A stretch of 64,000 nucleotides of DNA from Kineosporia babensis. GTDB taxonomy: Bacteria > Actinomycetota > Actinomycetes > Actinomycetales > Kineosporiaceae. Positions 1-64,000 of the stretch are shown one piece after another. The notes under the pieces were generated by a model that worked only from the letters and a program-made list of their open reading frames with translations, was not told the DNA's origin and did not search any database. The first letter of the stretch is position 1, and each line of letters opens with the position of its first letter. The stretch is from contig NZ_JAJOMB010000003.1 of the NCBI RefSeq assembly GCF_021129305.1, positions 434,001 to 498,000 of the forward strand. Direction: 5' to 3'. A program made the translations under genes and the position numbers.

Positions 1-2159
1 GCTGGCCCTAGCGACGGGGCGACCTGCTCGAAAACTCCGGCCGCGCGTTCGATGGCGGGGGCGACCGCGATAGCAGCATCGGCGATCGTCTCCAGCGTCG
101 ACCCAAGAGCAGCACCCGAGCCACGGACTATCGACGAGATCGCCGGCTCAAGGGCCACCAAGGCGTCGCCCACCCGGGGCATCGCATCGAACACCGACTG
201 TGCGCCTGTCGAGATCGCCGAGAACAAGCTAGACAGGCCTGCTTGGAAGCCCGGCGTGTTCACGACGTCCGCGACGGAATTCAATCCACGGGCTAGCGTT
301 TCGAGAGGCGCCGATGATGCCCCGCCACCAGCAGCGAACACGCCCGAGATGATCCGGCCGGCGCCACCCAGCGCGGACGCGAAATCGCCGACAGCGTCGA
401 TGCCCTCCCGGAAGTACTCCTTCAAGTCCCCGGAGTCTTTGGCGTCCTGAATCTTTCGAGCGAACCGTGTGATCGAGGCGGAGGCATCTTCTGCGAGGTC
501 GGGAAGAAAGCTCGATCCGACCTGTGTGATGTCGAGCAGTGCCGCGGTGACAGGACGCGTTGACTGCAGCAGGTTCCGCATAGCGCGGTTGCTGTTGACG
601 AGGATCTTGTCGAGCTGGGTGCCGCGGTCCCCCGAGTCCAAGAACTTGGCGACGGTGCGGGTGGCGTCGTTGAGGATTCCCGCTGTACCGGTGAGGCGCT
701 TCTGCAGGATGGGTAGGTACCGATCCGACAGTGCTCGAACGTCCTGGCCCAGATTGAGAAAGAGGCGGTTCTGCACGGACTGCTGCAGATCCTTCGCCGC
801 GTCCTTCTGCGCAACAACGGCTTTCACGAACCGCTGCGCCGACGACGACAGACCCTTCAATGCCTCCCGGTACTCCTCCGCTTTCCCCGATGATGCCTCG
901 ATCGCTTCGCTGACATCGGAAACGCCAACCTTGATCGTCGCTGAAGCGACACCGACCGCGACCAGAGCGCCCGGCAGCAGACCCAACGCGCCCGACAAGT
1001 CCACCGCCGCAGCAGCAGTCCCCGCCAGCAGAGGCCCGACCGGGGCGATCGCCGCCGCACCCGCGCCAATCCCGAACACTGAGAAGATGCGCTTGAAGGC
1101 GCCTCCGTCGCCTCCACCGCCAACCCCAGCCAGGGCCTTCGCGATTCCGCCGTTGACGCCCTTGTAGATACTCGACTCGAGGATCTTTTCCGCGCCCCGG
1201 CTGACCGGCTTAACGAACGCATCCGCGAACCGGGAAGCCGCATACGCCCCGGCTCGCGCGTACGTCCGACCAGCCATGACCCGCGGGTCGTCCCACAGCA
1301 GCCGGAACGCAGCCTGCCCGTAGTTCTTGAAGCCGTCCCGGAATGCCTGCGCGGATCCTCGGCCGTACGTCGCGTACATGCCGTACACGTCCCGGAACGC
1401 CGACGGTCCGCTCGTGAACGCGTCCCGCATCCCCCGTAGCCGAGACCGCAGCCCATGCAGGAAGTAGTCGGCGCCGCCCTGCCCGTACACGGCGAACGCG
1501 CCGCCCGAATCGTCAGACCGCATCGCGTTACGGACCGTCGCCCTGAACGTGTCCGAGAACCGCTGCCCGGCAGCCTCGCCCGCCTGCCCGGCACCCACCG
1601 CCAGACCCGGCAGATCCTGGACCGTCACCGTGATCCGGGCGGCCTGCGCCTCGATCTGCCGGCGCATCCCGTCCATCAGCTGGCGGCCCGCAGCCTCAGC
1701 GAACGAATCCCCGAACTCGACCCCCGCGCGCTGCCCGAGAGCCCGGAGTGCACCGGCAGACAGGGCGCGGCCCATCCCCGCCTCGAGAGCCAGCCCCGAC
1801 TGGCGGCCAGCGATCTGCCCGAAGTTCCGGCCGAACCCGCGCCCCAGATCCGTAGCGGTGACGGTGATCCGGGTTGCGGCTTCCCGAAGCTTGTCGCCCA
1901 TCGACTGGGCTGCCTGCTTCCCGGCGGCATCACCGAAAGCCTGCCCGGCCTCCTGCCCAGCTTTCGCCATCGCCGCCTTGATGAGCGGCATTTGGGCAGA
2001 CAAGTTCGCGGCGAAAGACTTCCCAAACCGGTTCGCGGCAGCCTTGCCTGCGTCTTCGCCGTACTGTTCACCGATCCGGCGGATGTCTTCGCGGGCGCCA
2101 GCATCCCGCGCCTTGACGAGGATGTAGGCGACTGCGACCTGGGGCACGGCTTCAGCCAT
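1..2159 (-). CDS. Tape measure protein (partial, C-terminus beyond window)
   Basis: Reading leftwards from ATG at 2159, a frame stays open to the window edge (719 codons, no stop), starting MAEAVPQVAVAYILVKARD. The first ~230 residues are alanine/glycine-rich amphipathic helices with a repeated RITVT pattern. Residues ~330-390 hold a small hydrophobic Ala/Gly-rich segment (FGIGAGAAAIAPVGPLLAG), followed by long helical stretches. Length, composition and position directly after the frameshifted chaperone genes identify the tape measure protein, which sets siphovirus tail length. The start lies 7 bases after the chaperone stop, implying coupled translation. The reading-frame shadows on the plus strand are not genes. 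Confidence 0.9.
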   Translation of the reverse strand, partial: MAEAVPQVAVAYILVKARDAGAREDIRRIGEQYGEDAGKAAANRFGKSFAANLSAQMPLIKAAMAKAGQEAGQAFGDAAGKQAAQSMGDKLREAATRITVTATDLGRGFGRNFGQIAGRQSGLALEAGMGRALSAGALRALGQRAGVEFGDSFAEAAGRQLMDGMRRQIEAQAARITVTVQDLPGLAVGAGQAGEAAGQRFSDTFRATVRNAMRSDDSGGAFAVYGQGGADYFLHGLRSRLRGMRDAFTSGPSAFRDVYGMYATYGRGSAQAFRDGFKNYGQAAFRLLWDDPRVMAGRTYARAGAYAASRFADAFVKPVSRGAEKILESSIYKGVNGGIAKALAGVGGGGDGGAFKRIFSVFGIGAGAAAIAPVGPLLAGTAAAAVDLSGALGLLPGALVAVGVASATIKVGVSDVSEAIEASSGKAEEYREALKGLSSSAQRFVKAVVAQKDAAKDLQQSVQNRLFLNLGQDVRALSDRYLPILQKRLTGTAGILNDATRTVAKFLDSGDRGTQLDKILVNSNRAMRNLLQSTRPVTAALLDITQVGSSFLPDLAEDASASITRFARKIQDAKDSGDLKEYFREGIDAVGDFASALGGAGRIISGVFAAGGGASSAPLETLARGLNSVADVVNTPGFQAGLSSLFSAISTGAQSVFDAMPRVGDALVALEPAISSIVRGSGAALGSTLETIADAAIAVAPAIERAAGVFEQVAPSLGP

Positions 2160-2165
2160 GCGTCA

Positions 2166-2541
2166 TCACCACCCTTGTGCGGCGATCCACTCCTTGTGCG
2201 CGTCCTCGATGGCCTTGCCCGTCACGCCGAGCGGCAGGGCAAGTTCTTCGTCCACTTGCGCTCGAACCTCCGGGGGGAGGTCTTCGATCAGCGCGGCGTA
2301 GACGACATCGAGAAACGCAGACAGGGTCAGATCTGCGAGGCCAGCTGACCCGTGGCCACGAGATGCTTCTGCAGGTTCGCCCGCTGCTGCTCCGCCGGCG
2401 TCAACGGCCGAAACGAATCCGTCGGCTCGGTGAGGAGTTCGGTGCCCGGGGCCGTGCGCCCAGAGCCAGCGTCCGTTGAGCCTGGCCCAGTCGTCGATGG
2501 CCCAGCCGATGAGTCGCTGGACCGTCTCGTAGGGCGTCCGG
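2166..2541 (-). CDS. Tail assembly chaperone, -1 frameshift extension (GT-type)
   Basis: Overlapping the 3' part of the upstream chaperone, the -1 frame is open from about 2541 to the TGA at 2168-2166. It encodes a coherent peptide containing TPYETVQRLIGWAIDDW and ending KEWIAAQGW, with no start codon or SD of its own. It is best explained as the product of a programmed -1 frameshift, as in lambda G/GT and most siphoviruses, giving a fusion of the N-terminal chaperone with this tail. The slip probably occurs near 2531-2541 (sense strand GGACGCCCTAC); a canonical XXXYYYZ heptamer is not obvious. It ends 6 bases before the tape measure start. Confidence 0.75.
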
Positions 2542-2929
2542 CGACCGCCGCTTCGAGGCGGTTGACGATGGAGAAGATCTCTTCGGAGGGGACGCCGTAC
2601 CGGTCCGCGGCGCGCGTGAACCGGTCCATCTGTCCTTCGCCGAGTACGCCCTCCAAGAGGGAGTAGACGGCCGACATGGCGTTCATGTCGGACTGGACCT
2701 TCTCGGCCCTGGCTGCGGCGCGGCCTTCTTCGGTCCGGGCGCGCTTCTCCGCGGCGTCGCCTCGTTCGGCCTGCTCCTGGGCGAGCTTCATCTTGTGCGC
2801 GAACTGCAAGAACGAGCCTGCGCCGCTGGTGGCGGGGAGTTCGAATTCCTCACCGCAGAACGTGAAGACGTCCGGGTCGTCTGCGATGTCGGTGCGGATG
2901 TCCGGGGTGAAGTCACCAAGGTTCGGCAT
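2327..2929 (-). CDS. Tail assembly chaperone (G-type)
   Basis: A 200-aa protein starting MPNLGDFTPDIRTD, placed between the major tail protein and tape measure genes, the conserved position of siphovirus tail assembly chaperones. An upstream in-frame start at 2965 is possible, but ATG 2929 overlaps the preceding stop (TGATG), so it is preferred. The middle is helical and charged (residues ~45-115). After residue ~130 the zero frame degenerates to a Pro/Ser/Thr-rich tail, while the -1 frame becomes protein-like, as expected for a frameshifting gene. Confidence 0.8.
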   Translation of the reverse strand: MPNLGDFTPDIRTDIADDPDVFTFCGEEFELPATSGAGSFLQFAHKMKLAQEQAERGDAAEKRARTEEGRAAARAEKVQSDMNAMSAVYSLLEGVLGEGQMDRFTRAADRYGVPSEEIFSIVNRLEAAVAGRPTRRSSDSSAGPSTTGPGSTDAGSGRTAPGTELLTEPTDSFRPLTPAEQQRANLQKHLVATGQLASQI

Positions 2930-3519
2930 CAGGCAGCCGCCAGACGACCGGTGCCCGCGAGCCAAATGTTGAACGGGTCACCGGTGCTGGGCTGCGAGAC
3001 CTTGAACGTGAGCGGCAGCGACTGACAGTTCGGTGCCTTCTGGTTGCTCATCTGAATGTTGCCGGACTGCAGACACTGGTACATGATCGACCGCTGCGTG
3101 AAGTCCTGGGACTCCCAGCCGAGCATGGTCTTCACGCTGGCACCGAGGGCGGGCGGGCCGAGCTTGGTGACGGTCGTCGGACCGGTACCGCTGACGGTCG
3201 TGCTCGAGATGCCGTTGAACGCGAGGGCGTAGCTTCGGTCGGTGACGTGGGCTAGGTCGAACGCGAAACCAATCGCGCGGCTGACCTCAACCTCATCCAG
3301 GGGGTCGAGGTACTCGGCCACGGTGATGCCCTCAGACGTCACCTCGTAGCTGAACTGGGATCCGTCGCGGGTCACACCGCACAACTGCCACGCGACCGGC
3401 CACGCGTCAGTAAAAACCCCGCCAGCGGCGGTCATCGTGGGAAGAGTGGAGCCGAGAACAGCCCGGTACAAGTAACCGGGACCGACGGCTGTGGCATGAG
3501 GGACGACTGCGGCAGGCAA
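2929..3519 (-). CDS. Major tail (tube) protein
   Basis: A 196-aa beta-rich protein (PAAVVPHATAVGPGYLYRAV at the N-terminus) just upstream of the chaperone and tape measure genes, matching a siphovirus tail tube subunit in size and place. The start is TTG at 3519, chosen for a GGAGG five bases upstream. The 123-bp leader carries one good and one weaker copy of the conserved late promoter/leader element, consistent with a protein needed in many copies. Residues ~70-150 contain the central beta segments (ITVAEYLDP, SYALAFNGIS). Confidence 0.85.
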   Translation of the reverse strand: MPAAVVPHATAVGPGYLYRAVLGSTLPTMTAAGGVFTDAWPVAWQLCGVTRDGSQFSYEVTSEGITVAEYLDPLDEVEVSRAIGFAFDLAHVTDRSYALAFNGISSTTVSGTGPTTVTKLGPPALGASVKTMLGWESQDFTQRSIMYQCLQSGNIQMSNQKAPNCQSLPLTFKVSQPSTGDPFNIWLAGTGRLAAA

Positions 3520-3540
3520 GGGTGCCTCCAGAGGTTGCGC

Positions 3541-3561
3541 TCCAACCCCGGCGGGAGCTAC
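3541..3561 (-). promoter_or_regulatory. Late promoter/leader element, copy 1 (major tail protein)
   Basis: On the minus strand GTAGCT is followed by 7 nt and GGGTTGGA. This is one of ten copies of a -10-like hexamer plus GGGTTGGG found before late genes. A second, weaker match (TAGGTG then AGGTTGGG) lies just upstream at 3592-3612, so this leader may hold a tandem pair. Confidence 0.55.
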
Positions 3562-3642
3562 TCCCGTCGTGCTGGTGCTGGCCGACTACGGCCCAACCTC
3601 TGCGGCACCTAGATGCCGTTCCCACGCACAGAGTACCCGCTG

Positions 3643-4410
3643 TCAGGCGGTTATGGCCTCACGGTCCGGCAACACGTCCAGTAGTCCCTGCACCGAGAAC
3701 TCCAACGCTGCAGTCGTCTCCCACCATGAGCGCATCGCGGTCGTCGTCTTCTCCTGCTGGTCACGCTTGTCGACGTACGTGACTTCCTGCTCGCCCGCCT
3801 GCTTCATTGTGACGCCGCCCATCCGGAAGCGCTGCGGGTGTCGGCCCCAGTCTTTGCCTGCCTCGTCGAGCATTGCGCGCATCTGGCGTGTGCCCTTGCC
3901 CTGCAGTTTCTTGTGCGAGAACGCCGCCTGCGCGGCCATCGACACCGAGTTCCGCATGCAGTCGCGCTGGCGCCAGATCAGGTAATTCGCGGCCTCTACC
4001 GCGCTCGGCACGGTGAAGACTCGGGCATCGAACAGGGCAGGCGACGCCATGCCGCGCGGGTACTGGGCATTGAACGTCACCGATGCCAGCGCAGCGGCTA
4101 TCGACACCTGCTTCTGAATGACGCCACCGAACCACGGCTGCGATTCTGGGTTCAGGTCAGCGAAGATGACGCTGATCTCGTCAGACTGCGAGTGGGCGAG
4201 CACGGCGCCCTGAATCTCCGAGCACAGGGCCCGCGCTGTGGCGTCCAGCGTCTCGGCGAGATGCATATCGAACGGGCGCGGCAGGCCACGAGTCCAGCTG
4301 TGGAAGGCGCGGCCATCAACCCGCAGCACGGAGATTGAGTGCGGAGACAGCATCGAACGCTGCTCCGCCTCGTATGCCTTCATGCGGTCGCCGAGCGAAT
4401 CCCCAACCAT
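3643..4410 (-). CDS. Thg1-like tRNA-His guanylyltransferase / 3'-5' polymerase
   Basis: A 255-aa protein with the Thg1 family signatures in order: GDRMKAYE near the N-terminus, RVDGRAFHSWTRG (first metal-binding Asp, residue ~32), QSDEIS (second metal pair, ~75), QPWFGG, FDARVF, NYLIWRQRDCMRNSVS and SHKKLQGK. The family adds nucleotides in the 3'-5' direction to tRNA 5' ends; bacterial and phage Thg1-like proteins typically repair truncated tRNAs. It sits inside the late operon between tail terminator and major tail protein genes, where no tRNA function would be expected. All catalytic residues appear present, so activity is plausible. Confidence 0.9.
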   Translation of the reverse strand: MVGDSLGDRMKAYEAEQRSMLSPHSISVLRVDGRAFHSWTRGLPRPFDMHLAETLDATARALCSEIQGAVLAHSQSDEISVIFADLNPESQPWFGGVIQKQVSIAAALASVTFNAQYPRGMASPALFDARVFTVPSAVEAANYLIWRQRDCMRNSVSMAAQAAFSHKKLQGKGTRQMRAMLDEAGKDWGRHPQRFRMGGVTMKQAGEQEVTYVDKRDQQEKTTTAMRSWWETTAALEFSVQGLLDVLPDREAITA

Positions 4411-4427
4411 GCGGCCAGTCTCTCAGA

Positions 4428-4868
4428 TCAGACGTCCTGCATGACGAACACGGCGGACATCCGGTAAGCGGTTTCGCCGCCGATCTGCCCGGAGAACAGG
4501 GGCCCCTGGACGGTGTGCGCGCACCGGATCTTCACGGACCCCTCATGGGTCTGCACAATGACGGGCTGCCCGGTCAGCTTACGGACCTCTACGGCGAGAG
4601 CGCGGGCGCCCTGCTGCGCTTCACGACGTGCGCCGTCCTGGCCCCCGTTCGCCCTCACCTCGAACGTGATCGGCGCCGAATGCCCGAGCCCGTCCTGGTC
4701 CACGTCCGCGTTACTCACCCGCAGAGTCGCCATCGCACCCATCTGAGGCGACCGCACCTCGGACAGGTGCACACCGACCAGCGGGCGGCCCTTCCCGATC
4801 AGACCCGGAAGACTGCGGGCCCAGGAGAGAACGACGCCCTCAGCGTCGAAAGTGATGCCCGTGGTCAC
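4428..4868 (-). CDS. Tail terminator-like protein
   Basis: A 146-aa protein starting at GTG 4868, whose first bases overlap the preceding stop (GTGA). It contains RPLVGVHLSEVRSPQMG and an alternating beta/helix layout (VIVQTHEGSVKIRCAH), as in proteins that cap the tail tube. Function is inferred mainly from position: after the gp10-like connector and before the major tail protein, the usual place of the tail terminator. Sequence alone does not prove it. Confidence 0.6.
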   Translation of the reverse strand: MTTGITFDAEGVVLSWARSLPGLIGKGRPLVGVHLSEVRSPQMGAMATLRVSNADVDQDGLGHSAPITFEVRANGGQDGARREAQQGARALAVEVRKLTGQPVIVQTHEGSVKIRCAHTVQGPLFSGQIGGETAYRMSAVFVMQDV

Positions 4869-4978
4869 GGGAACACCGCTGGAAGCGCCGCCACGCCCTC
4901 AACGACGAAGTACGCGATGCACAATCGCAGGGCCACCCAGTTCGTGACGGCCAGCCAGTCGATGCGGTCCTCGGTCAT
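4865..4978 (-). CDS. Small hydrophobic protein, 37 aa
   Basis: ATG 4978 overlaps the stop of the gp10-like gene (ATGA) and its own TGA overlaps the next GTG (GTGA), so it sits tightly between two real genes. The peptide MTEDRIDWLAVTNWVALRLC continues with AYFVVEGVAALPAVF, one probable membrane segment. No family was recognised; support comes from the translational overlaps on both sides. Confidence 0.5.
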   Translation of the reverse strand: MTEDRIDWLAVTNWVALRLCIAYFVVEGVAALPAVFP

Positions 4979-5370
4979 CGTCCCCCCAGTGCGTCGAAGA
5001 CATCGGTGAGCGCAGGAATCAAATACGGCTTGTCCTGCCGTGCGAACGGCGGCGGCGCCCACGGTCGCTCTTCCGGGCGTTCGATCCAGCGCGCGTACGG
5101 GTCGCCTGGACGCGATGACGCCTTACTCAACACGGCCGACGTCGAAACCATGCCCTCAAGGTCGCCAACGAACGCCCACGCGATCTGGCTTTTCAGCCAG
5201 CCCGCGGGATGCCCCTCAGGCGTCTTCGACGGCTTGCCGACCGGAGCCAGTTCACGGGCCCGGTCGTACACCTTCTCCGTCGTCTCAGCGACGAAAGCCG
5301 CCACCGGCCCCGCAGGAGAGAACAGCGACTGGTAGACGGCCTCGTCGACAATGACCAGAACCTCAGCCAC
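4975..5370 (-). CDS. HK97 gp10-like head-tail connector / tail component
   Basis: A 131-aa protein with the pattern TTEKVYDRARELAPVGKP followed by GWLKSQIAW and a C-terminal stretch ending PYLIPALTDVFDALGGR. This layout (N-terminal helix, basic beta region with GHPAGWLKSQ, final helix) is typical of HK97 gp10 family neck proteins. It lies between the head-tail adaptor block and the tail terminator, as in many siphoviruses. Confidence 0.75.
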   Translation of the reverse strand: MAEVLVIVDEAVYQSLFSPAGPVAAFVAETTEKVYDRARELAPVGKPSKTPEGHPAGWLKSQIAWAFVGDLEGMVSTSAVLSKASSRPGDPYARWIERPEERPWAPPPFARQDKPYLIPALTDVFDALGGR

Positions 5371-5372
5371 GA

Positions 5373-5555
5373 TCAGACCCTCTCGGATCCAGCCCCACGA
5401 CGCTCAACCGTGACGTCAATCAAGGCGCCGCCGTCCGCCTCCTTGCAGACGCACCCAGCCTCGATCCTCTTCACCCGCGCCCGGTAGCTCAGCACCTCGG
5501 CAGCGATCAGGTACGCGAACAAGCCGATCCAGAAGACGATCCACACGTCACCCAT
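5373..5555 (-). CDS. Small membrane protein, 60 aa
   Basis: Starts at ATG 5555, overlapping the upstream stop, and encodes MGDVWIVFWIGLFAYLIAAE, a single N-terminal membrane helix, followed by a basic cytoplasmic part with CVCK. No family was recognised. It lies inside the connector operon, so it is probably co-expressed with head-tail joining proteins. It could be a minor virion or membrane-interacting protein. Confidence 0.6.
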   Translation of the reverse strand: MGDVWIVFWIGLFAYLIAAEVLSYRARVKRIEAGCVCKEADGGALIDVTVERRGAGSERV

Positions 5556-5947
5556 CAGGAGTCGCGCTCCCTGCGGGCCCGACGCGCCGCCTCCGGGTTC
5601 GCCGGCTGCGGGGGCTCCTCGGCCGCCGTCGGGGTCGACTTTCCGGCCTCGGCTGCGGGTGCGGGTGCCGGGGCGTGGTTGATGCGGCGGATCAGGCCAT
5701 GCGCTTCCCACATCGGGACCATCTTGTGAGAAGCGGGAACCTTTCCACCCTTGTTCACGGCTCGGGCCCCATCAACGTACAGATCGGCCAGCACCTCGTA
5801 CGTGTTGAACTCGATCCAGGTCTCTTCGTCGGTCGGCGCCTCAACCGACACCGCGCCCGGCGTCTCGGGCACCACCGTCGGAACCGGCACGCCTTCCGCG
5901 AAAGTCGCCGGACGATCATCCACTGGCGCCTGCTGCTGCTCTGCCAC
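5555..5947 (-). CDS. Hypothetical structural-region protein
   Basis: GTG 5947 is chosen as start because a GGGGAG lies just upstream and a late promoter/leader element ends 24 bases before it. The 130-residue product has a proline-rich N-terminus, a compact centre (EETWIEFNTYEVLADLYVDG and HGLIRRINH) and an Ala/Pro/Arg-rich C-terminal tail. It resembles short head-tail region proteins of actinophages, but no function can be assigned. It is the first gene of the unit running down to the tail genes. Confidence 0.65.
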   Translation of the reverse strand: MAEQQQAPVDDRPATFAEGVPVPTVVPETPGAVSVEAPTDEETWIEFNTYEVLADLYVDGARAVNKGGKVPASHKMVPMWEAHGLIRRINHAPAPAPAAEAGKSTPTAAEEPPQPANPEAARRARRERDS

Positions 5948-5971
5948 GGGAACTCCCCTGCTCGAAGGAAT

Positions 5972-5992
5972 CCCAACCCCACGTAGATCGTA
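5972..5992 (-). promoter_or_regulatory. Late promoter/leader element, copy 2
   Basis: TACGAT, 7 nt, GGGTTGGG on the minus strand, immediately after a strong terminator hairpin and before the GTG at 5947. The pairing of terminator and promoter marks a transcription unit boundary between capsid-connector and neck/tail genes. Confidence 0.65.
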
Positions 5993-6005
5993 GCCCGCAA
6001 ACAGC

Positions 6006-6040
6006 GGAAGCCCCGACCCACGGGGGAGGTCGGGGCTTCC
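6006..6040. terminator. Factor-independent terminator-like hairpin
   Basis: Perfect 13-bp stem GGAAGCCCCGACC / GGTCGGGGCTTCC with a 9-nt loop, lying between the stop of the adaptor gene (6088) and late promoter copy 2. Symmetric and without a long U tract, as usual for actinomycete terminators. Confidence 0.75.
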
Positions 6041-6087
6041 GGGCGTCCATGCCCAGCGTCGAGCCACCTTGTCGAACCAGCATCAGG

Positions 6088-6810
6088 CTACAGGATCAGC
6101 GGCGGCCCTGGCGCCGGAAAACTGAACGAGACCAGGCGATCAGGCAAGCCATCCGGGTCCGGCTGATTCTCTGTACCGCCACCCGCACCCAAATTCACTG
6201 CCTTTGCCTGCTCGACCAGCAGCAGCGCATCCTCCCGCAGCCGCTGCGCGAGACTCACGTCAGCGTCCCGCTCAGGCCAAGACAGCTCAGCCCAATACGC
6301 CGCCCACAACGCTGTTGCCGCCGACGCCAGACCGTAAGCCGGCGTCACCACGGGGCGGCCGACCATCCCCGAAACGACCGCCACTGAGGCGCCGATCAGC
6401 CGGGACACGTCATCCCCGGTCGGGTACGTGTCCTCCGTGAACGTCCCCAGCGGACGGTTGACGTCGTCGCCGTACGAGTCCTGGGACCTTGTCCGGGACG
6501 GGATGTGCACGGCGACCTGCCGGAGCGTCGGCGCCCACACTGCGGCCTCGCCGGCCGGGAACGCGTGGATGCCGACGACCTCGACCTGGTCGGGGCCGAC
6601 GGACCGCCACGTCACCCGCCAGTCGCCCTCCACCGTGATCGGCGGCTGGACGCTGAAGTTTCCGGGACCATCGGATCCGACAGTCAGAGACGTGATCTGC
6701 CCCGCCGGATCGCGGACATCGGCGACGACCAGGGTGGGGACGATCGGTTCGCCATCATCATCCCGCAGCCGCCACGTCAGGGTCGGGGTGTCGCCCACGT
6801 CAACGATCAC
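6088..6810 (-). CDS. Head-tail adaptor-like protein
   Basis: A 240-aa protein. Residues 1-85 form an immunoglobulin-like beta domain (TPTLTWRLRDDDGEPIVPTL), and the rest is helical with GDDVSRLIGASVAVVSGMVG and AYWAELSWPERDADVSLAQR, characteristic of phage head-tail adaptor (gp6/gp8-like) proteins. It lies directly after capsid accessory genes and before the gp10-like connector. The fusion of a beta domain to the helical adaptor is common in actinophages. Confidence 0.65.
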   Translation of the reverse strand: MIVDVGDTPTLTWRLRDDDGEPIVPTLVVADVRDPAGQITSLTVGSDGPGNFSVQPPITVEGDWRVTWRSVGPDQVEVVGIHAFPAGEAAVWAPTLRQVAVHIPSRTRSQDSYGDDVNRPLGTFTEDTYPTGDDVSRLIGASVAVVSGMVGRPVVTPAYGLASAATALWAAYWAELSWPERDADVSLAQRLREDALLLVEQAKAVNLGAGGGTENQPDPDGLPDRLVSFSFPAPGPPLIL

Positions 6811-6964
6811 GAGTCACACTCCAATCCACGGTCGCGGGCGGCATCGGCTCTGCGCCGTACGCGACCTGCCCATAGGCGGACTCGCCGTACACGGCCCCGT
6901 CCTGCCCAGCGAACCCACCCTCGTCGACGCTTGACCGGCCACTGTCGGACACCCACTGCTTCAC
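6800..6964 (-). CDS. Small protein, 54 aa
   Basis: GTG 6964 overlaps the preceding stop (GTGA) and the reading frame ends just inside the next gene start. The peptide is rich in Gly and Tyr (GQDGAVYGESAYGQVAYG) and ends ATVDWSVTRDR. Such short GAxYG proteins occur in capsid-connector operons of actinophages. The function is unknown. Confidence 0.55.
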   Translation of the reverse strand: MKQWVSDSGRSSVDEGGFAGQDGAVYGESAYGQVAYGAEPMPPATVDWSVTRDR

Positions 6965-7341
6965 ACTCCACGCACCTTGAGTAGGACCGTGATCCCGGCC
7001 GGTGACGCTTCGAGGCCCTCCACCTGTGTGTTGAGCAGGAGAACGCCCGTCGTCCTCGACTCCCCCACCTGAACCTTCACCTGTGACGTCGAGTAGGAGA
7101 GCACAAACGGCGCCGGAAACTGTGCCGGGGATGCGGTGTTGCGCACGACCGTCGGACCCACCCAATGCACCGCCGCGAAGTAGCCGGCCGGGAGAGTGAA
7201 CGTTGCGACCCCCGACGCATCGGTAACCGCGGTCCCGCACCAGTCCTTCCCCGGGATCGGCGTCCCATCCTGGTACGCGTACGAGTCCGGGACCGCCCGG
7301 AACCTGCCAGCGGCCGTCATCCGGACCCGACGATCAGGCAC
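6961..7341 (-). CDS. Hypothetical head-region protein
   Basis: A 126-aa protein starting at GTG 7341 that overlaps the preceding stop (TAGTG). It is beta-rich, with VTDASGVATFTLPAGYFAAV resembling a small Ig/CnaB-like fold as seen in capsid-decorating proteins. The C-terminal half (VKVQVGESRTTGVLLL) continues the beta pattern. Position after the capsid genes suggests a minor structural role; this is inference. Confidence 0.6.
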   Translation of the reverse strand: MPDRRVRMTAAGRFRAVPDSYAYQDGTPIPGKDWCGTAVTDASGVATFTLPAGYFAAVHWVGPTVVRNTASPAQFPAPFVLSYSTSQVKVQVGESRTTGVLLLNTQVEGLEASPAGITVLLKVRGV

Positions 7342-7880
7342 TACGCCGCAGCCGGGGCGAGCTCGATCTCCAAGCCCGCCGAGAACATGAACGCCGTGGC
7401 CGAACCAGCAACGCCGACCCGCTGCACAACCTGGCTCGCACCCGACGGAGCAGTCGACGTGACGCCGCCCGGCGTCGTCGCCGACAGGAACACATCACCG
7501 CCCGGCGTCAGACCCGAAACGGCCGAGTTCGCGCCCCCGAACCACACCGTCACCGGCGAGCCCGCAGACGCCCCCTGCTGCGCGTACCCCCACGCCCGCT
7601 TCCCAGCAGCCGAAGCATCAGCCAGACGCGCCCGAGTAACCGGCTGCCCGCCAACAGTGTCCGGGTAAATGTTCACCAGGCGCCCGGCCGCAATCGCCTC
7701 CGACGCGACGCCAGTCCACGTCGCCGGCGCATACCCGTCCGGCAGGAGGCTCTGGTGAAGCTTGCCGTCATCACCGAGACCGACACCGTCGCCGCCATTC
7801 GCGGCGCCGGTCGAGACGGTCGTGAACGGCATCTGCTTGAGTCGTCCGGCGACCTGCTGCAGGTATGTCTTCGCTGGCAT
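7341..7880 (-). CDS. Capsid accessory / head fibre-like protein
   Basis: A 179-aa protein: N-terminal helix (MPAKTYLQQVAGRLKQMPF), a linker, and a beta-rich domain with ALPDTVGG-like turns, RARLADASAAGKRAWGYAQ, GSPVTVWFGGANSAVSGLTP and QVVQRVGVAGSATAFMFSAG. The last domain has the fold pattern of DUF2190-type decoration or head-fibre proteins (removable small-molecule-like beta barrel). It shares its G-LTPG motif with the next upstream gene. A virion role is likely. Confidence 0.6.
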   Translation of the reverse strand: MPAKTYLQQVAGRLKQMPFTTVSTGAANGGDGVGLGDDGKLHQSLLPDGYAPATWTGVASEAIAAGRLVNIYPDTVGGQPVTRARLADASAAGKRAWGYAQQGASAGSPVTVWFGGANSAVSGLTPGGDVFLSATTPGGVTSTAPSGASQVVQRVGVAGSATAFMFSAGLEIELAPAAA

Positions 7881-7936
7881 GGGAGTCCCCCTACTTCACG
7901 CGCGCTTCAAGCGCGGCTGGAAAGGCTTTCGATTGG

Positions 7937-8467
7937 TCACATCAAGATGAGGGCCTGGGGTGCGACCCAGGCCAGGTCTGGCTCTAGAGCGACGGCGATG
8001 ATCTGCAGGAACGCGGCCCCGATCGGTGGGAGCGGCGAGAGCTGCCCGGCGTCGCGCAGGTACAGGGCCTGCCCCGGTGTGAGACCACCAGCGGGCCAGG
8101 GAAGCGATCCACCAGTGATGAGCGCGACCTCATCCCCAGCTTCCGCTGCGGCGGTCCACGTCACCATGACGAGCTGTCCCGCATCGGCCGGGTCGAACGC
8201 CGAGATGGGCCTGACGTGTCCAGTCTCAGTGAACGTGACCGCGAGAGGCGACGACAGGGGCTGGTCGGCGGTCGCGTGGATAACACCCATCTGCGAGAGC
8301 CGATCAGCCACGGACGCCGACCCGTTGGCAGGGTTCACACCCAACGTCTCCTGTACGGCCGTGATGGCGTCCTGGAGGTCGTTGATGTGTCCGGCCCGGA
8401 TCACAGACGTAGGCCCGTCATGCCGGTCGGGGAACACGTCCACAGCGTGTGGGTACGCCGTTGACAT
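7937..8467 (-). CDS. Structural protein with HINDLQDAI motif
   Basis: A 176-aa protein. Its N-terminus has VIRAGHINDLQDAITAVQET, a motif found in many actinophage tail and head fibre proteins, followed by GSASVADRL. The C-terminal part (ADAGQLVMVTWTAAAEAGDE, GGLTPGQALYLRDAGQLSP) parallels the beta domain of the neighbouring 179-aa protein. It lies in the capsid gene block under the inverted repeat at 8508-8606. Probably a virion surface protein. Confidence 0.55.
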   Translation of the reverse strand: MSTAYPHAVDVFPDRHDGPTSVIRAGHINDLQDAITAVQETLGVNPANGSASVADRLSQMGVIHATADQPLSSPLAVTFTETGHVRPISAFDPADAGQLVMVTWTAAAEAGDEVALITGGSLPWPAGGLTPGQALYLRDAGQLSPLPPIGAAFLQIIAVALEPDLAWVAPQALILM

Positions 8468-8507
8468 GCTGCCCTCCCGCCATCACGGGCCTACGTTTTG
8501 GTCTTTC

Positions 8508-8606
8508 CCTGCGTCTCGCGCGGCGCCAGCCCTGCTCCATAACTGGCACTGCGGTCGGCAACCGAGGTTGGGGTTGGGAGGCCGCCACAGCCGCGCGAGA
8601 CGCAGG
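8508..8606. repeat. 17-bp perfect inverted repeat with 65-bp spacer
   Basis: CCTGCGTCTCGCGCGGC at 8508-8524 is the exact reverse complement of 8590-8606. It fills the gap between the stop of the gene at 8611 and the start at 8467. The spacer holds GGTTGGGGTTGGG on the plus strand. It could be a large terminator, an RNA processing structure or a protein-binding site. Confidence 0.8.
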
Positions 8607-8610
8607 AGCT

Positions 8611-8994
8611 TTACTCGGCCGCCTTCTGCGGCACGAACGTGCGGGCCAGCATTCCCTGACCCGCGAGAACCCGAAGCTCTTCCAGCTGCTTCAAGCTGGT
8701 GGCCCGGAACAGGCCGTGCTTCGGGACGGTCACGTGCTCGTCGACGACGTCAACCCAGACGGTGTCCGGGCCCATCTCGTACGAGATCTCGTCCTCGTCC
8801 GGGCCGACATGCCACGAGTAGCCGGTCGGGTAGACGACCTGGAACGACTCAGCCGCGTCGAGAGCGACCTTCTCGACGTCGATCTGGGCCTTCGCCGCTT
8901 CGGCCCGGGCAGCCTGCGCGCGGGTGGTCCGGCGAGGCTTGCGGGTCGCGGCAGGCTTGTCGTCCGGCTTGGTGTCCGGGGTTTCGTCGGTCAT
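8611..8994 (-). CDS. Hypothetical protein downstream of capsid gene
   Basis: A 127-aa protein starting at ATG 8994 with the start overlapping the capsid stop (TGATG). The N-terminal 45 residues are Lys/Arg/Ala-rich (KPRRTTRAQAARAEAAKAQ), and the remainder is a small beta domain (SFQVVYPTGYSWHVGPD, ELRVLAGQGMLARTFVPQKA). Proteins of this form follow major capsid genes in actinophages and may be head completion proteins. No firm function is assigned. Confidence 0.65.
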   Translation of the reverse strand: MTDETPDTKPDDKPAATRKPRRTTRAQAARAEAAKAQIDVEKVALDAAESFQVVYPTGYSWHVGPDEDEISYEMGPDTVWVDVVDEHVTVPKHGLFRATSLKQLEELRVLAGQGMLARTFVPQKAAE

Positions 8995-9926
8995 CACTTC
9001 GTCCCGGTGATCTTGATGGCGGCGGACGGGTTGTTGACCGCGGCAGCGAACACGCGGCGGGTCCGGATCAGGTACTGGTCGTTGGCCTTCGGGTCCCGCC
9101 GCACGTACGACTGGATGCCCGTGTACGCGCCCTGGTACTCGGGGCTCTGGATGTCTTCGTTCGCGATGAAACCGAGCTGCTTCGGGTCGGCCACGAGAGC
9201 GTCGACGCCGGCGGGCATCGAGTCCTCGGGGACGCCCCAGATGTCGAGACCGCCCAGCCGGCCGAAGTACCCGGACTGGATGATGTTGTTCCCGGACTCG
9301 CGGGGCATGTTCTGCACGATCTTCTGATCCGACGTCAGGTACGCCGCCGAGATGAAGTCCGTGAGGAGCACCGACGGGTTGTACCGGGCTGTCTTCCCGC
9401 CCTGGTTGCGGATCTTCGCGACCGCGAGCATCACGTCGCGGAAGGTGTTCGCCGTGGCCGCGTTGGACCACTGGGCGGTCGCCGCGTGGGTCTGGGTGAC
9501 CGCAGCCGACACCACCGACAGGATCACCGAGTCCACGAACGAGACCGTGGTGTTCACACTGAGGGCCATCTGCTGGTTGACGCCAGCCCACTGCTCCCGC
9601 GAGATCTTCTCGTCGGTCAGCGGGACGTCTTCACCGTATTTGGTGGTGGAGACGATCGCGTCAACGTCTTCCTTCGGCAGCGCCCGCGGGTACTCGGCGC
9701 CCGCCGACACGGCACGCGGGCCGCGGTCCAGGTCCATCGACGTGTCCACGCCGTACAGGACCGTTCCGCCCTGCGCGGTCACGCGCCCGGTCAGGAGCTT
9801 CTCGCCGACCATCTGCTGGTCCGCGATCGTCTCGATCTGCTTCTGCACGACGGTCGGGTTCTTCAGTGCCCGGTTGATCGTGATGATTTCGCCGGCCAGG
9901 GTGGGCGGTGCTGCGGGGTAAGGCAT
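8994..9926 (-). CDS. Major capsid protein (HK97 fold)
   Basis: A 310-aa protein from ATG 9926 (overlapping the decoration gene stop). Features typical of HK97-fold capsid proteins of actinophages are an N-terminal arm (PTLAGEIITINRALKNPTVV), an E-loop region (GEDVPLTDEKISREQWAGVN), a helical spine (SFVDSVILSVVSAAV) and a C-terminal P-domain with RRDPKANDQYLIRTRRVFA. It follows the scaffold and decoration genes, the usual order. A longer in-frame start at 10025 would run through the decoration gene and is rejected. Confidence 0.9.
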   Translation of the reverse strand: MPYPAAPPTLAGEIITINRALKNPTVVQKQIETIADQQMVGEKLLTGRVTAQGGTVLYGVDTSMDLDRGPRAVSAGAEYPRALPKEDVDAIVSTTKYGEDVPLTDEKISREQWAGVNQQMALSVNTTVSFVDSVILSVVSAAVTQTHAATAQWSNAATANTFRDVMLAVAKIRNQGGKTARYNPSVLLTDFISAAYLTSDQKIVQNMPRESGNNIIQSGYFGRLGGLDIWGVPEDSMPAGVDALVADPKQLGFIANEDIQSPEYQGAYTGIQSYVRRDPKANDQYLIRTRRVFAAAVNNPSAAIKITGTK

Positions 9927-10300
9927 CAGGCCCTCCAGGAAACGTCGGGCCGGGCGTCTGCCGCTGCGGCGGTGGTGAGGGTGAAACCGAGGAGCTGGTC
10001 GGCGGGGTCGGTACCGCTGACCCACGCGGCGATCTTCCCCGCGGCAGCGGACTTGAAGCTGGTGCCTGCGGCGATCGCGGCCGTGGTCAGCGGGTTCTGG
10101 ACGCCGCCTCGAGAAACCGTGAGGCGCGCACCGGCCTTCGTGTCGTTCGTGGCGATCCCGACGACCTTGTTGCTGCCGCCCGCGGACGGGATCACGGTGT
10201 TGTCCGTGGACAGGACCACGACCTGACCGCCGACGATGTCAGCTCCGGCAGTGAAGGTGACCTCAGTGCCGGGCAGGTAGGTGGGCGTGTACTCAGGCAT
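9926..10300 (-). CDS. Head decoration protein (DUF2190-like)
   Basis: A 124-aa beta-barrel protein: YTPTYLPGTEVTFTAGADIV, GGQVVVLSTDNTVIPSAG, KVVGIATNDTKAGARLTVS. This is the pattern of DUF2190/lambda gpD-type decoration proteins that trimerise on capsids. The ATG at 10300 overlaps the end of the protease/scaffold gene by a few bases and is preceded by GGGGGTTGG acting as SD. An in-frame TTG at 10306 is less likely. Confidence 0.75.
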   Translation of the reverse strand: MPEYTPTYLPGTEVTFTAGADIVGGQVVVLSTDNTVIPSAGGSNKVVGIATNDTKAGARLTVSRGGVQNPLTTAAIAAGTSFKSAAAGKIAAWVSGTDPADQLLGFTLTTAAAADARPDVSWRA

Positions 10301-10895
10301 TGCCAACCCCCGAGTTCCACGCGTCCATCAGGGACTTGAACTCGTCGTCCTGCTGCACGTCGCTCGAGTGCCCGATCGCGGACAGCGGCACCGCCGACCC
10401 GGGAGCCCGGGAAGCGAGCAGCTTCTCGGCCGCCTCGGGGCTGGTGTCGTAGATCGCGCCGTAGTGGTCCTTGTCGGCCGGGGTGATCTTCCCCTGCTGA
10501 ACGGCGGACGCGAGAAGGGTCTCGCGCTTGGTGACGGCCTCGGCCTGCTTGCGAGTCGCGAGCTCCCCGGTGACCTTGGCGAGCTCGTCGGCGAGGGTCG
10601 CGTTGGTCTTCTCGAGCACACCAACCGATGCGGCGAGCTTCGCTTCGAACTTCGCGGTGAGTCGCGCTTCGAGGTCGCCAGATGCCTCGATTCGATCCGT
10701 CTGACCAAAGCTTCGATCATTCTGATGCTCGACGACAGCCGGAACTGCGGGCGTCTCGACGACGGTCGAATCCTTGGGTGTTTCGACGGGCGGGCCAGCG
10801 GCGGACTTCAGCTTTTCGAGGGCAGCGAGAATCGCCGCTTCGTCAGCCTGCTCGTCGACGCCGAGGGCCTCACGCATCTGCGGCGTGATGTCCAC
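10293..10895 (-). CDS. Nested scaffold protein (internal start of the protease gene)
   Basis: An in-frame GTG at 10895-10893 is preceded by TAGGAG at SD distance, and a late promoter/leader element (10930-10951) sits 35 bases upstream inside the protease coding sequence. The 200-aa product (VDITPQMREALGVDE onward) contains only the coiled-coil scaffold domain. This parallels lambda C/Nu3, where scaffold is translated from within the protease gene, so scaffold can outnumber protease. Inference from signals; the frame itself is certain. Confidence 0.7.
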   Translation of the reverse strand: MDITPQMREALGVDEQADEAAILAALEKLKSAAGPPVETPKDSTVVETPAVPAVVEHQNDRSFGQTDRIEASGDLEARLTAKFEAKLAASVGVLEKTNATLADELAKVTGELATRKQAEAVTKRETLLASAVQQGKITPADKDHYGAIYDTSPEAAEKLLASRAPGSAVPLSAIGHSSDVQQDDEFKSLMDAWNSGVGNA

Positions 10896-12113
10896 TGCTG
10901 TTGCTCCTAGGGACGATCCAATTGGATGTCCCAACCCCACGGCCGATGCTACCACCGAGTTGTGCATGCGGTGAGCGGCCAGCGCGGACTCGCTTGCAGC
11001 CAGTGGCGTGTACGTGACGGCGACCGGGGCGAGCTCTCCGATCTCGACTCCCCCGTCGTCGGTTTCGTCCACATCAGCGACCCACGACAGGCCATCCGGG
11101 TCCAGGTACACGACGTCATCGGCAAGGACCTCCCGGACGGTCAGATCCAAGCCCTCGACCTGCTCTTCAGCGGCGGCCTTCACCTTCTGCTTCTTGGAAC
11201 GCAGGTCGGCCTTCACGCGCTCGTCGGAGGGGTCGAACTTCTTGCCCTTGCGCTGGGCTTCCTTCCGTGCGGCCTTCCGGTCGGACGTAAGCTTCGCCGG
11301 ACTGCCGCCTTTCTTCGCGGACTTCAGCGTCGACAGCAGCGCCGGCGTCACGCGGCCCGTCGCCATGTTTCCCGACTGCCGCTGCCACGCCTTCACTGCA
11401 GCCTCAGTCGCCGGACCGAAGAGCCCGTCGATCCCGCCGTTCTTCCCAGACTTAGCGTCCAGGAAACCGAGACGGATCAACTCTTTCTGGAGCGCCCGGA
11501 CCTGCGGCGCTTGATCCTTCTTCGCCGAGTAGCCCGAGCCCTTGGAGACGAACCTGCCGCCCTCCCGCTTGTGCTTGCTCTCGTCGAACACGACGTTCCA
11601 CTTCGCCTCAAGCGGGATGCTCGCAGCCAGGCTCATCGCGGCCAGGTACTGCATGGGCTCCGAGGCGGCCTGCGGGATCTCGGCGAGCGACTGGATCGCA
11701 GGCTTCGTCACACCTAGCAGTGCGAGGCCCGTGACAACCATCCCCCAGGTTTGCCCGTCGCTCGTCTCGACGCCCAGGTCGGCCTCGATCGACCGCGACG
11801 GGTAGACCGCCGGGAGTTCCTCATCCAGCCACTCCGGGACCAGAAGGTCACCGATCAGGGAGTCGCCACCATCCGCGAGGCGGAGGTTCTTCACGACCCC
11901 GAGGCTGGGTTCGCCATCTCCGGTGGCCTGGATGTCGCCGGCGAAACGGTCATCGGTGTGGCCGCGCTTCAGTACGGGCGCACGGAAGTGCCCCGACTGG
12001 TAGGCGCGTACAGCGTCAGCGAGCTGGGACCGCGTGCAGTTCCACGGGCCGGTGCTGGCCGACCACGAGCCGACTCTCGCCAGCTCTATCCCGGAACGAT
12101 TGACCAGGGGCAT
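10293..12113 (-). CDS. Capsid maturation protease fused to scaffold, with inserted peptidoglycan-binding domain
   Basis: A 606-aa protein from ATG 12113 (TAATG overlap). Residues 1-160 resemble Mu-type/U35-like prohead proteases (APVLKRGHTDDRFAGDIQA, GDLLVPEWLDEELPAVYPSR). Residues ~210-280 form a PG_binding_1 domain (VRALQKELIRLGFLD, GIDGLFGPATEAAVKAWQR). A Lys-rich linker follows, then from ~405 a helical scaffold domain (ITPQMREALGVDEQADEAAI, coiled coil AKFEAKLAASVGVLEKTNAT). A cell-wall-binding domain in a capsid protease is unusual. The last 200 residues can also be made from an internal start. Confidence 0.8.
   Translation of the reverse strand: MPLVNRSGIELARVGSWSASTGPWNCTRSQLADAVRAYQSGHFRAPVLKRGHTDDRFAGDIQATGDGEPSLGVVKNLRLADGGDSLIGDLLVPEWLDEELPAVYPSRSIEADLGVETSDGQTWGMVVTGLALLGVTKPAIQSLAEIPQAASEPMQYLAAMSLAASIPLEAKWNVVFDESKHKREGGRFVSKGSGYSAKKDQAPQVRALQKELIRLGFLDAKSGKNGGIDGLFGPATEAAVKAWQRQSGNMATGRVTPALLSTLKSAKKGGSPAKLTSDRKAARKEAQRKGKKFDPSDERVKADLRSKKQKVKAAAEEQVEGLDLTVREVLADDVVYLDPDGLSWVADVDETDDGGVEIGELAPVAVTYTPLAASESALAAHRMHNSVVASAVGLGHPIGSSLGATAVDITPQMREALGVDEQADEAAILAALEKLKSAAGPPVETPKDSTVVETPAVPAVVEHQNDRSFGQTDRIEASGDLEARLTAKFEAKLAASVGVLEKTNATLADELAKVTGELATRKQAEAVTKRETLLASAVQQGKITPADKDHYGAIYDTSPEAAEKLLASRAPGSAVPLSAIGHSSDVQQDDEFKSLMDAWNSGVGNA
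10930..10951 (-). promoter_or_regulatory. Late promoter/leader element, copy 3 (inside protease gene)
   Basis: TAGCAT, 8 nt, GGGTTGGG on the minus strand, within codons for VVASAVGLGHP of the protease. It precedes the internal scaffold start at 10895 and the highly expressed decoration and capsid genes. Confidence 0.65.
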
Positions 12114-12379
12114 TAGGACTCCAGTTCTTTCAGCAGCGCCGTGACTGCGGCCCGCATCGTTGCCTTGTTGGCTTCCGGGACGTCCGTCCACGGCTTCCGA
12201 CTGGCTGCCTGGGTTTCCCAACCGTTCCCTGCAGCGGCTTTCTCGTATGCGTCGTGCATGACTTCGCAGAGGTGCTCCAGGCGGGCGCCGACTGGGGGCC
12301 GCGCGCCCGAGTTCCACGGCTTGCCCTGACGCCCGATAAAGGGCATCTCGTTGCCAGCGGCCACAGCGGTCCGCGTCAT
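12113..12379 (-). CDS. Small conserved phage protein, 88 aa
   Basis: ATG 12379 overlaps the upstream stop (ATGA), and its TAA overlaps the protease ATG. It has RLEHLCEVMHDAYEKAAAG, TQAASRKPWTDVPEANKATM and a helical C-terminus. The RKPWxxVPExNKxTMR signature recurs in small proteins of actinophages, of unknown role. An internal ATG (MPFIGRQGKPW) is a possible alternative start. Confidence 0.65.
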   Translation of the reverse strand: MTRTAVAAGNEMPFIGRQGKPWNSGARPPVGARLEHLCEVMHDAYEKAAAGNGWETQAASRKPWTDVPEANKATMRAAVTALLKELES

Positions 12380-12891
12380 GGCCGCTCCACCATCGCTCGT
12401 GCCTTCAGCCAGCCCAACCCGGCGGCGAGCGAATCGTGAACGGGTTCGTGCTGGACGAGGTCAGGACGCCCGATGAACTCGCGGCGGTTGATGTCTGGGT
12501 CGATGTCCGCGAACAGGAGCGCGGTCCCGAGTTCGTGCATCGGGTACGGGCCCTTCCACTGCCTGGCCTCGTGGTCAAGCTGCACGCAGGACCGCATCAG
12601 GTGCGCCTCGACCACATGCCCGAAGTCAGCGACGCACAGGCTGGTCTCGCGGTGCCGCATCCAGAACTGCCAGAAGTTCTCGAGCAGCTGCTGGTTGGTG
12701 TCCACGCGCGGCAGGTCGACGACCGGCACGATGTTCTCCCGCACCCACGGGTCGTCCACCCAGATGTCCGGGTCGACCATCTCCCCGAACTGGTCGACGA
12801 CCTCGCCCTGCTCGTCCAGGACGACCGCGCCGATCGCCCAGTGACTCCCGTAGAGGCCGTTCGTTTCGGCGTCGAAGCTGAAGATGTTCAC
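12376..12891 (-). CDS. DEDDh-type 3'-5' exonuclease (RNase T/DnaQ-like)
   Basis: A 171-aa protein from GTG 12891 (SD GAAGGA). IFSFDAETNGLYG near the N-terminus is the ExoI motif (DxE), LCVADFGHVVEAHLM fits ExoII, and HEPVHDSLAAGLGWL near the C-terminus fits ExoIII with the catalytic His. The overall size suits a stand-alone exonuclease domain acting on nucleic acid ends. It is in the capsid block between portal and protease, not with replication genes, an unusual placement. The ExoIII HxAxxD spacing is imperfect, so activity is uncertain. Confidence 0.65.
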   Translation of the reverse strand: MNIFSFDAETNGLYGSHWAIGAVVLDEQGEVVDQFGEMVDPDIWVDDPWVRENIVPVVDLPRVDTNQQLLENFWQFWMRHRETSLCVADFGHVVEAHLMRSCVQLDHEARQWKGPYPMHELGTALLFADIDPDINRREFIGRPDLVQHEPVHDSLAAGLGWLKARAMVERP

Positions 12892-13094
12892 GGTGATTCC
12901 TTCGCGGTGAATCCGATGCGAGCGACGGGCTCGCGGGTGTCGTGGTCCCAGTGCGGCGCCAACGACAGATCGCCGGATGTAGAGCCCTGCTGCTGCGGCT
13001 CCCGCTCGGCCTCGGAGTCGTTGCCCGCGCTGAAGTACAGGTCGAAACCAGCGATGTCGAGGGACGTCTTGAACCGGATCTTGGGGAACTTCAC
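12888..13094 (-). CDS. Small hypothetical protein, 68 aa
   Basis: GTG 13094 overlaps the portal stop (GTGA) and its own stop overlaps the exonuclease GTG. Sequence: KFPKIRFKTSLDIAGFDLYF, then a polar, Gln-rich part (EPQQQGS) and VARIGFTAKESP. No family recognised; translational overlaps on both sides argue that it is made. Confidence 0.55.
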   Translation of the reverse strand: MKFPKIRFKTSLDIAGFDLYFSAGNDSEAEREPQQQGSTSGDLSLAPHWDHDTREPVARIGFTAKESP

Positions 13095-15436
13095 AACGGC
13101 CCCCTAAAGAACGCTGGATCGCCCTGCTGTAGCGGCCCGATCGGACTGGCTGCCAGAATGCAGCGGCACCGGGACCAGCCCTCGCACGCCCGGTACCGGC
13201 CCAGTCCGAAGTCGACGAGTGCCGCGACAATGTCGGGGTACTGGGTGCCGTCGTGCTCAAGGCAAGCGGAACATGAGGACCTGTCACGAAGCGCGCTGTG
13301 GAACACCGTCCACGTCGTGCCCGGGGTCGCGTCGATGACGTGCTGCATGGCCTGCAACCTGCCGCCGAGCATGGCGTAGTTGATGGCGTCGTAGACGAGG
13401 GCGTCGAACCAGGGGCCGCGCGCTGCGTCTTCTAGTGCCTGCTCGATCGCGTCCGGATCGGCCTGCTGCGCCGCACGCTTCGCCATGGCCTCGAATGCGC
13501 CAGCGCCTCGCTCGGCCAGGAGGTCTGCCCATTCGGCGTCTTCCTCGGCCGCGCCACCGTCGGGGGCGTTGTCCGGGTTGATGCGGGGTCCGCCAGCGCG
13601 TCGCGCCTCACCGAGCGCCTGCTCTACCCCGGCCCGACGTGCGAGCCCCATCGCACCCCGCAGCGCCTCAGCAACGCCCTCCGGGGCCAGGTCCAGGGTG
13701 ACGCGCGCCAGGGCCAGGAGGCCGCCGCCCACCGCCGCAGACAAGGCCGCAGCAGACGCCGCCACCCACGCAGCAACCGCAGCCGCTACAGCCGCTTCTG
13801 CCAACGCCACCAGCGCGTCGTGGTCCTCGTCGATCGCCGCCGGATCGATCCCCGCAGCCCGCTCGGCGGGAGTCGGCTCACGGTACGGATCGCCCTCCGC
13901 AGCGTGCACGCGACCCTTGCCCGGCCACTGCCCGGTGGCCTCTTTATGTCTGTTGGCGCAGAAACCCTCGGCCTGACGCTTGGTCATGTGCTTGGCAGCG
14001 ATCGCTACACACCTGGACCAGTCCCCGGAAGAGTTCCAGCGAATCCGGGCAGCCAGAGCACCCGTCAGGTAGGCGCGGCGCAGATTCTCGGCGTTGCCCC
14101 TATTCCGGTCCAAGCCGCCAGCGGCAGCGACCTGCTCCGGCTCTGCCTCGACCGGGGGCGCCTCGGGATCGGGCTCGTTCTCGAAACCGACCATGCCGCC
14201 CGGCGCCGGAGGGAGCCCGTACGCCTCACGGACGTACGCCTCAAGCTCAGGGCCCGGAGTGATGACGCCGGCGGAGACGAGTGATCCGATGGTGCCCGCG
14301 ATGATCTGCGGGTCATCTTTTACGTCCGAGGCGACGATGGTGGGGACAGGCTCATCCGGGCCGAAGTTGTAGTCGACCAGCCTGCGGCACAGTTCGGTTG
14401 CCGTGTCGGCGATGGCCGCGCCGATGGCCTGAACCCCGTCGGCGAGGAGCGTCGAGAACGTGTCCCCGAGCGCGCGATTCCCGGAGTTGGTCGAGCCCAG
14501 GTCGAGCACCGACGCCAGGACCGCACGAGCCATTTGCTCGTCGTAGTAGCGGATCCGGGACATCGCGTCCGGCAGGGTTCCCTCGACGCCCTTGATCCGC
14601 AGCGTGAAACCCGGGGTGGCGGCGCCGCCTTCCTCGCCGACCCGGATGGCCTTCGCCATGTTGTGCGCTTCTCGGATCTGCGCCTCGGACGGGTTCGTGC
14701 CCGCGTTCGGCTCCATGACGGGAGTCCCGGCGGCGAACCTGCGCAGCCCGATGGCGTCGGCGCGGAGCACTTCCCACTTCAACGTCCACGGCGAGTAGCA
14801 CTCCCTCAGGAAGCTTCGCCCAGTCCAGACGGCGCCCTCGCGTTCGTGGACGTACCAGAGCAGCCGCGCACCGGGGATCTCGATGCCCTGCGGTCCGTAC
14901 CGCTTGTCGCCCGGCCGCCCGGCCTGGGTGACGTGCTTCAGGGTGCCGTCGTCGTTGACCTCGATGCCAGTGATCGTGGACGGCAGGCGTTCGGGGAGCG
15001 CTGCCAGGTAGGCGTATCCGTCGTCGCGGACCTCGTAGATGGGCTCGAACGGCATGAACCCGTAAACGAGGTACTGCAGCGCGAGCCGTAGGTGCTCGCT
15101 CCACTGGACGCCTTTGCGGCGGTACTCGCCCGGCTCCTGGTCCATCCCGAGGATCGGCATCCCCAGGGAGTCGGCGCAGACGCGAACCGCTTCGTCGGAC
15201 GCACCGCGGGGGTCGATCCGCCACTTCAGCTTCGTCAGCGGGGTGTTGTAGACCTTCAGGTTCGATGAGACCGTCGCGTCCGTGCGGAGCTTCCGGTACG
15301 TCGACACGGATCGCGGAAAGAGGAGGTCCGGGATGTGTTCTTGGTCGTCGATCGCGCCCATCCCGGAGCCCCACCAGGACCCGGTGATGCTGTTCGAGAC
15401 AACGCCAAGGGGAGCCGTCGGCAGAGACTCAGCCAC
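13091..15436 (-). CDS. Portal protein fused to MuF-like head morphogenesis domain
   Basis: 781 aa from GTG 15436, chosen because AAGGG lies about 8 bases upstream; an upstream GTG at 15445 would leave no SD spacing. Residues ~60-440 form a portal of the Mu gp29/DUF935 type (LKWRIDPRGA, LRLALQYLVYGFMPFEPIYE, LDLGSTNSGNRALGDTF). An Ala-rich helical linker follows (residues ~545-600). The C-terminal ~130 residues are MuF-like with CSACLEHDGTQYP and CEGWSRCRC, normally a separate gene. It delivers DNA through the capsid vertex. The first gene of the capsid operon, preceded by late promoter copy 4. Confidence 0.85.
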   Translation of the reverse strand: MAESLPTAPLGVVSNSITGSWWGSGMGAIDDQEHIPDLLFPRSVSTYRKLRTDATVSSNLKVYNTPLTKLKWRIDPRGASDEAVRVCADSLGMPILGMDQEPGEYRRKGVQWSEHLRLALQYLVYGFMPFEPIYEVRDDGYAYLAALPERLPSTITGIEVNDDGTLKHVTQAGRPGDKRYGPQGIEIPGARLLWYVHEREGAVWTGRSFLRECYSPWTLKWEVLRADAIGLRRFAAGTPVMEPNAGTNPSEAQIREAHNMAKAIRVGEEGGAATPGFTLRIKGVEGTLPDAMSRIRYYDEQMARAVLASVLDLGSTNSGNRALGDTFSTLLADGVQAIGAAIADTATELCRRLVDYNFGPDEPVPTIVASDVKDDPQIIAGTIGSLVSAGVITPGPELEAYVREAYGLPPAPGGMVGFENEPDPEAPPVEAEPEQVAAAGGLDRNRGNAENLRRAYLTGALAARIRWNSSGDWSRCVAIAAKHMTKRQAEGFCANRHKEATGQWPGKGRVHAAEGDPYREPTPAERAAGIDPAAIDEDHDALVALAEAAVAAAVAAWVAASAAALSAAVGGGLLALARVTLDLAPEGVAEALRGAMGLARRAGVEQALGEARRAGGPRINPDNAPDGGAAEEDAEWADLLAERGAGAFEAMAKRAAQQADPDAIEQALEDAARGPWFDALVYDAINYAMLGGRLQAMQHVIDATPGTTWTVFHSALRDRSSCSACLEHDGTQYPDIVAALVDFGLGRYRACEGWSRCRCILAASPIGPLQQGDPAFFRGPL

Positions 15437-15469
15437 CGCTACCACCCTTGAGACGCGCCATTAGGACGT

Positions 15470-15489
15470 CCCAACCCCGCGGTCATCCT
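15470..15489 (-). promoter_or_regulatory. Late promoter/leader element, copy 4 (portal)
   Basis: AGGATG, 6-7 nt, GGGTTGGG on the minus strand, 34 bases before the portal start. The divergent plus-strand gene begins 36 bases away, so this is a back-to-back promoter region. Confidence 0.6.
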
Positions 15490-15524
15490 CTCACGGCCGC
15501 GCGCATGTGCGTCATCATTGGTCT

Positions 15525-16190
15525 ATGACTGAGGCCGCTTACGATCCGCGCGTCGACACCCTGATCCACTCGCAGCGGGTGGGCGAACTGATGGTCCAGC
15601 TAGTGCATGAGGTGCTGGACCGGTCGACCTGCCACGACCGCAGCAAGACTCTGCCGCCTGAGGTGGAGGTGTTCGATGTCGTAAGCCCGCGGCTGAAGAC
15701 GCTCACGTACGGGTCGGACGAGTACAAGGCGAGCCTCGCGGAGATGGGCGAGGCGCTCGCCCACCACTACGCCGAGAATGCTCACCACCCGGAGCATCAC
15801 CCGGACGGCGTGAACGGCATGACGCTGGTCGATCTCGTGGAGATGCTCTCGGACTGGAAGGCCGCGACCGAGCGCCACGACGACGGCGACCTCGTGAAGA
15901 GCCTGCGGATCCAGCAGGGCCGTTTCGCGATGACGTGGCAGCTGACGCAGATCCTCAGCAACACGGCCGCGCACTTCGGGTGGATCCCCGAACAGGCTCG
16001 TCGCGTCGAGCCTCCGCTCATGGACGCTGATCTGGCCGCGATCCACGACCGTGCCGTCACGGCCGGGCAGGCCGAACTTGAAGGCTGGGACCAAGACGAC
16101 CGCCTCAAGGCTTTCGACGAGTCCCAGCGGGACGTTGCCCCACTGCTGGAAGAGGTCAAGCGACTGCGCGCGGAACTGGCCGCACGATGA
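15525..16190 (+). CDS. DUF5662-like protein
   Basis: 221 aa from ATG 15525. HSQRVGELMVQLVHEVLDRS, CHDRSKTLPPE, LTYGSDEYKASLAEMGEALA, HHYAENAHHPEHHPDG and NGMTLVDLVEMLSDWKAATE match the DUF5662 family common in actinophages. Conserved His/Asp residues suggest a metal-binding HD-like helical fold. It is transcribed opposite to the surrounding late genes with its own nearly leaderless start, so it is a probable moron. Biochemical role unknown. Confidence 0.8.
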   Translation: MTEAAYDPRVDTLIHSQRVGELMVQLVHEVLDRSTCHDRSKTLPPEVEVFDVVSPRLKTLTYGSDEYKASLAEMGEALAHHYAENAHHPEHHPDGVNGMTLVDLVEMLSDWKAATERHDDGDLVKSLRIQQGRFAMTWQLTQILSNTAAHFGWIPEQARRVEPPLMDADLAAIHDRAVTAGQAELEGWDQDDRLKAFDESQRDVAPLLEEVKRLRAELAAR

Positions 16191-16495
16191 CGACGGCAAC
16201 GGACGCGAGTGTCGACGTCGACCTTGAGGCGCTGCTTGATGACGGCGACCGGGAGTGCGCTGTCGGGCGGACCAGTGTCGTGGTGTTCGGTTTCCAGCTG
16301 TTCAAGCGGGGCGCGTGCCAGCGTCCTGCCCACGCACTCGTCCGCGTTGTGTGCACAGCGGGCCATTCGGCGCGGGTTCCGGTCTGCAGGCAGCATCTGG
16401 ACGCGATGCGGCGGCACCCGCGAACCGAAGTCGGGTGCTTCACGTGCGACGCGGACGCTTCGTGGTCGGGCGGAGATGCTGGCGACAGGTTCTAG
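16187..16495 (+). CDS. Hypothetical zinc-knuckle-like protein
   Basis: 102 aa starting ATG 16187 overlapping the previous stop (ATGA), so co-translated with the DUF5662-like gene. Cys/His residues (CQRPAHALVRVVCTAGH, VCRQHLDAM, CFTCDAD) suggest a zinc-bound small domain. No family recognised. A strong terminator follows at 16546. Confidence 0.6.
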   Translation: MTTATDASVDVDLEALLDDGDRECAVGRTSVVVFGFQLFKRGACQRPAHALVRVVCTAGHSARVPVCRQHLDAMRRHPRTEVGCFTCDADASWSGGDAGDRF

Positions 16496-16545
16496 ACTGG
16501 CCGCAAGTGCTGGCCCGGGCCCGATGCCCCGGCGAGGCGCTTCCT

Positions 16546-16574
16546 GCCCCGGCTCGCTTCTACCGAGCCGGGGC
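16546..16574 (+). terminator. Terminator of the DUF5662 unit
   Basis: 11-bp perfect stem GCCCCGGCTCG / CGAGCCGGGGC with a 7-nt loop followed by TTTCGC on the plus strand, about 50 bases after the stop at 16495. Confidence 0.8.
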
Positions 16575-16678
16575 TTTCGCTATCCTGGCTGTGGCACTGC
16601 TGGCAGACCGGTGCGCCTACAGTCTGCTCGGCGATGGTCGTCATGCCGGTCGTGGTGCACCGCGGCGAACGACCAACC

Positions 16679-16713
16679 CCGCCCCGTCTGGACTGATCAA
16701 TCCGGCGGGGCGG
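16679..16713 (-). terminator. Terminator-like hairpin after tail fibre gene
   Basis: 8-bp GC stem CCGCCCCG / CGGGGCGG around a 19-nt loop that itself can pair (CCGGATTGATCAGTCCAG). It lies just past the stop of the minus-strand tail fibre gene at 16720. Confidence 0.55.
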
Positions 16714-16719
16714 ACCGCA

Positions 16720-19700
16720 TTACGGCTTGGGCGTGAGCGCGACGTCGGACATGCCGGCTGCGGCGCCGATGATGTTGTTCGTGTCGTAGACGACGTTCCC
16801 TTCGCCGAGGGAGACCATGAACCCGTATCCGGTGGCTGGTGCGGCGTTGCCGGTGTTGCCGTCGAAGATGTTGGCGCGGCCACTGCGGACGGCCGGGTGT
16901 GAGTTGCCGAGACCATCAACGTAGGGGCTGCGGAACTGGGCGGGGAAGTTGTCGATCTCGTGGACTTCGAACGCGTTAGTCATGATCACGTTCCCGGTGT
17001 TGCCTTCGACGACCCAGGATTCACCCTTGATATCCACCCAAGAATCGGCGAAGTTCGCGCCCTGGATCTCGGTCCCGTCGAAGGTGCAGCCGCGTAGGAC
17101 GCACCCGTAGGTTCCCTCTTTGGAGTCCATGCACTCGGCGGTGACGTTATGAATGTTGCAGTCGATGAACTGGTTCCCGACACACACGTCGGGGTAGCCG
17201 CGCATCGCTGCGGGGACACGCTGGACCGCGCCCCAGTTCGACTGTGCGGTACCGCAGTAGAGCCCTTCGCCGTATCGCTGGTCGATGCGGCCGGTGTGGT
17301 GGACGTGGCAGCGACGCACGATGCAGTAGCTGGTTTCGTTGCGGAGGTGGATGCCCTCATGGCCAATCTGGGACACTTCAAGGTCTTCGAGGACGCAGTT
17401 CAGGGACCGGTCGACCATGATGCCCTTCTGTGAGTTGCGGACCTGGAAGCCGCGAACATGCACGTAGTGGCAGTCGTCCAGGTGGAGCGGGTACCCCGTG
17501 TTCGACGGGGAACCGTTGTCGATGATGGACGTCGCCGAACCCTGAATCAGAATCGGATGAGCAGCCGTTCCCCGGAGCCCGGCCAGTTGAAGCTTGCCGC
17601 TGTAGACGGTGTCCGGTGCGAGGGAGATGACGTCGCCCTGGATCGCGATCGACGCAGCAGCTTGGAGTTCGAGAAGAGTCGTATAGGTACCGGTGGCGCC
17701 GGACCCGACCTGATCTGACGTGTCGACGGGAGGGTAGGCGAGGGCGATGCCCGCCCAGTTCTTCGGTGAGTCGACTTCCGCTTCGGGGACGATCGTGGCC
17801 GCCGTGGGCAGGATCCGGTACTGGGTGAAGAGCACGCGGGACGAGCCACCGACGGCACCGGATGCGCCGGCCGCCGTCCACCCGTCCCCTGCCTCGAAGT
17901 CGGGGATTTCGTCTCCGGCGGCCATGGCCCACGCGGCGAAGATGAGGTCCCCGTCGTAGGACGTGGTGACGGGCCCGGTGCTCAGTGCTGCGGTGGAGTT
18001 GGCTGTGCCGACGCCGATCCCGTCGACGCTGGTGGAGGGGAGGCCGGAGAAGACGTGGCCCTGGACGGCGGCGAGGTTGCGGGCGGTGGCGAAGGTGATG
18101 GTGATCGTCGACCCGGCCGGGAGCGCGTTGACGAGCAGGCTGCTGTAGATCATGACGGCGGTGGCGGTGCCGTTCGTGACCGGCGCCCCGTCCGCGCCGT
18201 ACACGTTCGCGGAAGAGTCGACGACGGCCATCGAGCCAGGGTTTCCGTTGCAGACGATCGCCAGGATGATGCTGTCGCCTGCCGCTGCCGCCTGCGTGGT
18301 GGTGAGGGTCAGCGTGTCCGACGACGACGTGAACGACGCCTGCCCAAGCGCGTGCTCGTACTGAGGCGGGTCGGGTGTCACCGGGGGCGCGATCGGCGTC
18401 ACGGGGGCGCTGGCGGTCGACTGCGGGCCCTCCCCGGCGCTGTTACGGGCGGCCACAGTGAAGGTCACCGCTACGCCCTCCGTGAGGCCCGTAACGAGGA
18501 TCGGCGAACTGCTCCCGGTCGCCTGCTGGCCAGTGGATGCCCGGACGACGTACTGGGTGATCGCGGCCCCGCCGTTGTCTGCCGGCGGGTTGAACGACAC
18601 CCCGGCCCGGCGCACTCCCGGCTGCGCAACCACGCTCGTCGGCGCCCCCGGTGGCTCGGCCGCTGGTGGTGTTGATCCTTCCAATGCGGTGACGCGGGCG
18701 GCGAGGTCGTCGATGCGTCCGTGCAGGATGCCGTCCTCGGCGGCGAGCTCTGCGTCAGCTTGGGTGAGGGCGTCGATGGCTGCAGCGTGCTCGGTGTCGG
18801 CCTGCTCGAGAGCCTGGACAGCGGCGGCGAGCTCGCCATCGGCTGCGGCCAGCGCTGCGAACCTGGGGTCGGCCCCTGATGCGACGGTGCCCGTGGTTGT
18901 GCCGACGGGGAGCCGGGCCACGTCGAACACCCCGGAGGCGATGTCTGCGGCGACGAGCATCACGTTCCCCGCCTTGCCCGCAACAGACGTGACGGCGCCG
19001 ACGGCCTGGACCTCAAGCCAGTCCGCCAGCACGGTGGGCGTATTGGAGCGGAGGATGTAGGTGCGCCCGTTGTCGGCGCGTACGGCGACGTCCCCGCGCT
19101 GGGCAGTAAGGGCGAGCATCTCGGCCTGGTTGGCGACGGGCCAGACGTCGGTGATGGCCAGCGGCGGGATCTGCGAGTTGGGGACGAGGCCGCCGACGAG
19201 GTCGGCTTTGGACGCCAGTAGCGCCAGATCGGCTTTCGTGGCCAGCGCAGACACGTCCGCCTTGCCAGCTAGCAGTCCGGGGATCGCGGTGATCCGCGAG
19301 TCGTTCCCCGCCGTCGCTGTGCCCGCGGTGGTGCCGTAGACGACGGCGAGGGCCCGGGACGTGGTCAGGTCTCCCCCGCCAGCAAGTCCGGTCCCGGCGG
19401 TGATGCTGGTGGTCTTGTCGGCCTTCACCGCCAGTGCCGCTGCTAGTTCCCCGGGCGACACTCCACCGCCGCCGCCACCGCCCCCGGTGCTCTTCGGGTC
19501 CGCCGTCAACGCGAGCCTGGTCCCGGAGTGCCCGTGGTCCGCCCACACTGTTGACGGCCCGTTGTCCGGCCCAGCAAAGGCCGGGATCATCCCGTCCGCA
19601 TCGGACGTCAGGACCCCGTTCAGGACCGCGGCGACCGGCACCCCAGCCTCGTCGACCAACTGCAGGTCCAGCAGCCGCACACCGCCATGACGAGCCGACC

Positions 19701-19788
19701 AGATACGCACCGGGACGTTCGCCACCGGGAAGCCGTAGGTGTTCGCGACCAGGGAATCGTTCGTGGGCCAGTAGACCGGTCTCGCCAT
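16720..19788 (-). CDS. Tail fibre / spike with Fn3 and C-terminal beta-helix
   Basis: 1022 aa from ATG 19788 (SD AAGGAA). N-terminal ~100 residues (MARPVYWPTNDSLVANTYGF, DGMIPAFAGPDNGPSTVWADHG) are an anchor domain shared with the protein at 34195-34800. A Gly run, helical repeats with KADLALLASKADLV and a coiled coil (QALEQADTEHAAAIDALTQA) follow. Then come an Fn3 domain (residues ~375-465) and a lectin-like sandwich. The last ~300 residues form a right-handed parallel beta-helix (YVHVRGFQVRNSQKGIMVDR, VLEDLEVSQIGHEGIHLRNE), as in glycan-degrading spikes. Likely receptor binding or surface glycan processing. Confidence 0.85.
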   Translation of the reverse strand: MARPVYWPTNDSLVANTYGFPVANVPVRIWSARHGGVRLLDLQLVDEAGVPVAAVLNGVLTSDADGMIPAFAGPDNGPSTVWADHGHSGTRLALTADPKSTGGGGGGGGVSPGELAAALAVKADKTTSITAGTGLAGGGDLTTSRALAVVYGTTAGTATAGNDSRITAIPGLLAGKADVSALATKADLALLASKADLVGGLVPNSQIPPLAITDVWPVANQAEMLALTAQRGDVAVRADNGRTYILRSNTPTVLADWLEVQAVGAVTSVAGKAGNVMLVAADIASGVFDVARLPVGTTTGTVASGADPRFAALAAADGELAAAVQALEQADTEHAAAIDALTQADAELAAEDGILHGRIDDLAARVTALEGSTPPAAEPPGAPTSVVAQPGVRRAGVSFNPPADNGGAAITQYVVRASTGQQATGSSSPILVTGLTEGVAVTFTVAARNSAGEGPQSTASAPVTPIAPPVTPDPPQYEHALGQASFTSSSDTLTLTTTQAAAAGDSIILAIVCNGNPGSMAVVDSSANVYGADGAPVTNGTATAVMIYSSLLVNALPAGSTITITFATARNLAAVQGHVFSGLPSTSVDGIGVGTANSTAALSTGPVTTSYDGDLIFAAWAMAAGDEIPDFEAGDGWTAAGASGAVGGSSRVLFTQYRILPTAATIVPEAEVDSPKNWAGIALAYPPVDTSDQVGSGATGTYTTLLELQAAASIAIQGDVISLAPDTVYSGKLQLAGLRGTAAHPILIQGSATSIIDNGSPSNTGYPLHLDDCHYVHVRGFQVRNSQKGIMVDRSLNCVLEDLEVSQIGHEGIHLRNETSYCIVRRCHVHHTGRIDQRYGEGLYCGTAQSNWGAVQRVPAAMRGYPDVCVGNQFIDCNIHNVTAECMDSKEGTYGCVLRGCTFDGTEIQGANFADSWVDIKGESWVVEGNTGNVIMTNAFEVHEIDNFPAQFRSPYVDGLGNSHPAVRSGRANIFDGNTGNAAPATGYGFMVSLGEGNVVYDTNNIIGAAAGMSDVALTPKP

Positions 19789-19814
19789 CGGGGGTTCCTT
19801 CAGCCGCAGGGTTC

Positions 19815-19835
19815 CCCAACCCGACAACGATTATG
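19815..19835 (-). promoter_or_regulatory. Late promoter/leader element, copy 5 (tail fibre)
   Basis: CATAAT, 7 nt, GGGTTGGG on the minus strand, 27 bases before the fibre start and just after a long hairpin at 19845-19888. The -10 hexamer is among the best matches to TANNAT. Confidence 0.7.
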
Positions 19836-19844
19836 CCCGGATGC

Positions 19845-19888
19845 CCCGGGGTGCGGGTCAGCCTGCAGCCCAAGTCCCGCACCCCGGG
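19845..19888. terminator. Long hairpin upstream of late promoter copy 5
   Basis: 13-bp perfect stem CCCGGGGTGCGGG / CCCGCACCCCGGG with an 18-nt loop. It insulates the tail fibre promoter from upstream transcription, or ends transcripts entering from either side. Confidence 0.65.
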
Positions 19889-20056
19889 ATCGCCTCGAAT
19901 CCCCGCATGGCCTCGCTTCCCCATAGGGGCCGATCGCCCTTGCGCCCGGCCCCTATCGAGGCGGTCAGTCCAAGCGGGTTCACGGCAGGCCATGCGATGA
20001 GCCACGGTCAGGATAGCGGTCGACCTGTAGAATGACCTCGGGGTAGAAATACAGAT

Positions 20057-20085
20057 GCCCGCGAAGGTTTGGGGCCTTCGCGGGC
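20057..20085 (+). other. Leader hairpin before HTH gene
   Basis: 11-bp perfect stem GCCCGCGAAGG / CCTTCGCGGGC with loop TTTGGGG, between a TAGAAT hexamer (about 20034-20039) and the GTG at 20171. It could be an attenuator in the leader of the plus-strand HTH gene, or a terminator. No open leader peptide was seen. Confidence 0.5.
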
Positions 20086-20170
20086 GACAGCAACACCCAT
20101 CGCCGTCTAAGGACCTGGGATCGCTGCGGAACCATCTTCGCATGCGCGCCAGGGTCCGGATAGGACCACC

Positions 20171-20959
20171 GTGCCAATCGTTCGCAGCCCGCGTCCCGAG
20201 AGCGGATTCCTGACCCTCAGGAACGAGATCGTCCGGGACGAGAACCTCTCCTACCGCGCCTCGGGCGTCCTGCATGACATCCTCAGCCGCCCAGACAACT
20301 GGCGCACCGACGCGGTCACGCTCGCCCGGCAGCGACCCAAGCACGAGGGTCGCGACGCCATTCGCAAGGCCCTCGCCGAGCTTGAAGAGGCTGGCTACAT
20401 CACCCGCCGGAAGGTCCGCGACGAACGCGGGCGCTGGACCACCGAGAGCCTTGTCCACGAGACGCCAGTGCCGCGCGAGTCCGTTTCCGCAGGTCAGAAC
20501 CAGAACGGAAAACCAGGCGTCGGTGGACCAGTCGTCGAGGATTCAGGCTCTATAAGAACGACCGAGACGAACTACCGAGAAGAAGTTGGTCATCCCCATG
20601 ACTTTGGTCAGACCGCTGACTCTGGACCTCGCGTCAGTCGGACGGCCCCACGGCCGAAAAACGAAGACCGGGTCGCGCCAACCGTCGCTGACGTTCCTCG
20701 CCAGCGAGGCAAGCGCAAGGGACTGACCGAAGCCGAGTACCAGGCTTCATGGCGGCGCTTCTCAGCCATGGACCTAGGCGACCTGGAAGACGACCGAGAG
20801 ATTCGCGGAGCCGCCTTCCTTGAGTTGTTCCACGACCACGGCGTCTACGAGCCGGACAGGTGGGCTCAGGCCAAGATGGACGATGGGACCTGGGATGGCT
20901 TCTGTGCCCGCGTCGGCCTCGGGGAACACCGAACGCCCTCGTTCAACGAACCCGTCTGA
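20171..20959 (+). CDS. Winged-helix replication-initiator-like protein (moron copy)
   Basis: 262 aa from GTG 20171. Residues ~10-95 form a helix-turn-helix domain (LRNEIVRDENLSYRASGVLH, DAVTLARQRPKHEGRDAIRK, LEEAGYITRRKVRDERGRW) strongly resembling the N-terminus of the gene at 52159-53199. A polar linker and a C-terminal helical part (LTEAEYQASWRRFSAMDLGD, WAQAKMDDGTWDGFCARVG) follow. Such proteins act as plasmid or phage replication initiators or their regulators. It lies alone on the plus strand between two tail fibre loci. Confidence 0.65.
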   Translation: MPIVRSPRPESGFLTLRNEIVRDENLSYRASGVLHDILSRPDNWRTDAVTLARQRPKHEGRDAIRKALAELEEAGYITRRKVRDERGRWTTESLVHETPVPRESVSAGQNQNGKPGVGGPVVEDSGSIRTTETNYREEVGHPHDFGQTADSGPRVSRTAPRPKNEDRVAPTVADVPRQRGKRKGLTEAEYQASWRRFSAMDLGDLEDDREIRGAAFLELFHDHGVYEPDRWAQAKMDDGTWDGFCARVGLGEHRTPSFNEPV

Positions 20960-20964
20960 GTTAA

Positions 20965-21049
20965 GGCCCGGAGGCTCGACGCGTGTGCGCCTTCTCAGCC
21001 CCTGCGGGGCATCGCCTCCGGGCCAGTGCGACGGCGGGCCCGTCCCGCC
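20965..21049. terminator. Nested inverted repeats between converging genes
   Basis: GGCCCGGAGGC at 20965-20975 is the exact reverse complement of 21014-21024, with an inner GCCCC/GGGGC stem, followed by GGCGGG/CCCGCC (21033-21049). They sit between the stop of the plus-strand HTH gene and the end of the minus-strand operon at 21113, so they suit bidirectional termination. Confidence 0.65.
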
Positions 21050-21112
21050 GGTAAGAGAGGGATCCCCCAGTAGAAGCTGGGTACGAAAACCGTCGCAGGT
21101 CGAGTGTAGGCG

Positions 21113-21277
21113 CTACTCCCGGATGTTGAGGATGGCGAAGATTCCGGCCGCCGTTGGCAGCGCGACCGTCAGTGGAGAGTTGTCGTACTTGGCCACGCCA
21201 ATCAAGGTCAGCGCCACGAGCACAATCGACGCGAAGAGTACGGCTGCCTGCACCAGGTCGATCCGGCTTCGCTCCAT
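21113..21277 (-). CDS. Small two-helix membrane protein
   Basis: 54 aa from ATG 21277 overlapping the upstream stop (TGATG). IDLVQAAVLFASIVLVALTL and SPLTVALPTAAGIFAILN are two probable membrane helices. Last gene of the operon starting at 23752. Unknown function; size and topology would fit a membrane-acting regulator, but nothing proves a lysis role. Confidence 0.6.
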   Translation of the reverse strand: MERSRIDLVQAAVLFASIVLVALTLIGVAKYDNSPLTVALPTAAGIFAILNIRE

Positions 21278-21543
21278 CAGCCCATCCCCTCGCAACTGTG
21301 GTCCCGCCTCTCGTGCCCCTTGCCCAACTGGCACCGGTGGATCGCTTCGGGATTGCAGTGCTCGCACATCTCCGGGCAGGGATCGGCGATGTCAGCTGTC
21401 GTGTAGTCGGTCTGGTCCGTGAAGACGAAACCGCCATCAGGCCAACGCTGGGGCTCCTCCCACTGCTCCGGGTGCATGACCCGGATGTGGTCGAGGATCT
21501 CGTCGTCGAGCGGCGTCTCGGGGCACAGGTTGCAGGTGGCCAT
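21277..21543 (-). CDS. Zinc-finger-like small protein
   Basis: 88 aa from ATG 21543 with overlap to the previous stop. MATCNLCPETPLDDEILDHI and RVMHPEQW give a C2H2-like CxxC...HxxxxH arrangement. A second cluster (CPEMCEHCNPEAIHRC, KGHERRDHSCEG) is also metal-binding in appearance. Such proteins are frequent in actinophage small-gene operons. Role unknown. Confidence 0.65.
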   Translation of the reverse strand: MATCNLCPETPLDDEILDHIRVMHPEQWEEPQRWPDGGFVFTDQTDYTTADIADPCPEMCEHCNPEAIHRCQLGKGHERRDHSCEGMG

Positions 21544-21908
21544 CAGTCGATCTCCTTCGCGGCTGGCTTGAATCGGATCTGTACCCGCAGCGTCGCGCTC
21601 CACGGGTCGCCCCGGTTGGTGTCGAGCACGTAGTCCACGCCCTCAACCTGGTCGAGGAGGCCGAGCCTTTCCAGCTCGCGGAGCTTCTGCTCAACCCGCT
21701 GGGCCAGTTCGATCCGGTCTTGCTGGATTCGCTCGCTGAGCGCACGGCCGATGTCAGGCGTTGGCCGGGCGGACGGTGACGGCGCCTCGTAGCCCTCCGG
21801 GAACTTCAAGGGCGGAATCGCCTGCGCGCCACGCAACGGCACGTAGGACTCGGGGTAGAGCGGCACGTCCCTCCACCCGAAGACCTGGGCGTTGTCGTAG
21901 GCGGTCAC
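21543..21908 (-). CDS. Hypothetical protein, 121 aa
   Basis: GTG 21908 is preceded by GGAGG at 7-base spacing. N-terminal proline-rich region (WRDVPLYPESYVPLRGAQAI), helical middle (RIQQDRIELAQRVEQKLREL) and C-terminal beta strands (YVLDTNRGDPWSATLRVQIR). No family recognised. Co-transcribed within the 23.8-21.1 kb operon. Confidence 0.55.
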   Translation of the reverse strand: MTAYDNAQVFGWRDVPLYPESYVPLRGAQAIPPLKFPEGYEAPSPSARPTPDIGRALSERIQQDRIELAQRVEQKLRELERLGLLDQVEGVDYVLDTNRGDPWSATLRVQIRFKPAAKEID

Positions 21909-21944
21909 TTGACCGCCTCCAGCCCGATCCACGTCACTAGCCGT

Positions 21945-22268
21945 TCAGGACCCATGTCGTTTCCTCGCTCGTCGTTCCACGTGCCGCTGCTGGGTGGCGA
22001 TCCGCCGGCGTCTTGCCTGCCATGCCCGCCAGTGCTTGACGCCCGCGAAGACGGCCCACAACTGTTCCTGGTTCCGTATCTCGCGGCGGGTCTTCGGTGG
22101 CTCTAGCTCGACCGTGAACGCGTACTCGCGGGCGAAGCTGAACGGCTCCCACGCCACCATCGGCTCCACGGGCTCGAACGCGAAGTCCGTGCAGAAGCCG
22201 ACGGGTACCCATTTCGGCGACGGCGGTGGCTGCGTACCCAACGGGGCGACGTAGACGCGGCCGTTCAC
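21945..22268 (-). CDS. Hypothetical protein, 107 aa
   Basis: GTG 22268 overlaps the previous stop (GTGA). N-terminal part VYVAPLGTQPPPSPKWVPVG is beta-rich, and the C-terminal third is very basic (HWRAWQARRRRIATQQRHVE), suggesting nucleic acid or membrane surface contact. Family unknown. Confidence 0.55.
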   Translation of the reverse strand: MNGRVYVAPLGTQPPPSPKWVPVGFCTDFAFEPVEPMVAWEPFSFAREYAFTVELEPPKTRREIRNQEQLWAVFAGVKHWRAWQARRRRIATQQRHVERRARKRHGS

Positions 22269-22570
22269 AGCACCCATTCTTCTCGCCAGCCTTCGCGGGT
22301 CTTCTTGTACGGCAACGCCATCGCTGCCACGACGAACCGGAGGGCCTGTAGTTGGGAGTCGCAGTTTTCCCTGTATAGGGCCGATCCGTTGGAGTTCTCG
22401 AACATGTCCAGCGTCTGATGACAGAGACCCAGGATGGTGCGCTTGCTGGCCCATTCGGCAAGGGCACGTTCGGGGTCCTGGGCCTGTTCGACGGCGAGGC
22501 GGTCAACGGCGATCTGCACCTGCATCCAGTCGGCCAGCTCGTTCGCGCGGGACCAGCGGTCGGGGCTCAT
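22265..22570 (-). CDS. Hypothetical helical protein, 101 aa
   Basis: ATG 22570 overlaps the DUF6221-like stop. In-frame GTG codons up to 22582 are alternative starts. Helical throughout (ANELADWMQVQIAVDRLAVE, QTLDMFENSNGSALYRENCD) and ends KKTREGWREEWVL. The C-terminal REGWREEW resembles the end of DUF6221 proteins encoded next to it, so it may be a related small-domain protein. Confidence 0.55.
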   Translation of the reverse strand: MSPDRWSRANELADWMQVQIAVDRLAVEQAQDPERALAEWASKRTILGLCHQTLDMFENSNGSALYRENCDSQLQALRFVVAAMALPYKKTREGWREEWVL

Positions 22571-23127
22571 CACCGCCACCACTCCTTACGGAATCCCGGG
22601 CGGCTCCGGTACGGCTGGGCGAGAATAAGGAGGGTCCGGCAAGGGGTTTCCGTTTCGAAGCACGTGATGCACTCGCGTCTGCCCCGGGAGTTCGATCGAG
22701 CAGTGGCCCGATGTAGGTCCAACAACTCACGCTTCGCCGCGATCTCGGCCAGGACGCGGGCGGGATCCCAGGCGACGATGTGGGCCGCGTGGACCGACTT
22801 CATCTCATCCTCGCCGTGGATGATGAACTCGGGGAGAGGCCCGACTGACGTAGTTGGAACCTCCTCGACGCTGCGCAAAGATACGCTCCGCGCCCAACTG
22901 CTGCTGTCGTCGAAGTTCAGGTATTCAAGGCCGAAGTCGACCGAGAGAGGCTCATCGCTGCCATTGTCCTCCCAGTGCCAATGGGCTCCAGTGAGCTCGC
23001 CGCGGACCCGCCCGGCCTCTTTCGCTAAAAGCTCGTCCTGATCGAGACACTCGCGCAGCCACTCAACGAGGCTTGGGTTCTCGCCCGCAGATTCCAAGTT
23101 TCGCGGGGCAGAGTTGGGATCGGTCAT
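22570..23127 (-). CDS. DUF6221-like protein
   Basis: 185 aa from ATG 23127. LVEWLRECLDQDELLAKEAG, HIVAWDPARVLAEIAAKREL, LDLHRATARSN, a CITCFETETPCRTLLILAQP motif and GFRKEWWR at the end match the DUF6221 family, which is abundant in Streptomyces and its phages. The conserved Cys residues suggest metal binding. The family has no defined biochemical role. Strong support for an actinomycete host. Confidence 0.8.
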   Translation of the reverse strand: MTDPNSAPRNLESAGENPSLVEWLRECLDQDELLAKEAGRVRGELTGAHWHWEDNGSDEPLSVDFGLEYLNFDDSSSWARSVSLRSVEEVPTTSVGPLPEFIIHGEDEMKSVHAAHIVAWDPARVLAEIAAKRELLDLHRATARSNSRGRRECITCFETETPCRTLLILAQPYRSRPGFRKEWWR

Positions 23128-23495
23128 AGCCGCAGCCCGCTTTCGGGGTCGAGCCAGATGGCGGGAGCCTGCACGGCGCCGCAGTCCGGGCAGGTTGGCG
23201 GTGCGTTGGACTCGATCCGCATGGTCGGGTGCGGGCAGGCGCGCATCCTGTCGACGTCGTCGTTGGGGATCGCGGTCGGCTCTTCGATCGAGTCGCGGGC
23301 GATGACATGGGAGACGGCCAGAGTGCCTCCGGGAAGGTGCGGCCAGAGGCGAAGCGTCATGCCCTCGACATCGCTCGGTACGCCATCGGTGATCGACAGC
23401 TCGGGCAGGGCGCACCCAGACGCGTGAATGGTTCGGGCTGGCTTCCCGAGCGTCCTAATCTCGATCGTCACCGTTGTCCGCGGGTTGTCGCTCAC
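23124..23495 (-). CDS. Hypothetical protein with C-terminal zinc ribbon
   Basis: 123 aa from ATG 23495. The N-terminal 80 residues are beta-rich (TTVTIEIRTLGKPARTIHAS). The C-terminus has CPHPTMRIESNAPPTCPDCG, a zinc-ribbon-like arrangement. Joined to the DUF6221-like gene by ATGA overlap. Unknown function. Confidence 0.6.
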   Translation of the reverse strand: MSDNPRTTVTIEIRTLGKPARTIHASGCALPELSITDGVPSDVEGMTLRLWPHLPGGTLAVSHVIARDSIEEPTAIPNDDVDRMRACPHPTMRIESNAPPTCPDCGAVQAPAIWLDPESGLRL

Positions 23496-23752
23496 GGCAC
23501 GTACCCTTCGCCCGGCGCCTCAGCGTACTCGTCCGCGTAGCTCAGTCCCGCCGTGTATCGCCGTCGAGCGAACTCGACCTTCTCGGCGGGAGTCATGTCC
23601 GACGGGCCGATCGTGGCGAGAAGCCACACCATCCCATACAGCTCTTCGACGGCTTCCCAGACGTCGCCGCCGTTCTCGAGCATTCCCCTGAGCGCTTGTG
23701 GGTCCAGGAGTCGCCCGTCGTCGTCCACGCAATGCTTGTAGCTGCCAGCCAT
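23492..23752 (-). CDS. Hypothetical protein, first gene of 23.8-21.1 kb operon
   Basis: 86 aa from ATG 23752, directly following a late promoter/leader element whose GGGGGTTGGA may double as SD. MAGSYKHCVDDDGRLLDPQA, NGGDVWEAVEELYGMVWLLA, TPAEKVEFARRRYTAGLSYA. A longer frame upstream is open but would run through the promoter element. Family unknown. Confidence 0.65.
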   Translation of the reverse strand: MAGSYKHCVDDDGRLLDPQALRGMLENGGDVWEAVEELYGMVWLLATIGPSDMTPAEKVEFARRRYTAGLSYADEYAEAPGEGYVP

Positions 23753-23773
23753 TCCAACCCCCAGTTGATTGAT
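23753..23773 (-). promoter_or_regulatory. Late promoter/leader element, copy 6
   Basis: ATCAAT, 7 nt, GGGTTGGA, with the ATG of the first operon gene immediately following. If transcription starts at the GGG, this mRNA is almost leaderless. Confidence 0.65.
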
Positions 23774-23805
23774 GGCATCCATCATTCCACCATCTGGGCA
23801 AAGGT

Positions 23806-23855
23806 GAGGGCGGCGATCTGGAATCTCCAGCAGTTCGACCCAGATCGCCGCCCTC
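23806..23855. terminator. 16-bp stem terminator hairpin
   Basis: GAGGGCGGCGATCTGG / CCAGATCGCCGCCCTC, perfect 16-bp stem with an 18-nt loop, between the tailspike stop (23946) and late promoter copy 6. It ends the tailspike transcript. Confidence 0.8.
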
Positions 23856-23945
23856 GACCGGCATCCCCACACAGGATGGGGCCACTCTACGACAAGTGCG
23901 GGCCGTGGCTCGTCAGCTCACGAAGCGACGACCCGCACATGGAGG

Positions 23946-26900
23946 CTACCCCCAGCGAGACCCGTTACGGTACGCCGACTGCGCGCTCGGATACTGCCCC
24001 GTCATCATCCGGTGATCCAAGGTCTCAGGCGCCCCGATGTCCTCGTAGTAGCCCTCATAGGCCAGCAACCCGAGACCAGCCAACGCAGCGAACTCGTTGT
24101 GCATCTGCGTGATGTAGTAGGCGTTGTCGCCACCCGCGCCACCAGCCGAACCACCCGCCGCGTTGACGAGACCCCACTCCGGGACACCCAACTGCAGACC
24201 CTTGTCCTGCAGCCAGGGGCGCAGGTCGTTGAAACCAGGCTGCTGGTTCCGGGCCGAGTTCCACGACCCGGAGTTGGTTTGTCCCGGGTACCAGTCGTAG
24301 TGGTCGAGTCCCACGATGTCGATGTGCGGGACGAGAGGTTCCATAACCTGCTGCAACGTGATCCCGGAACGGTTCGAGCCCCTGTTCAGAGTGACGTCGA
24401 TGAGGACGTTAGGGGCCGTGCTCTTGATGGACTGGCTGACGTTGATGACGGCCTGCTGGAACGACGCCACGCTGTTCTTCGGCGTCTGCATGCCACCCTC
24501 ATCACCGTACGACCATTTGAACCAGTAGCCGTTGCACTCCCACCCCAGGCGCAGCACGTACAGCGGAGAGTTCAAACCCGCAGCCGCCAGCGCACTCCCA
24601 TAGTTCACCCAGCGGGCGTTGTTACTCCCCGCAGCCGTAGCCGCATTCGACCCGCCGCCCTCGGTCTCCGGCTGCGGCGGCAGCGAATTGACGATGTACC
24701 GGCCAGCGGAAACCCATGCAGGCCAGTCGCTGGGGATGACGAATAGGTCCGACCACGTCTGCCGTGGATGGAAATTCATGAACCCATCGACAGGCTTGCC
24801 ACGCCACGAACCGAAAGCATCCGCCTTCGCCGGCGTGCCCGTGCCGTGGCCTTCCCACCGTGCCGTCCCCGAGTTCCACGCCTTCCCACTGCGTCCGACC
24901 AGCGGCATGACGCCCGCACCAGGAGGCGTCCCCCCGCCCGGCTCCTCAGGGTTCTCCGGGTCGACCGGGGCGCCACCACCGCCGGGTGGGACGTCTCCCG
25001 GGTCGCCGAGCGCGTCCTCCGGGTCAACCCAGGCGGTTCCTGTGGTTGCGGCGCCGATGGATTCGGTGCCAGCGTCTGTGAGTCCGGCTTGGAGGGTGGT
25101 TCCGGTCGAGGCCGTCCCGGTGCGGGTGAAGCTACCGGCGTCGGGGAAGATCTCGTTGGAGCGGAAGAGGAGGCCTGTGTTCCCGCCGCCGTCGTGAAGC
25201 TCTGGTCCGGTGAGGTCGTGCAGGACGTTGTGGACCACCCTGGCCTGTGGGCACGACGTGAGCGCGATCCCTTTCGGTGTCCACGACAGGTCCGAGTTGT
25301 TGATGCGGATGGCGTCGGATCCCCACGCCATGACCTGCCAGCCTGTTCCCGTGGGCTCTTCGACGGTGAGGCGGAAGAGCCGGGCGCCGGGGATGTTCGC
25401 GATCTGCAAGGGCCCACACCGAGTGAAGGTGACGTTCTCGACGAGGAGCCCGGAGATGGTTTTCGTTGCGCCGCCGTCGATGTGAAATGGGGCGCGGACG
25501 TCGTAGAACTCAGAGTCCCGCAACGTGAACCCGTTGATCTCGTACTCGTCGTTGTCGGGCGTCTGCGTGAGCTTCAAACCGACGCGTGCACCCCGGACGA
25601 CGCCCTGCCACGAGTTGTCCCGGCACTGCGGCAGTACCTCGATCGCAGTCCCGTGATAGTTGAGGACCAGCGAGTCGGTGGCCGTGTTGCCGCGGGCTCC
25701 GTTGCACTGGCTGGGGTTTCCGAACTTCCACGCGGTGCGGCCGTCGCTGTCGTCCGTGGATCGGGTGCCGCCCCTCGCTACGCAGCTGTGGGTCCAGTTG
25801 CCGTTCTCTTCCGCGCCATGCCAGTCGTAGTCGCTGATCCGGCAGTCCTCGGACTGGCTGTTGACGACACCGCATGCCGAGCTCCCGTTGAACCACAGGT
25901 ACGAGTGGCGGCACCCGCTGACGGCGAAGTCCTGCACCCAGCAGCCCGTACTGCCGTAGAAGCTGATCCCGTACCCGCGGCCAGCGACCAGCAGACTCGG
26001 GTTGGAGATGAAACCGCGCTGCGCCGAACAGTGAAGGGAGTCCGTGAACCGGATCCCGTGCCCCGACCAGGACACTCCCCCGTTGCCGCCGCCCTCGATC
26101 CTGGTGTCGACGATGTGCGTGTTGACGGCGTACCGGACCTCGATCGCATGCTGCCCGTCTGCCTGCTGCGCCCGCCACTTCAGACGGAGGCCGCGCACCT
26201 GCGCGTCATGTAACGCCGAGAGGACAGTGACCCGGCCGTCCTCCGCGACCACGTACGAATGCTGGAGCGGTGCCGCGAGTTTGATCCTGGTCCCGTCGAC
26301 CACTTCGGCGACGACGTTCACTTCCTTGTGCGCAAAGTTCCCTGTCCGGATCGTGCCGTCGCCGTCGATCGTGTGGACGTTGTCCTGGATCTGGATCGTC
26401 GTGTTCACCGGGAAGATCGACGAATCCTCCACCGAGATAATCGTTTCCCCGGCATCCGGCGTCCCGGTCAAACGCATCTGCTTGACCATCGTCACCTGGG
26501 ACAGCTTGTTGCTCCAGGTCGTGTCGTTGACCGCGAGGAAAGTCTTGGGGAGTGGGTCGGCCAACGTGATCTGCATCGGCGTCACGCCGCGGTTCAGGCC
26601 AGTGACGTAGCTGTGGAAGATCTCGGCGTTCGGGACCGACCCGCTGGCCGTGCGCTTACCCCGCAGACCGACATAGATCCCGACCGTCCAGTCCGCAGGG
26701 ATCGTCGTCACCTTCAGGACCGTCGCACCCATCGGCGCGTCCTCAGTGAGCGCGGGCTTGTCGGGGTTCGCGACCGGGGTTTCCGGGATGACACCCCACG
26801 GGCGGATGCGCAGGTCCGGGCCCCCGTACCACTGCACCGCCGGATCGAACTCGAGGATGCACCCGCTCTTGGCGATCGTGATCGTGGAGTTGAGGTAGCC

Positions 26901-27203
26901 GCTACTGCCTGCCGGGCCCGTGACAAAAAGATGCCCCGGAGTCTCGCCGTCCTCCACTTTCTCCAGCGCGGCCTGGATCGCGAGACCGTCATCCGTCGGC
27001 GTCGCCAACAGCCCATTCAGGGCCAGGCCGGGGACAACGACGTACCCGCCGCCACCCTTACCGCCCGTAGCGAGAGCCGTCTCAGCGGCCGTCTGCGCGG
27101 CTGCGATCCCGGCGTCCATGTGATCGAGCGCCGCCGCAACAATCGGCGTCGACGTGTTCGGGAGGTCCCGCCAGCCGGCGGGGTAGTACGGGGCGTACGG
27201 CAC
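23946..27203 (-). CDS. Tailspike with beta-helix and GH26-like glycoside hydrolase domain
   Basis: 1085 aa from GTG 27203 (GGAG five bases upstream). Residues 1-60: short head-binding helix and Gly hinge. ~60-700: parallel beta-helix (WVQDFAVSGCRHSYLWFNGS, GISFYGSTGC). ~720-775: Gly/Pro/Glu linker. ~780-1085: a (beta/alpha)8-like domain similar to GH26 mannanases, with RLGWECNGYWFKW carrying the acid/base Glu and QLGVPEWGLV carrying the nucleophile Glu, plus VGLDHYDWYPG. Likely degrades a mannan- or glucan-like host surface polymer during adsorption. Two catalytic-type modules in one spike are uncommon. Confidence 0.8.
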   Translation of the reverse strand: MPYAPYYPAGWRDLPNTSTPIVAAALDHMDAGIAAAQTAAETALATGGKGGGGYVVVPGLALNGLLATPTDDGLAIQAALEKVEDGETPGHLFVTGPAGSSGYLNSTITIAKSGCILEFDPAVQWYGGPDLRIRPWGVIPETPVANPDKPALTEDAPMGATVLKVTTIPADWTVGIYVGLRGKRTASGSVPNAEIFHSYVTGLNRGVTPMQITLADPLPKTFLAVNDTTWSNKLSQVTMVKQMRLTGTPDAGETIISVEDSSIFPVNTTIQIQDNVHTIDGDGTIRTGNFAHKEVNVVAEVVDGTRIKLAAPLQHSYVVAEDGRVTVLSALHDAQVRGLRLKWRAQQADGQHAIEVRYAVNTHIVDTRIEGGGNGGVSWSGHGIRFTDSLHCSAQRGFISNPSLLVAGRGYGISFYGSTGCWVQDFAVSGCRHSYLWFNGSSACGVVNSQSEDCRISDYDWHGAEENGNWTHSCVARGGTRSTDDSDGRTAWKFGNPSQCNGARGNTATDSLVLNYHGTAIEVLPQCRDNSWQGVVRGARVGLKLTQTPDNDEYEINGFTLRDSEFYDVRAPFHIDGGATKTISGLLVENVTFTRCGPLQIANIPGARLFRLTVEEPTGTGWQVMAWGSDAIRINNSDLSWTPKGIALTSCPQARVVHNVLHDLTGPELHDGGGNTGLLFRSNEIFPDAGSFTRTGTASTGTTLQAGLTDAGTESIGAATTGTAWVDPEDALGDPGDVPPGGGGAPVDPENPEEPGGGTPPGAGVMPLVGRSGKAWNSGTARWEGHGTGTPAKADAFGSWRGKPVDGFMNFHPRQTWSDLFVIPSDWPAWVSAGRYIVNSLPPQPETEGGGSNAATAAGSNNARWVNYGSALAAAGLNSPLYVLRLGWECNGYWFKWSYGDEGGMQTPKNSVASFQQAVINVSQSIKSTAPNVLIDVTLNRGSNRSGITLQQVMEPLVPHIDIVGLDHYDWYPGQTNSGSWNSARNQQPGFNDLRPWLQDKGLQLGVPEWGLVNAAGGSAGGAGGDNAYYITQMHNEFAALAGLGLLAYEGYYEDIGAPETLDHRMMTGQYPSAQSAYRNGSRWG

Positions 27204-27241
27204 GAGGGCTCCGAGCGTGGCCCCTGCCCGGGGACGCGGGC

Positions 27242-27261
27242 CCCAACCCGGCAGTACCTAA
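27242..27261 (-). promoter_or_regulatory. Late promoter/leader element, copy 7 (GH26 spike)
   Basis: TTAGGT, 6 nt, GGGTTGGG on the minus strand, 39 bases before the spike start. The hexamer is a weaker -10 match than in other copies. Confidence 0.55.
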
Positions 27262-27342
27262 GTCTGCCATCAACGGGCGGCAGACAGTGCGACGGCGAAA
27301 GGACTACAGCGCGTCTCAGCTAAACGATGTACGCATGCGAAA

Positions 27343-27365
27343 GCCCCGGCCATAACGGCCAGGGC
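27343..27365 (-). terminator. Integrase terminator hairpin
   Basis: GCCCTGGCC / GGCCGGGGC (9 bp, one mismatch) with a 5-nt loop followed on the minus strand by TTTCG, just after the integrase stop at 27377. Confidence 0.65.
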
Positions 27366-27376
27366 CCGCAACGCCG

Positions 27377-28309
27377 TCAGCTACACGCGACAGCCTTCGG
27401 CGCATACAAATCCGCCAACGCCATCGACGGGTGCCGATCCGCCGCCAACTCAGCCCGGTCATAGCTCGCCGTCGTGCGAACGTCGTTGTGGTCGGCGCCC
27501 AACTGCATCTCCCGCAACGTCTTCCCAGCCGCCAGACCGTTCGCGATAAAGGAGCGCCGCAGGTCGTGCGGGGACACTGCCGCCGGAAGGCCGCACTCCT
27601 TAGCCAGGCGCTTAACGACCTGCGTCGCCGAACGGCGTGTCATCCGCGTCCCGTTCCGCCGCAACAGCAGCGGGCCCGCATCCCGGCCGGCGGCTGACAT
27701 CTCCATCGTCTCGAGCACGATCCCCGGGACCGGGCGCGTCTTGCGCTTGCCGAACTTCCCGACCGTGTGCAGCCAGGTGGCGTCGCTCCGGTCGCGGACG
27801 ATGTGCTGGATGTCGATGTCGCACGCGGACGTCACCCGCAAGCCCAGGATCGCCAGCAGCGATACCAGACACCAGTCCGTCGGTGATGCTGCCCGTGCCG
27901 CGGCCAGGAGCGCCTGGACCTCGTTCGGGAAGAGCCACACCTTCCGCTCGTCCCCGTAGTGCACCTCGGGCAGCCTCAGTCGGGCGCTGGGATCCTTCTC
28001 CAGGTATCCCTCGTCGACCGCGTGGCGGTAGTACAGCTGGGCCGCGTTCAAGCGCCGGTACACCGTCGACGAGGACAGGCGGCGTTCGGTCTCGAGGTAG
28101 GCCCGGTACGCGTTGAGTTCCATCCGGATCAGGTGCAGCGGGTTCCGGTCCCTGGCGGCGCACCATTCGAAGAGGTTGCGCAGGTCGAGGCCGTACAGGT
28201 AGCGGGTGTGAGGGTGCTGGTATTCGCTGAGCCAGGACACGGCGCACAGTTGTGCGGGGTCCATGGCGTCCATGCCCGTGGGCAGGGCCGCGAGAGTACT
28301 GTCGGTCAT
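27377..28309 (-). CDS. int: Tyrosine recombinase / phage integrase
   Basis: 310 aa from ATG 28309 (GGAG at 7 bases); an in-frame ORF extends to 28423 but lacks an SD. N-terminal SAM-like core-binding domain (SWLSEYQHPHTRYLYGLDLR, STVYRRLNAAQLYYRHAVDE). Catalytic domain: Arg in LAILGLRVTSA, HDLRR in SPHDLRRSFIANGL, GADHNDVRTTASYDRA giving His and Tyr nucleophile. It should integrate and excise the prophage. It sits amid tail spike genes rather than next to the excisionase-like gene at 50.6 kb. No tRNA fragment was recognised as attP beside it. Confidence 0.9.
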   Translation of the reverse strand: MTDSTLAALPTGMDAMDPAQLCAVSWLSEYQHPHTRYLYGLDLRNLFEWCAARDRNPLHLIRMELNAYRAYLETERRLSSSTVYRRLNAAQLYYRHAVDEGYLEKDPSARLRLPEVHYGDERKVWLFPNEVQALLAAARAASPTDWCLVSLLAILGLRVTSACDIDIQHIVRDRSDATWLHTVGKFGKRKTRPVPGIVLETMEMSAAGRDAGPLLLRRNGTRMTRRSATQVVKRLAKECGLPAAVSPHDLRRSFIANGLAAGKTLREMQLGADHNDVRTTASYDRAELAADRHPSMALADLYAPKAVACS

Positions 28310-28350
28310 GTCGTGCTCCAGAGGGCTTGGCGTCATTCTGGGGTCCGGCT

Positions 28351-28382
28351 GGTCAGGCAGGTGTTGGCGCACCTGCCTGACC
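28351..28382. repeat. 13-bp perfect hairpin upstream of integrase
   Basis: GGTCAGGCAGGTG / CACCTGCCTGACC with loop TTGGCG. Its sequence resembles the hairpin at 50322-50353 (shared GGTCAGG...GTGTT.GCGC...CCTGACC). It could be a terminator for the gene at 28436 or a regulator/recombinase binding site. Confidence 0.65.
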
Positions 28383-28435
28383 CCATTTTGGCGGACCCAC
28401 TCGACTACCGGCGAGTTCGACACCCTGACTTGCAG

Positions 28436-28720
28436 CTATGCCCGTCCGTAGACCACTGCCGCGGCGGCCTCGCGGCGGGCATAGTTCGGCGCGGTCTGGT
28501 CGATGAACTCGACGAACTTTGCCGTGAATGCCTTTGCTGCGTCGTCATCACAGAAGTGCAAGATGTCGCTGTCGCCATCCAGGCTTTCTTCGACGGCCTC
28601 TACGCATCCGCCCGGCTGCCGGTAGAAACGAATCTGCGTGCCGTCGAACTGCAGCCCGTCCCAAGAGTTTGCCGGAATCCAGTCCTCATCAAGGATGGCC
28701 TGAGCCTCGGTCCTGTCCAT
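28436..28720 (-). CDS. Hypothetical acidic protein, 94 aa
   Basis: ATG 28720 is chosen because AAGG lies 8 bases upstream; ATG 28729 would overlap the SD. MDRTEAQAILDEDWIPANSW, GTQIRFYRQPGGCVEAVEES, HFCDDDAAKAFTAKFVEFID. Alpha/beta, acidic. Monocistronic between the integrase and the plus-strand Wzy-like unit. Family unknown. Confidence 0.6.
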   Translation of the reverse strand: MDRTEAQAILDEDWIPANSWDGLQFDGTQIRFYRQPGGCVEAVEESLDGDSDILHFCDDDAAKAFTAKFVEFIDQTAPNYARREAAAAVVYGRA

Positions 28721-28990
28721 GGACAGCATCCTTCCAGGGCCTTGGCAGCTGTGCCCCGAGCTGGCGCCCGCGATGCCGTGGCGCTCCCGTGGGCCACAGC
28801 CCCCGCATCCGCAGCAGGTCACCCCGCGGACGCCAGCTGGTCGAGCCTACGAGCAGACAGGGCAGTACCGCGGCAGTGGGCGTCAGCCAAACGTCCCACG
28901 ACTCGCCAGTAGCAAACGGTTTGGCAGTCTGCGCGGGCACCCTGGGTGGTTGCGGTCGCGGGGATCGCACGGGGTCCGGGGGAAACATCT

Positions 28991-29257
28991 ATGCCAGTAG
29001 GTATTGCACCGCTCTATGCCTGGGCAGCGCGGCGCCCGGCCGCTCTTGCTGACGACTTCCGCCTGCATCGCGCTGCCGCGCTCCAGGCCGATGATCAGGT
29101 ACGCGCTGAGCGCCGCGCCACCTGCAGGAACCCGCTGGCCGATGACGCAATCCAAAGTGGGCAGCTCTTCTTCTGCAGCACGCCATGCCACGACCGAACG
29201 CCCCAACGCGCCTTCTGCGACAACGCTTGCCGATCTCTTTACGACGCATCATGGTGA
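28991..29257 (+). CDS. Possible small protein upstream of Wzy-like gene
   Basis: ATG 28991 follows the strong GGGGGAAAC SD motif used by several genes here, and the TGA at 29255 overlaps the next ATG (29251), suggesting coupling. The 88-aa product is Ala/Arg-rich with Cys at the end (FFCSTPCHDRTPQRAFCDNA). The 270 bases upstream (28721-28990) hold no convincing gene. Frame usage is not strongly protein-like, so this is tentative. Confidence 0.4.
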   Translation: MPVGIAPLYAWAARRPAALADDFRLHRAAALQADDQVRAERRATCRNPLADDAIQSGQLFFCSTPCHDRTPQRAFCDNACRSLYDASW

Positions 29258-30510
29258 CCGCCGCAACTCGTAGGCCGCCGACCGTGACCACGGAACAGCT
29301 GCGATCGGGGCGCTGGCCAAACCTCGAGCCTCAGGCCAGCCAGAGGCATGGCAAGCACGGGACGGTAGCTGACCGACTACTGCGGTGTGTGGCTGTAGGC
29401 ACCGCCTTGGCCGGTTGGGTCAACATCACCGGCTGGTCGTGGCTACCAATGGCCACGATCTGGCTGGCCCTCGTCCTCCTGCTCCTGGCATGCCTCATCC
29501 TCGGCCCGCAGCGCGGAGTGCCCGTCGCCCGGGCCACTTGGGTGGCCATGGCCTCGGCGTTCGTCGCCTGGCGCGCGGCGGCCGGCTACTGGGGTGGCAC
29601 TCAGGTCGCCCTGGCTGACTGGCTGCAAGCCCACAAGGCGTTCATTTTCCTCATCGTGGTCGCGTTGTTCGTCGGTCGCCAATGCTTCACGGGCGCCGGC
29701 CTGGCCCGGACCATGAAGATCCTCTTGCCAATCGTGTTCATCGACTACGCCGCGACCACCGCGCTGACGACCGCTGGCGGCGGACGAGGCGCGATCTGGA
29801 CCGAGAACAACTTCGAGCTGATGACGGTCATCGGCCTCACCTACCTGGCCTGGCCCCACCTTGGGAAGAACCGCGCTTGGTGGATGGTCCTGCTCGGCGT
29901 CATCGTCCTCGGGCTGTCCGGGTCCCGCTCCAGCGTGGCCGAGTTCGGGATCATGCTCGCCATCCTGCTGTGGCGCCCCCGCGACCCGAAGTTCATCGGC
30001 TACCTGCTCGCCGGCGTCGTCGTGTGGTGGGCGTCCGGACGGGTGTTCGCCGAACGCTCCACCGGTAAGCGGTCGGACCGCGAGCTGTTCTTCGAGGTCT
30101 TCCAGCGTGAACTCCAGGACTTCACGATCGCCCAGTGGCTGTTCGGCCGCCCGGTGCTCACCCCGCTGCACGTCGGCTCGTGCGACACGCTCTCGGCCTG
30201 GGCCGGCCTCTTCTCGTCAGCCAATCCCGGCCAGTGCTACTCCGCGATCCTGCACATGTACGTCTCCCGGATCGTCCTCGACTTCGGCATCGTGGGCGGG
30301 ATCTTCCTGCTGTGCGGCCTCTGGTTCTGCCTGGCCCGCTCGGGCGCCTCGACCCGTGACCGCCTGGCTCTGATCGGCATCGGTGTCGCCAACGCGATCT
30401 CGGTCAGCTCCTTCAACAGCGAGTACATGTTGATCCCTCTCGTCGTCGCTGCAGGCTTGCAATACGGCGGCAAGCCAAAGATCGAAAGACCCGGCGGGCT
30501 CGCCTCGTGA
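29251..30510 (+). CDS. O-antigen polymerase/ligase-like (Wzy/WaaL) membrane protein
   Basis: 419 aa from ATG 29251. About ten hydrophobic helices (for example WLPMATIWLALVLLLLACLI, AFIFLIVVALFVGRQCF, WWMVLLGVIVLGLSGSRSS). The GLSGSRSSVAEF motif after a membrane helix and a large loop before the last helices match Wzy/WaaL-type glycan polymerases/ligases. Placed between three tailspike genes on the opposite strand, it probably remodels host surface polysaccharide in the lysogen (superinfection immunity or conversion). Substrate unknown. Confidence 0.7.
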   Translation: MVTAATRRPPTVTTEQLRSGRWPNLEPQASQRHGKHGTVADRLLRCVAVGTALAGWVNITGWSWLPMATIWLALVLLLLACLILGPQRGVPVARATWVAMASAFVAWRAAAGYWGGTQVALADWLQAHKAFIFLIVVALFVGRQCFTGAGLARTMKILLPIVFIDYAATTALTTAGGGRGAIWTENNFELMTVIGLTYLAWPHLGKNRAWWMVLLGVIVLGLSGSRSSVAEFGIMLAILLWRPRDPKFIGYLLAGVVVWWASGRVFAERSTGKRSDRELFFEVFQRELQDFTIAQWLFGRPVLTPLHVGSCDTLSAWAGLFSSANPGQCYSAILHMYVSRIVLDFGIVGGIFLLCGLWFCLARSGASTRDRLALIGIGVANAISVSSFNSEYMLIPLVVAAGLQYGGKPKIERPGGLAS

Positions 30511-30683
30511 CCGAACGGCAACTCAACTTCTGCAAGGTGGTCTCGCTGCCCCTGTGCATGGCCAGTACGCTCGCTGCGCTGACCATGCAGGGCGAACCGA
30601 TCGCTTACCCCGGCATGCAGGCGCTGTTCTCTTTCTTGCCTGTAGCTGGAATCCTCGCTGCCCGCTGGACCGGACCCCAGTAA
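30507..30683 (+). CDS. Small membrane protein, partner of Wzy-like protein
   Basis: 58 aa from GTG 30507, overlapping the Wzy-like stop (GTGA). VTERQLNFCKVVSLPLCMAS and MQALFSFLPVAGILAARW give two probable membrane segments. Too small for most gene calls. Translational coupling argues it works with the Wzy-like protein. Confidence 0.55.
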   Translation: MTERQLNFCKVVSLPLCMASTLAALTMQGEPIAYPGMQALFSFLPVAGILAARWTGPQ

Positions 30684-30694
30684 GCTGCCCCAGT

Positions 30695-32440
30695 TCAGAA
30701 CACGCTGATGGTCATGTACCCGATGACCGCGCTGATCGATGTGGAGGTAGCTGCGCCGATCAGGATGCCCGTCTCGTCGCCGTCGAGGCGGGTGATGACC
30801 GTGTGCTCGCCAGCCCCGTACGAGCCCGTCGTCGCCAGTGCCTTGCTCCCGGAGTTGGTGGTCATGCGCAGGCCGACCTGTGCACCGCCCGTGATCGACT
30901 CGACGAAGAAGCTGATCTTGGCCTGCTGCCCGGCTCGGATTGCTCCGGTGCCTCGCCAGAAGCAGCGTGCGCCGTGGCCTGGACCGATCGAGGTGAGGGC
31001 AAGTCGCCCGGGCCCCGACCCGTCCCAGGTTGCGGTGCCGCTCCCCGCGGCCTGCCAGTTCCCCTTGCCGTAAGTGAAGTAGCTGTGGGTGCCGAAGAGG
31101 TTCCTTGGGATGTCGGTCGACTTCGAGGCGAAGGTGAGACGGCCGTCCTCGGCCACCAAGTAGAAGACATCCTCATGCTGGCCGTTGGTGCCGTGGTAGG
31201 TCACGCCGTCAACGTGCACGCGACCGGGTGACGACTGGATCTCGACCGCCCGATTCTCCATCGCGGACATGTTGAATTGAACGCGCTCAAGATAAAGTTC
31301 GCCGTGCATACCAGGGCCAGTCAAGATGCTGGTCTTGGCAGTGGTGAACTCAGCCTCCTGTACGGTGACATAGCCGGTCGAGACCGCGATTTCCATCTGG
31401 TAGTGGTCGGCGGACCCGCGCTCGTGGATGCCACCCCAAATCGAGATCTCCCGGTTCCCGGCCGAGACGACGCCCCCATCGAGACGGGGGTCGGTGCTGT
31501 TATCGATCCGAATGCCCCGGTAGGAGGCTGCCGCACTCACGTCGGCGTTGGTGTTGATATTGACGAACTTTGTGTTCATCACACCGTTCACCAAGAAAAA
31601 GCCCGAGTAGGTGCAGTAATTTGCGAAGCAGTCGATCGTGATCGAATTCTGCGTGCCGTCGTAAACGAAGCCCGCCTCGCAGTTCTCCGCACGCACCCGG
31701 GAGAAATGAATCTTGTTCGCCTGGTGCACGGTCTGCAGACCGTAGGCGCCAATCCGGCAGCCGTCGAAGTGCAGGTCCTCGACCACTGTGGACGAGGAGA
31801 CCTTCATCATCGTCATACCGATCGCGCCAGCCAGGAGCACGGTGCCGAGGTTGGCGTTGCCGCCCAGGATCTTCACCCGGCCAGCAAGCGCCGTGACCAT
31901 CGATCCGAGCATGTAGGTCCCGGCGCCCAGGATGACGGTGCCGCCCTGGCCAGCTGCGTTGATGGCGGCCTGCAGGGCGGGTGAGTCGTCGTGCCCAAGG
32001 AAGAAGTGCTGACCTGAGACGGCCGTCGAGGCGGTGGCCGCCAGCGTGACCTGGCTGACCCCCACGAATCCCGTAATGGTCGTGACCAGCGGGATTCCGC
32101 CAGGCCCGGCGCCCGGGATCACGATGATGGAGCCGACCGAAGCGGCATTGAACGGGTTGGTGCCCGACGTGGTGAAGGTGGTCGATCCGGCCGTGGTTAC
32201 GCCGCCGGAGACCCGCCGACCGTTCTTCGACGCCCCAAACCGGGGGTCGTCCGCGTAGGCAATCGAGGGCGGTCCCGAGGCTAGCCAGGGCAGGTTCACT
32301 GCCGGGGTCGTGCCGTCGCCCAGTAGAAGCCGGGAAACTCCGCCGTCCCGGGTGATGGCTGGCTCGCCGTCCAGTAGCACCCGGGCCGATGCGACGGCAG
32401 CGGCCCGGGTGCCACGGCGGAACTGGTATGGCGCAGCCAT
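30695..32440 (-). CDS. Tailspike with pectate-lyase-like beta-helix
   Basis: 581 aa from ATG 32440 (TAATG overlap). Residues 1-55 form a typical spike N-terminus (YQFRRGTRAAAVASARVLLD, GVSRLLLGDGTTPAVNLPW). From ~145 (HDDSPALQAAINAAGQGGTV, ILGAGTYMLGSMV) a parallel beta-helix extends to ~450, then a C-terminal beta-sandwich (AKISFFVESITGGAQVGLRM). Pectate-lyase-fold spikes bind or cleave surface glycans. Transcribed from the unit starting at 34.8 kb. Confidence 0.8.
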   Translation of the reverse strand: MAAPYQFRRGTRAAAVASARVLLDGEPAITRDGGVSRLLLGDGTTPAVNLPWLASGPPSIAYADDPRFGASKNGRRVSGGVTTAGSTTFTTSGTNPFNAASVGSIIVIPGAGPGGIPLVTTITGFVGVSQVTLAATASTAVSGQHFFLGHDDSPALQAAINAAGQGGTVILGAGTYMLGSMVTALAGRVKILGGNANLGTVLLAGAIGMTMMKVSSSTVVEDLHFDGCRIGAYGLQTVHQANKIHFSRVRAENCEAGFVYDGTQNSITIDCFANYCTYSGFFLVNGVMNTKFVNINTNADVSAAASYRGIRIDNSTDPRLDGGVVSAGNREISIWGGIHERGSADHYQMEIAVSTGYVTVQEAEFTTAKTSILTGPGMHGELYLERVQFNMSAMENRAVEIQSSPGRVHVDGVTYHGTNGQHEDVFYLVAEDGRLTFASKSTDIPRNLFGTHSYFTYGKGNWQAAGSGTATWDGSGPGRLALTSIGPGHGARCFWRGTGAIRAGQQAKISFFVESITGGAQVGLRMTTNSGSKALATTGSYGAGEHTVITRLDGDETGILIGAATSTSISAVIGYMTISVF

Positions 32441-32730
32441 TACCAGACACCTCCGTCGTATCCACCTGGGCCGGGGCTCACTGCGGCGACGGCTGCGGCG
32501 ACGAACGCTGTAGTGGCTAGCTGTGTGCTACTCGTCCCAGGCGCGGCAGTGGGGGCAGTCGGGGACCCGGCGAAGTCGGGACTGGTTAGCGGAGCTGCTG
32601 CTGCGGCGACCGCGGCTGCCTGATCGGCGACCGCTGCTGCAGCCTCGATTCCGTTGTTCATCTGGGAGTCGCGGGCGGCGTCGTACTGAGTGGTGCCGTT
32701 CTGGGCGGCGGCGGGCTTGGTGTAGGCCAT
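32440..32730 (-). CDS. Tail fibre anchor-only protein (truncated duplicate)
   Basis: 96 aa from ATG 32730. Its first ~38 residues (MAYTKPAAAQNGTTQYDAAR...) are encoded by a perfect 125-bp repeat of the start of the next gene (34192). It ends with the conserved SPTAPTAAPGTSSTQLATTA FVAA-type motif and no fibre domain. It could be a functional linker for the spike at 30695 or the remnant of a domain swap. Confidence 0.65.
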   Translation of the reverse strand: MAYTKPAAAQNGTTQYDAARDSQMNNGIEAAAAVADQAAAVAAAAAPLTSPDFAGSPTAPTAAPGTSSTQLATTAFVAAAVAAVSPGPGGYDGGVW

Positions 32731-32741
32731 GGTCAGGCTCC
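32617..32741. repeat. 125-bp direct repeat, copy A
   Basis: Identical by eye to 34079-34203, covering the start codon, SD region and first ~38 codons of two fibre genes. The match ends sharply at both sides, so recent duplication or recombination is likely. Confidence 0.85.
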
Positions 32742-32755
32742 AATAGTGAAAGGCG

Positions 32756-34192
32756 TCAGGCTGGCGTGGCCACTGACAGGTTCTCCCATTCATGCGCCGC
32801 GCCACCCCCGAAGTAGAAGCCCACGTATGTCGCCGACAGCAGTGCTGGCGCTAAGGCGCTCGTGGTGAAAGCCAGGACCCCGTTGAGGTAGACCGAGACG
32901 GTTCCCCCGGCATTCTTGACGCACCGAATAACGCCGCCGGAGACGGGAACGATCTCCGTGGTGAACCCAAGTGCCGTACCGACACCGCCACCGTTGGAAG
33001 TGACCTGGTAGAGGCTCAGTCCCGGAGTCGAAGTGTCTCGGCGCTGGGCGATGTAGGCGAACTGGTGGCCGTCTGCCGTGGCCGCGATCACGATGCCCCC
33101 GGAAGCTGCCGACAGCGTCGACGGCATCGTCTTGAGCGTCGCAGTGACCTCCGGGAGCGAGGAGCCGGAGTCGACAAGTGCGAGTCCACGCTCGCTGACG
33201 CCGGTGCCGGCGGTCCTGCGCAGGGCGTTGCCGACCGTCCCGATGACGACCGCTCCGGCCACGGCGGGGAGAATGGCCGGACTGGACCATGTTTTCGCGC
33301 CCGTGCTGGTGGTCTGGCCGTCGATGTTCGCGTCGGCCCGGTCGAAGGTATCGGCGGTCGTTACCGTGTACGTGGATGGCGGGTAGGGGTTGACCTGGCC
33401 GAGAATGGCTGCGGCAACACATGATCCGGCGATGAGTTCTCCGGTCGGGTTCAGGTGAATGCCGTCGCTGCCCAGATAGTCGGTTCGGTTGGCGAGGATG
33501 GTTGCCAGGTCAACGACAAGGACGTCGAGTTCGTCGCCGAGGGCCCGGATCATCGCATTGTTGGCCGACATTTTGGTCTGATCATACGCCACACTCGTCA
33601 CGGGCGTGGCGGTGGTCAATACCGGGATGGCGCCAGCCGCCCTGGCGATGGACACGCACCGCCGGATATTGACGGCAGTGCCACCTGCAGGCAGGCCCGC
33701 CGAGCCCGACGAGGAGTCATTTGGCGCGCCCTGGATGACGACGATCGCAGGCCGATAAGTTGCTACAGCAGCGGCGAGATTGTTCGCCATCCATGCGGAG
33801 TTCTGCCCACCGAGGGCAGACTTCCGGATGATCGGCGTAACCCCGATGCTGGAGTTCGCGAAGTTGGCCGCAGCCTCGGGGTACGTCGCCGCCGTTGAGG
33901 ACGAGCCGCTGAAAAGCCACGTATTCATGGTGTTCGGCGACACCGCAGACAAGGCGGCCGCCACGAACGCGGTCGTCGCCACCTGGGTAGAGTCCGTCCC
34001 AGCCGTTGCTGTAGGCGCGGTCGGCGTCCCGGTGAACGTCGGACTGGCGAGGTTGGCCTTGGCGGTGAGGCCGGCCAGTGCCTGATCGGCGACCGCTGCT
34101 GCAGCCTCGATTCCGTTGTTCATCTGGGAGTCGCGGGCGGCGTCGTACTGAGTGGTGCCGTTCTGGGCGGCGGCGGGCTTGGTGTAGGCCAT
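32756..34192 (-). CDS. Tail fibre with SGNH/GDSL hydrolase-like domain
   Basis: 478 aa from ATG 34192. Anchor (MAYTKPAAAQNGTTQYDAAR), the PTAPTATAGTDSTQVATTAF motif, then an SGNH-like domain: GAPNDSSSG (block III Asn) and SDGIHLNPTG (block V Asp-His). The block I position reads FSGSSSTAAT, lacking the usual GDS Asp. C-terminal ~190 residues resemble a LamG-like beta sandwich (LTLKTMPSTLSAASGGIVIA-type strands, VSVYLNGVLAFTTSAL). Such fibres deacetylate host glycans. Confidence 0.75.
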   Translation of the reverse strand: MAYTKPAAAQNGTTQYDAARDSQMNNGIEAAAAVADQALAGLTAKANLASPTFTGTPTAPTATAGTDSTQVATTAFVAAALSAVSPNTMNTWLFSGSSSTAATYPEAAANFANSSIGVTPIIRKSALGGQNSAWMANNLAAAVATYRPAIVVIQGAPNDSSSGSAGLPAGGTAVNIRRCVSIARAAGAIPVLTTATPVTSVAYDQTKMSANNAMIRALGDELDVLVVDLATILANRTDYLGSDGIHLNPTGELIAGSCVAAAILGQVNPYPPSTYTVTTADTFDRADANIDGQTTSTGAKTWSSPAILPAVAGAVVIGTVGNALRRTAGTGVSERGLALVDSGSSLPEVTATLKTMPSTLSAASGGIVIAATADGHQFAYIAQRRDTSTPGLSLYQVTSNGGGVGTALGFTTEIVPVSGGVIRCVKNAGGTVSVYLNGVLAFTTSALAPALLSATYVGFYFGGGAAHEWENLSVATPA

Positions 34193-34203
34193 GGTCAGGC
34201 TCC
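34079..34203. repeat. 125-bp direct repeat, copy B
   Basis: Second copy of the repeat at 32617-32741, at the 5' end of the SGNH fibre gene. Confidence 0.85.
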
Positions 34204-34800
34204 GATCACAAAGGGCATGGCGAGGCTGGGACCCATGACAGATCCGGTGCCAGGATTCGGGTTGGGGTTGCTGCCGAGCGCGGCCGCGATGGCCGCAGCA
34301 ACGAATGCGGTGGTGGCCAGCTGGCCGGAGTTGTTGCCTGCCGGGGCGGTCGGCGCGGAGGGAGTGCCCGTGAACGCGGGCGAATTGATCGGGGCATAGG
34401 TGCCACTAAGAGCGGCGTCTGATGCGACCTGCGCGGTTGTGGTGACGGTGCTGCCGCCGGTCCCGGTGAGGCCTCCGCCGCCTCCCCCACCGCCAGCACC
34501 GGATTCGGCGTCGAGGGCCCAGCGTGCGCCGTAGTACCCGTGGTCGCCCCACACGGTGCGGGGACCGCCATCGGGGCCGGCGAAGGCTGGGATCATGCCG
34601 TCGCCGTCGGAGTACAGGTCGCCGCCAGGGACAGCGGCACCCAGCGAACCATCCGCGTTGACGTACACGAGGTCAGTGAGGCGGGTACCACCGGTCCGCT
34701 GCGTGTAGATGCGGACGCGGATACCAGCCTGAGGATTGCCGCCGGGGATGCCCGTCACCAGGGCGTCATCGCCGACGGGCCAGAAGATTGGACGGGCCAA
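34195..34800 (-). CDS. Short tail fibre / fibre anchor protein
   Basis: 201 aa. TTG 34800 is taken as start (GGAG six bases upstream) because LARPIFWPVGDDALVTG aligns with MARPVYWPTNDSLVA of the fibre at 19788. Both continue with DGMIPAFAGPD.GP.TVW.DHG. A Gly run and the TPSAPTAPAGNNSGQLATTA motif follow. It is a stand-alone version of the anchor module, probably the base of the spikes encoded downstream. Confidence 0.7.
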   Translation of the reverse strand: MARPIFWPVGDDALVTGIPGGNPQAGIRVRIYTQRTGGTRLTDLVYVNADGSLGAAVPGGDLYSDGDGMIPAFAGPDGGPRTVWGDHGYYGARWALDAESGAGGGGGGGGLTGTGGSTVTTTAQVASDAALSGTYAPINSPAFTGTPSAPTAPAGNNSGQLATTAFVAAAIAAALGSNPNPNPGTGSVMGPSLAMPFVIGA

Positions 34801-34823
34801 GGGACACTCCAAGATCGCGAGGC

Positions 34824-34845
34824 CCCAACCTCGCCCCCAAGACTA
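34824..34845 (-). promoter_or_regulatory. Late promoter/leader element, copy 8 (fibre operon)
   Basis: TAGTCT, about 9 nt, AGGTTGGGG on the minus strand, 24 bases before the TTG start of the anchor gene. A divergent match: GG instead of GGG before TTGGG. Confidence 0.5.
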
Positions 34846-34899
34846 CAGGGCCACACGCGAGTTGCCGATCACGGAGACAGCCAAACAACGGGGGAAACC

Positions 34900-35058
34900 A
34901 TGGCGCAGGACGACGAAGCAGCCCAACGACACGACGACACAGATCAACTGATCCTCGTCCTCATCGATGAGATCCGCGGGCTGCGCGAAGACGTCCGGGC
35001 GCTACCCGCCCAGATCCGCCCCAAGAACTACCCCCTTCTGCGGCGCATCAACAACTAG
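34900..35058 (+). CDS. Small helical protein, 52 aa
   Basis: ATG 34900 preceded by CGGGGGAAACC. MAQDDEAAQRHDDTDQLILV then LIDEIRGLREDVRALPAQIR is one amphipathic helix, ending in a basic tail (KNYPLLRRINN). Its stop overlaps the terminase stop by 4 bp on the opposite strand. Unknown function; plus-strand single gene. Confidence 0.6.
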   Translation: MAQDDEAAQRHDDTDQLILVLIDEIRGLREDVRALPAQIRPKNYPLLRRINN

Positions 35059-36671
35059 AGCGGCGCCGAGTACAGGTCCGTCCCCCCGGCCAGGTGGTCC
35101 ATCGGGGATGGCTCCGGCGGTGTCCAGTGCTGGCCGTGACCGCCGCGGGAGTTGTCGGGCGGAACCCAGTAGGCGCCCCTGATGCGGTGCGCGTAGGCGA
35201 GCACGTCGACTTGGTCGTCGTGTGCGCCGCCGCCGGGGAACAGGGTGATCTCGTTTTCGAAGTCCGTCCACCAGTGCGCGGCTGGTGGGAACAGGATCCC
35301 GGTCTTCATGCGCTTCGCGGCGGGCACGGCTCGCGTGTACTTGTCCGTGTCAGCTTCGAGGGGTTCGACGATCGCTCCTGCGCGGGCTGCCGTGTATACG
35401 AGGTCGGTGCCGTACTGGGAGCCCTCGACGTAGATGGGGCACGACCAGGCTGCTTGCAGTGGCGCGACGACTTCGTCCCAGTGGTCGGCGGGTTCGACTT
35501 GCTTGCGGCGTAGATCGAGCATGATGAGCTCGCCAGTGCCTGCGATGGCCCACGCCGCTGCGACGGTGAAGTCCGCGGAAGTCCTGAGTGATGCGGCTAG
35601 GTCGACGGTGATGAACCGGTAGGCGTAGTGCAGGTTCTCGTCGGGCCCTGGCCGTCCGGGGATCTTGACGGTCCACCGGTCGGCGCCTTGCTGCCAGAAC
35701 CGGAAGTCGGCGCGCTTGAACAGGCCGCCCTGTGCGGGCATGGGGCGCCCTTGGTAGAGGGCGGCGAAGTCTGCCTCCCCTACGTCGGCGCGGGTCTTCT
35801 GCCACTGTTCGGGGGTGCGGCCTCGCGCGGACTTCAGCCACTCGCCGGGCTTTCGGCCGAGTGGGTCCTTGGCCTTGTTCGGAGTCCCAAGGTTGGGCGC
35901 GCCTGCGGGCCCGGCGTACTGGGGCTCTTCGACGAGGGCGGGGATGTTGAGGTACTCCCACGCGGCGCCGTTGTCGGCCTGCTGCTGGCCGATGGGATCG
36001 TCTTCTGTCCACCTGGTGTGGTCCATGACGACCATCGCCTTGGGGCCGAGACGGGGTCGGATGTTGGACTGCCACTGGTCTTTCCAGAGTCTCTTGAATG
36101 CTCCGGACCGGGCCGTCCTTCGGTCTTTCACCAAATCGTCACAAATGATGCGATCACCAGGCTTGCCTGCGATGCCACCGGTCAGTGACATGCACGAGAC
36201 CGAGCCTCGGTAGCCGTCGAGCTGCAACCGGGCCACCGCTTCCGATCCAGGCCGCAGTGAAAGCTGAAGGTCCACGCCATACAACGCGTCGTCCCCTGAG
36301 TGCGCCTGCAACGCCTCCTTGATCGCGCGACCCCAACGCCAGCTCGTCTCGTTGTCGTAGCTGATGATGAGGATCCGCAGGTCCGGGTTTCGCAGCCATA
36401 GCCAAATGGGATATGCGTAGGCAATTAGGGTCGACTTGCCCTCCTGGGGGGCCATCGACACCGCCAGGAACTTCGGGTTCTCCTCCGACTCCGCAGCCAC
36501 CTCATGAGCGACCAGCGCATCCGAGATGCATCGCAACGCCGGCGTCTCGATGTAGTCCGGCATCAACGCGAGCAAGAGATCCAGGGGCCCCGGAAAAGGC
36601 TGCTGCCGCCAGTTCTTCCCGCGCATCCCCCTCTCTAGTCCGGCGAGGAACGCGGCTTCGTTGTACGGCAA
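35055..36671 (-). CDS. terL: Terminase large subunit
   Basis: 538 aa. ATPase: Walker A-like APQEGKSTL (~70), ALIISYDNE-type strand, Walker B RIICDDLV (~165). Nuclease: FITVDLAASLRTSADF (~370), VEGSQYGTDLVY, and GGGAHDDQVDVLAYAHRI (~490) supply the acidic residues of the RNase H-like fold. It packages DNA into the prohead. Preceded by late promoter copy 9. It is separated from the small subunit gene by a group of minor genes and two plus-strand genes. Confidence 0.92.
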   Translation of the reverse strand: MPYNEAAFLAGLERGMRGKNWRQQPFPGPLDLLLALMPDYIETPALRCISDALVAHEVAAESEENPKFLAVSMAPQEGKSTLIAYAYPIWLWLRNPDLRILIISYDNETSWRWGRAIKEALQAHSGDDALYGVDLQLSLRPGSEAVARLQLDGYRGSVSCMSLTGGIAGKPGDRIICDDLVKDRRTARSGAFKRLWKDQWQSNIRPRLGPKAMVVMDHTRWTEDDPIGQQQADNGAAWEYLNIPALVEEPQYAGPAGAPNLGTPNKAKDPLGRKPGEWLKSARGRTPEQWQKTRADVGEADFAALYQGRPMPAQGGLFKRADFRFWQQGADRWTVKIPGRPGPDENLHYAYRFITVDLAASLRTSADFTVAAAWAIAGTGELIMLDLRRKQVEPADHWDEVVAPLQAAWSCPIYVEGSQYGTDLVYTAARAGAIVEPLEADTDKYTRAVPAAKRMKTGILFPPAAHWWTDFENEITLFPGGGAHDDQVDVLAYAHRIRGAYWVPPDNSRGGHGQHWTPPEPSPMDHLAGGTDLYSAPL

Positions 36672-36694
36672 GGCAGGGCTCCACGATCGGCGGG

Positions 36695-36715
36695 CCCAAC
36701 CCCGGGATGATTATC
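36695..36715 (-). promoter_or_regulatory. Late promoter/leader element, copy 9 (terminase)
   Basis: GATAAT, 7 nt, GGGTTGGG on the minus strand, 24 bases before the terminase start. A plus-strand gene begins 18 bases away on the other side. Confidence 0.7.
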
Positions 36716-36732
36716 CCAGATACGCTGCGGTC

Positions 36733-36945
36733 ATGGATTTCAAGGAGTGCAACAGCGGCCTAGCCTGTGGTCGAGCCGTCAGTACGAGCGTCGCCTACTG
36801 CTGCTGGGCGTGCTCGAAAGCCGATGAAGGCGGCTACGAAATCCACGAGTCCGGGATTCTCGGCCACAGCGCGGACTGCGAGCAGCGCCATACCGAGCGG
36901 GGTTTCCATCCCGGGAGCCTTCAGGCCATTCGCGGCGGGCGTTAG
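36733..36945 (+). CDS. Conserved Cys-rich small phage protein
   Basis: 70 aa from ATG 36733. SVAYCCWACSKADEGGYEIH and HESGILGHSADCEQRHTERG give CCxxC...H...C...H metal-binding character. Proteins with ESGILGHSxDC motifs are common in actinophage genomes. Nearly leaderless: a GATACGCT-like -10 ends just before the start. Likely moron between two copies of the late element. Confidence 0.7.
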   Translation: MDFKECNSGLACGRAVSTSVAYCCWACSKADEGGYEIHESGILGHSADCEQRHTERGFHPGSLQAIRGGR

Positions 36946-36955
36946 GAACGGCGGG

Positions 36956-36976
36956 CCGAACCCCGAGGTAATGATC
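36956..36976 (-). promoter_or_regulatory. Late promoter/leader element, copy 10 (orphan)
   Basis: ATCATT region, 7 nt, GGGTTCGG on the minus strand (one mismatch in the core). No minus-strand gene follows; transcription would run antisense through the plus-strand gene at 36733 into the terminase promoter. Flanks (CGGCGGGCC) match copy 9, suggesting duplication. Confidence 0.5.
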
Positions 36977-36997
36977 TCGCACGGCTAGCTTGTGCGC

Positions 36998-37315
36998 GTG
37001 ACTGACAGCGAGCGTGTGACTATCGAGTACGTGGGCTCTTCAATCCACCTGAGCCTGCTCTTGCAGGAACTCAGGGACGAGGGCTTGGAGTTCGAGTACG
37101 AGGCGCCCGAGTCCGCTCTGCAGCACAGGTTCTCCGTGGATCCGAGCGCCGTCGTCGACACGTACCTCGCGATCGAGGCGTGGGCCGCCGGGCATCCGCT
37201 CGCATCAGGGGCGGCGGCCGCTGTCGTGACAGCGAAGGTGCAGGCCGTCATCGCGAAGTGGACCAAGAACGGCCTGTCTCGCTACGGGAACGTCTCCATC
37301 AAGGACGACGAGTAG
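36998..37315 (+). CDS. Hypothetical protein, 105 aa
   Basis: GTG 36998 (alternative GTG 36992) nearly leaderless after TAGCTT. RVTIEYVGSSIHLSLLLQEL, a helical middle with YLAIEAWAAGHPLASGAAAA (hydrophobic), and VQAVIAKWTKNGLSRYGNVS. It has one moderately hydrophobic Ala-rich segment. Unknown family; plus-strand moron followed by a terminator. Confidence 0.55.
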   Translation: MTDSERVTIEYVGSSIHLSLLLQELRDEGLEFEYEAPESALQHRFSVDPSAVVDTYLAIEAWAAGHPLASGAAAAVVTAKVQAVIAKWTKNGLSRYGNVSIKDDE

Positions 37316-37330
37316 CCCGAACATGAGTGC

Positions 37331-37353
37331 GCCCCGGCGTGGGCGGCCGGGGC
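37331..37353. terminator. Terminator hairpin between converging genes
   Basis: GCCCCGGC / GCCGGGGC 8-bp stem, 7-nt loop, flanked by pairing GTGC/GCAC-like bases. It lies between the plus-strand gene ending 37315 and the minus-strand gene ending 37360. Confidence 0.65.
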
Positions 37354-37359
37354 ACTCGG

Positions 37360-37578
37360 TCAGTTCTTCGTCTGTCGTCGGCCTATCTCTTCGGCGGTCT
37401 CGCGGACGCCTCTAGCGACGACAGCTACGGCTCCGGTGCGAAGGTGTACGTCGCATCGTGTGGCGTCGCCCGAGTGAGGTAGGACGGCATCTACGGCATC
37501 GGGATCTATCCAGCCGTCCTGGATCGGGTAGGTCCCGGGCCCTGGATTGCCTACCTCGACCGGTAGTTCGATGAACAT
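37360..37578 (-). CDS. Small hypothetical protein, 72 aa
   Basis: MFIELPVEVGNPGPGTYPIQ, DPDAVDAVLPHSGDATRCDV, HLRTGAVAVVARGVRETAEE: a compact beta-rich protein resembling short phage proteins that begin FIELPV. Located downstream of the small terminase gene cluster. Function unknown. Confidence 0.6.
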   Translation of the reverse strand: MFIELPVEVGNPGPGTYPIQDGWIDPDAVDAVLPHSGDATRCDVHLRTGAVAVVARGVRETAEEIGRRQTKN

Positions 37579-37624
37579 CTGTCCCCCTCAGATTGGTTGG
37601 GCAGATGATCGGCGCGGCAAGGGT

Positions 37625-37906
37625 TCACCTTGATCCGTTGGCGGCCTTCATTGCAGCAGTGAGCTTGCGGAGTTCCCGCCGGAATTCGTCCGGGGACAGC
37701 GTGTGAGCCATCGTCGGAACGACCGCGCCGCGACGAGCGAGCGCGCCAACGCAGATCCGCGGCCGACGGTCTGGTGGCGCCTGTTCGACGCCTTCGTCGT
37801 CCCAGAGTGCACCGCACGCGGTCCCGTTCGAGCAGATGGCGGTGGCGCCTTCGTAGTCCCATTCGATGCGGACTCGGGCGCCGCAGCGGGGGCAGGTGAG
37901 GTTCAT
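37625..37906 (-). CDS. Zinc-ribbon small protein
   Basis: 93 aa from ATG 37906 overlapping the previous stop. MNLTCPRCGARVRIEWDYEG and ICSNGTACGALWDDEG give a CxxC...C...C zinc ribbon, followed by a helical tail with DEFRRELRKLTAAMKAANG. Possibly nucleic-acid-binding. Confidence 0.65.
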   Translation of the reverse strand: MNLTCPRCGARVRIEWDYEGATAICSNGTACGALWDDEGVEQAPPDRRPRICVGALARRGAVVPTMAHTLSPDEFRRELRKLTAAMKAANGSR

Positions 37907-38163
37907 CGCGCCGTCCGGTGGATCTGCATAGCGCAGCACGTATCGAAGGCGCCGCAGTCGGAGCACTCGACGCGCTTGGTCTGCGCGCACCAGTAGACGT
38001 CCGGGTTCTCGGCGATCGGGAGTGCGTCCTCGGGGTCGACGAGCTGCTGGACGCGATGCCAGTCCCGGTGGGCGCCAACTTTGATCGAAGCCTCAGACCA
38101 TAGGCGGGTGGGGACGGCCCGGCGACGAAGCTTCACGGCTTCACCGGTGTCCGCACTCGCCAT
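37903..38163 (-). CDS. Hypothetical Cys-rich protein, 86 aa
   Basis: SIKVGAHRDWHRVQQLVDPE, DVYWCAQTKRVECSDCGAFD, TCCAMQIHRTAR. The C-terminal cysteines look like a small metal site. ATGA-type overlap with the next gene. Unknown. Confidence 0.6.
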   Translation of the reverse strand: MASADTGEAVKLRRRAVPTRLWSEASIKVGAHRDWHRVQQLVDPEDALPIAENPDVYWCAQTKRVECSDCGAFDTCCAMQIHRTAR

Positions 38164-38335
38164 TCATCGGGGCTTCCTTCTCGAACTCGCGGGCGTCGTT
38201 GTATCCGAGGGCGGGCCACAGGTCTTGTACATCGTTCGGCTGGACGCGCGTCTCATCCGTTTGGAGAGCAGCCGCCAGGAACAGGGCATCGGTCCGCTCC
38301 CGGTACGCAGCAGACTCAAGGATCGAATCGCTCAC
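38141..38335 (-). CDS. Small hypothetical protein, 64 aa
   Basis: GTG 38335 overlaps the preceding stop. VSDSILESAAYRERTDALFL, QTDETRVQPNDVQDLWPALG, EAPMNGECGHR. Its 3' end overlaps the next gene's start by 23 bases. Acidic, helical; unknown. Confidence 0.5.
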   Translation of the reverse strand: MSDSILESAAYRERTDALFLAAALQTDETRVQPNDVQDLWPALGYNDAREFEKEAPMNGECGHR

Positions 38336-38529
38336 CGAATCAACCTCGCCGCTTCCTTCTCCGGCACCAGACCCGATCTCTCCCACCGGTGGACGATCTC
38401 AGCGGCCGTGTCCGTCCTGTCGGCAAGCACCATCAGCGCAGACTCAAGCCGGTTGAGCCGCCGCATGGTCAGCCAAGACCAGCGAGCCCACCCCGCAAGG
38501 ACGAGCAAGCCGAGCAGCACGCCAATCAC
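38332..38529 (-). CDS. Small membrane protein, 65 aa
   Basis: MIGVLLGLLVLAGWARWSWL is an N-terminal membrane helix; the rest (LNRLESALMVLADRTDTAAE, RWERSGLVPEKEAARLI) is a helical cytoplasmic tail. ATGA overlap with the small terminase stop. Unknown. Confidence 0.6.
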   Translation of the reverse strand: MIGVLLGLLVLAGWARWSWLTMRRLNRLESALMVLADRTDTAAEIVHRWERSGLVPEKEAARLIR

Positions 38530-39164
38530 GCCGCCCCCTCCAAGATGTGCAGGTTCGCTGCGACGGCCTGCATCAGCCGGCGCATCTGATCCACTTCCAG
38601 ATGCAGCCCGGCCTCTTCGTGGGAGCGGACCATCAGCTGACCCATGCGCTCCCCGAACTGCTCGGCGATCCGGATCTGATGCTCAGCGACACCGGCGGCA
38701 TGAGCGGCAGCAGCGGCCTTGATCAGGTGCGCGCGTTCCTTGCTCCACAGCTCCCACCACAGGTTCACGCCCGCAGCCTCAGCGGTCGTGGTCGTATCGA
38801 CCGGGCCCTCAGCGGTACGTCCCGTCTGCCTGGTCTCGGACTTCGCACCCCAGATCAGTGCCGCCGGGTCCTCTCCGACGACTTCCCGGATCCGCTCTCC
38901 CAGCCACGCGACGACACCAGCAGAACGACGAACCTCCTGAAGCAGCGCCTCCGCCGGGCTGATGTCGAGCTCGAGACCGAACTCGATGACGTCGCGGCGG
39001 GCCTGCTCGTTACGTGCGGCGCGGCGATGGTTCTGTGTTGATCCACCGTGGAGCTTGCATCCACCGATGCCAGGGTGATCGGTGCCCCACCCTGCGGCCT
39101 GAGTGCACGTGTCACCGCTGCCGTCTCGTTTGACTGCGCCGCATTTGGGCCCCTGTCTCGTCAT
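38526..39164 (-). CDS. Terminase small subunit-like protein
   Basis: 212 aa from ATG 39164. N-terminal CGAVKRDGSGDTC, AAGWGTDHPGIGGCKLHGGS is the Cys/His HGG motif seen in actinophage small terminases, followed by helix-turn-helix-like helices (ARRDVIEFGLELDISPAEAL, LLQEVRRSAGVVAWLGERIR) and a C-terminal helical oligomerisation region. It recognises phage DNA for packaging. Assigned from motif and position upstream of terL. Confidence 0.75.
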   Translation of the reverse strand: MTRQGPKCGAVKRDGSGDTCTQAAGWGTDHPGIGGCKLHGGSTQNHRRAARNEQARRDVIEFGLELDISPAEALLQEVRRSAGVVAWLGERIREVVGEDPAALIWGAKSETRQTGRTAEGPVDTTTTAEAAGVNLWWELWSKERAHLIKAAAAAHAAGVAEHQIRIAEQFGERMGQLMVRSHEEAGLHLEVDQMRRLMQAVAANLHILEGAA

Positions 39165-39245
39165 GACCTGGACCCCCAACGTTGACCGACATGACCTAGC
39201 GCCATGTGGTTGAGCGTACGCCGCTCAGGTCTGTTGAGTGTGCGG

Positions 39246-39539
39246 TCAGGTGGGGTGGGGGGTTATGCCTTTGTCGGCGCAGTAGCCGCCGCCGGTCTGG
39301 TGGTCGAGGTCGAGGGCTTCGTCCCAGGTGAGCGCGAACTGGTGGTAGGCGCGGCGGGGTCCGCCTTCGTCGATGCTGTCGAAGAGTCGTTCGACTGAGC
39401 GGCGGGCGTCGTTGGCGGCTTCGTCGGCGAAGAACTGGGTGATCTCTTCGCGGGTGCCGTCCCAGCGGATGAACGCGTCGGCGCTGGTTGAGAAGATGGC
39501 GTAGAGGCCGTCTGGTTGCTGGATGATCTGGCGGCCCAT
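39246..39539 (-). CDS. Hypothetical phage protein, 97 aa
   Basis: MGRQIIQQPDGLYAIFSTSA, DAFIRWDGTREEITQFFADE, AYHQFALTWDEALDLDHQTG. Proteins of this form (QPDGxYAIFSxxxD and TWDEAL) are frequent in actinophages. Its start shares a base with the previous stop. Unknown function. Confidence 0.65.
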   Translation of the reverse strand: MGRQIIQQPDGLYAIFSTSADAFIRWDGTREEITQFFADEAANDARRSVERLFDSIDEGGPRRAYHQFALTWDEALDLDHQTGGGYCADKGITPHPT

Positions 39540-39778
39540 CAGGTGCCCTCGGTCTTCAGGTCGTCGATCGTGAACGGCCTAGGTCCGGGCCCGTTGTCTG
39601 CGACGTGCTGTTTCCATAGCTTGGCGAGTTGAACGAACGGGAGTTCGGTCGCTGCGATCGCGGTACTTCGGCTGTCGTACACGCCTGGATACCAGCCACC
39701 GCCATCGGCCACGGTCCATGTTCCTTCGGGTGAGGTGTGCAGGTGCAGCGATCCGAAGACCTCGGGGAAGTCGCTCAC
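39539..39778 (-). CDS. Hypothetical protein, 79 aa
   Basis: MSDFPEVFGSLHLHTSPEGT, TVADGGGWYPGVYDSRSTAI, LAKLWKQHVADNGPGPRPFT. It shares the GVYxSRSTAIAA pattern with the next gene (SVYATQEAAVAAS), so both may contain one small beta-hairpin domain. Unknown. Confidence 0.6.
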   Translation of the reverse strand: MSDFPEVFGSLHLHTSPEGTWTVADGGGWYPGVYDSRSTAIAATELPFVQLAKLWKQHVADNGPGPRPFTIDDLKTEGT

Positions 39779-39809
39779 GGCTTGCCTTTCGTTGTGGGCC
39801 TTCCGTGGC

Positions 39810-40259
39810 CTAGGTGGGGTACTGGGTGGTGTCGTCGGGGTTGGCTGTCTGGTAGATGGCGACGTCTGCGGGGTCGTATGCGGGTCCGGGGCAGGCGGGG
39901 AAGGTCTGGTCGCCGATGGTGGTCGCTTTCCGGTGTCCGCCGCCGTGGTGGCCGCAGCCTTTGCAGGCTGGGCCGAGGGGTTCGGTGAGTTCGACGTTTG
40001 CGCGCATCCTGTCAGGCGGGTTCGTCGGCCAGGGTGTGGCGTTCGCGGCGAGGCTGGCGGCTCGGACGTCGGTGAGGGTGATGGGCGGGTCGGTGGTGAG
40101 CGGGAGCCTCACGGCGATGCCGTGGGGCAGCCGTGATGCTGCAACGGCTGCCTCCTGCGTGGCGTAGACGCTGGGTAGGACGCGACTGCTCAACTTGGCT
40201 CGCCATCCGTCCGGGTCTGGGGTGAGCGTCAGGTCGCCGATGCGGGTCTCGTCGCTCAC
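39810..40259 (-). CDS. Hypothetical protein with zinc-binding motif
   Basis: 149 aa from GTG 40259 overlapping the previous stop. IGDLTLTPDPDGWRAKLSSR, LPSVYATQEAAVAASRLPHG, then CKGCGHHGGGHRKATTIGDQ, a likely zinc site, and a Pro-rich tail. Early-region small gene. Unknown. Confidence 0.6.
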   Translation of the reverse strand: MSDETRIGDLTLTPDPDGWRAKLSSRVLPSVYATQEAAVAASRLPHGIAVRLPLTTDPPITLTDVRAASLAANATPWPTNPPDRMRANVELTEPLGPACKGCGHHGGGHRKATTIGDQTFPACPGPAYDPADVAIYQTANPDDTTQYPT

Positions 40260-40501
40260 AGTTCGACCTCCTGCCCGCTGTCGGCCCACACGAACCGTGT
40301 GAGCCCTCCGTGCCCGTGGACCTGGACCGCGTGCTCAAGTCCGTCCGGTGCGTCCCAGTGAACGGTTGATGCGGCGGGTAGCGCGAGCCACCGGATCGAC
40401 ACGGCGCCGTCGGGCCACTCGACTCCGTCGGCGACGTGGCCGGTGCCGGATACTCCGGTGAAGTCCCGGTCGCGCACCATGCGGAACAGCTTCGCGTTCA
40501 T
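40256..40501 (-). CDS. Conserved actinophage small protein (RMVRDRDFTGVSGTG)
   Basis: 81 aa. FRMVRDRDFTGVSGTGHVAD, GVEWPDGAVSIRWLALPAAS, VHWDAPDGLEHAVQVHGHGG. This arrangement is widespread among actinophage and actinobacterial mobile-element small proteins; function unknown. ATGA overlap on both sides. Confidence 0.7.
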   Translation of the reverse strand: MNAKLFRMVRDRDFTGVSGTGHVADGVEWPDGAVSIRWLALPAASTVHWDAPDGLEHAVQVHGHGGLTRFVWADSGQEVEL

Positions 40502-40956
40502 TGGATGCCCCTGTTGGCGAGTTCTTCGGCGAGGCGCTCTTCGTCGTGGGCTTCGGTCAGTTCGTCTCGCAGGTCGCTGCCGCGCGGGAGGTCGAGGATG
40601 GTTTCGCCTTCGCTGTCGGTGACGGCGACCATGTCGAGCTTGCTGTACTCGGCGCCGTACATGAGGAATTCGAGGGCTGCGAGGACGGTCTTGAATGCTG
40701 GGGCGGTGCAGCGTTCGTGGTGGCGGTCGTAGACGGCGGTGTAGGAGTCGGCCACGTGAGTCCTTTCTCGCGGGATGGGGGTGAGGGCTTCGTCGAGTAG
40801 GTCGCGGATGACGTCGGCCTCTTCGACTTCACCGCGTTCGGCGATGGCCTTGATGGCGGCGTGCTGGTCGGGTCGCAGGTTGACGTTCTTCTTGGGGCCG
40901 ATGCCGGGCCGCCCCCTGCCGCGCTTGGGCGGAGGGGGTGCGGGGGTGTCGGTCAT
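40498..40956 (-). CDS. Ribbon-helix-helix-like regulator with basic tail
   Basis: 152 aa. PPPKRGRGRPGIGPKKNVNL is AT-hook-like and basic; NLRPDQHAAIKAIAERGEVE then EADVIRDLLDEAL fits a ribbon-helix-helix DNA-binding fold. The C-terminal 90 residues form an alpha/beta domain of unknown type. Probably a small transcriptional or partition-type DNA-binding protein. Confidence 0.6.
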   Translation of the reverse strand: MTDTPAPPPPKRGRGRPGIGPKKNVNLRPDQHAAIKAIAERGEVEEADVIRDLLDEALTPIPRERTHVADSYTAVYDRHHERCTAPAFKTVLAALEFLMYGAEYSKLDMVAVTDSEGETILDLPRGSDLRDELTEAHDEERLAEELANRGIQ

Positions 40957-41219
40957 GAGTCGCCGTAGGTGCAGACGATTCCGCAGCCGCCGGAACGGTG
41001 GTGAGCGCTCGTGAGGTGGGCATCGAGTTCACCGGGCGCGAGACGGCCGTCATGGACGGTGGGCCAGGTGGAGGCGCTCTGGTTCCACTGGATTGGCTCG
41101 GCACCGTTCTCGAGGTCAATGCACCGGGCGCACCCAGCTCCACGACGCCCGAACGGGAGGGGCTTGCCGGGGGCCTTGGCGTTGCAGGTGTGCTTCGTTG
41201 CTTCGGTCGTGGCGGTCAT
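40953..41219 (-). CDS. Cys-rich small protein, 88 aa
   Basis: TKHTCNAKAPGKPLPFGRRG, AGCARCIDLENGAEPIQW, HLTSAHHRSGGCGIVCTYGD. The PFGRRxxGCARCxEL..GA motif is a recognisable family in actinobacterial mobile elements, likely zinc-binding. Unknown role. Confidence 0.7.
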   Translation of the reverse strand: MTATTEATKHTCNAKAPGKPLPFGRRGAGCARCIDLENGAEPIQWNQSASTWPTVHDGRLAPGELDAHLTSAHHRSGGCGIVCTYGDS

Positions 41220-41497
41220 CGCGTGATCTCCTGTCGGTTCGGGTTGAGGATGTCGTCGGCGGTGCGGATGGGCTCGATGTCCTCGTGCCAGTAGGCGTCG
41301 TCGGCGCGGCGGATGTCCGCGTCGCGGGCGTTGAGTTCTGCCACGAGGGTGATGACCTCGGCCTCAGTGCCCATGAAGACGCCGTGGGTGCGGGTGTCGT
41401 CGTACTTGAACTGGTTGATGTTCCAGAGCTTCCGCTCGATGGAGACGCCCGGGTCGATGACGGTGCCTTCGGTGATGTTCGTGGCGATCTGGTTCAT
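41216..41497 (-). CDS. Hypothetical protein, 93 aa
   Basis: ATG 41497 with GGGGGAGACC as SD. MNQIATNITEGTVIDPGVSI, ERKLWNINQFKYDDTRTHGV, MGTEAEVITLVAELNARDAD. Last gene of the transfer region before the small-gene run. Unknown. Confidence 0.6.
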   Translation of the reverse strand: MNQIATNITEGTVIDPGVSIERKLWNINQFKYDDTRTHGVFMGTEAEVITLVAELNARDADIRRADDAYWHEDIEPIRTADDILNPNRQEITR

Positions 41498-41582
41498 GGT
41501 CTCCCCCGTGGTCGGTATTTGTGGGCGCACGAAAAGCATCTGCCCGACCGGCTGGTAAGGCAAGAATATTGGGCGCACGAAA

Positions 41583-42380
41583 TTATTGAGCTTGTAGATC
41601 CGCCAGAACCTCAGCCCCCGGATGTCCAGCCAGCACCCAAGCCAGCACGGTGACGGCGATCAGGATTGGGACGCGGATCGCGGCCTCGACCGCCGACCCG
41701 GTGCGGATCCGCCACCCGTACGGCAGGAGGTGCCTGTCTCGTCCGCGCCATGGCACCCCGGAGAGGGTGCATGCGTCGCCTGCGATGCCTGCTGGGACGC
41801 CGATGAGGACCCCGACGACGATCGCTGCGATGACCGTGGCCGGGAGCCCGCCGGGGTAGGTGCCGACGACGGCCAACGCGGTAAGCCAGGAGACGACGGC
41901 GTTGGTTCCCGTATCGATCCGGAGGCGTCGGCGGCCGAGCGTCGGGAGCGAGGAAAGCCACGCGTCGACGCCGATCAGGGCGAGCCCGGTCACGAGGGCG
42001 ATCGCGACAGCGCCGAGCCCGTCCGAGAGGACGTCGAGCCAGTGCCAGGCGCCGGCGGCTGCGGCGAGGAGTGGCGCGACAAGGCAGGCGCCGAATGCTG
42101 CGGCGAACGCGAGGGGTGCTCCCCGGGACACGTCGTGGGTCCATTCGCGGTGCCCGCCCGCGAGCCGGCCGATCCACGCGCACGGGATCTGTGTTGCTCT
42201 GCCCCACATGCGGGCGGGGCTGGACGAGTGGTGGTCGGTGTCCGGGAGGAGCGCCCCGGCTGTCGCGCCGCCGACGAGAGCGAAGACGACAGCGGGGCGA
42301 GGGTCAGTGACAGCGTCCAGGGCGAGGGCTGCGAGGAGCCCGGCGAGGCTGCCGCATGGCGCGTGGGTCTTCGTCATCAT
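41583..42380 (-). CDS. YdjM/DUF457-like membrane metal-dependent hydrolase
   Basis: 265 aa. LVGGATAGALLPDTDHHSSS and GGHREWTHDV supply the Asp/His residues of the YdjM/DUF457 inner-membrane family, with ~6 hydrophobic helices (AFGACLVAPLLAAAAGAWHW, LGAVAIALVTGLALIGVDAW, IAAIVVGVLIGVPAGIAGDA). Encoded after the DUF2637-like gene in the transfer module. Family members are induced with SOS genes in enterobacteria; function here unknown. Confidence 0.65.
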   Translation of the reverse strand: MMTKTHAPCGSLAGLLAALALDAVTDPRPAVVFALVGGATAGALLPDTDHHSSSPARMWGRATQIPCAWIGRLAGGHREWTHDVSRGAPLAFAAAFGACLVAPLLAAAAGAWHWLDVLSDGLGAVAIALVTGLALIGVDAWLSSLPTLGRRRLRIDTGTNAVVSWLTALAVVGTYPGGLPATVIAAIVVGVLIGVPAGIAGDACTLSGVPWRGRDRHLLPYGWRIRTGSAVEAAIRVPILIAVTVLAWVLAGHPGAEVLADLQAQ

Positions 42381-42386
42381 CGGATG

Positions 42387-43325
42387 TCATCCGACCTTGG
42401 CGAGGTGTGGCTTGGACTCCGCGGCGGCCTTGGCGGCGAACCAGAACGAGCGTCCGCCGCCGTGCCGTTCGGACCACTCCTTCCACGAGAAGACCCAGGG
42501 CTCGGCGCCCTCGTGGGAGCGGATCGCGGACGCGACGAGGCGGGCTGCCTCGTCGGCCGAGGGTGGGGTCTTGGACGGTGCCGCGGACTGGTTCGTGGAT
42601 GCTGCCCGCGGACGCTTCACGGACTGCCGTTCGGCTCGCTCGGCGCGGCGTGCTTCGGTCTCGGCCTGGACGCGGGCGACCTCTGCTGCGGACGCTGCTT
42701 CATGTCGTGCGACCTCGGCGTCTGCCGCTGCTTTCTCCGCCTCGGCGGCAGCGCGTGAAGCTTCGGCTGATGCAGCAGCTGCCTGCTCCTGAGCTGCAGC
42801 TTCTATCTCGGCCTGACGCGCGGCGATGTCGGCGATGGACCGTGCTTCGTCGATCCGGCGCTGGGCGGCTGCGCGTTCGCGGGCGTCTTCTGCGTCGAGT
42901 GCGCGCTGGGCCTTGGCGCGCTCGGCGGCGTCCACGACGGCCAGGTCTTCAGCGTCCTTCTTGGACGGCTTGGGCTTGGAGTAGAGGCGGGAGAGGACGA
43001 GGACCAGGACGACGCCGACGCCGGCCAACTTGTACGCCTCGGCCGAGTCCGCGGCGGTGTACGCGGACCCGCCGATGACGGACAGCGCGAGGATGCCGAG
43101 GGCGGCGAGTCGGTCGAGTCCGTGGCGGCGCTCAAGGGCGTCCACGACGTAGCAGTCGATGGCGATCGGGAGGAGCAGCGGCAGGCCGATCGGGATGCTG
43201 TCCGCGCCGAAGGGGTGCCACATGGGTAGGCCTGCGGCTTCTCCGGCGGCGATCTCTGCGTGGCTGGTCATGGCGAGCGTGGCGACTAGGGAGGCGCGTC
43301 GCAGCCAGGGCGATCCGGAGTTCAT
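42387..43325 (-). CDS. DUF2637/Spd-like membrane protein
   Basis: 312 aa from ATG 43325, immediately below the GTCTCA repeat array. Four hydrophobic segments in residues 10-120 (SIPIGLPLLLPIAIDCYVVD, ALGILALSVIGGSAYTAADS, LAGVGVVLVLVLSRLYS), an Ala/Glu/Arg coiled coil (residues ~130-240) and a C-terminal domain with SADEAARLVASAIRSHEGAE. The layout resembles DUF2637/SpdB-type proteins of Streptomyces conjugative elements, which help plasmid spreading between hyphal compartments. Confidence 0.65.
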   Translation of the reverse strand: MNSGSPWLRRASLVATLAMTSHAEIAAGEAAGLPMWHPFGADSIPIGLPLLLPIAIDCYVVDALERRHGLDRLAALGILALSVIGGSAYTAADSAEAYKLAGVGVVLVLVLSRLYSKPKPSKKDAEDLAVVDAAERAKAQRALDAEDARERAAAQRRIDEARSIADIAARQAEIEAAAQEQAAAASAEASRAAAEAEKAAADAEVARHEAASAAEVARVQAETEARRAERAERQSVKRPRAASTNQSAAPSKTPPSADEAARLVASAIRSHEGAEPWVFSWKEWSERHGGGRSFWFAAKAAAESKPHLAKVG

Positions 43326-43333
43326 GAGTCCTC

Positions 43334-43485
43334 GTCTCAGGCCCCGTCTCACGGGGCGTCTCAATGTCGTCTCAGGTGTGTCTCATGGGCGTCTCGTCTC
43401 ACCGTCTCAGCAGGTCAGAGGGGGGTGGCTGTGCTTGACGGTGGATGCCACCCCCCGATGGCGTTGACTGTTGAGACTGTGAGAC
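43334..43485. repeat. GTCTCA repeat array (candidate clt/TRS locus)
   Basis: GTCTCA begins at 43334, 43346, 43358, 43369, 43380, 43396 and 43404, with a GTCTCG at 43391; inverted copies (TGAGAC) begin at 43472 and 43480. Most starts are 11-12 bp apart. The array fills the gap between the translocase stop (43507) and the DUF2637-like start (43325). In Streptomyces plasmids TraB binds 8-bp repeats (TRS) in the clt locus next to traB; position and periodicity here match that plan. Confidence 0.75.
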
Positions 43486-43506
43486 ACGTGCCGGTGTAGG
43501 CGACTG

Positions 43507-45678
43507 TCAGGAAGGGTCAGGCTTGATGGCGTAGCCGCCCTCGGGCAGCTTCTTCACGTTGCCCATCGCGTCCAGGCGGCGGTACACGGTGGCCCGCTCG
43601 ATACCGAACCCGGCCGCCTTCAGGGCCTCCAGGATCTTCGTCACGGGCAGACCAGCCGGACCCGCCTCGGCAAGAAGGCGCGTGATCTCGTCGACGTCCG
43701 ACAGCTTCACGTCCCAGCCCTCGACCAGTTCGTTGAACGCGGCATCCACGTCAGCGGCAGGACGCTGCTCAACTGCCGGCTTGTCTCCGGCTTCCTCGGC
43801 GGCGCGCTCGGCTTGAACCTCCCGGGCCCTCTCCTTCGCCTTCTCGAGAGCGTCCTGCATGTCCTGCTGGGCGCGGGCCATGCCGCCAGGGCCCTTGTAC
43901 CTGTCGTCGAGCTCCGGCAGCTGGATAGCCTTCGGCCGCTCGGGCTGCGGGTCGGACGGGGTACGGGGTGCGGGTGGCATCGGTGCTTCTTCTCCTTGGG
44001 TTTTGAGCCAGTCGCCGAAGCGGATCCAGCGGTTCTTGTAGTCGTCCCCGGCGGCTTGGGCCGACGGTTCGTCGAGGGTGGGACGGCGGGCGAGGGTCGC
44101 CTTGGCGATCTCCTCGATCTGGTGCGGCAGGAGCTGGTAGGCGACGAGGGACCGCATGGGGGCGCCGGGCTGGCGGATGATCCCAGTGCCGGGGTTCGCG
44201 GCTTCGTCGATCATCTTTTGGCAGTCCCAGCCGAGGACGTATGCGGCTTCGGCGGCGTCTGCCGGGCGCATCGCGATCTTCGTCCCGGCCTGGGCCTGGA
44301 TGGCGGCGGGTACGAGGTCGCTGGTGCCGCGGACGCTGGACAGGACGATCGCGAGACGCGCGGCGCGGCTGATCGTGATGAGCGACTCGAGGCCGGTCGC
44401 GAGGCGGGTGTCGCCGCGGTTCGCTGCGGTCGCTTCGGCGCCTTCGTCGAGGGTGATGACGATCCCCGGGATTTCCGGGCTGATCGTGAGCTTGTCGACG
44501 TTCAGTTTGCGCATCAGCCGCTTGTAGGCCTGCTTGCGGGCCTTCGCGACGCGGATGGCGGCGTTGATCATGCGGACGGCTTCGTCGACGGTGGACGCGA
44601 CCCAGTCGATCGGTGGCGCGTCCATTTCTCCGTCGAGCCATGGCAGGAGCCACGGCGACGACATGCCGGACCCGTTGAGGTCGATGTGCCAGTTCAGGGC
44701 GTCGGTGCAGCGGGCGATCATCGCGTTGATGACCTGCAGCAGGTTCGTTTTTCCGGACCCGATCTGTCCGGCGATGAATGCCCGCGAGTTGAGGAGGTCG
44801 AGGAGGGCTTGGGCGCCGCCCTTGTGCATGCCGACCGCGAGGAGATCGTTCAGTGAGATCGGCGAGTAGTCGTCGGGGAACGGGATCGCTTGGGCGGTCG
44901 TGTCGACGGTAGACACCTTCAGCAGGACGTGCCCGCGGTCCTTGCCGGGTTCGATCTCAACGCCGCAACCGTTGGGGAGAGGTACGTCGGTGGCGAGGCC
45001 GGGCGTGAAGTTCGCGAGCCGCTGGCGGGTCACACCCCCGGCGGGCAGTCGGGCCTCAAGGGTGTACCCGACACCGGACGGCCAGTACTCGACGCCGACG
45101 ACGGTCACGCCCTGGACTTTGCAGACGCGCGCGATCCGCTCGTTCCACTCGGCGCCGAACTCGGCCAGCGCCTTGTTCGCGGCGATCTTGACTTCGGTCG
45201 CAGCGGCCTCGTCCTTCGCAGCCTTGGCGCGGGCCTTCACGCGGCTCTCATGGTCAGCCATCTCCGGTGCGGCCAGGGCGGCGCCGACGGTCCCGGCGAT
45301 CAGCCACCCGAAAGCGGTCGGCCACGCGGCGCCACCGAGGGTCCACGTCATCCACCCGCCCGCGCCGAGCCAGCACGCGGCCCGGGCAGCGAGCCCTTCT
45401 GGGGAGATGTCCTTCATCGCGGCGCGGACGGTCACACCGACTGCGGCGGCGACACCGACACCGATCCCACACACGGGTGCCACGTCGGTGATGTGACCGA
45501 CCAGAGCGGTAGCGGCGAGAGCTCCACCGGCGTTGATCGGGGCGGCGATCGGTCCGTGCCGCCAGCTGGTCCAGTCGACCTCGACCCGCGGGGGCGCTGG
45601 CGGTTCTTCCTTCTTGCCCTTGGCCGGGCGCGGCGGGGTGGCCGCGCCCGGGGTCGGGGTCTCGGTCGCAGTGGTCAT
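43507..45678 (-). CDS. TraB/FtsK-type DNA translocase
   Basis: 723 aa from ATG 45678 (ATGA overlap). N-terminal two to four membrane helices (residues ~50-130, including ALAATALVGHITDVAPVCGI and GWLIAGTVGAAL). Motor: Walker A GQIGSGKTNLLQ (~305), Walker B GIVITLDEGAE (~405), arginine-rich SRAARLAIVLSSVRGTSDLV. C-terminal winged helix (ADVDAAFNELVEGW, GLPVTKILEALKAAGFGIER, ATVYRRLDAMG) like FtsK gamma/TraB DNA-reading domains. In Streptomyces such hexameric pumps transfer double-stranded DNA between mycelia. Confidence 0.85.
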   Translation of the reverse strand: MTTATETPTPGAATPPRPAKGKKEEPPAPPRVEVDWTSWRHGPIAAPINAGGALAATALVGHITDVAPVCGIGVGVAAAVGVTVRAAMKDISPEGLAARAACWLGAGGWMTWTLGGAAWPTAFGWLIAGTVGAALAAPEMADHESRVKARAKAAKDEAAATEVKIAANKALAEFGAEWNERIARVCKVQGVTVVGVEYWPSGVGYTLEARLPAGGVTRQRLANFTPGLATDVPLPNGCGVEIEPGKDRGHVLLKVSTVDTTAQAIPFPDDYSPISLNDLLAVGMHKGGAQALLDLLNSRAFIAGQIGSGKTNLLQVINAMIARCTDALNWHIDLNGSGMSSPWLLPWLDGEMDAPPIDWVASTVDEAVRMINAAIRVAKARKQAYKRLMRKLNVDKLTISPEIPGIVITLDEGAEATAANRGDTRLATGLESLITISRAARLAIVLSSVRGTSDLVPAAIQAQAGTKIAMRPADAAEAAYVLGWDCQKMIDEAANPGTGIIRQPGAPMRSLVAYQLLPHQIEEIAKATLARRPTLDEPSAQAAGDDYKNRWIRFGDWLKTQGEEAPMPPAPRTPSDPQPERPKAIQLPELDDRYKGPGGMARAQQDMQDALEKAKERAREVQAERAAEEAGDKPAVEQRPAADVDAAFNELVEGWDVKLSDVDEITRLLAEAGPAGLPVTKILEALKAAGFGIERATVYRRLDAMGNVKKLPEGGYAIKPDPS

Positions 45679-47741
45679 GCCTGGTTGTTCACCGTGTCCC
45701 ACATGGCCTCGTTGGGCCGCGGGTTCCGCAGACGCTCGAGTTCCTTCTCGTGGACGACCTCGAAAACGTTCCGGATTTCCCCGGCGGTCGCGGCGGTCGA
45801 CATCTGGCAGGCGATGACGGGTTCGATGGCGTTGCGGACGGCGGGGTCGATGGGCAGCCGGTCGGTGCCGGCCTGGAGGACCTGGAGGACGGACGCGACG
45901 GAGGCGAGGACTTCTTCGAGCCCGGCCATGTCTTCGCCCCACTGGACCATGCCTTCGGGGGCGTAGGTGGAGGCGAGGGCGGCCATTTCGTCGGCCTTGG
46001 ACTTGAGCTGGAGCGCAAACTGGCTCATGGCTTCGGTGTTCCTTTCGGGCTGGGCTGTGTCTGGGCCGGGGCCCGGGGTGACGGTGTCGGCGACGGTCGG
46101 GTTGTTGAGTTCGTTTTCCTCGCGGCGCTTGCGGGCTTCTCGCTTTTCTCTGGCGGCGCGGGGGTTGTCGGGGATCGTCTTGCCGAGGGCGCGTAGGACG
46201 GCGGCGACGGCGAGCCATCGGATCCAGGCGCCGCTGGTGCGGATGCCGCGCCAGGCGGCGACGGTTCCGGCGATGCCGAGGGCGAGGGCGGTGCGGGTGA
46301 TCCGGCGCCGGAACTTCGCGAGCCGGCCGAGTTTCTGGCCTTGCGCCTTTCCGTGCTTGGCCTGCTGCCGGGCGATCGCTGACCCTGCCGCGCGGGCGAT
46401 CTGCAGAGGTGACTTGCCGCGCGCTGACGCGGCGCCGCGGATCGCTGCCCGCCCGGTCTGGTAGCCGCGTTTCGCTGCACCGCCAGCCCTCTTGAGGCCG
46501 GCGAAACCTTTGCGCCCGCCCCAGCCCGCGAGCCTGCCTGCCTTCGATCCGGCGACCGACTGCATGGCCCGGCCGAGACGTGACGACTTCGCGGGCGCGT
46601 TCCGTGCCCCCTTCGTTGCCGCGCCCTTGGCGGATCCTGCGCGCCTGCTGGCGCCAGTCTGGCCACCTGCGAGGCGGGATTTCAGGCGGCCGAGCGGACC
46701 CCGGGCGGTGCGGTGAGCTCCACCGCCACGGGTTCGGCACCCGAACCCGCCGACGCCCTTGGCGTGGCCACCGGACTTGCCGCCTCCAGCGGATCCGCCT
46801 GCTTTCCCGGAGTTCGGGCGTCGACCGAGGATTCCCTTGCCGCTGCCGCCGCCAGCGCTCCTGCCGGAGGCGGCAGTCTTGCGTCCGAGGATGCTGCCGC
46901 TGCGACCGGACGTTCCCGGGCGAGACAGCAGACCAGATCCACCGCCGCGGCTACCGCCACGCGACGGCGCGGTGATACCGCCGGTGCGGCTGGCCGTTGA
47001 CGGCTTGGGCGATGACTTCGAGGCAGCGCCCGTCGAACCCCTGACCGATCCCGTGCCGGGCTTGCCGATCCCGGTCTTCCCTGCACCGATCCCGGCGCCC
47101 TTCGACAGGGGCGAGGCGGGCTTACTCGACCGCACCGCGCCACGGCCAGGCCCGGCAGCACCGACCCGGCTGGCGCCCGTGCTTCCCCGACTGCCACCGC
47201 CAGCTTTCGGCGCCGCGAAACCAGAGCCCTTGCGGGCTCCCCGGGACGGCATTGACAAGCCAGTGAACGCTCCACGGCCAGGGGTCGCGTGTCGGCCCCC
47301 GTTCGTCGGGCGTCCACCAGCGCGTGAGGCGGTCGGCTTCTTCCGGGCGCGTTCGGCCTGCTTGCGGGCTTTCTCGGCTTCCTTGAGTGCCTTCGTGGCG
47401 GTCTTCGGGTCGGGCTTGCCTGCCTGGGCGGCCTTCTCGCGCTGGCGTGCACGGTGCGCGGCGTAAGCGGCGGCGCCTGTAGCGGCAGCTGTTCCACCCG
47501 CGACGGCGAGACCGGCGGGGCCCCCGGTCATCCAGGCGGCGCTTCCTGCGATCGTTGTCGCGTTGGTCGCGCCGATAGCGGCGACGGGGCCCTGGATGAT
47601 GAGCCGTTTGACGCCCTCGACCATCTCTTCGATGTCGTCGAGGACGCCGTCGTTGTCGGGCTCCGGGACGGCCTGCATGCCAGTGTCGGCCTGCGGGTTG
47701 CCGCAAGCGGGCGTCTCGACGGTTTCGGTGGTGGCTGTCAT
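45675..47741 (-). CDS. Large basic low-complexity membrane protein of transfer module
   Basis: 688 aa from ATG 47741. An acidic N-terminus, a hydrophobic pair (AAIGATNATTIAGSAAWMTG, GLAVAGGTAAATGAAAYAAH), then ~350 residues of Gly/Ser/Arg/Lys low complexity (KGAGIGAGKTGIGKPGTGSV), another membrane segment (RTALALGIAGTVAAWRGIRT) and an ordered C-terminal helical domain (FALQLKSKADEMAALASTYA). Directly upstream of the translocase with ATGA overlap. Long basic proteins of this style precede tra genes in actinomycete conjugative elements; DNA or cell-wall contact is possible. Confidence 0.65.
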   Translation of the reverse strand: MTATTETVETPACGNPQADTGMQAVPEPDNDGVLDDIEEMVEGVKRLIIQGPVAAIGATNATTIAGSAAWMTGGPAGLAVAGGTAAATGAAAYAAHRARQREKAAQAGKPDPKTATKALKEAEKARKQAERARKKPTASRAGGRPTNGGRHATPGRGAFTGLSMPSRGARKGSGFAAPKAGGGSRGSTGASRVGAAGPGRGAVRSSKPASPLSKGAGIGAGKTGIGKPGTGSVRGSTGAASKSSPKPSTASRTGGITAPSRGGSRGGGSGLLSRPGTSGRSGSILGRKTAASGRSAGGGSGKGILGRRPNSGKAGGSAGGGKSGGHAKGVGGFGCRTRGGGAHRTARGPLGRLKSRLAGGQTGASRRAGSAKGAATKGARNAPAKSSRLGRAMQSVAGSKAGRLAGWGGRKGFAGLKRAGGAAKRGYQTGRAAIRGAASARGKSPLQIARAAGSAIARQQAKHGKAQGQKLGRLAKFRRRITRTALALGIAGTVAAWRGIRTSGAWIRWLAVAAVLRALGKTIPDNPRAAREKREARKRREENELNNPTVADTVTPGPGPDTAQPERNTEAMSQFALQLKSKADEMAALASTYAPEGMVQWGEDMAGLEEVLASVASVLQVLQAGTDRLPIDPAVRNAIEPVIACQMSTAATAGEIRNVFEVVHEKELERLRNPRPNEAMWDTVNNQA

Positions 47742-47938
47742 TGGACCACCGAGTCCCAGATGCTGCTGATGGCCTCGGCCAGGCTGGCGCACACCTCGTT
47801 GACGGTTCCCATGAGTGAGTTACCGGTTTTGGTGGAGCCGAGGAAGATGCCGAGGATGAGGCCGGCGATGACGCGTCTGCCCGTGTAGAGCATCCACGCG
47901 AAGAGGGCGAGGAGTACGACTCCGCCGGGCGTGATCAT
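47738..47938 (-). CDS. Small membrane protein (Spd-like), 66 aa
   Basis: VVLLALFAWMLYTGRRVIAG and LILGIFLGSTKTGNSLMG: two membrane segments, then an amphipathic tail (NEVCASLAEAISSIWDSVV). Typical short membrane protein between spd and tra genes. ATGA overlap with the next gene. Unknown in detail. Confidence 0.6.
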   Translation of the reverse strand: MITPGGVVLLALFAWMLYTGRRVIAGLILGIFLGSTKTGNSLMGTVNEVCASLAEAISSIWDSVVQ

Positions 47939-47995
47939 GGCTGGTCCTTTCGGGGTGGGGCCGTGCCGCCGCTGGAGGGTTCGACGGCACGACGT

Positions 47996-48451
47996 TCAGG
48001 AGGTGAACTTGAGGGGCTTGGAGGTGGCGCAGGAGTCGTCGCTGTTGCCTTTGCCGCCCCAGGCCCGGAGGCGGACGCGGATTTCGGGGACGTCGTTTCC
48101 GGCTTGGACGGCGGCGATGAAGCTGTTCTTGCCGCCCTTGGCTTTGACGTCGTTGCGGGTGGAGGGTTTGCCGCCGCGGGCCCAGAACGTGGTGTAGGAG
48201 TTGTTGTTGAGCCACGGGTTTTGGCCGAGGTCGATCCGGTCGAGCTTCGTCTTGGGCGTGGTGGTCCAGTGGGCGTTCCAGTAGCGGGCGTTGTACCCGT
48301 CGCTGGCGTAGTCGATCGACACGGTGACGGTGGTTCCGCCGGTGTGGCAGGCGAGGGTGAGGTGGTGGGTGTCGCTGGCGTGGGCGGGCTGACCGGTCAG
48401 GGTGATCGCGGCGGCTGCGATGGCTGCGGTCACGGTGCGGGCGGCGTTCAC
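47996..48451 (-). CDS. Secreted small protein with signal peptide
   Basis: 151 aa from GTG 48451. AARTVTAAIAAAAITLTGQP followed by AHASD is a clear Sec signal peptide with Ala-x-Ala cleavage. The mature part is beta-rich with Cys (LTLACHTGGTTVTVSIDYAS, WTTTPKTKLDRIDLGQNPWL, SDDSCATSKP). Secreted proteins occur in mating modules of mycelial elements; role unknown. Confidence 0.65.
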   Translation of the reverse strand: MNAARTVTAAIAAAAITLTGQPAHASDTHHLTLACHTGGTTVTVSIDYASDGYNARYWNAHWTTTPKTKLDRIDLGQNPWLNNNSYTTFWARGGKPSTRNDVKAKGGKNSFIAAVQAGNDVPEIRVRLRAWGGKGNSDDSCATSKPLKFTS

Positions 48452-48810
48452 TGGTTCTCCCAGAGGCGGACGAAGACGGGCTCGTAGTAGGGGCGGTCGC
48501 TGGTCTGCTGGAGGAATGCGGGCCATTGGTCGCCGAGAAGGTGCTTGGCTTCGGCGCGGGTGAGGCAGTGGGGTCCGGGCTGCTCTGCCCGGCACGGGCC
48601 GGGGCGCTTCACGAGGACGGGCGGGCCCTGCTGGACGTGCGGCTTCTCGATCTGCGGTTCGGCGGCATTTGCCAGTGCCGAAGCCTCAATCTCGTCACCC
48701 CACGCGATAAGGGCCACAAGAGCGATCACTCCGATGCCGGTGTAAAACCCTGGGGGACGCGGTCCCGAATGGCCGCGCAAAAGGTGGCCCAGCAGTCCGG
48801 TGGCGCTCAT
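48448..48810 (-). CDS. Membrane protein, 120 aa
   Basis: ATG 48810 overlaps the previous stop. One membrane helix (YTGIGVIALVALIAWGDEIE); the remainder carries CRAEQPGPHCLTRAEAKHLL and WPAFLQQTSDRPYYEPVFVR, a Cys-containing extracellular or cytoplasmic domain. Spd-like position. Family unknown. Confidence 0.6.
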   Translation of the reverse strand: MSATGLLGHLLRGHSGPRPPGFYTGIGVIALVALIAWGDEIEASALANAAEPQIEKPHVQQGPPVLVKRPGPCRAEQPGPHCLTRAEAKHLLGDQWPAFLQQTSDRPYYEPVFVRLWENQ

Positions 48811-48956
48811 GCTGCGAGCTCCCATTCGCCTTGGCTCCACCTGTCGGGTAGATCGCGGCGGCCGATGGTGAGGGGCTTGGTCTTGGGGACGAGGCGGGCG
48901 ATTCCCCAGGCGACGAGCCCGGTTTGGAGGGTGATGGCTGCGGCGACGATGGTCAT
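48807..48956 (-). CDS. Small protein, 49 aa
   Basis: ATG 48956 and TGA at 48809-48807, overlapping the genes on both sides by 4 bp. MTIVAAAITLQTGLVAWGIA is a membrane-type N-terminus, followed by RLVPKTKPLTIGRRDLPDRW. Short, but tightly embedded in the operon. Confidence 0.55.
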   Translation of the reverse strand: MTIVAAAITLQTGLVAWGIARLVPKTKPLTIGRRDLPDRWSQGEWELAA

Positions 48957-49153
48957 GCCGGGGCCTCGGTCTTGTCGTCGGCTGGCGCGTCGTCGTCTTC
49001 GCTGTCTTCGTCGGTGTCGTCGTTGCCCTTGCGGGACTCAACGATGACGAGGTGGATGACGCAGACGAGGGGGCGGATCCACATCCAGACCGGGACGGCC
49101 AGGGACACGAAAGCGACGGCGACGAAGCCGATCGCGGCGGCGATGTGCTTCAC
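48953..49153 (-). CDS. Small membrane protein with acidic tail, 66 aa
   Basis: GTG 49153 overlapping the previous stop. VKHIAAAIGFVAVAFVSLAV and WIRPLVCVIHLVIVESR are two membrane helices, then an Asp/Glu-rich tail (DDTDEDSEDDDAPADD). Spd-like; unknown. Confidence 0.6.
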   Translation of the reverse strand: MKHIAAAIGFVAVAFVSLAVPVWMWIRPLVCVIHLVIVESRKGNDDTDEDSEDDDAPADDKTEAPA

Positions 49154-49641
49154 GACGCACCGACCGGATCGAATTCGGTGGAGTCCCAGCCGTACGGGAC
49201 CACAGTGGCAGGGTCGACGTTCTTGCCGCCAACAGCCTCCTCCAGCGCGTCCACGTCGATGCCCTCGGGGGCGCCGAGAACGACATGCCAGGAGGGTGCT
49301 CCCGCCTGGAAGTCCTTGTTGTCGGGCATCACGTAGCAGATGTCGCCGTCGGTCGTGTACGAGCCGAAAAGGCCACCGTGGCCACGCTGGTCGGAAATCA
49401 GTGACGCGGCGGCCTCGTCGTGCACGGCGGGACGCACATACTTCAGGACGGGCTTCCCGGTAGAGAACTCGTCGACAGCCCGGTAAAGGTCGCCGTACGG
49501 TCCGACGGGCGCTGCTTCCTTGGGGGTGGCCTTGTACTGGTCGCGGCGCCGGTAGTCGTCGTAGGCGGTCCAAGCAAGGAAAGCGATACCGGTGATAGCG
49601 AGACCGGTCGCGGAAATGTCGCGCGCCTTGGTGGCGTTCAC
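49150..49641 (-). CDS. Membrane-anchored protein, 163 aa
   Basis: GTG 49641. DISATGLAITGIAFLAWTAY is a membrane anchor, then a soluble domain (GPYGDLYRAVDEFSTGKPVL, DEAAASLISDQRGHGGLFGS, DICYVMPDNKDFQAGAPSWH). No family recognised. In the spd-type gene run. Confidence 0.6.
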   Translation of the reverse strand: MNATKARDISATGLAITGIAFLAWTAYDDYRRRDQYKATPKEAAPVGPYGDLYRAVDEFSTGKPVLKYVRPAVHDEAAASLISDQRGHGGLFGSYTTDGDICYVMPDNKDFQAGAPSWHVVLGAPEGIDVDALEEAVGGKNVDPATVVPYGWDSTEFDPVGAS

Positions 49642-49643
49642 GG

Positions 49644-49751
49644 CTACTTGCCTTTCTTCGAAACCCAGCCCTGGACGGGCGGGAGTGGCTTGCCGGTGGT
49701 GTTGACGGTGTTCTTGCCGGGGGTGAGCGCGGGGCTCGTCTGGGCGCTCAC
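49644..49751 (-). CDS. Possible 35-aa peptide
   Basis: GTG 49751 overlaps the stop of the upstream gene (GTGA), and TAG lies 2 bases before the next start. VSAQTSPALTPGKNTVNTTG then KPLPPVQGWVSKKGK. Supported only by tight packing. Confidence 0.4.
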   Translation of the reverse strand: MSAQTSPALTPGKNTVNTTGKPLPPVQGWVSKKGK

Positions 49752-49981
49752 CGGAGGGCTGCCTTGTCAAGTTCGTCGGCGAGCTGGCCGAGTTGCGCGG
49801 CGTAGGCGCGGAGTTCGTTGCTGGTGTGGTCGCTCGACGTGTACCCGTTGACGGCGCGGGCGGTGGGGATACCGTTCTCGCGGCGGAGGCCGAAGACGGA
49901 GAGGGCGCCGAGGGTGACGGCCTGGGTTTCCTGGTCGGTGTCGTACGGGGTGGTGCGGGACTCGGTCCAGGTGATGGTCAT
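49748..49981 (-). CDS. Small hypothetical protein, 77 aa
   Basis: ATG 49981 overlapping the previous stop. MTITWTESRTTPYDTDQETQ, VFGLRRENGIPTARAVNGYT, ELRAYAAQLGQLADELDKAA. C-terminal helix, beta N-terminus. Unknown. Confidence 0.6.
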   Translation of the reverse strand: MTITWTESRTTPYDTDQETQAVTLGALSVFGLRRENGIPTARAVNGYTSSDHTSNELRAYAAQLGQLADELDKAALR

Positions 49982-50265
49982 GCCGTCACCTGCCGGTGGT
50001 CGTCGCAGGGGCGGCCTTCGGTGTCGGAGAGGCCGGGGCAGTAAATGGTGTCGTTGCGCGAGCACGGGTAGACGGTCGGGAGGCCGACGGTCATGCGAGC
50101 CCAGAGTTCGCCGATCTCGTCCTGGGTGACCTTGTACGGCTCGGTGAGGCCGATCTGGTTCGGGGTGATGTCGGTCTTGTGGGTGACGACGATGCCGCGG
50201 GTGGTGTTGTAGATGGCGGGTCCGTCGTCGTCGCGGGTGACGACCCAGTTGCTGGTGTCGGCCAT
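49978..50265 (-). CDS. Small hypothetical protein, 95 aa
   Basis: ATG 50265 with the strong GGGGGAAACCA SD. MADTSNWVVTRDDDGPAIYN, TRGIVVTHKTDITPNQIGLT, WARMTVGLPTVYPCSRNDTI, CPGLSDTEGRPCDD. Beta-rich with a C-terminal Cys cluster. Preceded by a hairpin element. Unknown. Confidence 0.6.
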   Translation of the reverse strand: MADTSNWVVTRDDDGPAIYNTTRGIVVTHKTDITPNQIGLTEPYKVTQDEIGELWARMTVGLPTVYPCSRNDTIYCPGLSDTEGRPCDDHRQVTA

Positions 50266-50321
50266 TGGTTTCCCCCGTGGTTTACTGGTCTGGTCTTGCG
50301 ATGTGAGAGTTGCGGGGCGTT

Positions 50322-50353
50322 GGCCGGTCAGGTGTTTGCGCGCCTGACCGGCC
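50322..50353. terminator. 11-bp stem hairpin between early genes
   Basis: GGCCGGTCAGG / CCTGACCGGCC around TGTTTGCGCG. It lies between genes at 50366 and 50265 and resembles the hairpin at 28351-28382 and a weaker one at 50543-50577. Could end transcription or act as an operator. Confidence 0.65.
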
Positions 50354-50365
50354 GTTCGCGTTTTG

Positions 50366-50503
50366 TCAGGAGCCGGTGGCGTACTGGCCGCCGCCGTGCC
50401 AGACGGTGTTGTGGGCGTCGGCGAGGGTCTGGGCCTCGCCTCCGGAGACGTCGGCGAACTGGATGTCGGTGTGGTCCGGGCTGGAGCAGAAGATGCCGCG
50501 CAT
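50366..50503 (-). CDS. Small protein, 45 aa
   Basis: ATG 50503. MRGIFCSSPDHTDIQFADVS then GGEAQTLADAHNTVWHGGGQ. Downstream of the excisionase-like gene, between two related leader hairpins. Unknown. Confidence 0.5.
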   Translation of the reverse strand: MRGIFCSSPDHTDIQFADVSGGEAQTLADAHNTVWHGGGQYATGS

Positions 50504-50571
50504 GGCTGGTCTCGTTTCTGGTTGAGAGTTGCGGTGGGTGGTCCGTGGCCGGGCGTTTGCGCGCCTGGTGG

Positions 50572-50763
50572 TCACGGGGCTGGGGCGGGTTCGGCGGTTG
50601 CGCTGACGGGTTGCCGGATGGCGTCTGAGTCGGACTTTTTGACGCGGAGTCGTTTGCCGACCCAGTGGGCGTCGAGGTCTCCGGCGGCGATCCAGCGGAG
50701 CACGGTGGTCGGGTGGACCTGGTGCTGTCTGGCTACCTGGGTTGTGGAGAGCTCGTCGTCCAC
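50572..50763 (-). CDS. Excisionase/MerR-like helix-turn-helix protein
   Basis: 63 aa from GTG 50763. LSTTQVARQHQVHPTTVLRW then IAAGDLDAHWVGKRLRVKKS is the AlpA/BldC/excisionase winged HTH pattern (Thr-xx-VA, W at the turn). Divergent from the GntR gene. It may serve as Xis for the integrase at 27.4 kb or as an operon regulator. Confidence 0.7.
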   Translation of the reverse strand: MDDELSTTQVARQHQVHPTTVLRWIAAGDLDAHWVGKRLRVKKSDSDAIRQPVSATAEPAPAP

Positions 50764-50936
50764 AGTTCCCCTCCTTCCGTCACTTGCAGTCGATGCAGTG
50801 CATTCACTGCGTGACGATGAAGCTAGCCGCTGCGGTTAGTACCGGTCAATACGGCAGCACGATTTCTCCGGAAGATCTCAAAGACTGGGCAGTACCGGCT
50901 AGTGCCAGCACGCACCACTGCCAGTAACTTGAAGAC
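50764..50936. promoter_or_regulatory. Divergent control region of xis-like and korA-like genes
   Basis: It contains the palindrome GCAGTGCATTCACTGC (50795-50810) and two related blocks, TTAGTACCGGTCAATAC and CAGTACCGGCTAGTGCC (~50836-50905), that could be operators for the GntR protein. The GTG at 50937 has no strong SD, so the korA-like mRNA may be short-leadered. Confidence 0.55.
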
Positions 50937-51704
50937 GTGGCCCCAGAAGACGCGCAGCATGTAGTCATCGCCAACGCCCTGAAGCGGCGCATAGAGGACG
51001 GCGAGCTACTGCCGGGGTCGCGCATACCGTCCGAGCAGGCCCTGGCGGATGAGTTCGGCAGGCCGCGGCCGATCGTCCGGATGGCCCTCAACATCCTTCG
51101 CAGCAACGGCCTCATCGACACGCGCCCGGGGCGAGGCACGTACGTACGGGAGAAACCCGCGGTGATCGTCCGGCGCTCGGACAGGTACAAGCGAGGAGCG
51201 CCTGGCGGGCTACCGACGTCGCCCCTCTGGCGGGACGCTGTCAGCGCTGGACGTGCACCGGCTTTCGACCCGGAACCTCGAACGGTCACTGAGCGGGCGA
51301 GCGAACAGATCGCCTACCGCCTGCAGATCGAGCCCGGCGACCCGGTCATGCACACCAGCTACCGGTGGGTGGCAGACGGTCAGCCCGTGCAACTCTCCGA
51401 GTCGTGGGAACCGATGGCGATCGTCGGCGGGACAGCGGCGGAAGAGCCAGAGACTGGGCCGGGCGCCGGCTTGGGTGTGATTGCTCGGATGGACTTGATC
51501 GGGGTCCGGATCGACACCGTGTGGGAGGGCGTCCGGACGCGCCCGTCAACGGTCGAGGAGCGCCGTCAGTTGGCGATCCCTGAGGACGTGTGGGTCATCG
51601 TGATCCAGCGGACGTACACGGCCGGGGAGATGCCGGTGGAGACGTGCGACATCGTGATAGCCGCGGACCGGTACGAGCTCGAGTACATGATCCCGATCGA
51701 CTAG
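50937..51704 (+). CDS. GntR/UTRA regulator (KorA-like)
   Basis: 255 aa from GTG 50937. N-terminal GntR winged helix (IANALKRRIEDGELLPGSRI, PSEQALADEFGRPRPIVRMA, LRSNGLIDTRPGRGTYVRE). C-terminal UTRA effector fold (RLQIEPGDPVMHTSYRWVAD, GVIARMDLIGVRIDTVWEGV, VWVIVIQRTYTAGEMPVETC). In Streptomyces plasmids and AICEs KorA/KorSA of this type repress tra and pra and themselves. Its place beside xis-like and upstream of spd/tra-like genes fits that role. Confidence 0.8.
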   Translation: MAPEDAQHVVIANALKRRIEDGELLPGSRIPSEQALADEFGRPRPIVRMALNILRSNGLIDTRPGRGTYVREKPAVIVRRSDRYKRGAPGGLPTSPLWRDAVSAGRAPAFDPEPRTVTERASEQIAYRLQIEPGDPVMHTSYRWVADGQPVQLSESWEPMAIVGGTAAEEPETGPGAGLGVIARMDLIGVRIDTVWEGVRTRPSTVEERRQLAIPEDVWVIVIQRTYTAGEMPVETCDIVIAADRYELEYMIPID

Positions 51705-51746
51705 TTCACCCGTTCCAAACCTCTACGCCCGGGTAGCCGGAATGGT

Positions 51747-52112
51747 GTGCGGGTGCGTTTTCTGATGGTGGCTGCCGTCGTCCTGTTGGCTGCATGCTCT
51801 TCTCCGGGCGCCCCGAGTGCGACGCCTGAGCCTGCTGCACCGGAGACGACCGCTGCGGCTAGGGCGTCGGGCAAGGGCCTGGCCCGGTCAGTGCAGAAGG
51901 TCATCGAGGCCAACGGCGCGACGGCGAAGGTGTCGTGCGACGATTACGAGGGCATCCCGGGCCCCGACGGTGGCCTGGTGGGTCGCGCGGGCGACATCGT
52001 GGACTGCACGGCACGCATAGAGCCGCCAGGAGCGCCGACGTACCGGACCGGGATCCGCGTCACGTGGGACGACAACCGCGGGCACTTCAGGACCGAGGAG
52101 CAAGCCCAGTAG
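51747..52112 (+). CDS. Lipoprotein
   Basis: 121 aa from GTG 51747. RVRFLMVAAVVLLAACSSPG is a lipoprotein signal with LAAC lipobox. The mature domain (LARSVQKVIEANGATAKVSC, GRAGDIVDCTARIEPPGAPT, VTWDDNRGHFRTEEQA) resembles DUF4333/PASTA-like small domains of actinomycetal lipoproteins. Downstream of the korA-like gene; could act in entry or superinfection exclusion. Confidence 0.7.
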   Translation: MRVRFLMVAAVVLLAACSSPGAPSATPEPAAPETTAAARASGKGLARSVQKVIEANGATAKVSCDDYEGIPGPDGGLVGRAGDIVDCTARIEPPGAPTYRTGIRVTWDDNRGHFRTEEQAQ

Positions 52113-52118
52113 CGACGC

Positions 52119-52150
52119 GGCCCCGCACCGGAAGCGATCCGGGCGGGGCC
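52119..52150. terminator. Bidirectional terminator
   Basis: GGCCCCGC(A)CCGG / CCGG(G)CGGGGCC stem with a 7-nt loop followed by TTCGG, between the plus-strand lipoprotein gene and the minus-strand replication gene. Confidence 0.75.
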
Positions 52151-52158
52151 TTCGGGCG

Positions 52159-53199
52159 TCAGAAGGGTGCGCTGCTGGACTGGGTTGCCCATGGGTCTCC
52201 TTGGGTGCCGAACAGGCTCCCGAGGAGGCTGTCGAACTGCGTGTTCGCCGTCGGTTGGGGCTGGTAGACGGCGACGTCGGTGCGCGGCTCCGGGGGCGCT
52301 TCCTTGGTGCAGACCTCGGGGACGTTGTACTGGTACACGGTGTCGACGCACTTGCACTGCTCAATGCGTTCGTAGGTGCTGTCGTGGGCTTCCTTCGCCA
52401 CGAACCCGTAACCCTTGCAGTCAGGGCATTTATTGTCTGCGTCTGGGCGCTCTACGGACTGCAGCCAGTCGACGATGAGGCCCGCCCCGGTGTCGCCGTC
52501 CCATTCTTCGTAACGGATGGCGAGGTGCAGCCCTTTCCAGGTCCAGCCGTCGGCTTCGAGGTTGTGGCAGATGCTGTTCATGGTCTTGAAGCTGATCTTG
52601 CGGGAGGCGATGGCGGGGATCGCGTCTCGGATGTACTTGGCGAAGGGATGCTTCTTCTTGGCTTGCTCCTCCTTCTGCTGCGGCTGTGGGGCGACTGCCC
52701 GAGGTTGGGGAAGGGGCGGCGCTTGGCCGTGGGTCGTGGGCTCGCTAGCAGCAGTATCCGGAGGATCTGCCTGGTCTAAGTCTTTGGTGGTAAGTGCTTT
52801 GTAAGAGTGTGGGTTGGCCGAGTGCGGTTGCGCCGAGTCGCGGTCGACCGAGTGCGGATAATCCACACTCGGCGGTGATACGTCCACGGTCGGATCCTGG
52901 GGAGTCATGTAGACGATGGTGTCGGTGACCCATTGGCCGCGCTCGGCTCGCCGCTTGATCTGCTTGACGTAGCCGATGGCCTTGAGCTTCTTCATGGCGT
53001 TCCGGTAGACCGTCTCGCCCTCTTCGGGGAATTGGCGGGCAAGGGTTCGGTGGTCGGTCCGCCAACCGTCCTCAGGGAAGCTCAATAGCCGGACAAGTAG
53101 GGCGAGTGCTTTGGAGTCCATGCGCGGGTCTTGGATGAGCTCTCGGGGCAGCCAGGTCGTTCCGGACTTGGGCCGCTCGCCGCGGACGATGTGAAGCAC
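52159..53199 (-). CDS. Replication initiator-like winged-helix protein
   Basis: 346 aa from GTG 53199. N-terminal HTH (LPRELIQDPRMDSKALALLV, WRTDHRTLARQFPEEGETVY, AMKKLKAIGYVKQIKRRAER) related to the protein at 20171. Polar linker with PQQKEEQAKKKH, a helical domain (FAKYIRDAIPAIASRKISFK, ICHNLEADGWTWKGLHLAIR) and a Cys cluster (CPDCKGYGF, QCKC) of DnaJ-type zinc knuckle. Suggests DnaD-like origin recognition. No iteron set was recognised beside it. Confidence 0.65.
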   Translation of the reverse strand: MLHIVRGERPKSGTTWLPRELIQDPRMDSKALALLVRLLSFPEDGWRTDHRTLARQFPEEGETVYRNAMKKLKAIGYVKQIKRRAERGQWVTDTIVYMTPQDPTVDVSPPSVDYPHSVDRDSAQPHSANPHSYKALTTKDLDQADPPDTAASEPTTHGQAPPLPQPRAVAPQPQQKEEQAKKKHPFAKYIRDAIPAIASRKISFKTMNSICHNLEADGWTWKGLHLAIRYEEWDGDTGAGLIVDWLQSVERPDADNKCPDCKGYGFVAKEAHDSTYERIEQCKCVDTVYQYNVPEVCTKEAPPEPRTDVAVYQPQPTANTQFDSLLGSLFGTQGDPWATQSSSAPF

Positions 53200-53434
53200 T
53201 TCGGTCCTGTCTGGACCCGCTACCGCCGACGCTGTGAGACACTGCTTCTACAACGTCACCGGAACTGGTCCTTGGTCGGGGAGTTTCGGTGTGGACGCCC
53301 TCAGAGTTTGCGGCTCTGGGGGCGTCGCTCTTTTGGCCTAAGCCTACCGTGTGCATACAAACGTTCGACGCACTGTGACGCCGTCTTGCACCGTTTGCCC
53401 TCCACTACTGGCGGGTCTCCCCGACGATGCCCGC

Positions 53435-53614
53435 ATGCGCATCTACGCGGGTACTGCTCTGATCGCTGCCGTCGTGTACGTGGCCGGGTTGCTTCTGCCG
53501 CCGGACACGGGGGCTGCGGTCACGGGGATCGCGGCGATCTTTTTTCTGTTCTCGGTGGCGATGATCGGGGTCGAGTTGATCCGGTCGTGGCAGGAGGATC
53601 GGCGGGAGTGGTGA
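53435..53614 (+). CDS. Small membrane protein, 59 aa
   Basis: ATG 53435. RIYAGTALIAAVVYVAGLLL and AVTGIAAIFFLFSVAMIGVE are two membrane helices; the tail is RSWQEDRREW. The 235 bases upstream (53200-53434) hold only the divergent promoter region. Start of the plus-strand early operon. Unknown. Confidence 0.55.
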   Translation: MRIYAGTALIAAVVYVAGLLLPPDTGAAVTGIAAIFFLFSVAMIGVELIRSWQEDRREW

Positions 53615-53665
53615 GTCTGTCGGTGGTCGGTCGTACGCTGGCCGGAGTCGAGCTAGGGGGTTGGG

Positions 53666-53935
53666 ATGCCTGAATACATCACGCCGGAGGAGTTGTCTGT
53701 GGCTCTGTCGCGGGCTCGTGCGGCGTCGCTGGATGGTTCGGTGAACATGACTGAGTTGGTGGCCCGTCTGGAGGTCGAGACGGGTCGCACGTTGCCTCCG
53801 GCCGTGTCGGTGCCGTGGGATGACCCGTCGGTGCCCCCTCAGGCCCGGGAGCTCGGCAGGCGCATGCAGGCTCGGTCCCTGGCTCGGCTGGAGGCGTTGG
53901 TTGAGGCGGAGGAGCGGGGTCGGCGTAGCGCGTGA
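53666..53935 (+). CDS. Hypothetical helical protein, 89 aa
   Basis: ATG 53666 with GGGGG upstream. ITPEELSVALSRARAASLDG, NMTELVARLEVETGRTLPPA, ELGRRMQARSLARLEALVEA. All-helical; GTGA-type overlap with the next gene. Unknown. Confidence 0.55.
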   Translation: MPEYITPEELSVALSRARAASLDGSVNMTELVARLEVETGRTLPPAVSVPWDDPSVPPQARELGRRMQARSLARLEALVEAEERGRRSA

Positions 53936-54273
53936 GGCGGCCGGTGGTGTGGGCGTTGGGGGCGTTGCACGGGGTGGACGCGGATCTGCCGGATGTGCGG
54001 GATGGCTCTGGTCTTCCGACGGCCGGCGAGTGGTTGGCGCGCGCTCAGCCGGTCGTTGACCTCGAGTTCGGGTCCCTGTGGGAGTTGCAGGTGTCGTCGC
54101 TGCGGGGGCATCCGGGGTATCGGGCGTTGGTGAGGCCGATGCCGGAGCTGGGTTTGAACTGGTCGGTGGAGGGCCGTCTCAGCCTGCGGGATGGCGTTGA
54201 GGTGATCGAGGTGGTCCTGGCGGAGGTTGAGGTGTGGCCTCGGGAGTGGGGCGAGCCGTCGGTGGATGTGTAG
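53932..54273 (+). CDS. Hypothetical protein, 113 aa
   Basis: GTG 53932. VWALGALHGVDADLPDVRDG, LARAQPVVDLEFGSLWELQV, RPMPELGLNWSVEGRLSLRD, VEVWPREWGEP. Beta-rich C-terminal half. No family recognised. Confidence 0.5.
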   Translation: MRRPVVWALGALHGVDADLPDVRDGSGLPTAGEWLARAQPVVDLEFGSLWELQVSSLRGHPGYRALVRPMPELGLNWSVEGRLSLRDGVEVIEVVLAEVEVWPREWGEPSVDV

Positions 54274-54364
54274 GGCGTTCGGTCAACTACTCTCAGGTAC
54301 TGCTACCTAGCAACGCACGTCCGTTGTAAGGTTCTTCCATCGGCACAAACGACGGGGGAAACCA

Positions 54365-54712
54365 ATGAACAAGATCGACAACACCTACCGCACCACCAAG
54401 AACGGCGCGAAGGTCGTCTACGGCCCCGCCAGCCAGGTCATCGCCGGGCGCACCGTTGCCGTCGTCAAGGCCAACAAGAGCGTCGAGCACGTCGCCATCG
54501 CCAGCATCGGCAAGCCCTTCGCCGTGGGCAGCGTCCAGTACGTGTACGGCTACCTCACCGCTCAGACCAGCACCCCCAGCAAGCCCCGCAGCGGCTGGTC
54601 GAACGCCTCCCGCAACCGGTACGGCAACCGCCGCTCCTGCGTCTCCGGCGGCAACTGCTCCAGCTTCGGCAACGGCAGCTCCTGCGGCGGCCACGACTGC
54701 GACGGCTACTGA
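54365..54712 (+). CDS. Gly/Ser/Cys-tailed small protein
   Basis: 115 aa from ATG 54365 with a strong GGGGGAAACC SD. N-terminal beta part (YGPASQVIAGRTVAVVKANK, HVAIASIGKPFAVGSVQYVY), then a Ser/Gly/Cys/Asn-rich tail (CVSGGNCSSFGNGSSCGGHD). The first gene of the 54.4-56.0 kb unit. Tail cysteines suggest metal binding. Unknown. Confidence 0.6.
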   Translation: MNKIDNTYRTTKNGAKVVYGPASQVIAGRTVAVVKANKSVEHVAIASIGKPFAVGSVQYVYGYLTAQTSTPSKPRSGWSNASRNRYGNRRSCVSGGNCSSFGNGSSCGGHDCDGY

Positions 54713-55950
54713 TGGGCACCCGCGTCAGCCACTGGGCCCACCTCACCGGGCGCGTCCTTGCCTCCCAGTCCCTGCCCCGCCACCAGGGCCCCGGCGGCCC
54801 CACTGGCGCCGAATACGTGCGTGTCACCAGCATCCGAGGGCACGCCGTCCAGGGAATCGTGATCGTCGAGCTCGACGGCATCGTCGAGCTGTGGACCAAT
54901 CAAGACCCTGACGACGTCCGAGTCGTCACGTCCGAGCCGTCCATACTTACCCACACCACCGACGTAGCCCGCCACGACGGACCCATGACTCTGTATCAGG
55001 CCATGCAGCTCCTCGATGAGGCGGACGGCAAATGGCGGGCCGTCGCCCAGCAGGCCATCGCCCACTCGGTACCTGGCGGAGTCCGCGGCCACCGTCACCG
55101 CCCGCGGCACGAAGAGATCGCCCTTGAAAGGTCCCGGCCGCCCCTGCCTCACGCTCAGTCGTCTCGGTACACGCGGGCCCGTATCCGCCGCGTCGGCACA
55201 CACCGGTGGTCCGCCGACCTCGGACACGGCAGCTCAATGCGGCCACTCGGCGAGCACGACACCCACGAGGCGGCCCTCGCCGCCGTGCAAGCTGGCCACG
55301 ATGACGCCTGGCGGACTCTCCGAGCCTGGCTGGCCACCTACGTCGCCGGGGCCTGGACCTTGGCCAGCGAAGAGCTGTCCATTATTGAGGAGGACCGCCT
55401 ACCCGGGCCGGCCGTCGCCGAGCTCCTCGGCATCGCATCCGGCACCTGGCGCGGCTATGTCTCCCGAGGGCAGGCCCCTGCACCGGACGGACGCTCCGGC
55501 GACGGTCGCCCCTACTGGACCACGGCCACCCTGGACGCCTGGGACCGCCCCGGCCAAGGTGCTCGCACCGACCTCCACACCGACGACCCACAGGGGGAAA
55601 CAATGTCCACCACCACCTCATTCGGTTCCTGGGTGTCCGCTGACGCCACCAACCTCACCGTTGAGGAGTCGATCGCCTCCTATCTCAGCGGCGGCGACAT
55701 CGACTGGCTGGCCCGCATGGAAGAGTCCGGCGCCGTCGATGCGATGGCTGCGGACTACCGTGCCGCGATCAACGAGGCGCTGCCCGACGGCGTCAGCCTC
55801 GCCGGGAACGAGTTCTACGGCCCGCACGCCCCGCACGAGCGGGCCTGGGACGGCTACCCGGTGACCGAGGACGGCGACCTCGACCTGGCCGCGATCGTCG
55901 AGGGCATCGACCTCGCCCCGATCCTGGAGCGCCACGACGTCAGCAGCTAA
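54712..55950 (+). CDS. Fused or nested HTH protein with second domain
   Basis: 412 aa from ATG 54712 (TGATG overlap). Residues ~1-110: beta domain (EYVRVTSIRGHAVQGIVIVE). ~150-300: a helical part and an HTH near the end (PGPAVAELLGIASGTWRGYV, YWTTATLDAWDRPG). From residue 298 a distinct acidic domain begins at an internal ATG (55603) with a strong GGGGGAAACA SD. No stop separates them, so both a full-length fusion and a 115-aa internal product may be made. Confidence 0.55.
   Translation: MGTRVSHWAHLTGRVLASQSLPRHQGPGGPTGAEYVRVTSIRGHAVQGIVIVELDGIVELWTNQDPDDVRVVTSEPSILTHTTDVARHDGPMTLYQAMQLLDEADGKWRAVAQQAIAHSVPGGVRGHRHRPRHEEIALERSRPPLPHAQSSRYTRARIRRVGTHRWSADLGHGSSMRPLGEHDTHEAALAAVQAGHDDAWRTLRAWLATYVAGAWTLASEELSIIEEDRLPGPAVAELLGIASGTWRGYVSRGQAPAPDGRSGDGRPYWTTATLDAWDRPGQGARTDLHTDDPQGETMSTTTSFGSWVSADATNLTVEESIASYLSGGDIDWLARMEESGAVDAMAADYRAAINEALPDGVSLAGNEFYGPHAPHERAWDGYPVTEDGDLDLAAIVEGIDLAPILERHDVSS
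55603..55950 (+). CDS. Acidic protein, 115 aa (internal start)
   Basis: In-frame ATG 55603 with an SD nearly identical to that of the gene at 54365. MSTTTSFGSWVSADATNLTV, DIDWLARMEESGAVDAMAAD, YPVTEDGDLDLAAIVEGIDL. Acidic, compact. Probably the originally separate gene that now lies in frame with its upstream neighbour. Confidence 0.5.
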   Translation: MSTTTSFGSWVSADATNLTVEESIASYLSGGDIDWLARMEESGAVDAMAADYRAAINEALPDGVSLAGNEFYGPHAPHERAWDGYPVTEDGDLDLAAIVEGIDLAPILERHDVSS

Positions 55951-55962
55951 CCGCCGAACGCA

Positions 55963-56000
55963 CAGAGCGCCCCGGACCAAGTCAGGTCCGGGGCGCTCTG
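55963..56000. terminator. 16-bp stem terminator
   Basis: CAGAGCGCCCCGGACC / GGTCCGGGGCGCTCTG, perfect 16 bp with loop AAGTCA, after the stop at 55950. Confidence 0.85.
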
Positions 56001-56110
56001 CTGTTCCCGCACGGGCCGTCCTGCCGCTCTGGGCTGGTGGCTGGTGTCCGCTGGGTCGAACCGCGGCCTCCCGGCCTGGGGAGGCGATCCTCGGGCCGGG
56101 AGGGGAACGT

Positions 56111-56362
56111 CTAGTCGGGGTCGCGGGTGAGCCACGCGTCGACGTGGCGGGGCCGGTGTCGGGCCCACCGGTAGCCGCCAGTGGATGCGTTGTGCACGTA
56201 CGGCTCGTATTGGCCGAGTGCGGCGCTGGGCTGGACAGGTGCGGTCAGGGGGCGGCCGTCGTCGCCGAGGACGGGTTTCCCGTTTTCCATGCGGACGAGG
56301 GTGACGCGCCAGCGAGCGTCGATGTGGTGGCCTGCTGCGGGCCCGTCCTGCAGTAGCGGCAC
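56111..56362 (-). CDS. Hypothetical protein, 83 aa
   Basis: GTG 56362 with GAGGGGG upstream is preferred to a longer ORF reaching 56611. GPAAGHHIDARWRVTLVRME, GDDGRPLTAPVQPSAALGQY, TGGYRWARHRPRHVDAW. The C-terminal YxWARHRPRHV motif is basic. The neighbouring frame holds CRYC just upstream, raising the chance of a broken zinc domain. Unknown. Confidence 0.5.
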   Translation of the reverse strand: MPLLQDGPAAGHHIDARWRVTLVRMENGKPVLGDDGRPLTAPVQPSAALGQYEPYVHNASTGGYRWARHRPRHVDAWLTRDPD

Positions 56363-56570
56363 CTGTCCCCCTCGATTGGAGCTTCCCCGCCGCGCCCGCC
56401 GGCGTCGTGGCCGACGAGCGGGGCAGGGCTGGCCCGGGATCGTGCGTCCGGCCCAGCGGGTGCGACTCCGCAGAAGACCCGCTGGGCCGGATGGGTGGAA
56501 TAATTCCACGCTGAGTGGGGCGAGCGCACTCTCTTGAGAGAAATTCACGTCTCGGTGCCAGCGTCGCACT

Positions 56571-56819
56571 GTGGGGTCATCGTTTCGGGCGGCATTCGGT
56601 CGTGGCATCAAGGTTGAGCGGACCGCGGCGGGCCTGACTCAGGCCGAGCTTGGCGCCCTGCTGAAGGTGTCGGATCGGACGATCTCGTCGTGGGAGACGG
56701 GCGACCGGACGTTTCCGTGGGATGTCCTGCCCGAACTGTGTGACGCCCTGGATTGTGCGCCGGCCGATCTGTTCGCGCGGGCGTCGGAGGAGGATCGGCG
56801 CAAGCTAAAGATGCCGTAG
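56571..56819 (+). CDS. XRE-family HTH regulator
   Basis: 82 aa from GTG 56571. FGRGIKVERTAAGLTQAELG, ALLKVSDRTISSWETGDRTF, LCDALDCAPADLFARA: a complete HTH_3 domain and little else. Convergent to and overlapping the next XRE gene by 15 bases at the 3' ends. Candidate immunity or lysogeny regulator. Confidence 0.75.
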   Translation: MGSSFRAAFGRGIKVERTAAGLTQAELGALLKVSDRTISSWETGDRTFPWDVLPELCDALDCAPADLFARASEEDRRKLKMP

Positions 56820-57053
56820 CCCGAAGCGGGAGCGGTCTTCTGGCTCCGCGCGGCGTAGGAGGTGGTCGATGGTGACGTCGAGGGCTTCGGCGATGCGCAT
56901 GGCTTCGCGGAGGCTGACGGACCGTTTGGCTGTTTCGATGCGGGCGATGATGGATGGGGAGAGGCCTGTCGCTTGTGCGAGATCTTTTTGCTCCCAGCCG
57001 TGAGCTGCCCGCTCGGCGGCGATGGCTCGTGCGAAGACTTCTTCGACGGCCAT
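56805..57053 (-). CDS. XRE-family HTH regulator (convergent partner)
   Basis: 82 aa from ATG 57053. FARAIAAERAAHGWEQKDLA, QATGLSPSIIARIETAKRSV, LREAMRIAEALDVTIDHLLR. HTH_3 repressor. Convergent transcription with the preceding gene would let either antagonise the other through collision or antisense RNA. Confidence 0.75.
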   Translation of the reverse strand: MAVEEVFARAIAAERAAHGWEQKDLAQATGLSPSIIARIETAKRSVSLREAMRIAEALDVTIDHLLRRAEPEDRSRFGLRHL

Positions 57054-57374
57054 GCTGTGAAGCTAGAGTTCGCCGCCTATGGGGGAACCCCCTAGTGGGC
57101 TCCTGGGCGCCACATGGCGCGGACTCCACGGAGAGTGGAGTTGCAAGTTCCCCCTTCCGTCGATCTCATCCGTACATCGGGCGATGTAAGTCTTTTTGGT
57201 GGATGCCCCGTACTGCCCGGTCGGACCTTTTCGACACCGGTAGACCAGTTTGCTTGTACCCGCAGGTCACCGGCCTAGAGGATGTCTCTCACCAGGCGAA
57301 ACGGTGAGACACCGTACGCCAGGACGCAGGCGGGGAGCTGCGGACACCGGCCGATCGAGCGAGGGGGCGACCCG
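57054..57374. other. 321-bp intergenic control region
   Basis: No gene seen. It contains ACTCCACGGAGAGTGGAGT (7-bp arms, ~57123-57141) and GTCTCTCACC...GGTGAGAC (~57282-57310), the latter holding a TGAGAC like the repeats at 43.4 kb. It likely hosts the promoters of the minus-strand XRE gene and the plus-strand gene at 57375. Confidence 0.5.
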
Positions 57375-57677
57375 ATGACCATCAGGACCGAGCACGCCAA
57401 ATACTGCGCAGACCCTGACGCTCACGCCCTCATCGGCTCCCCCGACGACGGCAGCGGCCTCCCCGAAGACTGGTGCATCAGCGAAGTCATCGAGGACGGC
57501 GGGACCGCCCTGCAGCTCATCGACTCCCCTACCGGGCCTGCCGTCATGCAGATGGTCGGCCAGGTCCGAATGCCCGCCGCGTCCTGGACCGAGCTCGTAC
57601 AGCGATCCCTCGAAGCTTTCACGCCGCACGTGCCGGCGCAGCGACGGTCCGCCGAGAATCCCGCACCGACCACCTGA
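57375..57677 (+). CDS. Hypothetical protein, 100 aa
   Basis: ATG 57375, SD AGGGGG. MTIRTEHAKYCADPDAHALI, LPEDWCISEVIEDGGTALQL, VRMPAASWTELVQRSLEAFT. Resembles small phage proteins of the same form near immunity genes. Monocistronic with its own terminator. Confidence 0.6.
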   Translation: MTIRTEHAKYCADPDAHALIGSPDDGSGLPEDWCISEVIEDGGTALQLIDSPTGPAVMQMVGQVRMPAASWTELVQRSLEAFTPHVPAQRRSAENPAPTT

Positions 57678-57684
57678 CAAAGTT

Positions 57685-57713
57685 CAGCCCCGGCTCACTC
57701 TGAGCCGGGGCTG
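57685..57713. terminator. 13-bp stem terminator
   Basis: CAGCCCCGGCTCA / TGAGCCGGGGCTG with a 3-nt loop, between the plus gene ending 57677 and the minus gene ending 57734. Confidence 0.85.
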
Positions 57714-57733
57714 CCTTGTACCTGCGTGTGCGC

Positions 57734-57940
57734 TCAGGTTCTCACCCCGCTGACGGTGATGGCGAAGACTTTGGCGCCGATGGCGACGTTGAAGGTCCAG
57801 TCGCCAGAGGATCCGTCGGCGTCGACCTCGGTGCAGTCGTACTGTCGCAGGTGTGAGCGGACGATGAGCGCCATGGCCTCGGCGGTCTGCGGCCCGTCTT
57901 CCTCTGCCCCGCCGTCGAACTCTTCCGGTGGCACGCTCAT
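57734..57940 (-). CDS. Small hypothetical protein, 68 aa
   Basis: MSVPPEEFDGGAEEDGPQTA, EAMALIVRSHLRQYDCTEVD, GDWTFNVAIGAKVFAITVSG. Last gene of the minus-strand operon from 59.8 kb. Alpha/beta, unknown. Confidence 0.55.
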   Translation of the reverse strand: MSVPPEEFDGGAEEDGPQTAEAMALIVRSHLRQYDCTEVDADGSSGDWTFNVAIGAKVFAITVSGVRT

Positions 57941-58089
57941 TCCGACATCCCCCGATCCACGAGTCGGTAGAACTCGCGGTACTCGCCTTCGCTGAGTTCT
58001 TCCCCGGCTTCATGCCAGATCGCTGCGCCTGCCAGCGGCCCCCGGATGCGTTCGGTCAGATACCGCTCAGCCCACTCGGCGGGGGTCAC
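57937..58089 (-). CDS. Small protein, 50 aa
   Basis: GTG 58089 overlaps the upstream stop (GTGA); ATGA with the next gene. VTPAEWAERYLTERIRGPLA then AIWHEAGEELSEGEYREFYR. Helical; unknown. Confidence 0.5.
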   Translation of the reverse strand: MTPAEWAERYLTERIRGPLAGAAIWHEAGEELSEGEYREFYRLVDRGMSE

Positions 58090-58436
58090 GACTCGCGCTC
58101 CGGGCACGAGGCCTCGTGTGCGAGACACTCCGCCGCTTCGGCTTTCAATGTGCGCAGCGGCTTCACGCTTCCTTGCCCGCAGTAGCGGCACTGCCACCAG
58201 GAGACGTCCCTGTTCCGGAAGTCGTCCATTTCCTCGCGCGTCAGCAGGGCCTCGACGGGCTCCGGGATCGTCGCCAGCGTGGCGTGTACCTGGGCGAGCG
58301 CGAGTTGACGATCGATCAGCGCGCCGAAGGCTTGAGCTGATGCTGCATCCAGTAGTTCACCGTCCAGCTTCTCGCCAGCCTCCGCGAGATCGGCCAGCAG
58401 TTCCTCGGCCTTCGCCTTGTGCTCGGCGGCGTTCAC
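58086..58436 (-). CDS. Hypothetical zinc-containing protein, 116 aa
   Basis: N-terminal helices (AEHKAKAEELLADLAEAGEK, LIDRQLALAQVHATLATIPE), then WWQCRYCGQGSVKPLRTLKA and ECLAHEASCPERES, a CxxC...H...C site. A family seen in actinophage operons; unknown role. Confidence 0.65.
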   Translation of the reverse strand: MNAAEHKAKAEELLADLAEAGEKLDGELLDAASAQAFGALIDRQLALAQVHATLATIPEPVEALLTREEMDDFRNRDVSWWQCRYCGQGSVKPLRTLKAEAAECLAHEASCPERES

Positions 58437-58714
58437 GCTGAAACCTCCTGGGGTTTCGGGAAGGGAAGTGCCGGCGCCTCCAGCTGGACGTGCTCGATCG
58501 GTCCGTAGAAGGCGCCAGTGCCTCGCGGGAAGTACTCGACCATGCAGAGTTCGTCGTCAGCTGCGATCGCTCCCAGCGCGGTGTTTCCGGGGTCGATGCC
58601 GTGTCGTTCGAGCCAGAGCATCCATGCTTCGAGGTCACGGCCCTGGGGCTGCTCGAAGAAGCAGGCCGACCGACGGCGGCCCTCGTAGGTGAACTCAGAC
58701 CAGACCTCGCTCAC
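58433..58714 (-). CDS. Hypothetical protein, 93 aa
   Basis: MSEVWSEFTYEGRRRSACFF, GRDLEAWMLWLERHGIDPGN, LCMVEYFPRGTGAFYGPIEH. Alpha/beta. ATGA overlaps on both sides. Unknown. Confidence 0.6.
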   Translation of the reverse strand: MSEVWSEFTYEGRRRSACFFEQPQGRDLEAWMLWLERHGIDPGNTALGAIAADDELCMVEYFPRGTGAFYGPIEHVQLEAPALPFPKPQEVSA

Positions 58715-59001
58715 TGCCCCGTCCTTTCCGCGTCCCCGATGTACGAGAGCGCCAGCCTGACGCCCTCGGCCTTGCCGTGGATCCGAGCTGCTTCACGGTC
58801 GATTCCGTGCTCCTTGCGCTCGACCGCCATCTGCTTCAGCTCGCGGTCGGCCTGTTCGCACCGTTCCCGCAGATCCTCGAGGATCGCGGCCCGGAGGTGC
58901 GGGAGGGCGGCCTCAAGGATCTCCTGGTACGTGGCGCGGCTGTGGCCCCACGAGGCTTGCTTTGCCGCTTCGACTGCGGCGTCCGGGATCTCGATGCTCA
59001 T
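58711..59001 (-). CDS. Helical hypothetical protein, 96 aa
   Basis: ATG 59001. AAVEAAKQASWGHSRATYQE, ILEDLRERCEQADRELKQMA: long helix with coiled-coil tendency. Unknown; co-transcribed small early gene. Confidence 0.6.
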   Translation of the reverse strand: MSIEIPDAAVEAAKQASWGHSRATYQEILEAALPHLRAAILEDLRERCEQADRELKQMAVERKEHGIDREAARIHGKAEGVRLALSYIGDAERTGQ

Positions 59002-59564
59002 GCCTGCCTCCTCATCTGCTCGATCTTCCATTCCTGCTCTTCCCGGTCGTCGGGCGTCTCCGGCTTCTCGTCGTCCTCGTCTCGCTCCGGCAACTCCGGT
59101 GCGTCAGCCCACCCCATGACCCAGTTGAGGATGTGCGCGACATCTCCGTCCTCGTCGGCCGCCGTGAATTTGGCGGCAAGGATGGCGATCTCACGGCGCG
59201 TCGGAGCGTCGTGGTGGTAGCCGTTCGCGTCGCCGTACAGGATCCTGTGCGCGCCAGCCTTGTAGACGTCCTCGGATTCGCCGGCCAGGTCCTGCGCGAG
59301 CGTCGTGCCCCGGTACCACGTGACGTTCATGCGCCCGTTCCACGTGTCGGGATAGATACCGACCATGCTCGGGTCGTCGTCGGCTTGGGTGGCGTGCATG
59401 AAGTGCTCCGGGTCGTCCGGGTCGAAACACATGCGCTTCTCGAACTCGGCCGGGGTCAACGCTTCTCCCCCGAACATGACGCGGCCCTTGTTCTCGACGC
59501 GCCACACCAGCGGCGTCACGGTGGCCAGGTTGGCGGCATTCTCACGGTCAGCGGTGGTGGTCAT
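58998..59564 (-). CDS. Hypothetical protein, 188 aa
   Basis: VTPLVWRVENKGRVMFGGEA, MCFDPDDPEHFMHATQADDD, WNGRMNVTWYRGTTLAQDLA, NWVMGWADAPELPERDEDDE, with an acidic C-terminus. No recognised family. Largest protein in this operon. Confidence 0.6.
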   Translation of the reverse strand: MTTTADRENAANLATVTPLVWRVENKGRVMFGGEALTPAEFEKRMCFDPDDPEHFMHATQADDDPSMVGIYPDTWNGRMNVTWYRGTTLAQDLAGESEDVYKAGAHRILYGDANGYHHDAPTRREIAILAAKFTAADEDGDVAHILNWVMGWADAPELPERDEDDEKPETPDDREEQEWKIEQMRRQA

Positions 59565-59574
59565 CGGTCCTCAC

Positions 59575-59790
59575 TCAGTCGTTGATGCTGATCGATGCGA
59601 CCAGCAGGCTGTAGTGGTGCTCGGGTCGAACGTCGTCGTAGGCGCTCACGTCGGTGAAGGCGTTCACGGTGATCCGCTCGTGCTCGCTTGCGCCAGCTGC
59701 CTGAGCGCGGCGCACGAACTCGGCCAGCTCGCCAAGGGTTACACCGTTCGTGTCGTCGGACTTCATGGTGAGCTTCATGTCGAAAGCCAT
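59575..59790 (-). CDS. Small hypothetical protein, 71 aa
   Basis: ATG 59790 (SD AGGAGG-like). MAFDMKLTMKSDDTNGVTLG, FVRRAQAAGASEHERITVNA, YSLLVASISIND. Alpha/beta. Unknown. Confidence 0.6.
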   Translation of the reverse strand: MAFDMKLTMKSDDTNGVTLGELAEFVRRAQAAGASEHERITVNAFTDVSAYDDVRPEHHYSLLVASISIND

Positions 59791-59827
59791 CGTCGTTTCC
59801 TCCTGTGCGGGCGGGGTTCCGGGGTGG

Positions 59828-60343
59828 TCAATGGGTGGCGGCCATGCTGGCCTGGTGCTGTTCTCCGGCAACGCGGGCTGCCTTGCGGTCGTTACGCTGG
59901 CCGTAGCCGTTACTACCGCAGTCGAGACAGCCCCATTTGATGTCGCGCTGACGAGCCGCGTTACGGGTCCGCCGAGACCATCCGGATGCGGCAATCCCGG
60001 GCGCGGCGATGTCGTACACGTACGTGCGGTGGGTGGCCGCCTTAAGGCGCCCATAGCCGCTCTCGGACACGAAGCCTCCGCCCGGGCAGTGCAGCACCCA
60101 CAGGCGACGGCGAATGAGTGGGCTCACCCACATGCCCTTCTGAACCGTACGCAAGGGCCAGCCGAGAGCCTTCGCGGCCTCGGAAGCCTGAGCCTTCGTG
60201 TCCCAGCTCGCCAGCCCTTCCGAGCGGCGGTCGAACATGTAGCCGTCGTTCAGGTCCCAGCCGCGAGAGGAGACGAGATCCGACCAGAAGACGCGGACAC
60301 CCGCCACGGAGGCGTGCGCCTCAACCTCGGTGGTCTCGCTCAT
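59828..60343 (-). CDS. Hypothetical protein, 171 aa
   Basis: RVFWSDLVSSRGWDLNDGYM, GWPLRTVQKGMWVSPLIRRR, CPGGGFVSESGYGRLKAATH, KWGCLDCGSNGYGQRNDRKA. A C-terminal CxxC with basic surroundings suggests nucleic acid contact. Unknown. Confidence 0.6.
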   Translation of the reverse strand: MSETTEVEAHASVAGVRVFWSDLVSSRGWDLNDGYMFDRRSEGLASWDTKAQASEAAKALGWPLRTVQKGMWVSPLIRRRLWVLHCPGGGFVSESGYGRLKAATHRTYVYDIAAPGIAASGWSRRTRNAARQRDIKWGCLDCGSNGYGQRNDRKAARVAGEQHQASMAATH

Positions 60344-60368
60344 CGTTCTCCCCCTCGCTTGGTGGCGG

Positions 60369-60629
60369 TCAGTCGGTGGACGTAATGCTCTTGACGATTT
60401 CGCCGTGACCGATGAGGGCGCTCCCCTCGGTGGTGTACCGGCGGGTGTACTGACTTGCCACGTCGCCGGTCACTGCGTGGAAGACCATGGTTTCGAACAT
60501 GTCTCCATCGGTGGAAACGTCAACACCAAGCCAGACGGTGCTGATCTCGAGGTGACCCACCGCCTCGCCCGCAACCACGAAGTTGGGGCGCTGATGGTTG
60601 TACTTGCCGTCCAGGCTCTCAGTTCGCAT
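60369..60629 (-). CDS. Small hypothetical protein, 86 aa
   Basis: MRTESLDGKYNHQRPNFVVA, EISTVWLGVDVSTDGDMFET, VFHAVTGDVASQYTRRYTTE. Beta-rich. Resembles small phage proteins around antirepressor operons; unknown. Confidence 0.6.
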   Translation of the reverse strand: MRTESLDGKYNHQRPNFVVAGEAVGHLEISTVWLGVDVSTDGDMFETMVFHAVTGDVASQYTRRYTTEGSALIGHGEIVKSITSTD

Positions 60630-60667
60630 TGCATTCCTCCTGCTCGGTTGGCTTGAGGTTCAGGCTG

Positions 60668-60826
60668 TCAGTCGGTGCCGATGATCTCGTAGCTTCCCTC
60701 GGGGAGTTCGTCGATCTGGGCGCTGGTCATGCTCTGGGGCGGGAAGTCGTCGCCCTCGATCAGGAGGCGGACTCGGTAGCTGGTGGCGCACCCGGGAGTG
60801 CAGTTGATGCAGTTACTCTCGCTCAT
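60668..60826 (-). CDS. Cys-rich peptide, 52 aa
   Basis: ATG 60826. MSESNCINCTPGCATSYRVR then LIEGDDFPPQSMTSAQIDEL. CxxC..C at the N-terminus suggests a small metal site. First gene of the minus operon, facing the divergent HTH gene across an operator-rich gap. Confidence 0.6.
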   Translation of the reverse strand: MSESNCINCTPGCATSYRVRLLIEGDDFPPQSMTSAQIDELPEGSYEIIGTD

Positions 60827-60836
60827 GTCAGTACCT

Positions 60837-60913
60837 CACTAGGTTGCGCCACCAGGTTGCGGCTACAAGAGAACCGTAGCGCCCCGCCTGCCGATGCGCA
60901 ACCAGGTTGCGCT
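60837..60913. promoter_or_regulatory. Operator cluster with GGTTGCG sites
   Basis: ACTAGGTTGCGCC, ACCAGGTTGCGGCTAC and ACCAGGTTGCGCTAC occur around 60839, 60851 and 60901. The last is part of the palindrome GCGCAACCAGGTTGCGC. They lie between the divergent genes at 60826 (-) and 60925 (+), so they suit autoregulation by the HTH protein. Confidence 0.65.
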
Positions 60914-60924
60914 ACTCTGTTCTC

Positions 60925-61158
60925 ATGACGCCCGACGAGACACTCAGCGCCCTAGCCGCCCGAGCCAAGTCCAAGCAACGCCACGACCAGAAAAGCGGCG
61001 AGGACGCCGATGCCATGCGCGAACTAGTCATCGCTGGACTCAAGCAAGGCATCGGACCCACCGAGCTCGTCCGCGCTTCAGGCTGGTCACCCACCTACGT
61101 GCGCCGCATTGCACGTGAGGCGGGCATCCCAGCAGCGGCCAAGGGCGTTCAACCCTAG
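60925..61158 (+). CDS. HTH DNA-binding protein, 77 aa
   Basis: ATG 60925, nearly leaderless after TACTCT. RELVIAGLKQGIGPTELVRA then SGWSPTYVRRIAREAGIPAA is a helix-turn-helix with recognition helix near the C-terminus. A control gene of the adjoining operons; probably binds the GGTTGCG sites. Confidence 0.7.
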   Translation: MTPDETLSALAARAKSKQRHDQKSGEDADAMRELVIAGLKQGIGPTELVRASGWSPTYVRRIAREAGIPAAAKGVQP

Positions 61159-61189
61159 GCACCTATCCGTGAACGCCAGCCCGCCCCGT

Positions 61190-61483
61190 TCAACCCTGCG
61201 GGCTATCCGCGCGTGCTGCCTCGACCGCTTCAACGACCTCGGCGATCTGCCGGTACGTCAGCGTGTAGATCGACATGTAACCGTCAGCGCCTGGGCGAAC
61301 GTGATGGCAGGTATCCCCCGCCATCTCCTCGGCGGTGCGTGGGATCTGCTCGGGGACTTCGTACTCCTCGTCGCGGTCCCATGCTGCACGCTCGGCCTTA
61401 CGATCCCATGCCGGGTTCCGCTTGGTCTGCGGTGAGTATCGGCGAGCCAGTTCGGCGACCACCGCGTCGGATAGGGCGCTCAC
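61190..61483 (-). CDS. Hypothetical protein, 97 aa
   Basis: MSALSDAVVAELARRYSPQT, AAWDRDEEYEVPEQIPRTAE, YMSIYTLTYRQIAEVVEAVE. Helical with a central acidic segment. End of the operon from 63 kb. Unknown. Confidence 0.6.
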   Translation of the reverse strand: MSALSDAVVAELARRYSPQTKRNPAWDRKAERAAWDRDEEYEVPEQIPRTAEEMAGDTCHHVRPGADGYMSIYTLTYRQIAEVVEAVEAARADSPQG

Positions 61484-61896
61484 TCTGCCTCCTTCAGGGG
61501 GCCCCAGCGACGGACCAGTTCAGCCCACGACAGGTAGACCTTCCCGCCATCCTTGTAACCCTTGTACTCGCCGCTGTCGGTCTTGCCCCAGTGCGGCGAG
61601 CACCCGTCGCACCCGTCCGTTTCGTCGACCAAGCCAGTGACGCCCTCGGGTTCCGGGTCGCCGATGTCCCAGGCGCCTGGCTGGCGAGGCGCTACAGGGA
61701 TGCCGAGCACATCCAGCACCGCCCGCGCCGCCTTCTCCCGCCGCAACCGGTCCAGCCGCTCGCGGGTCTCGGTCAACGACAACCCGTCGGGCGTCCGGTA
61801 GATCTCCCGCTCATCCGCCGGCCAGTCCGCGACCACCTCGGAAACCCGGACGGGCGGGAGGACGTCGGCGATACGGGCGACCAGGTCGTCAGTCAC
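61480..61896 (-). CDS. Hypothetical protein, 138 aa
   Basis: VARIADVLPPVRVSEVVADW, LTETRERLDRLRREKAARAV, DGCDGCSPHWGKTDSGEYKG, YLSWAELVRRWGPLKEAE. Cys motif in the C-terminal half. Unknown. Confidence 0.6.
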   Translation of the reverse strand: MTDDLVARIADVLPPVRVSEVVADWPADEREIYRTPDGLSLTETRERLDRLRREKAARAVLDVLGIPVAPRQPGAWDIGDPEPEGVTGLVDETDGCDGCSPHWGKTDSGEYKGYKDGGKVYLSWAELVRRWGPLKEAE

Positions 61897-62279
61897 TTTG
61901 TCTCCTCGGGCCGTGGTTTCGGGTTCCCCATGCCCACCTCACGCTCCGGGCCGCACGCATCGAACAGCGGCCAGATCAACTCGGGGTAGTACGGGTAGCA
62001 GGCGCCCTGGGGCCGGAGCTTGCGCACCCGGGCTGAGTACAGGTCGCCGAGGTGGTCTGCGTACTTGTCGCCGTTCGCCGCGAGGTCGGCCCGCGCCTGG
62101 GCCAGCATGGGCAGGTTAGCTTCGGTGATCTCCTCGGCATCCGCGCACCCCCACGCGAACACGTCGTTGCATAGGAAATACAGCTTGAGGGCACCCTCAC
62201 TGTGACGCCAGAAGACCGAGTCTGCAGGCTCCCCAGCGGTCAGGCGCAGAGCCTCAAGGATCCAAGCCTCGTCAGTCAC
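61893..62279 (-). CDS. Hypothetical protein, 128 aa
   Basis: ILEALRLTAGEPADSVFWRH, LYFLCNDVFAWGCADAEEIT, LAANGDKYADHLGDLYSARV, QGACYPYYPELIWPLFDACG. The NDVFAWGCADAEEIT pattern recurs in actinophage proteins of this size. Unknown. Confidence 0.65.
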   Translation of the reverse strand: MTDEAWILEALRLTAGEPADSVFWRHSEGALKLYFLCNDVFAWGCADAEEITEANLPMLAQARADLAANGDKYADHLGDLYSARVRKLRPQGACYPYYPELIWPLFDACGPEREVGMGNPKPRPEETK

Positions 62280-62595
62280 GCTTCAGCCCCCTCGCCTTTC
62301 GCTCCCACTCGGCCCACGTCTCCACGCCGCCCGGTGACCGCTCGCCGTACGTGTGCAGGTGCCAGGCCTCGTCGACCAGGGCCAGGGCTGCGTCCCGCTG
62401 GGCTCGAGCATCGGCGAGCTTTCGGTCAGCGGTCCCGCCGTGCTCGCCGTCGTATCCACCGGACGTGATCGTCGGGTCGAACCCGTGGCGCTCACAAACC
62501 TCGTGAATGAAGTCGGCGATCTCGGTCTCGATCGGGTGCTCGCGGTCCGTGTGCCCCAGGATCAGGATGTCGAAAATACGGCCGATGTCGCTCAC
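62272..62595 (-). CDS. Hypothetical protein, 107 aa
   Basis: GTG 62595 overlapping the previous stop. ETEIADFIHEVCERHGFDPT, RKLADARAQRDAALALVDEA, LHTYGERSPGGVETWAEWER. Helical. Unknown. Confidence 0.55.
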   Translation of the reverse strand: MSDIGRIFDILILGHTDREHPIETEIADFIHEVCERHGFDPTITSGGYDGEHGGTADRKLADARAQRDAALALVDEAWHLHTYGERSPGGVETWAEWERKARGLKRD

Positions 62596-62810
62596 TTCGC
62601 CTCCAAAGCTTTCTCTGCGATCGCCGCCCAGTGCTCCCATTCGCAGCCGGACCCGTAAGTTGGCAAGCCCTGGTCCCGGATCCTGACCAGCGCGGCCCGA
62701 TACCGGTCACGCTCGGCGGCCAGCCTGGCAAGACCGGAGTTGCCCAGAGCGACGTCCAGGCCGTCCGTGGGCGCACCTAGCGCCACGTCGAGGCCATCGG
62801 GCCCGGTCAC
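62592..62810 (-). CDS. Hypothetical protein, 72 aa
   Basis: GTG 62810 (GTGA). The N-terminus repeats GLDVALGAPTDGLDVALGNS (two copies of DGLDVALG), then LARLAAERDRYRAALVRIRD and a WEHWAAIAEKALEAK end typical of phage coiled-coil small proteins. Unknown. Confidence 0.55.
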   Translation of the reverse strand: MTGPDGLDVALGAPTDGLDVALGNSGLARLAAERDRYRAALVRIRDQGLPTYGSGCEWEHWAAIAEKALEAK

Positions 62811-62995
62811 CGAAGCTCCAGACTCTCCCCGACCCAGGTCGAGTGCAGGAAGTCCCACTCGCTGCGGTCCTCCGGGGCGACGGCGTGGAACCCGTCCTGC
62901 TGGCCGGTGAAGGCGTTGACCTCGTCGTGGTTAGTCCCGGTGTAACGGATGGCCTGGATCTCGACAGGCTGCTTGCGGTACGTAACGGCACTCAT
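62807..62995 (-). CDS. Small protein, truncated family member
   Basis: 62 aa. MSAVTYRKQPVEIQAIRYTG, TNHDEVNAFTGQQDGF, WDFLHSTWVGESLELR. Related phage proteins continue with a PGDWIIRGVQGE-type C-terminal motif; this one stops before it, so it looks shortened. Confidence 0.6.
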   Translation of the reverse strand: MSAVTYRKQPVEIQAIRYTGTNHDEVNAFTGQQDGFHAVAPEDRSEWDFLHSTWVGESLELR

Positions 62996-63074
62996 GGCTT
63001 GCCTTTCGCTGGCTTCGGATGGAGGGATGGGGTGCTGTCCGGGCGGCCAGAGGGGGCGCCCGGACAGCGGTGGA

Positions 63075-63323
63075 CTACTTCGGGTCGTGCAGGTCGTCGA
63101 GGCTGCCTTCGAGGCGCGCCCGGTGGCGCCTCAGGTCCTCGCGAGTGTTCGTGACGTTCTCGACGGCCCACTCATGCTGTAGGTCCTCGATCTGCTCGCG
63201 ACGCGCGGCACGCCTGGCGAGACGAGCCCGCCGACGATCCAGGGCGGGCGAAACGACCAGCCAGAACAGCACACCCCCCACGACCAGAGCGACGACGACG
63301 ATCAGCGGAAGTGCACGCCACAT
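63075..63323 (-). CDS. Membrane protein with basic helix, 82 aa
   Basis: LPLIVVVALVVGGVLFWLVV is one N-terminal membrane helix, then a very basic helix (DRRRARLARRAARREQIEDL) and an acidic end. Two bases from the preceding SPFH-like gene, so probably functionally linked. Unknown. Confidence 0.6.
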   Translation of the reverse strand: MWRALPLIVVVALVVGGVLFWLVVSPALDRRRARLARRAARREQIEDLQHEWAVENVTNTREDLRRHRARLEGSLDDLHDPK

Positions 63324-63325
63324 GA

Positions 63326-64000
63326 CTACTTACCCGCCGCCGTACCAGCGACCACGGGCGGCGGGAACGGATTCATGCCCTTGTCGATCGCATACTTCCG
63401 GATCCAGTCGTCCCCGGCAGCCTTCTTCTCGGCGGCCAGCGCAGCGGCCTTCGCCTCGGCAACAGCGATCTGAGCCTCCGCCGCGAGCTTGTCAGCCTCG
63501 GCCTGCTTCTGCTGCGACTGAGCCTTCGACACCGCCGTCTGCTCCGCGCTGACAGCGTCCTTCAGTTCCGGGTTGACCGGGTCGGGCTTCCCGATCAGGA
63601 CCCGGAAACCGGTGAAGAAATGCTGCCCCTCAGGCGCCCCGGTCTGCTGGTCGACGAACGTCTGAATGTCCTTCGTCAGCTGTGTTTCGACGGCTGTCTT
63701 CGTGGTCGGGTCGTTCCACAGCTTGCGCCACTCGTAACCCTGGGCGATCCGGTCGTACGACGTGTCGAGGGGCGTACCGATGGCGAAGTTCAGCAGGCTC
63801 GTCCAACCCTCCGGCGTGCCGTCCGGGCGGGCATCGCCTTCCATGTCGGGACCCCAGTACGCCTTGTACCGGTTCCCGAGGCGCTCGTGGAACGCCTGGA
63901 GGATGCCGCCGGCGTACGTTTTCTCGCCGATCTTGGTTTCGCTGCAGCCGGTGTTCAGCGTGAACGTCACGGTCGCCGGAGCAAACAGCTCCACGTTGTC
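63326..64000 (-). CDS. SPFH/Band 7-like membrane-associated protein (partial, N-terminus beyond window)
   Basis: Open to the window edge (224 codons; reading D N V before the first GTG at 63994). VELFAPATVTFTLNTGCSET, LGNRYKAYWGPDM, a tail of Ala/Lys/Gln coiled coil (SKAQSQQKQAEADKLAAEAQ, AEAKAAALAAEKKAAGDDW). The domain order resembles SPFH/prohibitin-type proteins, which oligomerise on membranes; actinophages often carry one. The true N-terminus with its membrane anchor is cut off. Confidence 0.55.
   Translation of the reverse strand, partial: DNVELFAPATVTFTLNTGCSETKIGEKTYAGGILQAFHERLGNRYKAYWGPDMEGDARPDGTPEGWTSLLNFAIGTPLDTSYDRIAQGYEWRKLWNDPTTKTAVETQLTKDIQTFVDQQTGAPEGQHFFTGFRVLIGKPDPVNPELKDAVSAEQTAVSKAQSQQKQAEADKLAAEAQIAVAEAKAAALAAEKKAAGDDWIRKYAIDKGMNPFPPPVVAGTAAGK

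What the first reader, a model, noticed from the sequence alone, without database searches (positions are those of the whole stretch)
43334..43485. GTCTCA array next to a TraB-like gene: candidate clt/TRS transfer locus in a phage
Seen: eight GTCTC(A/G) copies in one orientation at mostly 11-12 bp spacing, plus two inverted copies, within 152 bp directly 3' of the translocase gene. Known: Streptomyces TraB binds 8-bp TRS repeats in clt with its C-terminal winged helix to transfer double-stranded DNA. Inferred: this array is the recognition site of the encoded translocase.
Basis: partly seen in the sequence, partly recalled or inferred. Interest (0 to 1): 0.88.

Follow-up and report, generated by a model that had tools for sequence, protein, structure and literature searches.

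The report
Prophage DNA-transfer site beside its motor
A prophage in an actinobacterial chromosome carries a cluster of short DNA repeats beside a gene for a DNA-pumping motor, and comparison with over 100 related elements shows that such repeats change in step with the motor's DNA-reading domain, so they are very probably the motor's own docking site, of the kind Streptomyces plasmids use to pass double-stranded DNA between cells.

Summary
The array is real: eight GTCTC(A/G) on + and two GTCTCA on -, in 152 bp starting 22 bp after the stop of an FtsK/TraB-like translocase gene. No 6-mer in 60 simulated windows exceeded 4 copies per 75 bp.

The clt/TRS reading is well supported, though binding and transfer are untested. 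(1) A same-genus prophage keeps all eight repeat units (0/40 bases changed) while spacers drift (10/40) and the next gene is replaced. (2) Relatives on phages, plasmids and chromosomes carry arrays at the same place with private motifs. (3) Over 103 loci, array motif tracks the translocase's C-terminal winged helix (partial Mantel r 0.88; 0.62 in 23 non-redundant loci), not its motor. Motors about 95% identical with unrelated winged helices have unrelated arrays, and recognition-helix changes go with single-base changes in the repeats. (4) An 8-bp core, TGACCTGC, sits between the array arms here, in many relatives and in pIJ101's clt region.

The host element is a chromosomal prophage of at least about 90 kb. 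New: a phage-borne clt with a new motif, the conserved core, and a readable helix-repeat code giving candidate clt sites for many elements. Mating or movement inside hyphae: open.

The parts
43334..43409 (-). Right arm of the array: eight GAGAC units (seven TGAGAC) in one orientation, mostly 11-12 bp apart
   Evidence: all 40 unit bases conserved in G008 while 10 of 40 spacer bases changed
43410..43417 (-). Conserved core TGACCTGC between the two arms
   Evidence: exact in 46 of 127 regions 3' of homologous translocases, 0 for three control 8-mers; also in the pIJ101 clt region
43420..43456 (-). Hairpin, stems GGGGGGTGGC / GCCACCCCCC (43447-43456 and 43420-43429)
   Evidence: (I3); stems identical in G008
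43472..43485 (-). Left arm: two GTCTCA copies in opposite orientation, next to the translocase stop
   Evidence: inverted repeat I1 with the right arm
43507..45678 (-). FtsK/TraB-like DNA translocase, 723 aa: predicted N-terminal helices, motor with Walker A (304-311), C-terminal winged helix (about 659-718)
   Evidence: phrog_31069 E 7.6e-105; FtsK and TcpA motors by sequence profile and Foldseek; winged helix
42387..43325 (-). 312-aa SpdB-like membrane/coiled-coil protein directly after the array; replaced by a different gene in G008
   Evidence: no Pfam, PHROG or NCBIfam hit, so assignment is by position and composition only
45675..47741 (-). 688-aa low-complexity protein upstream of the translocase; a protein of roughly 560-770 aa often sits there in relatives
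50937..51704 (+). GntR/UTRA-type regulator (pIJ101 also has a GntR regulator next to its clt region)
35055..36671 (-). Terminase large subunit
   Evidence: phrog_38 E 1.1e-79; Terminase_6N/6C
13091..15445 (-). Portal protein (Mu type)
   Evidence: phrog_113, PF06074
8994..10025 (-). Major capsid protein
   Evidence: phrog_1650, PF25209
27377..28423 (-). Tyrosine integrase
   Evidence: phrog_1, PF00589

Best explanation
43327-43506 is a clt-like loading site for the adjacent translocase. The C-terminal winged helix of the translocase reads TGAGAC through its third helix (IERATVYRRLDAM). Copies about one helical turn apart would collect several subunits on one face of the DNA and build a hexamer, which would then pump the double-stranded prophage DNA across a membrane or septum. 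Two inverted copies, a hairpin and the core TGACCTGC complete the site; the core and flanking repeats are also found in the pIJ101 clt region. Shown here by sequence: anatomy, conservation, positional homology, covariation. Inferred: binding, hexamer loading, dsDNA transfer.
For: Chance clustering excluded. G008 keeps 0/40 changed bases in repeat units against 10/40 in spacers (Fisher p 0.001), and conservation stops where the array stops, with the following gene replaced. The rest of the winged helix has diverged between the two, but helix 3 keeps ATVYR..DAM. Private-motif arrays at the same place: P1312 GTCAC, pFQ12 GACGCAA, pSQ10 CGTTAC, NBC_01309 GAGTAC, and many chromosomal loci. Partial Mantel winged helix~array given motor: r 0.88 (n 103), 0.62 (n 23, p 0.0005), 0.41 without the CTTGTC clade; motor given winged helix about 0 or negative except 0.13 in one subset. 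Natural swaps: L096 versus L116/L124/L109/L087, motors 94-95% identical, unrelated winged helices, CTTGTC versus CCAGTA. Helix-level code: GKDRKTVR with CCCASTA, [G/R]RSRQAVR with GCCASTA, GKGRESVR with GGCAGTA. The core TGACCTGC is also in the pIJ101 clt region. Precedent: pWTY27 clt, 175 bp at the 3' end of traA, repeats plus inverted repeats, bound by TraA in EMSA/footprint (PMC3583192).
Against: No binding or transfer data. Winged helix and array are adjacent and can be co-inherited, so part of the covariation is linkage; the helix-level changes reduce but do not abolish this. The window's own motif is known from two genomes only. Overall similarity to pIJ101 TraB is remote (27% over 128 aa). 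Not all relatives have an array there (ZL12, Hiyaa, Galactica and several Streptomyces plasmids do not). AlphaFold confidence for the winged helix is moderate.
Confidence: 0.86

Rival explanations
1. The array is the translocase's docking site, but the motor serves to move prophage DNA inside the host (across hyphal septa or at cell division) rather than in mating between cells. (This shares the recognition step with the best explanation and differs only in purpose, so the two confidences overlap.)
For: The motor is FtsK/SpoIIIE-like; phages, one of them described as behaving lytically, carry it too; spread functions act within mycelium in Streptomyces (PMC4170104).
Against: The closest characterised analogues (pIJ101, pWTY27) need tra and clt for transfer between strains.
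Confidence: 0.35
2. Operator array for a separate regulator (for example the GntR/UTRA protein at 50937-51704), controlling the following gene.
For: The array lies just upstream of the 312-aa gene; a GntR regulator is encoded nearby.
Against: The array stays the same in G008 although the gene behind it is replaced; motif follows the translocase's winged helix across elements; no promoter-like site found, with a scan that covers sigma-70 types only.
Confidence: 0.06
3. Replication iterons or a partition centromere of a phage-plasmid.
For: Direct repeats at helical spacing are typical of both; the element has a Rep/helicase-loader-like gene.
Against: That gene lies 8.7 kb away; arrays in relatives sit next to the translocase gene whatever else follows; covariation is with the translocase.
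Confidence: 0.04
4. Only a transcription terminator or attenuator: the inverted arms and hairpin fold as RNA between two genes.
For: The region folds better than shuffles (z -2.6, folded as single-stranded DNA); hairpin conserved in G008.
Against: No U-tract terminator found there, no Rfam match; a hairpin does not need eight same-orientation copies with invariant units.
Confidence: 0.03
5. KOPS/SRS-like polarity signal read during translocation of the whole element.
For: FtsK and SpoIIIE read short oriented motifs with a winged-helix gamma domain (established knowledge; FtsK gamma appears).
Against: Outside the array TGAGAC shows no strand bias in the 96-kb region (10 against 12, minus the array).
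Confidence: 0.02

Closest known systems
clt/TRS of Streptomyces conjugative plasmids (pIJ101, pWTY27, pJV1, pSVH1) with TraB/TraA
   Same: FtsK-like motor with a C-terminal winged helix; short repeats plus inverted repeats, at the 3' end of tra in pWTY27; in pIJ101 the same core TGACCTGC between repeat arms.
   Different: Carried by a tailed prophage; repeat TGAGAC is not a published TRS as far as I could find; the translocase is only remotely related to pIJ101 TraB; pIJ101's clt lies near korB, not next to tra.
Thermobifida phage P1312 ORF63 region
   Same: Phage-borne translocase with an array (GTCAC type) and TGACCTGC directly 3' (also in metagenomic contigs L158, L159).
   Different: Different motif and different C-terminal domain; its paper only notes similarity to FtsK and does not mention clt or conjugation.
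Actinomycete ICEs (AICEs)
   Same: Integrase, Rep-like and tra genes; homologous translocases with arrays occur on large, probably chromosomal Streptomyces contigs.
   Different: This element also carries terminase, portal, capsid and tail genes and is at least about 90 kb. No clt had been described for the AICE pSAM2 (PMC9513070).
Plasmid-phage pZL12
   Same: About 90 kb, phage genes plus a related translocase.
   Different: No array directly 3' of its translocase.

Membership tests
Streptomyces-type TraB/clt transfer module | FtsK/SpoIIIE-type motor ATPase | tested here: met
   Walker A GQIGSGKT at 304-311
Streptomyces-type TraB/clt transfer module | N-terminal membrane anchor | tested here: inconclusive
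   predicted helices 45-135 but pLDDT mostly below 55; no dedicated TM predictor available
Streptomyces-type TraB/clt transfer module | C-terminal winged-helix DNA-binding domain | tested here: met
   H-H-H-E-E topology in two models; neighbours are nearly all winged-helix domains, Z up to 6.2, rmsd 2.9, 65 aligned; moderate model confidence
Streptomyces-type TraB/clt transfer module | cis-acting array of short repeats near the tra gene | tested here: met
   presence of the array; cis-action itself not testable
Streptomyces-type TraB/clt transfer module | Repeat sequence specified by the winged helix | tested here: met
   covariation across the family; by sequence comparison only, and the window's own subfamily contributes two members
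Streptomyces-type TraB/clt transfer module | Core TGACCTGC of the pIJ101 clt region present (proposed here, not an established criterion) | tested here: met
Streptomyces-type TraB/clt transfer module | Physical binding and dsDNA transfer between cells | not testable with these tools
   needs gel shift and mating assay
Streptomyces-type TraB/clt transfer module | Accompanying spd genes | tested here: inconclusive
   adjacent membrane/coiled-coil gene without family match
FtsK KOPS / SpoIIIE SRS system | Oriented motif polarised along the replicon | tested here: not met
   10 against 12 copies of TGAGAC outside the array
AICE | Integrase, Rep and Tra without virion genes | tested here: not met
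   terminase, portal, protease and capsid genes present

The most novel reading that the evidence does not exclude
A tailed temperate phage carries a complete, self-recognising dsDNA conjugation module (translocase plus clt), so that its genome can pass from cell to cell as naked DNA through a translocase pore as well as in virions.
Probability: 0.45. Interest if true: 0.85.

Novelty: new variant of a known kind. Interest (0 to 1): 0.73.

Why it matters
Clt sites have been described for few plasmids, and none for the model AICE pSAM2; whether elements use only their own TraB or hijack others is an open question (PMC9513070). The rule found here (look 3' of the translocase, find the repeat around TGACCTGC, read it against helix 3) supplies candidate clt sites for many plasmids, chromosomal elements and phages and predicts which translocase can move which element. 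Natural winged-helix/array swaps make specificity testable by simple domain exchanges. It also suggests that some actinophages have a second, conjugation-like route of spread.

Tried and rejected
Pfam, NCBIfam and PHROGs give no name to the 312-aa and 688-aa neighbours. Rfam: no match. KOPS-like polarity: no bias. Viral-contig scans with the window, G008 and pFQ12 proteins found no relatives; P1312's found near-identical phages. pWTY27 is not in the collections and the EMBO J 2011 TraB paper is not held, so the TGACCTGC core was not checked in pWTY27 or pSVH1. No exact direct repeat of 18 bp or more was found as attachment site in the 124 kb examined, so the ends of the prophage are open. FtsK gamma appears among the weak Foldseek matches of the winged helix but not in the re-aligned list; this absence is no evidence against it.

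Full report
Observation. On the + strand, seven GTCTCA and one GTCTCG lie at 43334-43409 (spacings 12, 12, 11, 11, 11, 5, 8), and two GTCTCA on the - strand at 43472-43485. The genes run on the - strand, so in gene direction the order is: translocase stop (43507), two GTCTCA, a hairpin GGGGGGTGGC...GCCACCCCCC, TGACCTGC, eight GAGAC units, start of a 312-aa gene (43325). The density is far above chance, and in the 9.4-Mb genome only this place has such a run apart from one unrelated tandem repeat.

Setting. The window is part of a 623-kb contig (C23). It carries terminase, portal (Mu type), head protease, major capsid, tail proteins and a tyrosine integrase. A same-genus genome, G008, holds a syntenic prophage over at least -7.4 to +83.6 kb in window coordinates. 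Beyond the left side lie NRPS and glucanase genes, beyond the right window edge DnaB, a DNA methylase and DpdA. So this is most simply an integrated prophage of at least about 90 kb; its ends were not determined.

Translocase. 723 aa, best match phrog_31069 (E 7.6e-105). A profile of relatives matches FtsK and the TcpA coupling protein, and Foldseek ranks the same two first. pIJ101 TraB is a remote homologue (hhalign probability 96.6%). The C-terminus is predicted as a winged helix (H659-675, H679-688, H695-704, strands 708-711 and 715-718, repeated alone), with structural neighbours that are nearly all winged-helix DNA-binding domains; model confidence is moderate.

Conservation. In G008 the translocase is 81% identical. 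All 40 bases of the eight GAGAC units are unchanged while 10 of 40 spacer bases differ (Fisher p 0.001). The hairpin stems and TGACCTGC are identical. DNA similarity ends with the array: the following gene is a different one. The site therefore goes with the translocase gene, not with the gene it precedes. Although the winged helices of the two have otherwise diverged, the predicted recognition helix keeps ATVYR..DAM.

Positional homologues. Relatives of the translocase occur on phages, plasmids and chromosomes of actinobacteria. Directly 3' of the gene, many have arrays of other motifs, again in both orientations: P1312 GTCAC, pFQ12 GACGCAA, pSQ10 CGTTAC, NBC_01309 GAGTAC, pDSM40587 with a longer unit; CTTGTC and CCASTA in Streptomyces, CGGAAC, GTCCCA and others elsewhere. 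Among 127 distinct loci, 103 have a 6-mer present at least five times in the 250 bp around and after the stop. Some relatives have none there (ZL12, Hiyaa, Galactica, several plasmids).

Covariation. Array similarity correlates with winged-helix similarity after removing motor similarity (partial Mantel r 0.88, n 103; 0.62 with 23 loci of motor distance at least 0.4; 0.41 with the large CTTGTC clade left out; p at most 0.001 in all). Motor similarity explains little once the winged helix is known. L096 has a motor 94-95% identical to those of L116, L124, L109 and L087 but an unrelated winged helix, and its array is CTTGTC instead of CCAGTA. Because the two parts are neighbours, one recombination event could carry both, so the finer level matters more. 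In the CCASTA clade, GKDRKTVR helices go with CCCASTA (42 of 45 sites), [G/R]RSRQAVR with GCCASTA (87 of 105), GKGRESVR with GGCAGTA (6 of 7) (first two letters counted). L110, a relative of the CTTGTC type with an altered helix (RRPVIQRWL), has CTGTCAC. Mantel p-values take no account of the phylogeny beyond the motor distance.

Core. TGACCTGC occurs exactly in 46 of 127 regions within 300 nt after the stop and with one mismatch in 37 more; its reverse, complement and reverse complement occur in none. The background elsewhere in the same loci is 0.02 per 300 nt. It lies between the arms in clades whose repeats have nothing in common. In pIJ101 it lies between korA and korB, flanked by GTTGC repeats, where the literature places clt (close to korB, about 54 bp, three 5-bp repeats; as summarised in PMC3583192). 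I found no report of this core in the papers I could search. pIJ101 has two further copies elsewhere, so the 8-mer alone is not diagnostic.

Interpretation. Precedent: in pWTY27, 175 bp at the 3' end of traA with repeats and inverted repeats is needed for transfer and bound by TraA (PMC3583192); TraB of pSVH1 reads 8-bp repeats with helix 3 of its winged helix (same source, citing Vogelmann 2011). The window's site has this anatomy and passes every test that sequence allows. I conclude that it is the recognition and loading site of the encoded translocase (0.86). That the module moves the prophage between cells is inferred; movement within the host remains possible.

Novelty. The mechanism is a known kind. 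New here are a phage-borne site with a new motif, the conserved core, and the helix-repeat correspondence across about 100 loci. Relevant open question: PMC9513070 asks whether elements use their own TraB or hijack another and notes that no clt is described for pSAM2.

Noticed in passing
window 42387-43325 versus G008 (L006 from about 3887): The gene right after the array is replaced by an apparently unrelated membrane-protein gene in the otherwise syntenic prophage.
   Followed up: partly
window 10293-12317: Head maturation protease interrupted by a peptidoglycan-binding domain (protease matches at residues 71-225 and 475-663, PG_binding_1 at 270-331): an unusual fusion.
   Followed up: no
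window 3643-4410: Thg1-like tRNA-His guanylyltransferase encoded in the prophage.
   Followed up: no
L155 13369-16144 (about window +77 to +80 kb): DpdA-like (deazapurine-in-DNA) gene next to a C5 DNA methylase: possible DNA modification of the phage.
   Followed up: no
L096 versus L116, L124, L109, L087: Natural exchanges of C-terminal winged helix plus array behind nearly identical motors in Streptomyces elements.
   Followed up: yes
L149 (pIJ101) 2999-3006 and 8121-8128: Two further TGACCTGC copies outside the clt region, one just upstream of CGTCACGTGACG palindromes.
   Followed up: no
G000:C16:56123-56158 (L001): Perfect 15-bp tandem repeat GTCTCAGAGTCCTTG, the only other GTCTCA run in the genome by the pattern used.
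   Followed up: no
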